From a virus, in the IMG/VR virus record IMGVR_UViG_3300028569_000099, positions 1 to 33,821 of that record: a stretch of DNA of 33,821 nt, one strand, 5' to 3'. Each line of letters opens with the position of its first letter. Positions within the stretch are counted from its first letter, which is position 1. The notes below the pieces were generated by a model that saw only the letters and a list, made by a program, of their open reading frames with translations, ran no database searches and had not been told where the DNA came from. Below are positions 1-33,821 of the stretch, piece after piece. The translations under genes and the position numbers were made by a program.

Positions 1-855
1 ATATACACCCTACCCGCAGGTGCAAACGACGCTCTAAACGTGCTCTATCGCACCATGAACCGCCCTAGTGCGAGCTATACATCCTCCGCGGGTGGTACGG
101 TTGGAAACGTGGGTGACAACGACGTAGACACGTTCTGCCTGCAAACTAGCGCAAACGGGAATATTTCAGCTAATTTTGGTACAAACCAAGAGATTTATGC
201 TGGCTCAATTGGTTTGTTGCCTTATGTATCAGGTGGTGGTAGTCAGACGTGGACTTTGACGCTTGAGTACTCAACAGACAACGTCACATACTTAACGTTA
301 GAAAGCCTTGGCACTGTAACGGTAACTGATAACGAGTGGATTTGGACGGACATAAACCCGGGGCAAGCCGTCCAGTACTACCGCGTTCGCGCCTCTGGTG
401 GTACGACTTTGGCTTTGCGTGAGTTTTACGTTGGAAATAATTCCACTGAGATTACCATGTCTCGCTTGAACCGCGACGACTACACGAACCTGCCAAACAA
501 GAACTTTACGTCAAACCAGCCCTTCCAATTTTGGTTTGATCGCACAATTCCTTTGCCCTCGTTGTATTTGTGGCCCGTCCCTAGTGATCCATTCGTTCAA
601 ATCACGGTGTGGTACAGCAAACAGATCATGGACGTGGGTTCATTGACAAACGAGCTGTACATCCCAACGCGCTGGTACGAGGCAACGCTGATGATGTTGT
701 CGCATAGGATGGCGCTAGAGTTGCCCGGGGTCGATCTTACGCGCATCCAATACCTCGAAGGTCAGGCTGAGAAGTACCTGAACATGGTTGAGCAAGAAGA
801 GCGCGATCGCTCGCCCCTGTATCTGGCACCAAATATTTCTGTATATACTAGGTAA
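1..855 (+). CDS. Adaptor/tail-completion-like virion protein with discoidin-like N-terminal domain (5' end outside window)
   Basis: The frame is open from the first base, so the true start lies upstream; 284 residues are visible. The first half (about nt 70-430) is a beta-rich stretch with motifs such as TWTLTLEYSTDN and YYRVRASGGTTLALREF, as expected for an F5/8-type-C (discoidin-like) sandwich that often binds carbohydrate. The second half changes style: LPNKNFTSNQPFQFWFDRT, then LYLWPVPSD, then a helical C-terminus with ELPGVDLTRIQYLEGQAEKY. That order (strand hairpin, L.LWP.P motif, helices) is typical of phage head-tail adaptor or tail-completion proteins. I infer a connector or tail protein with an added binding domain. 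It is distinct from the second adaptor at 11282. The stop is followed after 5 nt by the next gene. Confidence 0.55.
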   Translation: MYTLPAGANDALNVLYRTMNRPSASYTSSAGGTVGNVGDNDVDTFCLQTSANGNISANFGTNQEIYAGSIGLLPYVSGGGSQTWTLTLEYSTDNVTYLTLESLGTVTVTDNEWIWTDINPGQAVQYYRVRASGGTTLALREFYVGNNSTEITMSRLNRDDYTNLPNKNFTSNQPFQFWFDRTIPLPSLYLWPVPSDPFVQITVWYSKQIMDVGSLTNELYIPTRWYEATLMMLSHRMALELPGVDLTRIQYLEGQAEKYLNMVEQEERDRSPLYLAPNISVYTR

Positions 856-860
856 AAAGT

Positions 861-1496
861 ATGCAGTTTTTAACATACGCTCACTGCAAGCCTGATGGTT
901 CAATCTTTTACATAGGTAAAGGATCGTCCAAACGCGCTCACAGTTCAAACGGGCGTAATGTTGTGTGGAAGCGTACCGTTGAAAAGCATGGTGGTTTTTC
1001 AGTCTTGGTGCTTGCCAAGTGGAACACTGAGCAAGAGGCGTTTGACCACGAGATTGCATTGATTGACACATTCCGTGATATGGGCCATAAGTTGGTCAAC
1101 ATTGCAAACGGCGGTATGGGTTCTACTGGCTTTCGGCATACCGAAGCTCATAAAACTTTTAAAGCTCAAATGATGCGCGACCGTAATCCTATGGCAACGC
1201 CAGAGCTTCGGGAAAAGCAAAAAGTGGCTTTGAAGCAAGCTATGAGCAGGCCAGATGTTCGCTCACGTATAAGTGCCGCTTTGTCTGGCAAAAAGCTGTC
1301 AAAGGCGCACGTAGAGTCTTTGAAGAACTGCCACCCAATGAGACCATGCGTCATCAACGGCGTTGAGTATCCATCCATGATGGAGGCATCTCGTTCCATA
1401 GGTGTGCGTCACGGCACTTTGTACCGCTGGTTAAATAACCAAGATGTGCGGCACAATGGCAAGTATCGACACATCACCGAAGCGAGGTGGATCTAA
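861..1496 (+). CDS. Free-standing GIY-YIG homing endonuclease
   Basis: 211 residues. Residues 5-8 (TYAH) and 17-21 (FYIGK) form the GIY...YIG pair, with R25 and a catalytic-type glutamate E64 in HEIALI, then LVNIANGG as in the end of the GIY-YIG core. Residues about 88-155 contain NUMOD3-like DNA-binding segments (GFRHTEAHKTF; SAALSGKKLSKAH). Residues 163-192 look like an IENR1/NUMOD1 helix-turn-helix (INGVEYPSMMEASRSIG...TLYRWLNN). The family nicks or cuts DNA at a long target and spreads its own gene. It sits between two structural genes, 5 nt after one stop and with a TAATG overlap to the next, so it uses the late operon for expression. There is no sign of an intron or intein around it; it is a parasitic insertion typical of phages. 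Confidence 0.9.
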   Translation: MQFLTYAHCKPDGSIFYIGKGSSKRAHSSNGRNVVWKRTVEKHGGFSVLVLAKWNTEQEAFDHEIALIDTFRDMGHKLVNIANGGMGSTGFRHTEAHKTFKAQMMRDRNPMATPELREKQKVALKQAMSRPDVRSRISAALSGKKLSKAHVESLKNCHPMRPCVINGVEYPSMMEASRSIGVRHGTLYRWLNNQDVRHNGKYRHITEARWI

Positions 1497-1843
1497 TGCC
1501 GATGTTTCTTGATACTCGTGGAATGGCGACCTTATCGATTGCAATTTGTGATCGGTGCAGGTTTAAAAGACCCCACGCTGAGATGAGACCTGACCCGAAC
1601 TTCCCCGGTCTCCAAGTCTGTGGGCAAAATTGTGCAGATGAGAAAGATCCCTATAGACTTCCAGCCCGAAAAACTGAGAGAATAACGATCAGATTCCCGC
1701 GTCCTGACGTGAGCGTTGCCGCCAATGACAACAACATTGTTACAACTCAAAACGGTATCACTGGTGGTAGCTTCATCATCTCGACCGAAGGTAATACTCA
1801 GGATCCTGAGAACAACGGTAACCTAGACCAACTGAGCCCATAA
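1496..1843 (+). CDS. Small zinc-ribbon-like phage protein
   Basis: 115 residues from the ATG at 1496, which shares its A with the upstream TAA and has a good GAGGTGG ribosome site 6 nt before it; an in-frame GTG at 1487 is less likely. Two cysteine pairs, C18/C21 (CDRC) and C42/C46, flank a PDPNFPGLQVC segment, followed by DPYRLPARKTE. This cysteine pattern predicts one bound zinc. Small proteins of this pattern recur in phage structural modules, but I know no assigned function. The C-terminal 45 residues are polar and probably disordered. Likely a minor virion or assembly protein. Confidence 0.7.
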   Translation: MPMFLDTRGMATLSIAICDRCRFKRPHAEMRPDPNFPGLQVCGQNCADEKDPYRLPARKTERITIRFPRPDVSVAANDNNIVTTQNGITGGSFIISTEGNTQDPENNGNLDQLSP

Positions 1844-1844
1844 T

Positions 1845-3749
1845 ATGTCCGCACAAGTAACGATCACACAATTACCTGCCGCTGGTGCAATTACTGGTTC
1901 AGAGTCCGTTCCTATCGTTCAGAACGGTCAAACCGTACAAACTACGACAGGTGCTATTGCGGCTTCTCCTTCACAACCTTATCAGTACCTCACTGTTATC
2001 CAAACCCCTCAACTAGCCAACAGTCGCGCACTGTCTGGCGGTACTGGTATTGGTTTGGTTGATGGTGGTGCTCAATCTACCTTACAGATCACCCTAAACG
2101 CTGTCTCAGGAAGCCTTGAAACGGCGTCTAACGGGATTATTGCCAAATCTGGTAGCGCAGTAGTAGCTCGTACTTTGACAGCCTCTGGCAACGGTTTAAG
2201 CATTACCGATGGCAATGGCGTATCAGGTAACCCAACATTTGCGCTGAGTGGTGTTGCGGCTTCTGTGGCTGGCTTGTCTGGCACAGGTATGCTTGCCATG
2301 ACAGGTGGTGGTACGACTGTGTCTGGTCGTGACCTTTTGGGTACGGCAAACCAGATCACCATAACCAATGGAAACGGCTCCTCTGGTAACCCTACGTTTG
2401 CTATTACGAGCAACCCAGAGTTGCCCGGCGTCGAGGGCGTGACCTTACCGTTTGGTACAACCGCTGAGCGCCCAGCCATTCCAAACAATGGTGAGCTTCG
2501 CTACAACACCTCAACAGGAACCTTTGAGGGCTATGCCAACAACGCTTGGGGTGCAATCGTCACAGGTACTGGCGTAACTTCTGTTGCTACGGGTACGGGT
2601 CTCACGGGAGGCCCAATCACCTCAACGGGCACAATCTCTATTGCTAACACTACGGTGACCGCTGGTAGCTACACCTCTGCCAACATTACTGTTAATGCTC
2701 AAGGTCAGATTACTGCCGCGGCAAACGGTGCGGCTGGTGGTGTTACAAGCTTTACCGCTGGAACCACTGGTTTTACGCCAAGTACAGCATCCACAGGCGC
2801 CATTACCTTGGCGGGGACTTTGGCGCTTACCAACGGCGGCTCAGGTCAAACCACAGCTCAAGCGGCAATAAATGCTTTTGCAGGCGCGGTTACAAGTGGA
2901 TCGTACTTACGAGGTAACGGAACGAATGTGGTGATGAACACCATACAAGTTGCCGATGTTCCTACGCTTAACCAAAACACAACAGGCACCGCGGCTAACA
3001 TTACAGCCACAACCAACGCAACACTAACAACTTTAAGCGCCTTGAGCTTGCCCGGCTCACAAGTCACTGGCAATATTTCTGGCAATTCGGCTAACGTCAC
3101 GGGTACTGTAGCCATTCTTAATGGCGGAACGGGTCAGACTACAGCAGGTGCCGCATTCAATGCTTTATCGCCCATCACCACAACTGGTGACCTGATCCTT
3201 GGTAACGGTACTAACAGCGCTACCCGCTTGGGAATTGGTGCTAACGGTTATCTTTTATCGTCTAACGGCACAACAGCCTCATGGCAACCAGCCCCTGCTG
3301 GTGGTGTGACGACTTTTAGTGCAGGTACTACGGGTCTGACCCCCTCTAGCGCAACTGGTGGTGCGGTTACTTTGGCTGGCACCTTGGCTTTGGCTAATGG
3401 CGGCTCTGGTCAAACATCAGCTCAGTTAGGAATGAATGCCTTTGCTGGTGCAGTCACTAGCGGATCGTATTTGCGTGGCGATGGCACAAATGTTGTGATG
3501 AACACAATCCAAGTGGCTGATGTCCCAACACTCAATCAAAACACCACTGGTACAGCATCTAATGTTACGGGAATTGTGGCAATCGCTAACGGTGGCACAA
3601 ACACAACTGCAACTGCTACAGCAGGCGGTGCGGCTTATGGAACTGGTACAGCTTACGCCTTTACTGCGGCTGGAACAGCAGGTCAGGTGTTAACATCGGC
3701 GGGTGCATCAGCTCCCGTATGGTCAGGAATCTCAGGAGGAACTTTCTAA
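1845..3749 (+). CDS. Tail fibre protein, long, Gly/Thr/Ala-rich with internal duplication
   Basis: 634 residues, low in charge and rich in G, T, A, N and S, with short repeats of the form NGGTGQTTA and GNGLSITDGNG. These are characteristic of phage tail fibres built from beta-helical or triple-stranded shafts. The N-terminus (VTITQLPAAGAITGSESVPI) resembles the docking region of fibres in related phages, and residues around 205-235 (LPFGTTAERPAIPNNGELRYN...) match a widespread fibre motif. Two copies of a 90-residue unit lie in the C-terminal half. The gene ends in TAATG overlap with the next fibre-type gene, so the two are probably translated together. It probably connects tail to receptor-binding tips. 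Confidence 0.8.
   Translation: MSAQVTITQLPAAGAITGSESVPIVQNGQTVQTTTGAIAASPSQPYQYLTVIQTPQLANSRALSGGTGIGLVDGGAQSTLQITLNAVSGSLETASNGIIAKSGSAVVARTLTASGNGLSITDGNGVSGNPTFALSGVAASVAGLSGTGMLAMTGGGTTVSGRDLLGTANQITITNGNGSSGNPTFAITSNPELPGVEGVTLPFGTTAERPAIPNNGELRYNTSTGTFEGYANNAWGAIVTGTGVTSVATGTGLTGGPITSTGTISIANTTVTAGSYTSANITVNAQGQITAAANGAAGGVTSFTAGTTGFTPSTASTGAITLAGTLALTNGGSGQTTAQAAINAFAGAVTSGSYLRGNGTNVVMNTIQVADVPTLNQNTTGTAANITATTNATLTTLSALSLPGSQVTGNISGNSANVTGTVAILNGGTGQTTAGAAFNALSPITTTGDLILGNGTNSATRLGIGANGYLLSSNGTTASWQPAPAGGVTTFSAGTTGLTPSSATGGAVTLAGTLALANGGSGQTSAQLGMNAFAGAVTSGSYLRGDGTNVVMNTIQVADVPTLNQNTTGTASNVTGIVAIANGGTNTTATATAGGAAYGTGTAYAFTAAGTAGQVLTSAGASAPVWSGISGGTF
2736..3569 (+). repeat. Two copies of a ~270-nt unit inside the fibre gene (about 2736-3005 and 3300-3569)
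   Basis: Both copies encode about 90 residues beginning GGVT and including the identical stretch NTIQVADVPTLNQNTTGTA, with FAGAVTSGSYLRG before it. Protein identity is high, but many third positions differ between copies. The duplication is therefore old or kept alike by selection. Such units set fibre length. Confidence 0.8.
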
Positions 3750-4066
3750 TGGCACAAGCAGGCTTTACACCAATTCAACTTTATCGCACAACGACAGGGG
3801 CGGCTGTGCCTTTGGCGGCTGACCTGTTGCCGGGGGAGCTTGGCTTCAACATCGCCAACACCGACATGGCCCTGTACGCCGAAAACGCATCAGGCACGGT
3901 TATACGCATCATGAACAACCCTGCTGGCCTTAAATATCCCACTGCGGATGGCACTAGCGGTCAAGTTGTTTCAACAGATGGCGCTGGCAACCTCAGCTTC
4001 TCAACCCCTGCAAGCGGCGCGACCAAAGGTCAAGCCATCGCTTTCTCAATGATTTTCGGTCTGTAA
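3749..4066 (+). CDS. Small fibre-associated protein
   Basis: 105 residues from the ATG at 3749 (TAATG overlap), with AGGAGGA 9 nt upstream; a longer start at 3719 would lie inside the fibre gene and lacks a site. The N-terminus (PIQLYRTTTGAAVPLAADLLPGELGFN) matches the repeated fibre motif IQL.RT.T.GA.P.A.DL..GEL..N, followed by LYAENASGTVIRI. This motif is common at the head of phage fibre and appendage proteins. It has only a short tail after it, so it may be a fibre cap or trimerisation partner. Confidence 0.7.
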   Translation: MAQAGFTPIQLYRTTTGAAVPLAADLLPGELGFNIANTDMALYAENASGTVIRIMNNPAGLKYPTADGTSGQVVSTDGAGNLSFSTPASGATKGQAIAFSMIFGL

Positions 4067-4075
4067 GGAACCATC

Positions 4076-4453
4076 ATGGCAAATCCAAATATTGTCAACG
4101 TAGCCGCCATTTATGGCAACTCTTCGCAAACATCGCTAAGTAGCACCAGTGCTACTAGCTTGGTAAGCAATGCCGCATCTAGCGGTAAAGTTTTCAAGAT
4201 CAACTCAATCACCGTTGCTAACGTAGACGGTACAGCCGCCGCTGACATCACGATCAACGTGTACAGCGCCGCCGCCTTGGGTGGTACGGCTTTCCCGATT
4301 GTTTCAACAATCTCAGTTCCTGCTGATGCTACATTGATTGTGACCGACAAAACCACTACGTTTTACTTGCTGGAGAATCAATCCATCGGTGCAACGGCTG
4401 GCACGGCTAACGACCTTGTGGTGAATGCAAGCTGGGAAGAGATCAACGCCTAA
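4076..4453 (+). CDS. Small beta-sandwich-type virion protein
   Basis: 125 residues preceded by AAGGAAC 7-8 nt upstream. Sequence is strand-rich (VFKINSITVANVDGT; DITINVYSAAALGGTAF; STISVPADATLIVTDK; FYLLENQSIGATAGTANDLVVNASWEE), the pattern of an Ig-like or jelly-roll sandwich with a metal- or stress-response-like hairpin. Proteins of this look are found among phage tail or capsid decoration proteins. Position between a fibre cap and the propeller genes suggests a tail-tip adaptor. No catalytic motif is visible. Confidence 0.65.
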   Translation: MANPNIVNVAAIYGNSSQTSLSSTSATSLVSNAASSGKVFKINSITVANVDGTAAADITINVYSAAALGGTAFPIVSTISVPADATLIVTDKTTTFYLLENQSIGATAGTANDLVVNASWEEINA

Positions 4454-4464
4454 AGGGGGGCATC

Positions 4465-5658
4465 ATGCCACTACGTCCTCCTTCTGGGTTTATCTCAGCA
4501 TTTTATGATCCGCTGAATAACCCTAATGCACCGACCATTGGGACGGCTACGGGTGGTGATGCTTCTGCGTCTGTTGCGTTCACGCCGCCTGCTAACGTTG
4601 GTGGCTCGGCTATTACCGGGTATGGCGCTATTTCAACTCCCGGTGACGTTACCGCAACGGCTGCCTCGTCCCCTGTTACTGTGTCTGGCCTGACCAACGG
4701 CACAGCTTACACGTTTGCTGTGTGGGCGCTGAACTCGTATGGCCCGTCGCCGTATAGCGCGGCGAGTGGGAGTGTGACGCCACAAGATACAAGTAATCGA
4801 GCCATTTATTCTGGTGGAAATAACGGAAGTAACGATGTAAATGTAATTCAATACTTTAATATAACAACGACTGGAAACGCCACAGATTTTGGCGACTTAG
4901 TGGCCGCATTAGACCGAATTGCTGCTTGTGCCTCCGCAACAAGAGGGCTGACTGGCGGTGGCGGTGTAAATTCAATTGACTACATTACCATAGCGACTCT
5001 TGGAAATGCTCAAGACTTTGGAGATTTGCTTGCTGCAAATACTGCTCCAACTGCACTTTCAAGCAGCACTAGGGGCGTTTTTGCAGGTGGGGAGGCTTCT
5101 GGATTCTTTAATGTAATCCAATACCTTACTATTGCCACATTAGGAAACGCAACAGATTTTGGCGATCTTTTATTTGGTACATCTTTTTGCAGTTCTTGCG
5201 CGTCTACTACAAGGGGGGTTGTGTTTTCGGGTGACAGAACTTTTAGCGCAGACAGGAATGTAATTCAATACATTACTATTGCCACAACTGGAAACGCAAT
5301 AGATTTTGGCGATCTACCTGAACCACCTTATGGTTACGACAAAGCCGCCGCATGTTCAAATAGCACCCGAGGGCTAATAGCTGGCAGTAACAATAATGCA
5401 ATTAATTACATAACAATTGCGACTACTGGTAACGCCGCAGATTTTGGCGATTTGACTTTTGCAGGTAGTTATCAACAGTTAGCTGCATGCGCAAATACAA
5501 CACGAGCGACCTTTGGTGGTGGGCAACAAACCAGTACGCAAGTCAATGTAATTTCTTACGTGACAATTGCGTCACTTGGTAACGCTGTGGATTTTGGCGA
5601 TTTGTTATTTGCAAATTTCGCCCTTGCCGCCTGCTCTAACGCCCACGGAGGTCTCTGA
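4465..5658 (+). CDS. Six-bladed kelch-like propeller protein with FN3 domain (tandem paralogue 1)
   Basis: 397 residues, strong AGGGGGG ribosome site. Residues about 22-107 form a fibronectin type III domain (PTIGTATGGDASASVAFTPP; ITGYGAIS; VSGLTNGTAYTFAVWALN; GPSPYSAAS). After it come six copies of a ~45-residue unit whose core reads N-V/I-I-Q/D-Y-I-T-I-A-T-T-G-N-A-x-D-F-G-D-L, each followed by a variable loop, C-S/A-x-S-T-R-G and a GG pair. The first unit starts with RAIYSGG and the last ends CSNAHGGL, so strands from both ends could close one propeller. I infer a surface-exposed, receptor-binding tail-tip protein. The two following genes are paralogues; only this one has an FN3 domain. Confidence 0.8.
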   Translation: MPLRPPSGFISAFYDPLNNPNAPTIGTATGGDASASVAFTPPANVGGSAITGYGAISTPGDVTATAASSPVTVSGLTNGTAYTFAVWALNSYGPSPYSAASGSVTPQDTSNRAIYSGGNNGSNDVNVIQYFNITTTGNATDFGDLVAALDRIAACASATRGLTGGGGVNSIDYITIATLGNAQDFGDLLAANTAPTALSSSTRGVFAGGEASGFFNVIQYLTIATLGNATDFGDLLFGTSFCSSCASTTRGVVFSGDRTFSADRNVIQYITIATTGNAIDFGDLPEPPYGYDKAAACSNSTRGLIAGSNNNAINYITIATTGNAADFGDLTFAGSYQQLAACANTTRATFGGGQQTSTQVNVISYVTIASLGNAVDFGDLLFANFALAACSNAHGGL

Positions 5659-5702
5659 TGCCTAACAACAAATTCACAGGAGGCGTCTATGCCGTCGTAT
5701 AG
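5658..5702 (+). other. 14-codon minicistron linking paralogues 1 and 2
   Basis: The upstream stop and this ATG overlap (TGATG), and its TAG stop lies 13 nt inside the next gene. Its coding sequence contains the AGGAGG (5678-5683) that serves the start at 5689. It may keep ribosomes moving across the junction; a peptide function is not suggested. Confidence 0.25.
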
Positions 5703-6600
5703 TGGTGTCTGGACGCTCACTGCGCAGTATCAAGCCAAGGGTGCTGGTAATTGGCCTTTACCGCCTTTAACTGGTGATATTGGTTTGTTTGGTGGTGGTG
5801 GTACAAATGTTATTCAATACATTACCATTACTTCTACTGGAAACTCAACAGATTTTGGCGATTTAACAGTTTCTAGAAGTTATACCGCCGCCTGCGCTTC
5901 AGCAACAAGAGGTGTGTTTGGTGGCGGGTCTGGAAGTAGTGTTGTGGATTACGTCACTATTGCTTCTGTTGGTAACGCGGCAGATTTTGGTGATCTATTA
6001 GGTAACGCAGAAGGGCCAGCAGGGTGCGGTTCGTCTACTAGGGGCATTTTTGCAGGTGGCGGGGAAGGGGTTGGTAGTAACGTAATTCAATACATTACGT
6101 ATGCCTCTATTGGAAACACCACTGATTTTGGTGACATGACAAGAGCCGCGTCTACGCTTGCCTCATGTTCTTCTTCAACAAGAGGAATTTTTGCTGGTGG
6201 TACTGGCGCTGCTACTACAAATATTATTGACTACATTACCATTGCTACTACGGGTAACGCCACTGACTTTGGCGATTTATTATCGCAGGACTATGGTTTG
6301 GCTGGGTGTGGTTCTTCAACAAGGGGCATAATTAGTAGTGGATCAGCTACTAATGTAATTCAATACATTACGATTGCTTCAACTGGCAACGCCACAGATT
6401 TTGGAGATTTAACAAATCAATCATCTTATGGAAGTGCTACGTCTAATACCACTAGAGCCGTTCTTACTATTAACAATAATACAAACATAATTAACTACGT
6501 TACTATTGCCACAACAGGCAATGCAACTGATTTTGGTGATTTATTGGCAAATGCCAATAGTAGTCCTTCTGGATGTTCCAACGCTAACGGAGGTTTATAA
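5689..6600 (+). CDS. Six-bladed kelch-like propeller protein (tandem paralogue 2)
   Basis: 303 residues; AGGAGG lies 5 nt before the ATG. A short N-terminal part (SGVWTLTAQYQAKGAGNWPL, residues 5-24) carries the GVW.L...Y....G.WP motif seen in front of variable domains in phage fibres, then six repeats with the same N-I-I-x-Y-x-T-I-A-T-T-G-N-A-T-D-F-G-D-L core, each about 45 residues. It ends CSNANGGL like paralogue 1. It lacks an FN3 domain. Variation is concentrated between the DFGDL and the C-x-S-S-T-R-G segments, i.e. in the loops expected on one face of a propeller. Probably receptor binding. Confidence 0.8.
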   Translation: MPSYSGVWTLTAQYQAKGAGNWPLPPLTGDIGLFGGGGTNVIQYITITSTGNSTDFGDLTVSRSYTAACASATRGVFGGGSGSSVVDYVTIASVGNAADFGDLLGNAEGPAGCGSSTRGIFAGGGEGVGSNVIQYITYASIGNTTDFGDMTRAASTLASCSSSTRGIFAGGTGAATTNIIDYITIATTGNATDFGDLLSQDYGLAGCGSSTRGIISSGSATNVIQYITIASTGNATDFGDLTNQSSYGSATSNTTRAVLTINNNTNIINYVTIATTGNATDFGDLLANANSSPSGCSNANGGL

Positions 6601-6602
6601 AA

Positions 6603-7640
6603 ATGGCAATCTCTTCATGGAACGCAGGCATCATTAGACCCGTTCCCGTAACTCCTGCTGGGCCGTATCAAGACGGCGCTGCTCCCGGTGTGTGGACGCT
6701 TGATCAGGTGGCGTACTGGCTCCAGCAAGGACTGTGGCCGATTGCGGGGAATGTTGCGCCTATTGGAATATTTTCCGGGGGCAATACTGGTAGCATGGTA
6801 AACGTAATTCAATACGTAATTATTGCAACTACCGGGAATGCTGTTGACGTGGGTGACTTAGCTGTAGCGCAAGGAAGGGGCGCAAACGGCACAATTTCTT
6901 CTGCTACCCGAGGTATTATGGCTGCTGGCAGCGACAACATAGGGTTATGCAACACCATTCAGTACATGACGATTGCCACCACTGGAAACTCCTTGGATTT
7001 CGGGGATTGCAGCGGTAGAAAAATTATTCTTGGGGGCTGTTCTAATTCCACTAGAGGAATTATTGCTGGTGGCGATCAATCGGAAACGGGTCGCGTCAAT
7101 ATTATTGAGTACATCACGATTGCTTCCACAGGCAACGCCCTTGACTTCGGAGATTTAACTCAAGTGTGGGAAGGTCTTGGTGGGGTTGCGTCTCCAACTC
7201 GGGGGGTATTTGCGTGTTCTCTCGGCCTTACGTTCAACACAATTAACTACGTCACCATCGCCTCAACGGGCAATGCTGTTAATTTTGGCGACTTAAACTC
7301 CTCTAGAAAAAGCGGCGGCGCGTGTTCAAACTCCACAACCGGAGTGTTTGGAGGGGGGTATCTTTTACCCGATAGCGTGAATACCGCAGACGTGCAGTCA
7401 ATAACAATTGCCAGTACAGGAAACTCCTCCTCTTTTGGCACGCTGACCGTGGCGCGAACTGATTTGAATGGGGTCTCCAGTTCAACACGCGCCTTGTTTG
7501 CAGGCGGTAGTTCCGGAGGAGATATTAACGTAATTGACTACCTGACATTTTCCGGAGGTGGTTCGGCCCTAGACTTTGGCGACCTGTTGGCCGTTAACAA
7601 ACAGATGTTTTCAGCGTCTTCGGTGCATGGTGGTTTATGA
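6603..7640 (+). CDS. Six-bladed kelch-like propeller protein (tandem paralogue 3)
   Basis: 345 residues, starting 3 nt after paralogue 2. Residues 29-47 contain PGVWTLDQVAYWLQQGLWP, the same lead-in motif as paralogue 2, followed by six repeat units. Units 5 and 6 have drifted: one reads QSITIASTGNSSSFGTL and the last YLTFSGGGSALDFGDL. It ends SSVHGGL. The codon choice in the repeats differs from the other two copies, so the three genes did not arise by very recent duplication. Likely role as for its neighbours, a tail-tip adhesin with its own binding face. Confidence 0.8.
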   Translation: MAISSWNAGIIRPVPVTPAGPYQDGAAPGVWTLDQVAYWLQQGLWPIAGNVAPIGIFSGGNTGSMVNVIQYVIIATTGNAVDVGDLAVAQGRGANGTISSATRGIMAAGSDNIGLCNTIQYMTIATTGNSLDFGDCSGRKIILGGCSNSTRGIIAGGDQSETGRVNIIEYITIASTGNALDFGDLTQVWEGLGGVASPTRGVFACSLGLTFNTINYVTIASTGNAVNFGDLNSSRKSGGACSNSTTGVFGGGYLLPDSVNTADVQSITIASTGNSSSFGTLTVARTDLNGVSSSTRALFAGGSSGGDINVIDYLTFSGGGSALDFGDLLAVNKQMFSASSVHGGL

Positions 7641-7672
7641 TGAAACCCCTTACAAACAGGAGAACCCTTTGA
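7637..7672 (+). other. Short minicistron at the junction before the coiled-coil gene
   Basis: Two adjacent in-frame ATGs (7637 and 7640) overlap the stop of paralogue 3 and encode about ten residues, ending in a TGA that overlaps the TTG start at 7669. The AGGAG at 7658-7662 lies inside it. It may couple translation to the next gene. Confidence 0.25.
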
Positions 7673-8490
7673 GCAATGATCTGATCCTTGGCAACATGAA
7701 CACTGCTCTGGCCGTAACGAAGCCAGAGTACAACCTGATGTTGAAAAACATCCAAGACCGGATGCCTGCTGTCGTGCGCGACACCAGCAACTTCCACAAG
7801 TCCCACAGCCAGTTCATGCAGGTGACTTTGGACGTGACGGCCATCACGCCGATCCGCTCCATCAAGCACACCTTGGCCGAAATTGACCGCACCCGCTCCG
7901 CTTTGCAAGAAGCCTACATTGGCCTGCGCAAGAAGCAAAACGAGTTGAAGAAGAAAGAGCGTGACCTTGAGGCATCCACCGATCCACTTGACCGTGAGCT
8001 GATGGAGATCGAGATTCTGGAGCTGAACAGCCACCTTGAGGGTACTCAGAACCACGTCAACGGCGCACTGCGCAAGATGAACTTCTTGGTGAACCAGCAC
8101 GCCCAACTGCTGGAGCGCGTAGGCAAGAACGAGATCACCGAAGAGGACTACGAGAAAGAAGAGGCCCGTTATCACATCATGACGTGTATGAAGCAAGCCC
8201 TGAACGCCGCACGTTCACGCAACGGCATGATTGACGAAGGCAACCTGATCTATTTGTTTGACCTCGGTATCAACGCCGCTCAAGCGCAGGCTGAAGTGTT
8301 TGCCTACCTGAACATGGAGAACCAACTTATCTCCAACGGCAACGCTCCTACGCACGAGATGACCATGCGCTGGCTTGAGGCTTGTGCTGACAAGTGGGAA
8401 AAAGACCCAGAGACGTTTGCCGCTCGTCGTGGCTTCTCTGTCTTTGACCCAACGTCATTGACCAACACACCACAGTTGGAAAACAAATAA
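7669..8490 (+). CDS. Conserved phage protein with central coiled coil, function unknown
   Basis: 273 residues if translation starts at the TTG at 7669, which has AGGAG 6 nt upstream; an ATG at 7627 lies inside the previous gene and is less likely. Residues about 55-110 are strongly charged heptads (IDRTRSALQEAYIGLRKKQ, then NELKKKERDLEAS), followed by helical stretches and a conserved-looking tail (MTMRWLEACADKWEKDPET; RRGFSVFDPTSLTN). There is no signal peptide, membrane segment or catalytic motif. Codon use is GC-richer than in the propeller genes before it. It could be a scaffold or tail-assembly chaperone; I cannot choose. It ends in TAATG overlap with the glycosyltransferase gene. Confidence 0.75.
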   Translation: MSNDLILGNMNTALAVTKPEYNLMLKNIQDRMPAVVRDTSNFHKSHSQFMQVTLDVTAITPIRSIKHTLAEIDRTRSALQEAYIGLRKKQNELKKKERDLEASTDPLDRELMEIEILELNSHLEGTQNHVNGALRKMNFLVNQHAQLLERVGKNEITEEDYEKEEARYHIMTCMKQALNAARSRNGMIDEGNLIYLFDLGINAAQAQAEVFAYLNMENQLISNGNAPTHEMTMRWLEACADKWEKDPETFAARRGFSVFDPTSLTNTPQLENK

Positions 8491-9200
8491 TGCATTTAGT
8501 AGTTGGAACTCCAATGTATGGTGGTCAGTGCTGTTCGGAATATGTGCAGTCCCTGCTGGCGCTCAAGGAAGCGTGTATGGCTAACGGCATCAAGTTAACC
8601 TGCGTTTTTCTTGGCAACGAGAGCTTGGTTCAACGTGGTCGCAATACTATTGCCCACCACTTCATGCAGATGAAGGACGCAAGCCACCTGATCTTTATTG
8701 ACGCTGACCAGAAGTTTGTGGCAAACGACATTGCCCGAATGATTAAAGCTGACAAAGGGATCATTGGTGGCCCAGTCCCAATGAAGGGAATCAACTGGGA
8801 TAAGGTGCGTCAGGGCGCTGTTCTGAACCATCCTAACTTGTCTGTTCTTACGGGCATTTTCAATTTAAACAAGCTGGACGGTCACGAGATGATTAGCCCA
8901 GACTTGCCGTTTCAAGTAAAGCATATTGGCACAGGATTTATGTTGATCCGCCGTGATGTTTTTGAGAAACTACAGCCTCATGTGGGCTGGTATGACAATG
9001 GGGGTGTAACTATCCCCAAGGGCGAGAAGGTGTACGACTATTTCAAGGTACAGAACTACAACCACGAGCTTCTGTCTGAGGACTACAACTTCTGCCACTT
9101 GTACCGTGAACACGGTGGAACCGTCTGGGCCGCACCTTGGTGCGAACTTGGACACTTTGGCGCATATCTTTTTAGCGGGCAATACGCCCAAGGAGCATAA
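8490..9200 (+). CDS. GT-A-fold glycosyltransferase
   Basis: 236 residues. The N-terminus LVVGTPMYGG and residues 66-73 (HLIFIDADQ), with the metal-binding DAD at 71-73, mark a GT-A nucleotide-sugar transferase. Later IGGPVPMKGINW, GTGFMLIRRDVFEKL and LLSEDYNFCHLYREHGG (the acidic acceptor-side motif) follow the layout of phage glycosyltransferases related to family 2. It sits among late structural genes, so the likely acceptor is a virion protein or host surface polysaccharide, not necessarily DNA. A second, unrelated transferase is encoded at 31685. The start codon shares a base with the upstream stop. Confidence 0.8.
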   Translation: MHLVVGTPMYGGQCCSEYVQSLLALKEACMANGIKLTCVFLGNESLVQRGRNTIAHHFMQMKDASHLIFIDADQKFVANDIARMIKADKGIIGGPVPMKGINWDKVRQGAVLNHPNLSVLTGIFNLNKLDGHEMISPDLPFQVKHIGTGFMLIRRDVFEKLQPHVGWYDNGGVTIPKGEKVYDYFKVQNYNHELLSEDYNFCHLYREHGGTVWAAPWCELGHFGAYLFSGQYAQGA

Positions 9201-9202
9201 AA

Positions 9203-9544
9203 ATGGCACATCGCATGATGAAGTATCGTTTAGCCGCTGACGGCACAGTCCCTACATTCCTCTGCCTACACGCTGAAGGTGTTGGTGGTGTGTTTGTGGT
9301 TGCTGACCCTACAACTCCCAGCCCCCGTGACATGGTCATGGTTGGCATTTCTGAAACCGATGACATTGGTGACGCTGAAGCTGTTGCCACTAAAGCTGAC
9401 CTGTTGGCGTATTTGACAACAGTCGGTGCGAACTGGACACAACCTGATCCAGCACAGCCAAACAATCCAGAAGCTACGATTCCTTTTGATCCGTCTGCCG
9501 CTACCGATTGGGCATGGGGTCGTTTGGACGCACTGAACGCTTAA
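9203..9544 (+). CDS. Small conserved phage protein, function unknown
   Basis: 113 residues, starting 3 nt after the glycosyltransferase stop. Contains AHRMMKYRLAADGTVPTFL, then a strand-turn-strand part (GVGGVFVVADPTTPSPRDM) and a Pro/Asn-rich C-terminal linker ending ATDWAWGRLDALNA. The Trp-rich tail might be a docking peptide. No catalytic residues or membrane segments are seen. It lies directly before the lysis genes. Confidence 0.7.
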   Translation: MAHRMMKYRLAADGTVPTFLCLHAEGVGGVFVVADPTTPSPRDMVMVGISETDDIGDAEAVATKADLLAYLTTVGANWTQPDPAQPNNPEATIPFDPSAATDWAWGRLDALNA

Positions 9545-9546
9545 TT

Positions 9547-9741
9547 GTGGACTCGGTAGAAACAAAATTAGCGGTGCATGAAGCCATCTGCTCGGAGCGC
9601 TATAACAGCATAGACCGTTCTTTGCGTGATGGGGACAAGCGCATGACAAAGATTGAGTACTTGCTGTACGCGGTGATGGTGTGTGTGTTATTCGGGCCGG
9701 GCGTTGCTGGCGAGCTCATCAAGAAGATTCTGGGGTTGTGA
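9547..9741 (+). CDS. Small membrane protein, XhlA-like holin candidate
   Basis: 64 residues from the GTG at 9547 (MDSVETKLAVHEAICSERY...). That start is chosen because MD.VETKLAVHEA is a natural N-terminus in such proteins and lies just after the upstream stop; an ATG at 9514 would extend it into the preceding gene. An N-terminal charged helix (residues 1-38) precedes one membrane segment (about 39-58, YLLYAVMVCVLFGPGVAGEL) and a short basic tail (IKKILGL). This one-helix plus membrane-anchor design is that of XhlA-type lysis proteins. It opens the lysis cassette. No clear ribosome site is seen, so it is probably coupled to the upstream gene. Confidence 0.6.
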   Translation: MDSVETKLAVHEAICSERYNSIDRSLRDGDKRMTKIEYLLYAVMVCVLFGPGVAGELIKKILGL

Positions 9742-9742
9742 C

Positions 9743-9835
9743 ATGTGGGACTGGGTCGAAGCATTTATTGCGGCGACTCTTATGGTTGCCTTTGTCATTT
9801 ACGGCACGTACATAATTGCATGGAGCTTGGTGTGA
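9743..9835 (+). CDS. 30-residue single-span membrane protein
   Basis: Reads MWDWVEAFIAATLMVAFVIY then GTYIIAWSLV before TGA. Almost the whole peptide is one hydrophobic helix with a short acidic N-terminus. It starts 1 nt after the stop of the holin candidate and ends 1 nt before the next start, so it fits a tightly packed lysis cassette. It may be an accessory holin, antiholin or spanin-like piece. The size makes it uncertain, but position, spacing and composition favour a real gene. Confidence 0.5.
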   Translation: MWDWVEAFIAATLMVAFVIYGTYIIAWSLV

Positions 9836-9836
9836 A

Positions 9837-10310
9837 ATGGAACTTGAGTATTACACTAAAATTATTGGCGCAGTAACTGCTTCAACTGCCATGATTGGCG
9901 GGGGTTATACGCTTGCTGATAAGTTTGGTGTATTCCACAAAGACATCCTCAAGTGGGCGCCAGAACACTTTCAAATATCCGATGCGCCTGCAAATGGCGA
10001 ATTCAAGGTTGTAGTGGCTCGTCAGAAGATTAGGGATAACTGTGAGGTTACGGCATTTAAGCTAGAGGTACGGGATTCTGAGTTGGTGGTACATCCAGCC
10101 AAGCCTAGCATTGCAACGTTTTCAGGCCCAGCCAGCGACACAGTGGACAAGTTTGGGTACAAGTTCAAGCTTGACACTACCGCGCAAGTAACGCCCGGCG
10201 TTGCTACGTTAATGGCTCACATTAAATATAAGTGCCCCGAGGGTGAAGTAATTGTGAACTACCCGTCACACAAGAATCTAATGTTTACGATTAAGGAATC
10301 AAATGTTTGA
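9837..10310 (+). CDS. Membrane-anchored lysis-cassette protein, function unknown
   Basis: 157 residues from the ATG at 9837; an in-frame TTG at 9816 is unlikely because it sits in the upstream miniprotein gene. A hydrophobic Gly/Ala segment near the N-terminus (residues 8-25, KIIGAVTASTAMIGGGYTLA) could anchor or export it. The rest is a strand-rich globular domain with DNCEVTAFKLEVRDSELVV and IKYKCPEGEVIVNYPSH, holding two cysteines that might form a disulfide. Genes like this are found beside phage holins. The last 8 nt overlap the next gene. It could act in the periplasm during lysis, but there is no motif to prove it. Confidence 0.65.
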   Translation: MELEYYTKIIGAVTASTAMIGGGYTLADKFGVFHKDILKWAPEHFQISDAPANGEFKVVVARQKIRDNCEVTAFKLEVRDSELVVHPAKPSIATFSGPASDTVDKFGYKFKLDTTAQVTPGVATLMAHIKYKCPEGEVIVNYPSHKNLMFTIKESNV

Positions 10311-10797
10311 AGTTTTATCTGGGGGCTTGCTAGGCTCTATCTTTGGTGGCATCTTCCGCATGGCTCCTGAAGTCCTGAAGTTCTTTGACAAGAAGAACGA
10401 ACGCTTGCATGAGCTTAATATGTTCTCTCGGCAGTGTGAGTTAGAACAACTGCGCGGTCAGATGAAGTTGGCTGAGATTGGCGCTCAACGGGAAGCCGCT
10501 ATTGACGTAGGTGTCATGGATGCGTTTAACAATGCCATAGAACAGCAAGCCACAATGGTCAAAGCCGCAGGCGGTTGGGTCGCCTCTTTGTCAGCTTCTG
10601 TGCGTCCAGTGGTCACTTACTGGGTGTTGTTTGTTTGGTCATTTATCCACGTATGGTTTGCATGGAACGCATGGCTTGCTGGTGCGCCAGCCGTAGAAGT
10701 GTTTAAGACCATGATGACCCCTGACTTCTCAGCACTGTTATCTGGAACAATTAACTATTGGTTCCTTGATAGAACTCTAAAACAGCGTGGGTTATGA
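10303..10797 (+). CDS. Holin candidate of the 3TM (GTA-release) type
   Basis: 164 residues. An N-terminal Gly-rich hydrophobic helix (LSGGLLGSIFGGIFRM, 5-20) is followed by a long amphipathic charged helix (KNERLHELNM...QLRGQMKLAEIGAQREAA, 31-67), then two membrane segments (about 100-127, VVTYWVLFVWSFIHVWFAW; and 141-155). This order, with SASVRPVVTYW before the first long span, resembles the 3TM holin family linked to gene-transfer-agent release (DUF3154-like). It overlaps its upstream neighbour by 8 nt and the lysozyme by ATGA. It most likely forms the inner-membrane hole that lets the lysozyme reach the wall. Confidence 0.75.
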   Translation: MFEVLSGGLLGSIFGGIFRMAPEVLKFFDKKNERLHELNMFSRQCELEQLRGQMKLAEIGAQREAAIDVGVMDAFNNAIEQQATMVKAAGGWVASLSASVRPVVTYWVLFVWSFIHVWFAWNAWLAGAPAVEVFKTMMTPDFSALLSGTINYWFLDRTLKQRGL

Positions 10798-11234
10798 ACC
10801 TAGAACTTGCCGCCGCTCTGTGTCGTCAATTTGAGGGCTACAGAGCCAAGCCGTACCTTTGTCCAGCTAATGTCGCCACGATAGGGTACGGTTCTACCTA
10901 CTACGCTGACGGACGCAAGGTAACCCTTGAGGATGCCCCAATGGACGAGCCAACGGCTAGGGCGCTTTTGATGTTTGAGTTGGAGCACACCTATTTGCCC
11001 GGCGTCCTTCGGCACTGCCCCATCTTGGCAACCGATGAGCGCAAGTGCAACGGAGCCGTGGATTTTGTTTATAACCTCGGCGTTGGGCGACTCCAGACCT
11101 CGACTCTTAAACGTAAAATCAACGCTCAAGACTGGGAAGGCGCTAAAGAACAGCTTATGCTTTGGAATAAAGGCGGCGGTAAGGTTTTAGCTGGATTGAC
11201 CAAACGGCGAACTGCTGAGTGCGCCTTGTTTTAA
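10794..11234 (+). CDS. Phage lysozyme (GH24 endolysin) with Glu-Cys-Thr triad
   Basis: 146 residues, close to the usual 145-165. The N-terminal FEGYRAKPYLCPANVATIGYG gives E14, C23 and T29 spaced E-8-C-5-T. That matches the T4 lysozyme E-8-D-5-T layout, but with cysteine in the aspartate place as in phage 21-type endolysins. Later NGAVDFVYNLGVGRLQTSTL and LTKRRTAECALF match conserved C-terminal lobes of the family. It cuts the MurNAc-GlcNAc bonds of peptidoglycan. No signal or SAR segment is present, so it should need the holins encoded just upstream. The start overlaps the holin stop (ATGA). Confidence 0.92.
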   Translation: MNLELAAALCRQFEGYRAKPYLCPANVATIGYGSTYYADGRKVTLEDAPMDEPTARALLMFELEHTYLPGVLRHCPILATDERKCNGAVDFVYNLGVGRLQTSTLKRKINAQDWEGAKEQLMLWNKGGGKVLAGLTKRRTAECALF

Positions 11235-11252
11235 TTGAAAAGGCAGATTAAA

Positions 11253-11285
11253 ATGCCACAACGAATCTACGAGGTGAACGCATGA
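11253..11285 (+). other. 10-codon minicistron before the adaptor gene
   Basis: Reads MPQRIYEVNA and its TGA overlaps the ATG of the adaptor gene (ATGA). The GAGGTGAA ribosome site for the adaptor lies inside it. It may be a coupling device or only chance. Confidence 0.2.
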
Positions 11286-11917
11286 CGACCGCAAGTGTTA
11301 TGACCTATGACAGTTTGGTCGAGAACATCCAATCTTATTTGGAGCGTAACGACACTTCCACTCTGGATAAGATCCCCCTGTTTATCATGCTGGCTGAGCA
11401 GGTTATAGCCTCTCAGATCAAGTTTTTGGGTAACCTGACGGTCAACACCAGCAACATGACCGCTGGGGCAAATGTTATTGACAAGCCTGCTCGTTGGCAC
11501 AAGACTGTCTCCATGAACAGTACAGTGGCTGGTGAGCGCCAGCCTGTGTTTAATCGTAGGTATGAATACCTGCGCGAGTACTGGCCTGACCCCGCGCAAA
11601 CGGAAGTCCCAAAGTACTACTGCGACTACGACTACACCCATTGGATGGTAGCGCCTACTCCTGCCGCGGCTTATGATTTTGAGGTGCTGTACTACGAACG
11701 TGTTCAACCTTTGGACAGCTCCAACCAAACCAATTGGTTCACCATCTACGCCCCCCAAGCACTGCTTTACGGATCACTCCTCCAAGCTATGCCGTTCCTC
11801 AAGAACGACGACCGAGTGCCCTTGTGGCAGGGTCAGTACAAGCTGATCATGGACATCTTGACGGCAGAGGACAAGTTGCGTGTTGCAGATCGTCAAGCGG
11901 TCGCCAATGACAGTTAA
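11282..11917 (+). CDS. SU10-type head-tail adaptor protein
   Basis: 211 residues; GAGGTGAA precedes the ATG. The sequence follows the adaptor family of SU10-like and many uncultured phages: TYDSLVENIQSYLERND at the start, PLFIMLAEQVIASQIKFLG, ARWHKTVSMNS, YEYLREYWPDP, YYCDYDYTHWMVAPTPAAAY, VLYYERVQPLDSSNQTNW, then ALLYGSLLQAMPFLKNDDR. The protein forms a ring under the portal and receives the nozzle; the nozzle gene is two genes downstream. It is unlike the adaptor-like gene at the left edge, which has an extra binding domain. The C-terminal tail is charged and probably binds the portal or DNA. Confidence 0.85.
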   Translation: MTTASVMTYDSLVENIQSYLERNDTSTLDKIPLFIMLAEQVIASQIKFLGNLTVNTSNMTAGANVIDKPARWHKTVSMNSTVAGERQPVFNRRYEYLREYWPDPAQTEVPKYYCDYDYTHWMVAPTPAAAYDFEVLYYERVQPLDSSNQTNWFTIYAPQALLYGSLLQAMPFLKNDDRVPLWQGQYKLIMDILTAEDKLRVADRQAVANDS

Positions 11918-11925
11918 GGACTAAC

Positions 11926-13236
11926 ATGAGCTACAACTCACCATTCACAGGCAACGTCATCCAACCAACGGACGTTTCTTATCGTGCCATTACGCTGAGC
12001 GCTAACACCCAGTTGGAGTGGCCCATCAACGGCAATGCCACTGACGACTACGCCGCTCGTATTATGCAGGTTACCGCTACTGCTGGTAGCTTGAGCCTGT
12101 ACATGCCCCCTGCCAACCAAAGCTCTGTAGGTAACGACGCGCTAATTCGCAACGTCGGAGCTAATACTTTTACGGTCAAAGACTACGCTGGCGCTAATAC
12201 GATCATCTCAATTGCCGCTGGTGAGTCCAAGTACGTCTACATCACAGCCAACCCTACAGTCACAGGTACATGGGGCAACATCTCCTTTGGTACTGGGACA
12301 TCTTCTGCTGATGCCGCTACGTTAGCTGGCTACGGATTGGTTGCAAGCGGTTTAACTTTAAATCAAAGCCACCCAGCGCAGACTCTCGTGACTGCTGGAA
12401 CTTTTGCCACAACAGATAGAGCACAAACCTCTGTTTGGACTGGTGGAGCGGGCACTTACAATCTGCCAGCGGTATCTACCTTGGGCAATAACTGGTTCAC
12501 CTTGTTTAAGAACAGTGGAACTGGCTCGATGGTTATCTCAGCAAGTGATTTGATCGATGGAGCTTCTACAAAGACATTTGCTCCTACAGAGTCAGCATTT
12601 ATTGTATGCACAGGAACAACTTACATCACTGTCGGATACGGTGTTAGCTCACAGTTCTTTTTTACCTCGCTAGTCAAAGCGGTTGTTTCTGGCTCTTACA
12701 CATTAAGCGCCAGTGAGGCGTCTAACACCATACAGACTTACACAGGAACACTTTCAGGCAACGTCACAGTGATTTATCCGCCAGTCGTGAACTTGTACGT
12801 GATCAAGAACTCTGTCACAGCAGGCGGTTTTACACTAACCGTGGGCACTGGTTCTGGCACGTCTGTTGTCATTCCTGCTGGTCAACAAGTGACTTTGGCT
12901 TGCGATGGGACTAACTTCTTCAATGCCAACACGTCACAAGCGGGATCAATTACCACTGTGTCCTTAGCTGATGGAACTGTTGGGTCGCCTTCTTTAAGCT
13001 TTGCCAGCGAGACAAATACGGGTGTTTACCGTGCGACTGCTGGTCAATTTAACACCGCTATTTTGGGTGTTGCAAGGTCTACGTTGTCGGCAACAGGTTT
13101 GACCATTGCTGGATCTGTAGCAGGAACAACTGGCGTGTTTTCTGGAGCTGTTTCAGGAACGACGGGCACATTTTCTGGGGCTGTGTCAGGAACAACTGGA
13201 ACCTTTACCACTGGTATTACTGGGGGCACGTTCTAA
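11926..13236 (+). CDS. Tail fibre/appendage protein with collagen-like C-terminus
   Basis: 436 residues, AAGGA upstream of the ATG. The N-terminal region (about 1-130) is strand-rich with LEWPINGNATDDYAARIMQVT and ALIRNVGANTFTVKDYAGA, a layout seen in fibre proteins next to the nozzle gene. The middle contains further beta repeats (TLSASEASNTIQTYTGTLSG; NLYVIKNSVTAGGFTLTVG), and the end carries SLADGTVGSPSLSFASETNTG, a common fibre motif, followed by three GTTGxFSGAVS-like repeats. It ends directly on the start of the nozzle gene. It likely attaches to the nozzle as a side or tail fibre. Confidence 0.75.
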   Translation: MSYNSPFTGNVIQPTDVSYRAITLSANTQLEWPINGNATDDYAARIMQVTATAGSLSLYMPPANQSSVGNDALIRNVGANTFTVKDYAGANTIISIAAGESKYVYITANPTVTGTWGNISFGTGTSSADAATLAGYGLVASGLTLNQSHPAQTLVTAGTFATTDRAQTSVWTGGAGTYNLPAVSTLGNNWFTLFKNSGTGSMVISASDLIDGASTKTFAPTESAFIVCTGTTYITVGYGVSSQFFFTSLVKAVVSGSYTLSASEASNTIQTYTGTLSGNVTVIYPPVVNLYVIKNSVTAGGFTLTVGTGSGTSVVIPAGQQVTLACDGTNFFNANTSQAGSITTVSLADGTVGSPSLSFASETNTGVYRATAGQFNTAILGVARSTLSATGLTIAGSVAGTTGVFSGAVSGTTGTFSGAVSGTTGTFTTGITGGTF

Positions 13237-15476
13237 TGACCAAGAAGGTCTTCGCGCTTGATACAAAGCCGGGCATCCAGCGCGACGGTACGACCTTTGA
13301 TGCGGACAGTTACGCAGACGGTCGTTGGGTAAGGTTTCAGCGCGCCCGTCCCCGTAAGGTAGGTGGGTATAGGCAGATCACTGCTGGGATTTCAGGCCCT
13401 TCCCGCGGGATCTACGTTAACCCACAGCAAAGCTTCAACAACGTGTTTAATGGGCACTCCAAAGGCTTGCAGGTTGTTCCTATTGACAACAGTGGCGTCG
13501 GCTCTGGAGTGACTGATCTGACGCTGTCAAACTTTACCGCATCTGACGACAACGTTTGGCAGTTTGATACGTTCTATGACGTGAGTGGTTCTGGGAATAA
13601 CTTGTTGCTTGCGCACCCCGGTCAATCTCTCACCCTCATTGACAACAACATCAACACTCCCGTTCTGGGTGGCATTATCACTGGCACTAGCTTGTCAGCG
13701 ATTGGTGTGTTCACAGCTTCAATGTTTTTAAACAGCACCACAACAGCTTACTTGTCTATACAAGATACCCAAATCGGTGCTGGTCAATCCATCTCTGGAA
13801 CTGGCATTCCCTCTGGTGCTACAGTTGTCTCGACTAACCTAAGAGTGCCTGTTTTAAATGCTGTAGCTGTGACTGGCATTGCTGGACAATGTTTATGTAC
13901 ATCTACAACTGGTCTGTACATTGGTCAAACCGTTGCTGTTTCTGGAACCTTGACTGGTACAGCCACAGGTATTACCTCTGGCGTGACGTACTACATTATT
14001 GCCACAAATTACGCCACAACCTTTACGTTATCAGCATCCTCTGGTGGTGCGGCGATTACCACAACGGCTGGAACTACAACTGGCTTGGTTTTTACGGCTG
14101 GTCAAATCCAAGATGTGGTAATTTCTGCCGCCGCAACGACCTCTGGTGCTTCTACGATCACCTTTGACAACAATGTTTCCGTATCTGGTGGGGTAGTCAC
14201 CCTGCACCCTTACGTGTTTGTTTACGGTAACGACGGGCTGATTAGGAACTGCTCAGCAGGCAACATAAACGATTGGGTCTCAGCAGACGCAAATGAGGTC
14301 TCTGTAGCGACTGGAAAGATCGTCCAAGGGCTACCCGTCAGGGGCGGCTCAAACGCGCCTTCTGGGCTGTTTTGGAGCCTTGACAGCCTTATCCGCGTGT
14401 CATTTATCGGTGGTGCTGGTACACCCCCACAGTTTTGGCGCTATGACTTGATCTCGTCTCAGTCGTCTATCCTGTCTTCTCAGTCCGTAATTGAGTACGA
14501 CGGTATCTATTATTGGTGTGGTGTTGATAGGTTCTTACTCTACAACGGTGTTGTGAAAGAGATCCCAAACACTTTTAACCAGAACTACTTCTTTGATAAC
14601 CTCAACTACGCTCAACGCGAAAAGATCTGGGTGTCTAAGGTTCCCCGTTTTGGTGAAATTTGGTGGTTTTATCCACGAGGTAATGCTACTGAATGTACGG
14701 ATGCTGTTATCTACAACGTGCGTGAGAACGTCTGGTACGACGCAGGTGAAGCTCTTGGCGCTCGTCGCTCTGCTGGTTACTTCTCTCAGGTCTTTCACTA
14801 CCCAACTTGGGCTTCTTGGGAGACCAATGAGGTTGGTGGTGTGAACGCAATTACGCTAACTGCTGGTGGAACTACGTACACCAACGGAACATACACCAAC
14901 CAAGCCTTGACAGGCGGTAGCGGCTCAGGTGCTACGGCTACGATTGTTGTGGCTGGAGGTATCGTTACTTCTGTGACGATCTTCAACAAGGGTAAGAACT
15001 ACGTTGTTGGCGACGCACTTTCTGCCGCGATCCCAGTGGGGTCTGGTTTGATTATCACGGTCAATCAGGTGGTGAACTTTGTATCCTTGTGGCAACACGA
15101 AATTGGTACTGATTTGGTTCAGGATGCAACAGTTCTTGCGATTGAGTCTTACTTTGAGACGAATGACTTGGGTCTGGTCTCGGGAGGCCCTTCCCAGCCG
15201 TCTCCAGTGGGTGAGAACAGGTGGCTACGTTTGGAGCGTATTGAGCCTGACTTTATTCAAGAAGGCGATATGGAGGTTTACGTGACTGGTAGATCGTTTG
15301 CTCAGTCTGACGATGTAACGTCTGCCGCGTACACATTCACGCCCTCAACGGGTAAGGTCGACATGCGTGAACAGCGCCGCGAGCTTCGCTTGAAGTTTGT
15401 CTCTAACGTGGCAGGCGGTGACTACCAAGTTGGTAAGATCCTCTTAGACGCCGATTTGGGCGATGTGAGACCATAA
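13236..15476 (+). CDS. Tail nozzle / hub protein (SU10 nozzle, P22 gp10-like) with inserted domains
   Basis: 746 residues. Family landmarks in order: PGIQRDGTTFDADSYADGRWVRFQRARPRKVGGY (residues 13-46), PSRGIYVNPQ, HPYVFVYGNDGLIRNCSAGN, LFWSLDSLIRVSF, IEYDGIYYWCGVDRFLLYNG, EKIWVSKVPRFGEIWWFYPR, and the C-terminal VDMREQRRELRLKFVSNVAGGDYQVGK. The hub closes the short tail and holds fibres. Two stretches are out of keeping with the core: Thr/Ser/Gly-rich strands at about residues 148-291 and a Gly-rich unit at about 534-611 containing GSGSGATATIVVAGG. Both look like exposed domains inserted in loops of the core. Start overlaps the previous stop. Confidence 0.8.
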   Translation: MTKKVFALDTKPGIQRDGTTFDADSYADGRWVRFQRARPRKVGGYRQITAGISGPSRGIYVNPQQSFNNVFNGHSKGLQVVPIDNSGVGSGVTDLTLSNFTASDDNVWQFDTFYDVSGSGNNLLLAHPGQSLTLIDNNINTPVLGGIITGTSLSAIGVFTASMFLNSTTTAYLSIQDTQIGAGQSISGTGIPSGATVVSTNLRVPVLNAVAVTGIAGQCLCTSTTGLYIGQTVAVSGTLTGTATGITSGVTYYIIATNYATTFTLSASSGGAAITTTAGTTTGLVFTAGQIQDVVISAAATTSGASTITFDNNVSVSGGVVTLHPYVFVYGNDGLIRNCSAGNINDWVSADANEVSVATGKIVQGLPVRGGSNAPSGLFWSLDSLIRVSFIGGAGTPPQFWRYDLISSQSSILSSQSVIEYDGIYYWCGVDRFLLYNGVVKEIPNTFNQNYFFDNLNYAQREKIWVSKVPRFGEIWWFYPRGNATECTDAVIYNVRENVWYDAGEALGARRSAGYFSQVFHYPTWASWETNEVGGVNAITLTAGGTTYTNGTYTNQALTGGSGSGATATIVVAGGIVTSVTIFNKGKNYVVGDALSAAIPVGSGLIITVNQVVNFVSLWQHEIGTDLVQDATVLAIESYFETNDLGLVSGGPSQPSPVGENRWLRLERIEPDFIQEGDMEVYVTGRSFAQSDDVTSAAYTFTPSTGKVDMREQRRELRLKFVSNVAGGDYQVGKILLDADLGDVRP

Positions 15477-15736
15477 TGGCAACCTTCCCTAATGTTACGC
15501 AAGTCTATGATCCAAGGTATCACACCTTTGAGTCGTGGGCGTCACTTATGTGCGAACTCTATGCTGTGCAACAATTGGCTATTCCAGACGCAAACACGGA
15601 TTGGAAAGAGTGGGCGTCTGGACTTAAGGCTATCGATGTGTTTACGAATGAGGGTATACCGGGCCCCTTCATCTACGACGATTGGCACGAATGGGCTGAA
15701 GCTCTTGTCAACGCAGTTAACCCATCGGTGAATTGA
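15476..15736 (+). CDS. Small conserved virion-module protein, function unknown
   Basis: 86 residues, TAATG overlap with the nozzle gene. Rich in Trp and acidic residues (FESWASLMCELYAV; NTDWKEWASGL; YDDWHEWAEALVNAVNPSV), with two similar ..W..WA..L segments, suggesting a small helical repeat. No catalytic or membrane motif is visible. Placed between nozzle and internal proteins, it is probably an assembly factor or a minor tail protein. Confidence 0.7.
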   Translation: MATFPNVTQVYDPRYHTFESWASLMCELYAVQQLAIPDANTDWKEWASGLKAIDVFTNEGIPGPFIYDDWHEWAEALVNAVNPSVN

Positions 15737-15737
15737 T

Positions 15738-18700
15738 ATGGCAATTGATTATTTTGCGCAACAATTTGGAAGAGATGAATTTGAGGATACAGCTCCAAGG
15801 GTAATGAGCGATGAAGAACTGTTTCAGCAAACTGGTAGTTGGGAAGCGGCGGCGGCACTTCGTGACGAGCAAAACAATGCATTAAACCAGTACAACTGGT
15901 CACAGCCTGCCGCGGTAACCGCACCCGAAAGCACTGGTGCCTTAAGTCAAGCCGCAACAGGATCAACCACTGGGACGACTGCTGTAGACAACACGGCAGT
16001 AACTGGCGGTCTACCTGCAACCAACAACACAGGTAATGTTTTATCAGGGAACATTTTAGCTGGCGCCAGTTGGAACAGCACAAACAATTCGCTTGTAAAT
16101 GATTTAACCGCATTGACAGGTTTGCAAACCATCAACACGGCGGTGGGTGGAGCAACATCTGCTGACACGCTGAACCAACTCAATACGTTTATGGATGCTG
16201 GCGGGTCGTTTGCCCCCGGCTCCACCGTATTCCTCCAAACTGGTGGTGTTGACATGCTTCAAGGCGTCGATGACGCAACCATCACCAACAACATCAATCA
16301 AATTGTTTCCACGCTTGGATCTCAAGGTGTCAATGTTGTTTTAACCACATCTCCTAGAGCTGGATCTCTTACCGATGTGGTGAACAACAATTTTCAAACT
16401 GGCCCCGCATCCTTCTACAGTGACATTGCCGCAAACAATAACAATGTAGTAACTGTTGACACAATGGGTCAGATCCTGCAAGACAAGTCTCTGCTTAGAG
16501 ATGCTCTGCACGTCAATGCGGCTGGTGAAGAGATCTATAACAAGTCGGTCATGGAGGCGTACGAACGTCTCAACCCTAATCAAAAGATTGAGGTTGCAAA
16601 TAAAGTTGCGGCAACAGGTGGTTCGTCTGCACCAGAAGAGCTTGCGCAGGCAATTGACGAGGTTGCTGGTACTAACGTAGCCAACACTGCCGCACAAGCC
16701 GCACAAGCTACAACACCCGCAACCGTTGCTGTTCAGCTTCAAGGTCAAACCTATAACGTTAGCACTACAGATGTAAACAAAGTCAAAGATCAAATCTTGG
16801 CTCAGGGCACTACGTCTAAGTGGACTGGTCAAGGTTTTGGTTCTCCAGAAGCAAACGCTGAAGCCATGGCTAAGAACTTGGTTGCGTCTGGCGTAACTGA
16901 CATCAATCAAGTTGCACTGATTGACAAAAAGGTTGACGCTCAAGTTACGCCTGACGGTCAGGGTGGTTTTGTTGATGCATTTGGCAGAGCTGTTGACTCA
17001 AGCTTGGTCAAAGAAAATACTGATTATGGCGGTGAGAGCGGTAACATAACCACGACGTACACAGCCCCAATTGGCACTGAAAAAGTTATTGGAAACAAAG
17101 TAACTGGTCAAGAGCTGATCAGTGACTATGATCGATCAGGTGGTAGCGCTTGGTCAGGCACTTTTGCAGGCGACGGCAATACAGCTTTTAGAACAAGCTT
17201 TGATGCCAGTGGAAAGCCTATTTTTTACACAACTGGCGCGTCTTCCAACGACCTAGTTAGGATGATTGGCGACGATCCAATTCTTGGGAAAATAGCAACT
17301 GTTGCCGCTGGTTACTTTGGAGGCCCCGCAGGCGTTGCCGCACTCCAAGCCGCTATGGGCAAGAGCATTGAAGACATAGCCAAAGGCGCTTTGCTTGCTT
17401 ACGTTGGCGGCGAAGTTGCTGGGAGCATCTCTGGATCAACTGACCTTGTTAGCTCAATAGGCGCCGACGCAACTAAAGTTCTTGCCAAGGGTGCTGGTCA
17501 GTTTGTTTCTTCTGGCGGCAAGGCTGACATTGGCAACTTGTTGTTGTCTGGTGGCATTGATGTTGGCACAGATGCTATTGTTGGTAACGTCCCGGGATTC
17601 AGTGATCTAAGCGCAGGCGAGAAGACATTTGTCAAGAGTGTAGTCAAGACCACTATTCAGAACGGCGGAGATATATCTGTTGGCGACTTAATTGACGCTG
17701 GGTTTAATGCCGCAAATGCCGCCACAACAGCTTCTAAGACAGGCACTGTTGCTACGGCTATTCAAGCAAATACAACTATCAATAACGCTGTCAGCAACGC
17801 TGTCAATACTGAAATTGAAAAGGCATCGACATTTGATGCTACTGGATCAACAGACATCAATACCGCGATGCAAGCGGCTGATAATGCTGGATACGGTAAG
17901 TTCACATTTGATGGCAAGACTTACACCATTGACAACAACAACGCTGGCAACACGATTGCTCTGCTTGAAGGTGATGCACTCAAAACAAACACTGCCGCCA
18001 ATCTTAAAGGTGGTGAATTTGAAGGTGTAGACGCGCAAGCCGCCGCAACTGCAAAAGCTAACAACACCAACATTGGTAACACTGAAGCTGACACGCTAGA
18101 AGAAGCTCAAGCTTTAGCTAAGACCCGCAATCCCACAGGCTCAACATTTACCTATGGTGGTGTCACATACGACATGGGCGCATCAAGCTCTGCTGTCAAT
18201 AACGCTATTAACCAAGCCAAAACAGAAGAGTTAAAGAACAACATTGCCAACGCATCATCAAGAGACGAAGCGTTCAGAATTGCTCGTGAAGGCGGTCTTG
18301 GCGCTAAAGATGTGTTCACATGGAATGGAAAGAGCTACAGCGCCGCTACTGCTCAAGAGCGCCCAGACCTATCTGGCCCTACGATTGATCAGTTAAACAA
18401 AACCAATCTGGCTACAGTTACAGATGCATCTAAGACTGTCGGCGCACAAAGTGATACCGCCGCACGAGCTACTGCCGCAGATGAGCTTCTGAAGCAACAA
18501 ACCGCCTCCACAAAGAAAATTGAGTCAACAGGTTTCTTTAGCAACCTTGCCAACACAATTCAAAATCAAATGAAGCTGAGCAGTGCGGCGGCAAATGATT
18601 ACTTGAAGAACAACCCAGACAGCCCGATCACAAACAGCGTAAGCACGGCATACGAAGCCGCTGGTAACTTAGAAAAGAATGTTGCAGGTGGTTTGGCTTT

Positions 18701-21149
18701 AATAACAAACAATAAACCATTAGCTGACGCTTTTGTAAAAAGTGGTAACGATTTGACTAAAGTTGGTCAAAGTATTGGCAATGGTGTAGTAGATACAAAG
18801 AACTGGAACGACACCACACAGTTGATTCAAAATGCTAACGGTTGGGAAAAGGTTGGCATATTGGCTGGTCGCATCATGGATGGCACGAGCGGTTTGGGTC
18901 GTCAGGTTGAGGTGGAGCTGAGGCAAGAGTTGCCCGGCCTCTTTCTCGGGGGCGGAACCGTCAAAGGCATCTTGATTGCAACTGGAACCATGGACACCGC
19001 AGAGACCGCAGGTAATGCCGCCCTAGAAACTTATGACGAGTCCATCAAAAAGGGAAAGACCCACGCCGACGCTTTGTCAGACGCAAGGAAAGCTGGCGCC
19101 GCCGCTGGTATGGCAGAAGCCGCTGTTCAGTTAACACTAGGCAAGGTTGCAGACGTTGTTGTTGGCAAAATTGGAAATATTGGCGCTAAAGCTGGTACTA
19201 AGATTGTTGGCGAGGGTGTTGTTGAAGGCGGTCAAGAGGGCGGCTCGTCTTTGGCTGTCAATGCAATTCTTGGTCAAGAACTAGATGTCAACAAAGCCCT
19301 GACGCAGACGGTTCTTGGTGGAGCTGTTGGTAAGGGTACTGCTGTTGCAACTTCACCTAGTGACATTGCCACAACTACAACAATCAACAACAACATTACA
19401 GCCGCCGTTACTTCTGGTAATGCGGCAAGTGTAAACACAGCGATTACAAACTCTGTTCAGACTTCTTTGTCTGGTGGATCAAGCGTTGAGATTGCTGTTG
19501 GTGCTTCTGTTAATTCAGCAATTACCAACGGAGCTGATGCTGGTTCATCTATCACAAGTGCAGTCTCTTCTGCCGTAACAAGCGGTGCTGACGTAAATCA
19601 GACAGTTACGGCATCTATTGACTCAGCAATTACCGCTGGTGCAAACACAACCACAGCGATCAATTCAACCGTCAGCTCAGCGATTACAAGTGGTGCTAAT
19701 GTATCTCAGACTGTGTCTGGTTCTATTACTGCCGCCACAAGTGCTGGCGTTAGTGTCAATACAGCGGTTACAAACACTGTTAACAGTGCGGTAACAGCTA
19801 GTATTGCAACAGGTGCTGATGTAGCAACCTCTGTCAACTCAGCCGTGACAAGCGCGATCACATCTGCCGCCACTAGCAATGCAAACACAACGACAGCGAT
19901 TAGCTCTTCTGTTAGCTCTTCTATTACTGCCGCGGCAAGTAGCAACGCAAACGTAACAACCGCTGTAGATTCAGCCGTGACTTCTGCAATCACAACTGCT
20001 ATTTCAAGCAACGTGAACGCTAATACTGCCGTAACGACCGCTGTGGACTCTGCTGTTACAACTGCGCTTAACAGTAATGTGAACGCCACTACAGCAATTA
20101 CAACCTCGGTAAATGCGGCAATCAATGCGGCTGTGAACGCCAACGTCAATGCCAATACAAATGCAAACGTCAATGCAAACGTCAATGCCGCCGTTAATGC
20201 GGCTGTAGCCGCGGCTGTGAATGCTGGCGTAGACACTAACACCGCTGTCAATGCCGCAGTAAACGCGGCTGTTAATGCAAACGTCAATACGAACGTCAAT
20301 ACAAACATTAACATCAACATTGATGAGCTTAAAAAGTCTGCAACTGAAACAGCAACGTCTGCCGTAGAAAAGACTGAACTGATCGGCACGATCAATGACT
20401 TGCTTTCTGGTACGCCTACAGCTACACCAGTCACGCCAACGACAACACCCAAGACGTCCACCAAGAAAAAAGCGGCAGGTTTAACTTCAGGTTTACTGGC
20501 TGGAGCCGCTATGGCTGGTGATTTAGACCGCCTTCCCCCTCAGATGCTCAAGGCGTACATGACTCAGGATAAGTTCGTGGATCCGCTTGCCAAGCTTCAG
20601 GCTTTGCAAGAAGGCATGAATACTGAGAAAATGCCAGCATTACCTCAAGTTAATACACAGGAACCAGATATGCCAGATCAAGGCAATTGGAAATACGGCA
20701 CAGCCCCAGACGACCTAGACTCGCTGTTTGGTGAAAAGTCTGAAGAGGAAGAGGGATCGCTAGGCTTTAAAGCTGGTGGCTACGTTGCCCCCCTTCAGAT
20801 GGCTTCTGGTGGCGCTATGCCCCTACCCTTGCTGGTCAAGTCTGGAGGCGCTCTGGGAGCTCTTCCACGAGGTGATGGTCGTTTGGACTTCCGCCATGGC
20901 GCCCACGTCGCTGGTGAGGGCGATGGACAGTCTGACGACATCAAAGCCATGTTGGCTGACGGTGAGTTTGTGTTCCCTGCGGACGTAGTTTCTGCTCTAG
21001 GAAATGGCTCAACCAAGGCAGGTTCAGATAAACTATACGAAATGATGCACTCTATACGCGCTAGGGCTAGGTCTAAGAAGCCCAAAGACCTACCTCCGCC
21101 AGCATTGAAATCACCACTTGACTACCTAAAGAAACAGGTAAGGAGCTAA
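15738..21149 (+). CDS. Giant internal/ejection-type virion protein with SGNH-hydrolase domain and low-complexity tract
   Basis: 1803 residues. Residues about 100-285 match an SGNH/GDSL hydrolase: nucleophile S111 in GAS (109-111), a block-III-like QTGGVDML in which the usual Asn is Val171, and the DxxH pair D255/H258 in RDALHVNAAGEEIY. This suggests an esterase that may deacetylate glycans. Residues about 697-900 hold three copies of a motif ending FT(F/Y/W)xGKxY. Hydrophobic Gly/Ala segments follow (about 515-570 and 1115-1205), then an Ala/Asn/Val/Thr tract (about 1215-1530). The C-terminus (HGAHVAGEGDGQSDD; LADGEFVFPADVVSALGNG) matches the end of large internal proteins of related phages. 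It probably travels inside the capsid or tail and is injected, helping DNA cross the envelope. Confidence 0.75.
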   Translation: MAIDYFAQQFGRDEFEDTAPRVMSDEELFQQTGSWEAAAALRDEQNNALNQYNWSQPAAVTAPESTGALSQAATGSTTGTTAVDNTAVTGGLPATNNTGNVLSGNILAGASWNSTNNSLVNDLTALTGLQTINTAVGGATSADTLNQLNTFMDAGGSFAPGSTVFLQTGGVDMLQGVDDATITNNINQIVSTLGSQGVNVVLTTSPRAGSLTDVVNNNFQTGPASFYSDIAANNNNVVTVDTMGQILQDKSLLRDALHVNAAGEEIYNKSVMEAYERLNPNQKIEVANKVAATGGSSAPEELAQAIDEVAGTNVANTAAQAAQATTPATVAVQLQGQTYNVSTTDVNKVKDQILAQGTTSKWTGQGFGSPEANAEAMAKNLVASGVTDINQVALIDKKVDAQVTPDGQGGFVDAFGRAVDSSLVKENTDYGGESGNITTTYTAPIGTEKVIGNKVTGQELISDYDRSGGSAWSGTFAGDGNTAFRTSFDASGKPIFYTTGASSNDLVRMIGDDPILGKIATVAAGYFGGPAGVAALQAAMGKSIEDIAKGALLAYVGGEVAGSISGSTDLVSSIGADATKVLAKGAGQFVSSGGKADIGNLLLSGGIDVGTDAIVGNVPGFSDLSAGEKTFVKSVVKTTIQNGGDISVGDLIDAGFNAANAATTASKTGTVATAIQANTTINNAVSNAVNTEIEKASTFDATGSTDINTAMQAADNAGYGKFTFDGKTYTIDNNNAGNTIALLEGDALKTNTAANLKGGEFEGVDAQAAATAKANNTNIGNTEADTLEEAQALAKTRNPTGSTFTYGGVTYDMGASSSAVNNAINQAKTEELKNNIANASSRDEAFRIAREGGLGAKDVFTWNGKSYSAATAQERPDLSGPTIDQLNKTNLATVTDASKTVGAQSDTAARATAADELLKQQTASTKKIESTGFFSNLANTIQNQMKLSSAAANDYLKNNPDSPITNSVSTAYEAAGNLEKNVAGGLALITNNKPLADAFVKSGNDLTKVGQSIGNGVVDTKNWNDTTQLIQNANGWEKVGILAGRIMDGTSGLGRQVEVELRQELPGLFLGGGTVKGILIATGTMDTAETAGNAALETYDESIKKGKTHADALSDARKAGAAAGMAEAAVQLTLGKVADVVVGKIGNIGAKAGTKIVGEGVVEGGQEGGSSLAVNAILGQELDVNKALTQTVLGGAVGKGTAVATSPSDIATTTTINNNITAAVTSGNAASVNTAITNSVQTSLSGGSSVEIAVGASVNSAITNGADAGSSITSAVSSAVTSGADVNQTVTASIDSAITAGANTTTAINSTVSSAITSGANVSQTVSGSITAATSAGVSVNTAVTNTVNSAVTASIATGADVATSVNSAVTSAITSAATSNANTTTAISSSVSSSITAAASSNANVTTAVDSAVTSAITTAISSNVNANTAVTTAVDSAVTTALNSNVNATTAITTSVNAAINAAVNANVNANTNANVNANVNAAVNAAVAAAVNAGVDTNTAVNAAVNAAVNANVNTNVNTNININIDELKKSATETATSAVEKTELIGTINDLLSGTPTATPVTPTTTPKTSTKKKAAGLTSGLLAGAAMAGDLDRLPPQMLKAYMTQDKFVDPLAKLQALQEGMNTEKMPALPQVNTQEPDMPDQGNWKYGTAPDDLDSLFGEKSEEEEGSLGFKAGGYVAPLQMASGGAMPLPLLVKSGGALGALPRGDGRLDFRHGAHVAGEGDGQSDDIKAMLADGEFVFPADVVSALGNGSTKAGSDKLYEMMHSIRARARSKKPKDLPPPALKSPLDYLKKQVRS
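19380..20335 (+). repeat. Low-complexity tandem tract within the giant virion gene
   Basis: About 320 codons are almost only Ala, Asn, Thr, Ser, Val and Ile. They begin as imperfect 18-20 residue repeats (SAVTSAITSGAN-type) and shorten towards the end to NANVNAAVNA-type units of 4-5 residues. DNA repeats of the form GCAAACGTCAATGC recur at 20100-20310. This shape suggests growth by slippage or unequal exchange. The composition predicts a long beta-like or extended stalk. Confidence 0.8.
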
Positions 21150-21152
21150 AAA

Positions 21153-22118
21153 ATGGGACTATTCCAAGGTGAAGCACCACCAAATGTACAGACGACCAGA
21201 GAGACGTCGGCTGTAGCTCCTCAGTACCTGACGGATTACCTGACCCAGCTTGCACAGCAAGGTCAGCAGGCTTTGGGCACAAAAGACCCAGTAACTGGCG
21301 CATACACAGCACCTACACAAGCGGCGCTTACAGCCGCTGGGACGCCTTATGTAGCCCCTTTGAGCCAGCTTCAAAAAGACGTAGCTACCTATGCGCCAGA
21401 AGCGTTGATGCGTTATCAAACGCCCATGGACGAGGCTTTGGCGGCTGGTCAAGCTGGCGCAGGGATTGATCAGGCTGACATCTCTAAGTTCTACAACCCC
21501 TACGAGAACGCCGTTATCGGCGGCATGGGCGTACAAAGCGCTACTAACGTTCAACGTAACCTTATGCCCCAACTCAAGGGTGGCTTTGTGGGGACTGGTG
21601 GCTTAGGTAGTCAACGCTATGCCAACGCCTTGGGTCAAACCATGGGCGACGTGAACACCGCCCTACTGCAAGAACAGAATAAGGGACGTGCGGCTGGTTA
21701 CCAATCAGCCCTTGATGCCGCCTTGCGTGAGATGAGTGGTCAGACACAAGCTGGTCAAATGCTAGGCACTTTGGGTGCTCAGGAACAGCAAGCCGCAACG
21801 ACTGGTTTAAAGACTGGTGCTGACATTGGCGCTATTGAGCAGGCTCAAAACCAAGCCATTATCAACGCACCAACCACAATGGCTGGTAACGTAGCGCAGA
21901 TCCTACGTGGTTATACGTACCCAACGGTTACAACCGAGAAGTACGACGGCCCTGCCTCGTCCTACGGCCCCTCCGTGTTGTCGCAGATTGGTGGTTTGGG
22001 TTCATTGGTTGCGGCTGGTACAAACAAAGATCAATCTGGTTTGCTTGATAGAGCGTTTAAATTCATAGGCGATCAATTTACTGGCGCCCCTGAACAATTA
22101 AGCGGCCCTCAAGATTAA
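21153..22118 (+). CDS. Internal virion / tail protein, function unknown
   Basis: 321 residues, with AAGGAGC about 10 nt upstream. Rich in Gln, Ala and Gly. The conserved core is helical (DISKFYNPYENAVIGGM; GFVGTGGLGSQRYANALGQT; TALLQEQNKGRAAGYQSALD; MLGTLGAQEQQAATTGLK), followed by a Gly-rich end. This pattern recurs in phages of this type next to large internal proteins. It probably belongs to the injected or core proteins with its neighbours. No catalytic motif is seen. Confidence 0.7.
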   Translation: MGLFQGEAPPNVQTTRETSAVAPQYLTDYLTQLAQQGQQALGTKDPVTGAYTAPTQAALTAAGTPYVAPLSQLQKDVATYAPEALMRYQTPMDEALAAGQAGAGIDQADISKFYNPYENAVIGGMGVQSATNVQRNLMPQLKGGFVGTGGLGSQRYANALGQTMGDVNTALLQEQNKGRAAGYQSALDAALREMSGQTQAGQMLGTLGAQEQQAATTGLKTGADIGAIEQAQNQAIINAPTTMAGNVAQILRGYTYPTVTTEKYDGPASSYGPSVLSQIGGLGSLVAAGTNKDQSGLLDRAFKFIGDQFTGAPEQLSGPQD

Positions 22119-22126
22119 GGTAAAAC

Positions 22127-23872
22127 ATGGCTACTAAACCACCAGATTTTACAAGTGTCATTGGCGGTGATGCCATGCAAACGTATTTAGACGCTCAAAA
22201 AAATGCTAAAGAAAAATTTGAAGAGCGTCAAAATCGTTTAATAGATCCTGTTTACCTTGCCATGGCTCAAGGCTTTTTGGCGCCTACAAAGACTGGATCT
22301 TTTGGTGAGTCGTTAGGCAACGTCGCCGCGGCGGTAGGCCCTGCCCAGTCTGCTGAAGATAAGCGCATCATGGAAATGGCAAAAATGCGTTTGGACATGG
22401 CTACGCAAGGTCTATCAACTGAAATTCAAACAAAACAAGCTGAGATGAAGCAACGCTTGATCAATGAAGATCTAGGCGTAGAGTCACCTTATGCAAAGCC
22501 GCCTGTAGCTCCTCAAGTAGCTCCTCAACCCGCACCTCAGCCTGCTCCTACAGCCGCACCTACTGGTGGCTTGCCAACTGCTCCTCAGGCGCCTGCTATG
22601 CCAGCTCCGTCTGCACAAGCACCTGCCCAAGCACCTTTGTCTATGGCACAGCCTCCTACGCTTCCTACGCCCCAAGCTCCTGCTCCTATGGCTCAGCAAG
22701 GGCCTGTTGGCACACAGTTGTTCCCTGCTCAACCAGAAGGCTTTACCGCGCAAGAAAAGTTAGATTACAAACGAGGTATAGCCGCTAACAAAGATCCGTA
22801 TGAGATCCGCAAGGACATTATGGAAGCTCGCCGCAAAAACATGGTAGTTAACCCAGCAGGTACGGTTGGAGTAAACGCATTGACTGGTCAGAAGTTTGGG
22901 TTTGATCCAACTCCAACAGACACTTATATTTACGGGTATGGCAATTATAAAATTCCTGCAACACACGCAACAATGCTTGGTGAAGCTCAACAAGACCCAG
23001 ACAAATATGCCGAGCTGGCAAAAATGATTGTGTTCGGCCCACAAGCCAAGCCTGCCACACCATCTACCCCTAACGCAACACCTACTAATGTGGCGCCTGC
23101 TGGAGCGCCAGCGCAGGTTCCACGACCCACCACGTCACAATCAGAGGCAGAGGCGGCACAGATTAAAGCTGAAGGCACAAAAACTGGCGAAGGCAGAGTT
23201 AGTCGAACCAGCGAAGCCATGGATGCAGTCAAAGCCGCTGAGAGCACTCGTATCATTGCCCAGAGCGCCAAGGATGTCATCAACCAGCCTAATTCTGAGT
23301 TGTTCATGGGCATCTTTGAGAAGCCAAAGATTAAAACAGCGTTGGCAAAAATGGTTGAAGACACGGTGTTTGCGCCTACGAACTTCCGTGAAGCTCTTAC
23401 TTCAATGAACATCGCTTTGAGCGTTCCACGTAATCCTAACGAAAACAACAAGGACTACATGGCGCGCAAACAAGACGTGATGGATCGCTACATTGAAGCG
23501 ACCACGTTGATGGCTCAAGCTAAGTTTGCGGCAAGCTTGTTGTCTAAGGGTCAGGGCACTATCACTGACGGTGAGCGTAAACTGTTTGCTGACACGACGA
23601 TCAACACAAAGATGTCTGTCAGTAGCTTTAACAAGATCTCTGACATGTTGATCGAGCGCTCCAAATTTGCTGAAGATTTGGGAGGTAAGCTTGCTCGAAA
23701 CAGAATGCAGATTGACGACTTTAAACAAACGCCTGAATACAAAAAGATGGCGCGTGAGTATGAGGGTCGTTTAAGCTCAATCCTTCGTGGTGGCAGACCT
23801 GCCGCAAGCTCTTCTGGTGGTAGACCAGATCTAGATGCGGCGCAAGCAAACATAGAGAGGCAACTTAGATAA
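22127..23872 (+). CDS. Internal virion protein with Pro/Ala-rich linker, function unknown
   Basis: 581 residues. An N-terminal helical part (about 1-120) containing FEERQNRLIDPVYLAMAQGFL and the charged AEMKQRLINEDLG is joined by a long Pro/Ala/Gln linker (about 122-205, units such as PQPAPQPAPT). A folded part (about 210-310; KNMVVNPAGTVGVNALTGQK) follows, then a second Pro/Ala linker near 310-345 and a helical C-terminal domain (350-581). The modular helices-on-linkers design fits a flexible internal or ejection protein. It overlaps the next gene by TAATG. No enzyme motif was found. Confidence 0.7.
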   Translation: MATKPPDFTSVIGGDAMQTYLDAQKNAKEKFEERQNRLIDPVYLAMAQGFLAPTKTGSFGESLGNVAAAVGPAQSAEDKRIMEMAKMRLDMATQGLSTEIQTKQAEMKQRLINEDLGVESPYAKPPVAPQVAPQPAPQPAPTAAPTGGLPTAPQAPAMPAPSAQAPAQAPLSMAQPPTLPTPQAPAPMAQQGPVGTQLFPAQPEGFTAQEKLDYKRGIAANKDPYEIRKDIMEARRKNMVVNPAGTVGVNALTGQKFGFDPTPTDTYIYGYGNYKIPATHATMLGEAQQDPDKYAELAKMIVFGPQAKPATPSTPNATPTNVAPAGAPAQVPRPTTSQSEAEAAQIKAEGTKTGEGRVSRTSEAMDAVKAAESTRIIAQSAKDVINQPNSELFMGIFEKPKIKTALAKMVEDTVFAPTNFREALTSMNIALSVPRNPNENNKDYMARKQDVMDRYIEATTLMAQAKFAASLLSKGQGTITDGERKLFADTTINTKMSVSSFNKISDMLIERSKFAEDLGGKLARNRMQIDDFKQTPEYKKMAREYEGRLSSILRGGRPAASSSGGRPDLDAAQANIERQLR

Positions 23873-25455
23873 TGGCTGATCTCAAACTTAGTTTTATCCG
23901 CGAGCTGAACAAAGACCAGCTTCAAGTTGCTGAGAAGGTGGCTAGAGCCGCCATAGCCATGGGCATTGATCCTTCGTTTGCTGTCTCTATTGCCTTCAAA
24001 GAAGGTAGCCTTGACCCCAAAACAATTGACAGCCCCAAAGGTGCAATTGGGATGATGCAAGTCAAGCCATCAACTGGTAAGGCTTATGGCTACTCTGAAG
24101 CAGACCTGCGCGATGCTGACAAAAACCTTGAAGCTGGACTTAAAAACCTCAAAGAGTCTTTGGCTTATGCCAAAAATAAGCCCATGCTTGCGGCTATCTA
24201 TTACCACAGCGGCCCTGACGAGATCAAAGCTCAAGCCGAAGGCAAACCGCTTGGCGATAACGCCCTAAATTATGTAAAAAAACTTACAGAGTTTGGTACG
24301 TTTGCGGCGTTTAACCCAGACTTCAAAGCCCCTGCGGAGCCCGAGGGTGCTCCTAATGCTCCTGCCGCACAGCCAGAGCCAACAGCGCCACCCACAGCTC
24401 CGCCTTCTGGTATGGCTGGTGTAACCATGCCTACTACAGAGCAAGACTTCATTAGAGCTGACTCTGAGGCGGATCTTAAACGTCAAGAGTATGGCTTGAT
24501 GGGGCTCGGTGCAGGGACTGCTGTTGCCGCCGCTCCAAAGGCTAGTCGAATTGCCACTGGTATGGCTGGTAGAACCATGCGCGCTTTTGACATGGCTAGA
24601 AGACCACCACAAGCCCCTACAGGCGGTTTGCCTACTGGTGGTGCACCTACTCCCCCACCAGCGCCTCCAAGCGCTCCTATGGGCGGTTTGCCTAACCCGC
24701 AAGGTCAACCAGTACCTTCAGTGGTTCGTCAGGCTCCATCTACTGGTTACGGCACGTACAACTACGGTGTCTCACAAGGTTTGACTGACATCGAGTCTGG
24801 TTTGGCAAAGGACATGACCAAGCAGGCTGGTGGTGTGCATGACCTGTTGACACAGCGCCGAGAAGCCATGAACAGACTTCAGGGTATGGGTGCAAACGAT
24901 TTTGTTGAGAACCCACGTTTTGGTGGGATCATGACACAGGCGCCTAGCGTCGGTGGTGGCCCTCGTGAGTCATTTGCTATGCAAACCCCAGAAGCTGGTA
25001 AGCCAGCACAGCTTGCACCTATCCCAAAAGCTCCAATCATCCCTACGACGCCTCCACCACTGTCAGGTTTAGACCAAGTCAAAAACATGTTTACTGGAAT
25101 GATGAGACAGAGCATGAAATTCATGCCCGTGATTGGGCCTCCCTTGGCAGGCTTGAGCATCGGTCGTGACTTGGCTGACATTGAGACCCAGTATGATCGG
25201 GCCCCCAAAGAGCGTGACTACACAGACATTGGTCTAAGTACTGCTGGCGCCTTGGCTACTGGTGCTTCACTGTACCCACCAGCTTTCCCTGTTGCGGCTC
25301 CTTTGAGTATCGGCATCCCAACATTCCGTAACATACGCAGGAATATCTTGGCTCAAGAGTCAGACCCTGCTGTTCAAGCATTTATTCAGTCAGAGCCAAC
25401 TGCAAAAGAATTAGAAGAGGCGGCTCGCCCAGCTTTCAGGTATGCTAGACCTTGA
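23872..25455 (+). CDS. Virion-associated lytic transglycosylase (SLT domain) protein
   Basis: 527 residues. Residues about 14-130 form an SLT-type fold: catalytic E44 in FKEGSLDP, then GAIGMMQVKPSTGKAYGY, then LEAGLKNLKESLAY and MLAAIYYHSGP. The reaction cuts peptidoglycan with formation of 1,6-anhydro sugars, useful for a local opening during DNA entry, as with T7 gp16. After a Pro/Ala linker (150-185) come Gly/Ala-rich hydrophobic stretches near 207-230 and 440-500 that may enter membranes. It is the last gene of the rightward late module and is followed by a strong terminator. Its start overlaps the previous stop. Confidence 0.85.
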   Translation: MADLKLSFIRELNKDQLQVAEKVARAAIAMGIDPSFAVSIAFKEGSLDPKTIDSPKGAIGMMQVKPSTGKAYGYSEADLRDADKNLEAGLKNLKESLAYAKNKPMLAAIYYHSGPDEIKAQAEGKPLGDNALNYVKKLTEFGTFAAFNPDFKAPAEPEGAPNAPAAQPEPTAPPTAPPSGMAGVTMPTTEQDFIRADSEADLKRQEYGLMGLGAGTAVAAAPKASRIATGMAGRTMRAFDMARRPPQAPTGGLPTGGAPTPPPAPPSAPMGGLPNPQGQPVPSVVRQAPSTGYGTYNYGVSQGLTDIESGLAKDMTKQAGGVHDLLTQRREAMNRLQGMGANDFVENPRFGGIMTQAPSVGGGPRESFAMQTPEAGKPAQLAPIPKAPIIPTTPPPLSGLDQVKNMFTGMMRQSMKFMPVIGPPLAGLSIGRDLADIETQYDRAPKERDYTDIGLSTAGALATGASLYPPAFPVAAPLSIGIPTFRNIRRNILAQESDPAVQAFIQSEPTAKELEEAARPAFRYARP

Positions 25456-25502
25456 TAGAATTGCCTTACAAGTGTGTTTTTTTGAGCAGTTGCCACTTGT
25501 TT

Positions 25503-25530
25503 AGCCCCCCTCACACGGGGGCTTTTTTTT
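25503..25530 (+). terminator. Rho-independent terminator of the late module
   Basis: GCCCCC at 25504-25509 pairs with GGGGGC at 25517-25522 around a 7-nt loop, followed by eight T (25523-25530). It lies 49 nt after the last late gene. The stop codon of the leftward operon's last gene begins within the T-run, so the two convergent transcripts end here; on the opposite strand no U-run follows the hairpin. Confidence 0.9.
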
Positions 25531-25759
25531 ACTCATCAAGTTCCTGCTCAAAGCGTTTGGCGTCCACTAAGTCGTCAAACTCATGGCAGTCTTTACGGTC
25601 TCTAGGGTTTTCGTTGAATTGTGTTTTAGCAAAGTCCCTAACAACGTAGTATCGCTGAGCATCTTCTGCCCACACCTTGATCTGATCAAGAAAGACTGGA
25701 AGCTGGGATGGCTTCCAATCCTCGCCAAACAGCTCGTTGATGAACTGTTTAGGTGTCAT
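25529..25759 (-). CDS. Small acidic protein, function unknown (end of leftward operon)
   Basis: 76 residues from the ATG at 25759, which overlaps the upstream stop (ATGA); a longer reading frame to 25828 would run inside the previous gene. The sequence MTPKQFINELFGEDWKPSQL is followed by helical segments (VWAEDAQRYYVVRDFAKTQF; FDDLVDAKRFEQELDE). No motif is recognised. Its position after the nuclease gene suggests an early accessory protein. Confidence 0.65.
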   Translation of the reverse strand: MTPKQFINELFGEDWKPSQLPVFLDQIKVWAEDAQRYYVVRDFAKTQFNENPRDRKDCHEFDDLVDAKRFEQELDE

Positions 25760-25983
25760 AGGTTCTCTCGATATTCGCCAAGAGCGCGAGCTACATTGGT
25801 GTTGAGCGAGTTTACGAACTTGATGCACATATCGCGCTCTGTTTTAACAATAGCAGGCATAGCCGCCATGATAAAACCGTCAGCCAGCTTTTGAAGGTCT
25901 TCCTCAAGGAAGTTGTAGGTCTCCTCAAGGTAGATCTTTCGGAAAGCTTCTTTGATTTGGTCTTTGTCAAGGTAGGGGTTCAT
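25756..25983 (-). CDS. Small helical protein, function unknown
   Basis: 75 residues, ATGA overlap with both neighbours. Mostly alpha-helical and charged (DQIKEAFRKIYLEETYNFLEED; DMCIKFVNSLNTNVARALGEY). No membrane segment or metal-binding motif. Sits right after the RecB-like nuclease gene, so it may be co-translated with it and act as a partner, but nothing in the sequence proves it. Confidence 0.7.
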   Translation of the reverse strand: MNPYLDKDQIKEAFRKIYLEETYNFLEEDLQKLADGFIMAAMPAIVKTERDMCIKFVNSLNTNVARALGEYRENL

Positions 25984-26741
25984 GTGTGTTTATTCTTAGC
26001 TTGCCAGTATTTGAGGAGGTGATAGAACATTTCCTCCCCGCGTTCGAGGTCTTCTTGAGACCATTCTTTGATGACCACGAGACCGGGCTCCGTGACCGAC
26101 ACAAAGACATTTGCGCATCTCGCATAAGGAAGATCTAACCCCAAGCGATAAGCGGCTAATTGCATAAGGTGCTCGTCATACGTCTCCACCTTGGCTGGGT
26201 CTGTAAACTCCTTTGTTTTGAAGTCAATCACAATTCCATCTCCGTCTTCGGAGTGCAGATCTAGCTTCCCACCAAACCCTAAATCATTGGCGAAGGACTT
26301 CTCAGACACCCACGTAGGCTCACCAAAGACTTTCTTGACCTCTTCGCCTACGCCCATTTGGTATTCCATCATGTCAGCAACCATGACACCTTCATACCAA
26401 CTCTCCAAAGCCGTGTGAACCTCTGTACCACGTTGAGCGGCGGCGCGAGCGTGTTCCCTTGAGTCCTTGATGACTCGTTGGACGTAGAGGTCTTCTGCCT
26501 CGTCTGGCGCCCTTGGAAGGGTCATAGCCGCGAGCATCATTTGGTTGAGCTTCCACGCCTCGAGCCCCGGCTTGGCGGCACAGCCAATGATCGTTGTGAC
26601 TGATGGAACAAGGTTTAGTTTGCGCGCATCAGCTAGTGTTGTGTTCCGTGGTTGCCCGTTCTTGGCTTCCACGGTGTACTTTGGTTGCCCATCTCTGGTG
26701 TACCAATGTGAGCTCTCGCTCGCTCTTACGGTTATTGACAT
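25980..26741 (-). CDS. RecB/Cas4-type PD-(D/E)XK exonuclease
   Basis: 253 residues from the ATG at 26741, which has AAAGGAAA just upstream; a start at 26762 would add seven residues inside the preceding gene. Motifs of the RecB nuclease family are in order: GTEVH with H109, GGKLDL with D161, IDFKTK with D173 and K175, and QLAAY with Q194 and Y198. Together they form the metal-dependent active site. Phage members process DNA ends for recombination or replication. It is in one operon with an SSB-like protein and a winged-helix-like protein, which fits a homologous-recombination module. No cysteine cluster is seen, so it resembles the exonuclease class rather than Fe-S Cas4. Confidence 0.85.
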   Translation of the reverse strand: MSITVRASESSHWYTRDGQPKYTVEAKNGQPRNTTLADARKLNLVPSVTTIIGCAAKPGLEAWKLNQMMLAAMTLPRAPDEAEDLYVQRVIKDSREHARAAAQRGTEVHTALESWYEGVMVADMMEYQMGVGEEVKKVFGEPTWVSEKSFANDLGFGGKLDLHSEDGDGIVIDFKTKEFTDPAKVETYDEHLMQLAAYRLGLDLPYARCANVFVSVTEPGLVVIKEWSQEDLERGEEMFYHLLKYWQAKNKHT

Positions 26742-27094
26742 GCAGTTTCCTTTAATTTCCAAAGCACTTTGGGTGATCCGTTAGATGACTTGGCTATGCC
26801 AAACCCGCAAGAGACAATGTGTTGAGCACGTCTAGCGGTTTGCACAATGTGTCCCCAAGCTCTGCCATCTGGTGGAGGGGTTAGACCCCTTCTTTCGGCA
26901 TAGGCTCTCGCCTCTTCAACCAAAAATGGTCGTGTTGTTGACCGAGCAAACTCGATCAGGAAAAGCTCAGCTCTTCCAGACCAGTCGCCCAGTTCCCTGT
27001 CAGCTCGATCAGAGGAAAGCTTAGCCATTTGATGACCTTTGCTTGGCTCAGAACCGAACATGTCAGCCGTAGATTTGTCTGTAGGGTGTTTCAT
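26732..27094 (-). CDS. Winged-helix-like phage protein next to SSB
   Basis: 120 residues from the ATG at 27094; an upstream TTG at 27100 overlaps the previous stop but is less likely. The N-terminal third is polar. The rest resembles a widespread phage helix-turn-helix domain: FLIEFARSTTRPFLVEEARA, PPPDGRAWGHIVQTARRAQ, IVSCGFGIAKSSNGSPKVLW. The RAWG segment and final KVLWKL strand fit a winged helix that could bind DNA. It overlaps the nuclease gene by 10 nt and follows the SSB-like gene. A role in replication or recombination is inferred only from this placement. Confidence 0.65.
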   Translation of the reverse strand: MKHPTDKSTADMFGSEPSKGHQMAKLSSDRADRELGDWSGRAELFLIEFARSTTRPFLVEEARAYAERRGLTPPPDGRAWGHIVQTARRAQHIVSCGFGIAKSSNGSPKVLWKLKETACQ

Positions 27095-27096
27095 GA

Positions 27097-27753
27097 TCAA
27101 AATGGCAAATCATCTTCCATGTCGTCAAAGCCGCTAGAAGGGGCTTTATCGGGCTTTGGAGCGGTTTTTCTGCCTTGGACAGCCTGCCACTCAGGTGAGT
27201 CCTCAATCATCGCTTTAAGACCCTTTCCGAAGGTTTCAAACAACTCAAGATCAGGTTCTGCGATACGGAACACTTGGTTAGGGTTGATGGCAGGGGGTAA
27301 ACCTGCGGACTTGATCACTGAGGGAACAGGGGCTACGCCCTTGACGTTGGAGTACATCTTGCCGTTCTTGCCCGGGCGCGGTATGACAGTCAACATGCAC
27401 CACGCACCAAGAATGCTTTGGATGTCAAAGCGACGCATCTCCGTGTCTGTGAAAGGCTTGTTACGCCAGTTTTGTAGGTCGATTCGAAGGTTAGCCTTCT
27501 CTGACCAACTCAGCGTGTAGTTCTTAAAAATCGCTAGGGGATCACCACGCTCAGTGACCAGCTCGTTCCCTTCGTCGTCTTTGCCGTGGAGTTCCCAACC
27601 AAGCATGATCTTGCGTTGGTGCTTCTCTTGACCTTCGTACTCAGAACGCTGGGTTCCTAAGTCGATGATGCGATAGCAACGTGCAAGGTGAAGACCTGCT
27701 GGCACGGGTTTGAAGTCGCCTATTGGCGCTGTGTTTTCTACAAAAAAGCTCAT
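27097..27753 (-). CDS. Single-stranded DNA-binding-like protein
   Basis: 218 residues; AAGGA lies a few nt before the ATG. The N-terminal 150 residues are strand-rich with RKIMLGWELHGKDDEGNELV, FKNYTLSWSEKANLR and WCMLTVIPRPGKNGK, like the OB-fold SSB-type proteins of many phages. The C-terminus is a Lys/Pro linker ending DDMEDDLPF, closely similar to the acidic tip of bacterial SSB that recruits replication and repair enzymes. It should coat exposed single strands and hand them to partners. It is co-transcribed with the winged-helix and nuclease genes, with stop/start overlaps on both sides. Confidence 0.8.
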   Translation of the reverse strand: MSFFVENTAPIGDFKPVPAGLHLARCYRIIDLGTQRSEYEGQEKHQRKIMLGWELHGKDDEGNELVTERGDPLAIFKNYTLSWSEKANLRIDLQNWRNKPFTDTEMRRFDIQSILGAWCMLTVIPRPGKNGKMYSNVKGVAPVPSVIKSAGLPPAINPNQVFRIAEPDLELFETFGKGLKAMIEDSPEWQAVQGRKTAPKPDKAPSSGFDDMEDDLPF

Positions 27754-27914
27754 GATTTTTCCTTAAAGATTTCGTTAAATTGGCTAGTAAACTGATTGAT
27801 AAACTGGTTTAATTTTGGGTCTGTTTTAGTTGCTTCCTCAAGTAAATATTTTTCGTATTCCTGCTGTAAAACAGGGTCTTTTTTCCATTCCTCGTACTCT
27901 TTGTTTGTAGCCAT
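27750..27914 (-). CDS. 54-residue helical protein, function unknown
   Basis: Begins MATNKEYEEWKKDPVLQQEY and ends FNEIFKEKS. GAGGA lies 5 nt upstream of the ATG, and the TGA overlaps the SSB-like gene start (ATGA). This is the exact spacing of the rest of the operon. The sequence is two charged helices without cysteines or membrane segments. It fills a space that would otherwise be a 170-nt gap. No family is recognised. Confidence 0.7.
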   Translation of the reverse strand: MATNKEYEEWKKDPVLQQEYEKYLLEEATKTDPKLNQFINQFTSQFNEIFKEKS

Positions 27915-27922
27915 GGTGATCC

Positions 27923-28132
27923 TCACTTATCTGATCCAAAAAAGAATGCCATTCCAATTTCGTCAGGGATCCGCGCCCCGCCGCTGTAAATGTGGTTGAT
28001 GTCCACTTTCTCGTTCATGCCATCAGCGATGCCCATGAAGTAGTGAAGGCTCTCTGTGTGCCAATCAAGCACCATGAGAATCCCGATGCGACCTTTGCTG
28101 GTGTCAAACCATAGGACGTCTTGTAAGTTCAT
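27923..28132 (-). CDS. Small protein, function unknown
   Basis: 69 residues, overlapping its upstream neighbour's stop (ATGA). Mixed strands with several aromatics: DVLWFDTSKGRIGILMVLDW, SLHYFMGIADG, MAFFFGSDK. It might be a small beta-barrel-type protein. Nothing catalytic is visible. Confidence 0.65.
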   Translation of the reverse strand: MNLQDVLWFDTSKGRIGILMVLDWHTESLHYFMGIADGMNEKVDINHIYSGGARIPDEIGMAFFFGSDK

Positions 28133-28326
28133 TCTTCGTCCTCTGGGTACTCTTCTGTGTCTTCGCGGTCTTCGTCTGTTTCAATTGCTGTGTTCTGAGC
28201 TTCTTGCTCGCGTATAGCCTTGTTGCGCTCTTCGAGCTCTTTCCACTCTTGGGGCGTACGCTTGGGATTGATAAAACCTTCAGGGCTTTCAGCTTCAAGT
28301 TCAGCCATAGTTTTGTGGGTCATCAT
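28129..28326 (-). CDS. Small highly charged protein, function unknown
   Basis: 65 residues from the ATG at 28326 (a second ATG follows immediately at 28323); TTTGGAG is just upstream. An open frame continues back to 28473, but that part overlaps two other genes and lacks a site. Composition is Glu/Lys-rich (WKELEERNKAIREQEAQN) with an acidic end (EDTEEYPEDEE). It is probably helical then disordered. Function unknown. Confidence 0.65.
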   Translation of the reverse strand: MMTHKTMAELEAESPEGFINPKRTPQEWKELEERNKAIREQEAQNTAIETDEDREDTEEYPEDEE

Positions 28327-28421
28327 GGTCTCCAAATAAAAATGTAAAGTGCTAAGATCACTGCACCGATAAAGAACAGGATCACGTTGATTCGCATGGT
28401 GCGGAATTCTTTGTCGTTCAT
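28323..28421 (-). CDS. 32-residue single-span membrane protein
   Basis: Reads MNDKEFRTMRINVILFFIGA and then VILALYIFIWRP. A short charged head precedes one membrane helix. GAGG lies about 6 nt upstream, within the end of the previous gene, and the TGA overlaps the next ATG. Position and spacing in a compact operon support a real gene. Such early phage miniproteins often modify the host envelope; this is not shown here. Confidence 0.6.
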   Translation of the reverse strand: MNDKEFRTMRINVILFFIGAVILALYIFIWRP

Positions 28422-28423
28422 AC

Positions 28424-28627
28424 TTACCTCGTTTTAAGCATTGCGTCAGCCACAGCCCATGCGGATTCTTCAATCCAAGACTTTCCTGCTAACAAGATTT
28501 GTTTTTCTAGCTTGGGGTTAGCAAGCATCCCTTGCATAGCTTTAGCCGCAAAGTAGTCACGCAATGTCATGCCTTGTTCGGTAATGTGTGATACGCCTGC
28601 TGGGGCAGGAAATGCTGGTATGTTCAT
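28424..28627 (-). CDS. Small conserved phage protein, function unknown
   Basis: 67 residues from the ATG at 28627, chosen because GGGAGG lies 6 nt upstream; an earlier in-frame ATG at 28645 has no such site. The C-terminal two-thirds is a pattern frequent in early phage genes: GMTLRDYFAAKAMQGMLANP followed by a helix and a short ADAMLKTR end. No function is known to me. Confidence 0.75.
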   Translation of the reverse strand: MNIPAFPAPAGVSHITEQGMTLRDYFAAKAMQGMLANPKLEKQILLAGKSWIEESAWAVADAMLKTR

Positions 28628-28628
28628 G

Positions 28629-28847
28629 TCAAACCTCCCACACAATCAGCACTGCGTACAGCGCAATCAGGAAGAGGGCGTAGGCAATCCAGCCAGCAAT
28701 GCGGCGCTGAGAGAACTCAGGCTCAATGTTGAGCAAAGCCATTTGCAGAAGTTCTGCGTCGTGACTCATGTGGTTGCGTTGGGGAGGGGTGTAGTTGCAC
28801 CCAATTTGAAGACCAGACTTGGTCGTGTAGGGAAGTTGTTTATTCAT
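28629..28847 (-). CDS. Small membrane protein (first gene of leftward operon)
   Basis: 72 residues from the ATG at 28847, preceded by AAGGAG at a good distance; a longer frame to 28913 would include the promoter. The N-terminal 50 residues are soluble (PYTTKSGLQIGCNYTPPQRN; AELLQMALLNIEPEF) and the end is a membrane helix (GWIAYALFLIALYAVLIVW). The next gene's ribosome site lies in its last codons. Early phage membrane proteins of this kind are often host-interaction factors. Confidence 0.7.
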   Translation of the reverse strand: MNKQLPYTTKSGLQIGCNYTPPQRNHMSHDAELLQMALLNIEPEFSQRRIAGWIAYALFLIALYAVLIVWEV

Positions 28848-28862
28848 AAGATTCTCCTTAAC

Positions 28863-28875
28863 CGCCGTATCGGCG
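28863..28875 (-). promoter_or_regulatory. Perfect hairpin at the 5' end of the leftward transcript
   Basis: CGCCG-TAT-CGGCG is a 5-bp stem with a 3-nt loop (reads CGCCG-ATA-CGGCG on the minus strand). It lies between the leftward -10 (28883-28888) and the AAGGAG ribosome site, so it begins within a few bases of the expected transcript start. It may protect the mRNA 5' end or be a protein target. Confidence 0.5.
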
Positions 28876-28882
28876 TACACGA

Positions 28883-28910
28883 ATCTTAACACGCAGTTAA
28901 AAGCAGTCAA
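28883..28910 (-). promoter_or_regulatory. Leftward early promoter with overlapping operator
   Basis: On the minus strand, TTGACT (28910-28905) and TAAGAT (28888-28883) are separated by 16 nt, a good sigma-70 match. A palindrome TTAAC-ACGCA-GTTAA (28886-28900, plus strand) covers the spacer and part of the -10, so a bound regulator would block the promoter. It drives the eleven-gene operon ending at 25529. Confidence 0.65.
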
Positions 28911-28940
28911 CACAATCCCGAGTAAACTGTAGGGTTTCTT

Positions 28941-28963
28941 TTAATTTAAAGTTAATGTATACT
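28941..28963 (+). promoter_or_regulatory. Rightward early promoter region with operator-like palindrome
   Basis: TTAAT-TTAAA-GTTAA at 28941-28955 matches the TTAAC-N5-GTTAA operator in nine of ten arm positions. TATACT at 28958-28963 is a good -10, but the -35 (TTTCTT, 28935-28940) is weak, so activation or weak use is possible. It would transcribe the HTH gene at 28985, giving autoregulation if that protein binds here. Confidence 0.5.
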
Positions 28964-28984
28964 TGGCGTCAAGGAAGAAAAAAA

Positions 28985-29188
28985 ATGAAATTGCGTGAGT
29001 ATTTTGAGACGGAACCGCTAGGCGCTAGAGGAGAGATGGCGGCGCATCTTGGCATCAGTTTGACATGGATGTCACTGTTGATCCACGAGCGTAGAACAGC
29101 GTCTGCCGCGTTAGCGGTTAAGATTGAAAAAGCAACACAAGGTTTGGTCACAAGAAAAGACTTGCGTCCTGATTTGTTTTTCGTGTAG
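28985..29188 (+). CDS. YdaS/Cro-like helix-turn-helix regulator
   Basis: 67 residues from the ATG at 28985 with AAGGAAG about 7 nt before it; an in-frame ATG at 28955 overlaps the promoter and is disfavoured. The helix-turn-helix spans about residues 15-40 (RGEMAAHLGISLTWMSLLIHE), followed by RRTASAALAVKIEKATQG and the end TRKDLRPDLF, the standard layout of YdaS-type Cro-family proteins. It likely binds the palindromes in this control region and represses early promoters. No long repressor of the cI type is seen in the window. Next comes a 100-nt leader and the YdaU-like gene. Confidence 0.85.
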   Translation: MKLREYFETEPLGARGEMAAHLGISLTWMSLLIHERRTASAALAVKIEKATQGLVTRKDLRPDLFFV

Positions 29189-29288
29189 AGTTTGAGGCAC
29201 GGCTAGGTTCTGGGTAGCTCCCTAAACCGAAAAGCGTTCCATCCCCGCCTGCCGCTGTTTCTTTTTGGGATGTGTTATTGGGATCGGT
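29189..29288 (+). other. Untranslated leader between the HTH gene and the DUF1376 gene
   Basis: 100 nt with no start-to-stop frame. It contains GC-rich runs that could pair (GGCACGGC near 29194 with GCCTGCCG near 29248), the local arm GGG-TAGCT-CCC and a T-rich run near 29260. It may be an RNA leader controlling the replication gene or only spacer. I cannot assign it to a known RNA family. Confidence 0.3.
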
Positions 29289-30026
29289 ATGCACTATTAT
29301 CAATTCAACATTGGCGACTACGCCAGTCACACGCGCCACCTCGATTTATACGAAGACTTGGCTTATCGTCGCCTGCTCGACATGTACTATCTACACGAAC
29401 GCCCGTTGAACGCCGATTCAACGTCCGTTGCTAAGCAAATTGGTATGCGAGATAAGGTTCAAGTTGTTCAAGACGTGCTCAATGAGTTCTTTCAGCTCGG
29501 AGAAGAGGGTTGGGTCAATGACCGTGCGGACAAGGAAATTAAGCATTTTCACTCCAAAATTGAGCAAGCATCACGCGCTGGTAAAGCATCCGCTGAACGT
29601 CGGAGTAACGCCCGTTCAACGGACGTTCAACCAACCAATAAACAAGAACCAATAACCAATAACCAAGAAACAGATAAAGTAGCTAAAGCTACTCCTGACC
29701 TCGGCAAGCCGAAGTCAGTGCCCCCTGCACCAATTCAGGAAATAGTTGAGATGTACAACACCATCCTTCCTGAACTGCCACAGACCATTGTTGTCAACGA
29801 TTCTCGTAAGAGGGCTATAGCCGCCAGATGGCGTGAGGTTGTCACTGCTGACAAACTTGACAGACAAGGTGGGCTGGACTTTTTCAAGTGGTACTTTGAG
29901 ATGGTTAAGACCTCAAAGTTTCTGACAGGCAAATCTAAGGACTGGAAGGCTGACATGGACTTTCTGTTCAACCCAAGCAAGTTTCCTCGAATCATCGAAG
30001 GCACATACCACAAGGATCAAAAATGA
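29289..30026 (+). CDS. DUF1376 (YdaU-like) replication-associated protein
   Basis: 245 residues from the ATG at 29289 (MHYYQFNIGDYASHTRHL...), which is the normal N-terminus of the family; an in-frame start at 29265 would add eight residues. Residues 1-85 are the DUF1376 domain (DLYEDLAYRRLLDMYYLHER; KQIGMRDKVQVVQDVLNEFF), a winged-helix-type region. A basic, Gln/Asn-rich linker follows, then a helical C-terminal domain (ARWREVVTADKL; GLDFFKWYFEMVKTSKFLTG), a pairing seen in phage replication initiators. It probably starts origin melting or loads the helicase. The ribosome site is weak; the next gene overlaps by ATGA. Confidence 0.8.
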   Translation: MHYYQFNIGDYASHTRHLDLYEDLAYRRLLDMYYLHERPLNADSTSVAKQIGMRDKVQVVQDVLNEFFQLGEEGWVNDRADKEIKHFHSKIEQASRAGKASAERRSNARSTDVQPTNKQEPITNNQETDKVAKATPDLGKPKSVPPAPIQEIVEMYNTILPELPQTIVVNDSRKRAIAARWREVVTADKLDRQGGLDFFKWYFEMVKTSKFLTGKSKDWKADMDFLFNPSKFPRIIEGTYHKDQK

Positions 30027-30445
30027 GTTACGCATCAGCTAAACAGCGCTACGCTGAAAAAACAACAGATACATTTGACGGCTCTGAAAGCCATGACTGC
30101 TTTGCCAATTGTTGCCCTATGGCTGGTGGGATCTCCACTGGCGGCAAATGGGTCTGTGCTTACCACCATCAGGCTACCGCGGACACATGGCCTCGTGTGA
30201 CTGAAGCCTTACGTGACTGCGAGAGCATACGTGTTGCGATCAACGAAGTTATGAAGATCGACATGATTTCTTGGGGCGCCATGGTCAATGGTTACCCACC
30301 CAAGTGGCAAGAGTTTGCCGCTCTGTTTGACAACGAGCCTGACCTTCAGCCAAACGAGCACGAGAAGATCCGCAAAACAAAGTACGAGTACCGCCTGCGT
30401 AATGAGCTGGCTATCCGTGCAGGCTTAGCAAAGAGGAAGGCATGA
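30023..30445 (+). CDS. Putative zinc-binding phage protein
   Basis: 140 residues, ATGA overlap with the replication gene. Residues about 26-50 contain a Cys/His group, C-x3-CC then C-AYHH (DCFANCCPMAGGISTGGKW VCAYHH split across the site), likely binding zinc. Helical segments follow (LRDCESIRVAINEVMKID; KWQEFAALFDNEPDL) and a basic end. Proteins of this look follow DUF1376 genes in phages and may assist helicase loading, which is inferred from position. No catalytic motif is seen. Confidence 0.65.
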   Translation: MSYASAKQRYAEKTTDTFDGSESHDCFANCCPMAGGISTGGKWVCAYHHQATADTWPRVTEALRDCESIRVAINEVMKIDMISWGAMVNGYPPKWQEFAALFDNEPDLQPNEHEKIRKTKYEYRLRNELAIRAGLAKRKA

Positions 30446-30660
30446 CAAAGCATGAAGCCCAAAAAATCCTCGACAAAATCCGCGAGGGGTATGGTCATGC
30501 CTACACCGAGGCTTGCGCCATCGAATGTTTGTATCTCACAGGAGACCTTGGAACACATGAGGCAGTGCGAAGCACGGGAATGGATGAGCAGGTACGAGAA
30601 GAAGGCTATCGAGAAAGGCTCCGCTGGCGCGCAATTATGGTGGCAAGGAGTAAAGAATGA
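30442..30660 (+). CDS. Small protein, function unknown; C-terminal half overlaps another frame
   Basis: 72 residues in this frame, starting with ATGA overlap. The first half (MTKHEAQKILDKIREGYGHA, then a short helix ending LYLTGDLG) looks like a normal phage protein. From about 30557 the frame reads less typically (Arg-rich REEGYRERLRWRAIMVARSK), while another frame there starts with ATG and looks coding. Either both genes overlap for about 100 nt or the real end is different. No function is known. Confidence 0.5.
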   Translation: MTKHEAQKILDKIREGYGHAYTEACAIECLYLTGDLGTHEAVRSTGMDEQVREEGYRERLRWRAIMVARSKE

Positions 30661-30778
30661 CATTGCAAAACGAAGAGGAAAGCCAGCCTGTGACGACCTT
30701 GTCCAAAGAATGCAAAATGAACGCAACTTGCGTAGAGTTGGACTTTCCCCCAGCAGAGCTGTTTCCCAACAGAGCTAA
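30557..30778 (+). CDS. Small helical protein in an overlapping frame
   Basis: 73 residues from ATG (MRQCEAREWMSRYEKKAIEK...) in the second frame, overlapping the gene before and the RusA gene after. The sequence resembles small phage proteins that start RxxCEARE and continue with IAKRRGKPACDDLVQRMQ. The frame stays open while the first gene's sequence becomes atypical. No strong ribosome site (GGA 5 nt upstream). Real coding is likely but not proven. Confidence 0.5.
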   Translation: MRQCEAREWMSRYEKKAIEKGSAGAQLWWQGVKNDIAKRRGKPACDDLVQRMQNERNLRRVGLSPSRAVSQQS

Positions 30779-31085
30779 GGGTGTTCATTGGGCAAGATTA
30801 CACAAACTGCGCGCAGACTATCGAGATAGCAGTTCGTGGTTAGCAAAACACCAACTCAAGGGTTGGAAACATGCAGGCAAAGAATTGATGCTTACACTAA
30901 CGTTTGAAATGCCTGACAAGCGTAAGCGTGATGCTGACAACTGCCTTGCCGCGGCTAAGGGAGCCTTGGATGGATTGGCTGACGCGATGAATGTGAATGA
31001 CCAGCTTTTTCAACCAATATTGATTTACCGCGTAGCGGGACAGAAGCCCGGCAAAATTTTGATCAAAATTGAGGAACAAACATGA
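30717..31085 (+). CDS. rusA: RusA-family Holliday-junction resolvase
   Basis: 122 residues if started at 30717 (E. coli RusA is 120); the in-frame ATG at 30657 would add 20 disordered residues. Hallmarks: VELDFPPAELFPN at the start, KRDADNCLAAAKGALDGL (aspartates D72 and D74) and NVNDQLF (D95), the acidic residues that hold the metal in RusA. It cuts four-way junctions in symmetric fashion to clear branched replicating or recombining DNA. It fits with the SSB-like and RecB-like proteins of the opposite operon and the Ref-like nuclease downstream. Next gene starts by ATGA overlap. Confidence 0.88.
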   Translation: MNATCVELDFPPAELFPNRAKGVHWARLHKLRADYRDSSSWLAKHQLKGWKHAGKELMLTLTFEMPDKRKRDADNCLAAAKGALDGLADAMNVNDQLFQPILIYRVAGQKPGKILIKIEEQT

Positions 31086-31435
31086 GCGAAAAACTTATTG
31101 ACCCTAACGACGCAGTGGACTTTATGATTGCCCACTCTGCAAAGTACGCCGAGGCTGAGGCTAACAAGGTGTTTATGGAGGAGCTGAGGAAGACAATCAA
31201 AGCTGAGGAAATGAAGAACGCTGAGATCTATGGCAACGGCGAGTACAAGACCGCCGCCATGCAGGAGCGCGAAGCCTATGCCTCCCCACGCTACAAAGAG
31301 CACCTAGAAGCCCTCAGACAAGCCGTACAGGAGCGCGAACGCCTTCGGTGGCTCCTCATAGCCTGTCAGGAAAGAATCGCTGTATGGCGCTCTATGGAGG
31401 CTTCTAACCGCCACGTTGAGAAGGCTACCCTGTAA
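31082..31435 (+). CDS. Conserved helical phage protein, function unknown
   Basis: 117 residues, ATGA overlap. Charged helices: NDAVDFMIAHSAKYAEAEAN, FMEELRKTIKAEEM, then AAMQEREAYASPRYKEHLEA and LRWLLIACQERIAVWRSMEA. The motif QEREAYA followed by aromatic and WRS.EA.NR is common in small proteins of phages with similar early modules. No fold is known to me. It lies between the RusA gene and a small protein preceding the glycosyltransferase. Role unknown. Confidence 0.7.
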   Translation: MSEKLIDPNDAVDFMIAHSAKYAEAEANKVFMEELRKTIKAEEMKNAEIYGNGEYKTAAMQEREAYASPRYKEHLEALRQAVQERERLRWLLIACQERIAVWRSMEASNRHVEKATL

Positions 31436-31701
31436 TGCCTTACGCGAAGCCCAACGATGACCAGCACGTTCTCTTTGGAGAGCAGGAGTCGTGGCGCGAG
31501 GAGTGGGCGGGTATGCCTGAATACGAGCAAAAGAACTTGCTTCCCGTCTACTCTCTTCGCGTGAATTTTGCCAGCGTAGAAAGCCTTCAGGCTTTTGCCA
31601 AGCTCATTGGGCAATCGGTGACCACCAAGACCAGCTCTGTGTGGTATCCCGCTCAGGAAAAAGCAACACTGGCAGACAAGCGATATGTCGATGAAGCCTA
31701 A
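31435..31701 (+). CDS. Small protein next to the glycosyltransferase, function unknown
   Basis: 88 residues, sharing a base with the preceding stop (TAATG). The C-terminal half (RVNFASVESLQAFAKLIGQS, then a WYPAQE stretch) resembles a small alpha/beta domain found in several phages beside DNA-modification genes. The first part is Asp/Glu-rich. It overlaps the start of the transferase gene by 17 nt, so the pair is probably co-translated and may cooperate. Confidence 0.6.
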   Translation: MPYAKPNDDQHVLFGEQESWREEWAGMPEYEQKNLLPVYSLRVNFASVESLQAFAKLIGQSVTTKTSSVWYPAQEKATLADKRYVDEA

Positions 31702-32554
31702 GCACCCGATCTACATCGTCTCCAAAGGGAGATGGGGGACAACGCTCACGGCAGATGCGCTTGAACGAATGGGCGCCAAGTACCGCGTGGTGGTCGAGGA
31801 GCAGGAATTCGATAACTACGCAAGTAGCGTAGATCCGTTAAGGTTGTTGGTTTTGCCGCAGAGATACCTTGATAGCTACGTGACGTGTGATGAGCTGGGG
31901 AATGCGAAGAGCAAAGGCCCCGGCGCGGCACGTAACTTCGCATGGGATCACTCCATCTCTCTGGGCGCCACCCGCCACTGGGTGCTGGACGACAACATCG
32001 ATGGCTTTCACCGCCTTAATCGCAACATGAAAATCAAGTGCGAAACGCCAGCAATATTCCGTGCGGCTGAGGACTTTGTCGAGCGCTATACCAACGTGCC
32101 TATTGCTGGGTTCAACTACTCTATGTTCGCCAAGCGTAAAGACACGCCTCCGCCGTTTGTTTTGAACACCCGCATCTACTCTTGCCTGTTGATTGAAAAC
32201 GCGCTTAAACACCGCTGGGAGGGGCGCTACAACGAAGACACACACCTATCCCTGCGCGCACTCAAAGACGGCATGTGTACGGTGCAGTTCAATGCGTTTT
32301 TGCAGAACAAGGTTAGAACCCAATCGATGGGTGGCGGCAACACTGAAGCCTTCTACGCAAGCGAGGGCACTATGCCCAAGTCACAGATGCTCGAGGAGTT
32401 GCACCCAGACGTCGCAAGGGTGGTGTGGAAGTTTGACCGCTGGCACCACTTTGTTGACTACAACAGATTCAAAAAGAACAGGCTTGTCAAGCGTGACGGG
32501 CTTGTCATCCCTGAAGGCACAAACGAATACGGTATGAGGCTCGTCAATGAATAA
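31685..32554 (+). CDS. TET-associated-type glycosyltransferase (TAGT-like)
   Basis: 289 residues from ATG 31685 (ATG at 31691 is also possible). Landmarks match the TAGT family of phage DNA-base transferases: HPIYIVSKGRW at 7-17, YRVVVEEQEFDNYAS near 33-47, GPGAARNFAWDHS at 78-90, HWVLDDNIDGFHRL with the metal-binding DDN at 102-104, then FRAAEDFVERYTNVPIAGFN and the acidic YNEDTHLSLRAL. It is expected to move a sugar from a nucleotide donor onto a hydroxylated cytosine or similar base in phage DNA, protecting it from restriction. No TET/JBP oxygenase is seen in this window; it may be elsewhere in the genome or the acceptor differs. It overlaps its neighbours on both sides. Confidence 0.75.
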   Translation: MSMKPKHPIYIVSKGRWGTTLTADALERMGAKYRVVVEEQEFDNYASSVDPLRLLVLPQRYLDSYVTCDELGNAKSKGPGAARNFAWDHSISLGATRHWVLDDNIDGFHRLNRNMKIKCETPAIFRAAEDFVERYTNVPIAGFNYSMFAKRKDTPPPFVLNTRIYSCLLIENALKHRWEGRYNEDTHLSLRALKDGMCTVQFNAFLQNKVRTQSMGGGNTEAFYASEGTMPKSQMLEELHPDVARVVWKFDRWHHFVDYNRFKKNRLVKRDGLVIPEGTNEYGMRLVNE

Positions 32555-32819
32555 CACTCTCACAGCAAAAGAACGCGCCTACGTGGGGCTTGTCAAAGAG
32601 CTCCCGTGCTCTGTGTGCGACCAAGAGGGGCCCAGCGACGCGCACCACGTCAAACAGCATAGGCAGTACACCGTCATAGCCTTGTGCAAGTCCTGCCACC
32701 AAGGGAGCAAGATGGGCTGGCATGGGGAGCGTAGGGCGTGGGCAATAGCCAAGATGGAGGAGATAGACGCCCTGAACATCACCGTAAAACGCATCATGGA
32801 GCTGGTTTTAAAGGGTTAG
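32547..32819 (+). CDS. Ref-like HNH nuclease
   Basis: 90 residues, overlapping the previous stop by 8 nt. C21/C24 (CSVC) and C47/C50-H51 (CKSCH) form a treble-clef site with H33/H34 (DAHHV) in the active-site strand and H59 (GWHGERRAW). This matches the Ref family of RecA-dependent nucleases carried by phages (P1 Ref). It cuts single strands at RecA filaments or otherwise joins the recombination set. The C-terminal helix (AKMEEIDALNITVKRIMEL) is typical. It ends the rightward early operon; no clear terminator follows before the next promoter. Confidence 0.8.
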   Translation: MNNTLTAKERAYVGLVKELPCSVCDQEGPSDAHHVKQHRQYTVIALCKSCHQGSKMGWHGERRAWAIAKMEEIDALNITVKRIMELVLKG

Positions 32820-32851
32820 GGAAAACACCTACAAAAATATTTATAAAAAGA

Positions 32852-32882
32852 TTGCACAAGCGTTTTAACTTCATGTTAAGAT
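32852..32882 (+). promoter_or_regulatory. Rightward promoter with operator matching the leftward early promoter
   Basis: TTAAC-TTCAT-GTTAA at 32865-32879 repeats the operator near 28886, and TAAGAT (32877-32882) is the -10. The 20-base block beginning TTTTAACT and ending TGTTAAGAT (32863-32882) agrees with the leftward promoter at 18 of 20 positions. The -35 is TTGCAC (32852-32857), with a long spacer of 19 nt. A short perfect palindrome CAGGT-T-ACCTG (32901-32911) follows in the leader. Confidence 0.6.
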
Positions 32883-32924
32883 CCTAATCACTGCAATAAG
32901 CAGGTTACCTGAAAGACAAACATC

Positions 32925-33239
32925 ATGACTACAGCAACATTGATCCAAACAGAAGCTCTGATCTCTACAATCACTTCTGACATCGACTCACTCTACGTGC
33001 TCGACCAACAAGCCAAAGCATTGGCTGAGCAAATCAAAGCTCTCAAAGATTCCATCGCCAACAAGTATGGCGAAGGCGAGCACAAAGGCGAACTCCACAG
33101 CGTAACTGTTCAGTTGGTTCCAATCTCTGGCACGGTTGACTACAAAAAGCTTTGCGTGGCTTACGGCATTCAAGACGATGTTCTTGACACATACCGTAAA
33201 GCAGGTCGCGCTGACATACGTGTGACACCATCAAAATAA
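32925..33239 (+). CDS. Conserved coiled-coil phage protein, function unknown
   Basis: 104 residues. Helical N-terminal part with heptads (YVLDQQAKALAEQIKALKDS), then strands (SVTVQLVPISGTVDYKKL) and a C-terminal polar end (KAGRADIRVTPSK). It is monocistronic: it has its own promoter with operator and its own terminator, so it may be made early and abundantly under the YdaS/Cro-like regulator. It may bind DNA or inhibit a host enzyme, but no motif shows this. Confidence 0.65.
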   Translation: MTTATLIQTEALISTITSDIDSLYVLDQQAKALAEQIKALKDSIANKYGEGEHKGELHSVTVQLVPISGTVDYKKLCVAYGIQDDVLDTYRKAGRADIRVTPSK

Positions 33240-33242
33240 ACA

Positions 33243-33264
33243 GGGGGCGAAAGCCCCTTTTTTT
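33243..33264 (+). terminator. Rho-independent terminator after the coiled-coil gene
   Basis: GGGGC at 33244-33248 pairs with GCCCC at 33253-33257 around a GAAA tetraloop, followed directly by seven T (33258-33264). It starts 4 nt after the gene's stop codon. Very strong. Confidence 0.92.
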
Positions 33265-33334
33265 ATTCTTTTTTTTGACATAAAACTAGCCTACGATTTC
33301 ATGGCAACAATCGGTTGCACTAATGGGGTAAATC

Positions 33335-33550
33335 ATGAAATTTGAAATAGAGTTTGGTTGGATTGGAAATGAGAAAGTTACGATCGAGTCATGGGATTTC
33401 GAAAAAATTACCGAAATACATAATTTCATCCAATTCATGGAAGAAAACGGCTGGGCGGTTGACTATGAAGCAATTGAGCCTGATGATGAAGATGATACGG
33501 AAGAAGAAGAAGTGACGCCTCTAGGTTTAACTTCCGACGAAGAACTGTAA
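33335..33550 (+). CDS. Small acidic protein, function unknown
   Basis: 71 residues; GGGGT lies about 8 nt upstream, so initiation is moderate. Very acidic: residues 45-57 are almost only Asp and Glu (DDEDDTEEEE). The N-terminus MKFEIEFGWIGNEKVTIESW forms strands. Such charge is seen in DNA-mimic or anti-restriction proteins of phages, but also in many disordered proteins. TTGACA occurs at 33275-33280 without a fitting -10, so the promoter is unclear. Function unknown. Confidence 0.6.
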   Translation: MKFEIEFGWIGNEKVTIESWDFEKITEIHNFIQFMEENGWAVDYEAIEPDDEDDTEEEEVTPLGLTSDEEL

Positions 33551-33562
33551 CTTATAAGCTAC

Positions 33563-33596
33563 AAAAGGGGCTTACTTCGCTAAGAGGTAAAGCCCC
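33563..33596 (-). terminator. Candidate terminator of the small leftward gene
   Basis: GGGGCTT (33567-33573) pairs with AAGCCCC (33590-33596). On the minus strand the 3' arm is followed by TTTT (33566-33563). It overlaps the final codons and stop of the 47-residue membrane protein gene. Only four T in the run, so efficiency is uncertain. Confidence 0.45.
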
Positions 33597-33715
33597 ACAT
33601 TGCTGAATGCATACCCGATATATACCATTGCCATATACGGATTTCCTTTGAACAGTTGTTCTCCCGCAATGTAGGCGTAAATAAGCCCAGTGATGATGAT
33701 TAAAGGTGCGCTCAT
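33572..33715 (-). CDS. 47-residue membrane protein
   Basis: Reads MSAPLIIITGLIYAYIAGEQ and continues with a basic turn (LFKGNPYMAM) and a second hydrophobic part (VYIGYAFSNVGLYLLAK). This two-segment hairpin with GYAFSNVGL is a type seen in small phage proteins next to host-takeover genes. The start shares its first base with the upstream stop (TAATG). Its end lies in a candidate terminator hairpin. Function unknown; probably sits in the inner membrane. Confidence 0.65.
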   Translation of the reverse strand: MSAPLIIITGLIYAYIAGEQLFKGNPYMAMVYIGYAFSNVGLYLLAK

Positions 33716-33821
33716 TAGAACTCACTCACATCGTAGACTTGACCCCTGAACTCGATGAGCCCCTCACCAAACTTATGGCACAGCTCAGGCCACAACAATC
33801 GACCATTGAAAAAATTTAGCA
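33715..33821 (-). CDS. Partial small gene cut by the right edge
   Basis: An open minus-strand frame from the window edge encodes 34 residues, ending with EGLIEFRGQVYDVSEF before TAA, which overlaps the ATG of the membrane protein gene. It includes RLLWPELCHKFGEG. The start is outside the window or at an unseen codon. Probably a small early protein of the same leftward operon. Confidence 0.6.
   Translation of the reverse strand, partial: LNFFNGRLLWPELCHKFGEGLIEFRGQVYDVSEF

Follow-up and report, generated by a model that had tools for sequence, protein, structure and literature searches.

Early-region genes and candidate operators

The window, which is the whole 33,821-bp IMG/VR virus record, carries in its early region a leftward recombination operon, the rightward gene of a small YdaS/Cro-like HTH protein and a single rightward gene starting at 32925, each preceded by a palindromic site treated here as a candidate operator. 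The features are listed below, the leftward promoter and the terminator being predicted from sequence.

25980-28645, minus strand: remainder of the leftward operon, with small proteins, a phrog_862 protein (27097-27753) and an exonuclease (25980-26762)
28629-28847, minus strand: first gene of the leftward (recombination) operon, 72 aa
28863-28875, minus strand: hairpin CGCCG-ATA-CGGCG, beginning 1 nt past the predicted leftward +1
28876, minus strand: A, predicted +1 of the leftward transcript
28883-28910, minus strand: leftward promoter, -35 TTGACT (28910-28905), 16-bp spacer, -10 TAAGAT (28888-28883)
28886-28900, minus strand: candidate operator OL, TTAACACGCAGTTAA, its right arm (minus strand) within the extended -10 TGTTAAGAT of the leftward promoter
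28941-28955, plus strand: candidate operator of the HTH promoter, TTAATTTAAAGTTAA, directly upstream of the -10 TATACT (28958-28963)
28985-29188, plus strand: YdaS/Cro-like HTH protein, 67 aa, proposed reader of the sites, predicted recognition helix at residues 26-33
32865-32879, plus strand: candidate operator before the 32925 gene, TTAACTTCATGTTAA, its right arm within the extended -10 TGTTAAGAT (-10 at 32877-32882)
32891-32903, plus strand: hairpin CTGC-AATAA-GCAG, at the predicted start of the 32925 mRNA
32925-33239, plus strand: single gene behind the operator, 104 aa, conserved in these phages
33244-33264, plus strand: intrinsic terminator GGGGC-GAAA-GCCCC-T7, ending the 32925 unit

Regarding the gene products, the 72-aa protein had no PHROG match, and the 32925 protein gave only weak PHROG hints (phrog_434 RecE-like, E 0.003) and a low-confidence structure model (pLDDT 56.8) too poor for a fold search. 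The 67-aa protein belongs to the Pfam family YdaS_toxin (PF15943; 8e-13, 48.4 bits versus a curated cut-off of 30), and its AlphaFold2 model (pLDDT 92.6) has the Cro/YdaS HTH fold, the best PDB matches being YdaS of CP-933P (8co2, TM 0.89, 35-37% identity; 8c7k) and then Xfaso 1 Cro (3bd1).

The exact palindrome TTAAC-N5-GTTAA occurs in the window only at 28886-28900 and 32865-32879, two occurrences against 0.03 expected from 300 dinucleotide shuffles, which bears out the original prediction of perfect 5-bp arms at these two places. The agreement it had noted between their 20-base surroundings on opposite strands was confirmed by direct comparison, the 20-mers TTTTAACTGCGTGTTAAGAT (minus strand) and TTTTAACTTCATGTTAAGAT being identical at 18 of 20 positions, a match for which the shared extended -10 TGTTAAGAT partly accounts. 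The third site, at 28941-28955, does stand before the -10 of the HTH gene with one mismatch to the exact motif, as predicted, and matches the family consensus TAAY-N5-RTTA with 0 mismatches. The motif scan proposed as a check, run over the whole window with TTAAY-N5-RTTAA, returned exactly these three sites, all beside early promoters (mean of 0.13 in the shuffles, three reached in 0 of 300), and the extended promoter/operator match TTTTAAC-N5-GTTAAGAT was found twice, at both perfect sites, against 0 (0 of 300 shuffles). Matching with two mismatches was at chance level (20 observed versus 15), and window counts were therefore restricted to strict matches. In a control for the search space, allowing any shared 5-bp gapped palindrome class in early intergenic DNA, 64 of 2000 shuffles did as well, so that the finding is only moderately unlikely by this measure. 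Given the null result of loose matching and the moderate outcome of this control, relatives were consulted, and the proof is drawn from conservation, not from the window alone.

Conservation of the sites and the HTH protein as their probable reader

Relatives were gathered through the 32925 protein, the HTH protein and then more distant HTH homologues; in the annotated phage collection no close relative of this region was found. Among 58 distinct upstream regions of 32925 homologues, taken regardless of motif, TAAY-N5-GTTA is kept in 52, while spacers of 1-4 or 6-9 each occur in 0 or 1 region. Across these promoters hardly any variation is seen in either arm and the spacer mostly opens with TT, while positions 6-7 and most flanks vary. 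Within 29 distinct close relatives the rightward site of the HTH gene is kept in 28 and the leftward site, as TAAC-N5-RTTA, in 27, with N5 variable at both. Sites matching TAAY-N5-GTTA are concentrated between genes rather than spread inside them, 49 of 81 in 16 records being intergenic where intergenic DNA makes up only 7.9% (binomial p ~3e-33). Larger relatives have about 4-6 operator promoters clustered in the early region, the sites lying about 45 nt ahead of the start codon and heading the phrog_862/exonuclease operon, the 32925 homologue and several further single-gene units. The grouping of the leftward recombination operon, the HTH gene and the 32925 gene into one regulon, as originally proposed, is supported by these relatives, in which a site precedes all three.

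Regarding the reader of these sites, palindromes are present both at the HTH gene's own promoter (28941-28955) and at the opposing early promoter (28886-28900), and the neighbours at the HTH locus are the phrog_862 protein and the exonuclease. Of the 33 records with the 32925 gene, 22 each gave a single match to the HTH profile, nearly all of the long ones among them. The YdaS/Cro-like protein is nearly the sole regulator of its kind in these phages; HTH_3 matches were otherwise absent except for a second HTH_3 protein in record G008, and record G011 has an operator-like site and no HTH match.

When gapped palindromes near HTH homologues were enumerated without bias, the top 5-mer class proved to differ among three HTH clades, being TTAAC-N5-GTTAA (i.e. 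TTAA-N7), TCTAA-N7-TTAGA or TTGAA-N7-TTCAA, with identical geometry. The operators of these related clades (TTTAA, TCTAA and TTGAA) match the residues at positions 27, 30 and 31, which lie inside the predicted recognition helix (residues 26-33 of the AlphaFold2 model). The operator type is clear for 55 distinct proteins; of these, all 17 of TT type have Ser and all 28 of CT type have Gly at residue 30, and Glu27/Lys31 accompanies the TG type in 8 of 10, the TG loci L122 and L057 being without the pair. The residue-30 rule also fits locus L117 (Gly30, CT sites), loci L118-L120 (Pro/Ala26 and Ser30, TT sites) and L393, which has Ser30 and TT operators although most of its protein is CT-clade-like. 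On the HTH tree, about three changes of operator type are enough, which leaves 1-2 independent contrasts for residue 30 and little power when its independence from operator type is tested on the tree, and columns 12 and 16, outside the helix, correlate with operator type as well; with so few independent changes, shared ancestry could yield the residue-30 correlation. The original suggestion that the YdaS/Cro-like protein is the natural reader gains support from fold, synteny and the tracking of operator type with the recognition helix, and on these grounds the 28985 protein is the probable reader.

Stem-loops downstream of the candidate operators

Most operator promoters have a short, covarying stem-loop with a 4-5-bp stem downstream of the operator and -10, although the HTH promoter in the window lacks one. 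The stem starts exactly 11 nt past GTTA, that is 1 nt past the expected start A, in 48% of 242 distinct operator promoters versus 2% after shuffling. In a second promoter set, chosen solely by extended -10 and start codon, promoters with the operator have a stem starting 7 nt past the hexamer in 67% and 8 nt past it in 41% (a promoter may count twice, and starts are predicted), against about 3% with a stem at 7 or 8 nt where the operator is absent. In alignments that were not selected for pairing, the 32925-type hairpin is paired in 98.4% of cells (31 distinct homologues), with compensatory change in three of four pairs, while its slid controls reach 14-51%; the leftward hairpin is paired in 98.6% of cells (29 relatives), with compensatory change in four of five pairs. 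Over the hairpin alignments together, slid controls are paired in 14-64% of cells. In the first reading of the sequence this hairpin, placed where the mRNA is predicted to begin, had gone unnoticed.

Since the hairpin begins 7-8 nt past the -10, it would, judging from predicted starts, fold at the extreme 5' terminus of the mRNA, and since the stem sequences vary, an RNA structure is favoured over a second protein site. In Escherichia coli, stem-loops located at the 5' end or 1-2 nt from it stabilise mRNA (Emory, Bouvet and Belasco 1992; review: PMC3997798), which they do by hindering RppH conversion and 5'-tethered RNase E (PMC3997798). By analogy with this hindrance of RppH, an mRNA-stabilising role is our leading guess for the phage hairpin; an effect on translation and a site for an RNA-binding protein are alternatives. 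In Rfam no family reached gathering score, the window giving just two matches below threshold, and nothing specific on 5' hairpins of phage early mRNAs was found in the open-access literature; the conserved set of early-promoter hairpins appears to be undescribed so far.

A probable early shut-off circuit, its rivals and related systems

Taken together, the sites are most probably operators of one phage Cro/YdaS-type repressor, the 28985 protein, which would govern a lone early shut-off regulon of Cro type and not a lysis-lysogeny switch. A repressor dimer would bind TAAY-N5-RTTA on or beside the -10 boxes of the leftward operon, its own gene and the 32925 gene, blocking host RNA polymerase, and as the repressor accumulates from its own promoter it would turn off early transcription, its own synthesis included. 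Repression and its timing are suggested by the position of the sites and the known biology of Cro and YdaS, and the lone character of the regulon by the CI partner not being found. Neither an integrase (Phage_integrase, PF00589) nor an S24 peptidase (Peptidase_S24, PF00717), a sign of a CI-like repressor, was matched in 17 records, which may be fragments, and a search of 84,980 bacterial and archaeal genomes gave only two members of the 32925 family, on MAG contigs of 27 and 55 kb labelled betaproteobacteria. These results suggest that this freshwater phage is probably virulent and has a betaproteobacterial host.

That the palindrome is a by-product of the extended -10 consensus (TGTTANNNT) with a chance TAAC upstream, read by no repressor, seems very improbable. 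The right arm does coincide with TGTTA in the extended -10, and promoter consensus makes up much of the 18/20 identity; however, in 52 of 58 promoters the left arm TAAY is kept exactly 5 bp away from the right one, while N5 positions 6-7 and most flanks vary, the HTH-promoter site lies outside the -10 and is nevertheless kept in 28 of 29 relatives, and in the Glu/Lys clade the arms change jointly to TTGAA..TTCAA. Real operators with another reader, either a regulator from the host or a phage protein not yet recognised, would be compatible with the extra HTH_3 protein of G008 and with operator type and HTH clade co-segregating with phage clade, given three changes on the tree. This we regard as unlikely, though the least so of the rivals, as the sites flank the HTH gene itself in the window clade, other HTH_3 or S24 matches are absent from nearly all records, and operator type follows the helix residues even in L393, whose protein body is from another clade.

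Between these two in probability, and still quite unlikely, is a temperate phage with a lambda-like switch. The HTH protein would then activate, or would repress at sites that a CI-like repressor, so far undetected, also uses. This reading draws on the precedent of CP-933P, where YdaS shares sites with the CI-like PaaR2 (PMC8630535), and on the records being fragments; against it stand the 0 matches to Phage_integrase and Peptidase_S24 in 17 records, the occurrence of 32925 homologues in only two, both MAG contigs, of 84,980 bacterial and archaeal genomes, and the overlap of the sites with the -10, a repressing position.

The lone repressor reading offers a testable circuit for an abundant uncultivated phage group, with a Cro-type repressor apparently without CI and dispersed single operators, as well as a natural set of operator variants tracking a few recognition-helix residues. 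The conserved hairpin, predicted to be 5'-terminal, could explain protection of early messages in such phages, and the signature of an operator on an extended -10 with a hairpin 7-8 nt later is usable for finding early promoters in unannotated phage contigs. More tentatively, and at somewhat less than an even chance in our estimation, this freshwater, probably virulent group may use one composite early-promoter cassette, made of a Cro-type operator joined to an extended -10, a fixed start and a covarying hairpin that would open each early mRNA and shield it against 5'-end-dependent decay. Both layers would have spread by copying to a large number of single-gene units, the operator co-evolving with three recognition-helix residues. 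If so, repression would end synthesis while the hairpin keeps existing early messages alive.

The regulator is of a known kind in a variant setting, with CI not found, dispersed single operators and operator-linked 5' hairpins. It resembles lambda Cro in being a small, probable HTH repressor encoded by the first gene rightward, with operators on the leftward and rightward early promoters and probable autorepression; unlike in the lambda PL-PR region, CI, clustered triple operators and PRM were not detected, and additional single-gene promoters share the site. Studies of the Cro/operator recognition code by the Cordes laboratory reportedly found that operator half-sites track recognition-helix residues among related Cro proteins; the tracking is alike here, but in uncultivated phages and at a different set of residues (27, 30 and 31).

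YdaS of CP-933P, an E. coli prophage, binds DNA as the counterpart of Cro and leaves footprints over both its own promoter and the divergent one, in a region with 18-bp palindromes of half-site consensus GTTTAGTAA (PMC8630535). Its Pfam family and fold (8co2/8c7k) are in common with the phage protein, and the TTTA part of its half-site resembles the TTTAAY of the window operators. There, however, the CI-like PaaR2 shares the region, ydaT follows YdaS and the prophage is cryptic, whereas here CI and integrase were not found and single-copy operators lie over several promoters, several kb apart. Compared with the stabilising stem-loops of E. coli, the hairpins described here are recurrent in the early promoters of one phage group, covarying and tied to operator promoters.

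RNA elements around the HTH gene

In some relatives, the leader of the gene encoding the YdaS/Cro-like HTH protein is a modular structured RNA of 100-400 nt, in which two unit types alternate, GTTGGTG-(variable)-CACCAACAAC (type 1) and ACACGCATGGGGAYTG-(variable)-CARTCCCCAGCCGTGT (type 2), with recurring inserts, some of them tRNA-like.

Modular leader, in loci with HTH homologues: L094:5560-6000; L099; L101:5650-5990; L109:5730-5999; L402-L520

The leader core is present in at least about 120 IMG/VR stretches. The window has no such leader, and L094 gave no Rfam match even at E<=1. In the window, a sub-threshold match to the Rfam int-alpA RNA (RF02996; 29.6 bits against a gathering score of 35.8; E 0.0037) at 29196-29272 separates the HTH gene from the DUF1376/replication-initiation gene.

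The 32925 gene and the following promoter

32925-33239 (+): 104-aa protein
33276-33318: promoter TTGACA...TACGAT with stem, upstream of the gene at 33335

Homologues of the 32925 protein (about 62-95% identity over many freshwater phage contigs) nearly always lie behind a predicted operator; the protein has weak RecE-like PHROG similarity and a predicted long N-terminal helix. At the 33335 promoter, the stem GCAAC-AATCG-GTTGC lies 6-7 nt past the -10, a placement resembling that of the early promoters, yet without an operator.

Homing endonuclease and glycosyltransferase genes

861-1493: gene resembling homing endonucleases (phrog_314, 1e-22), an insertion between tail genes
31685-32554: TET-associated glycosyltransferase (Pfam TAGT, 4e-47)

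Since the 31685-32554 product resembles beta-glucosyl-HMC-alpha-glucosyltransferases, its sequence suggests that the phage DNA bases are modified.
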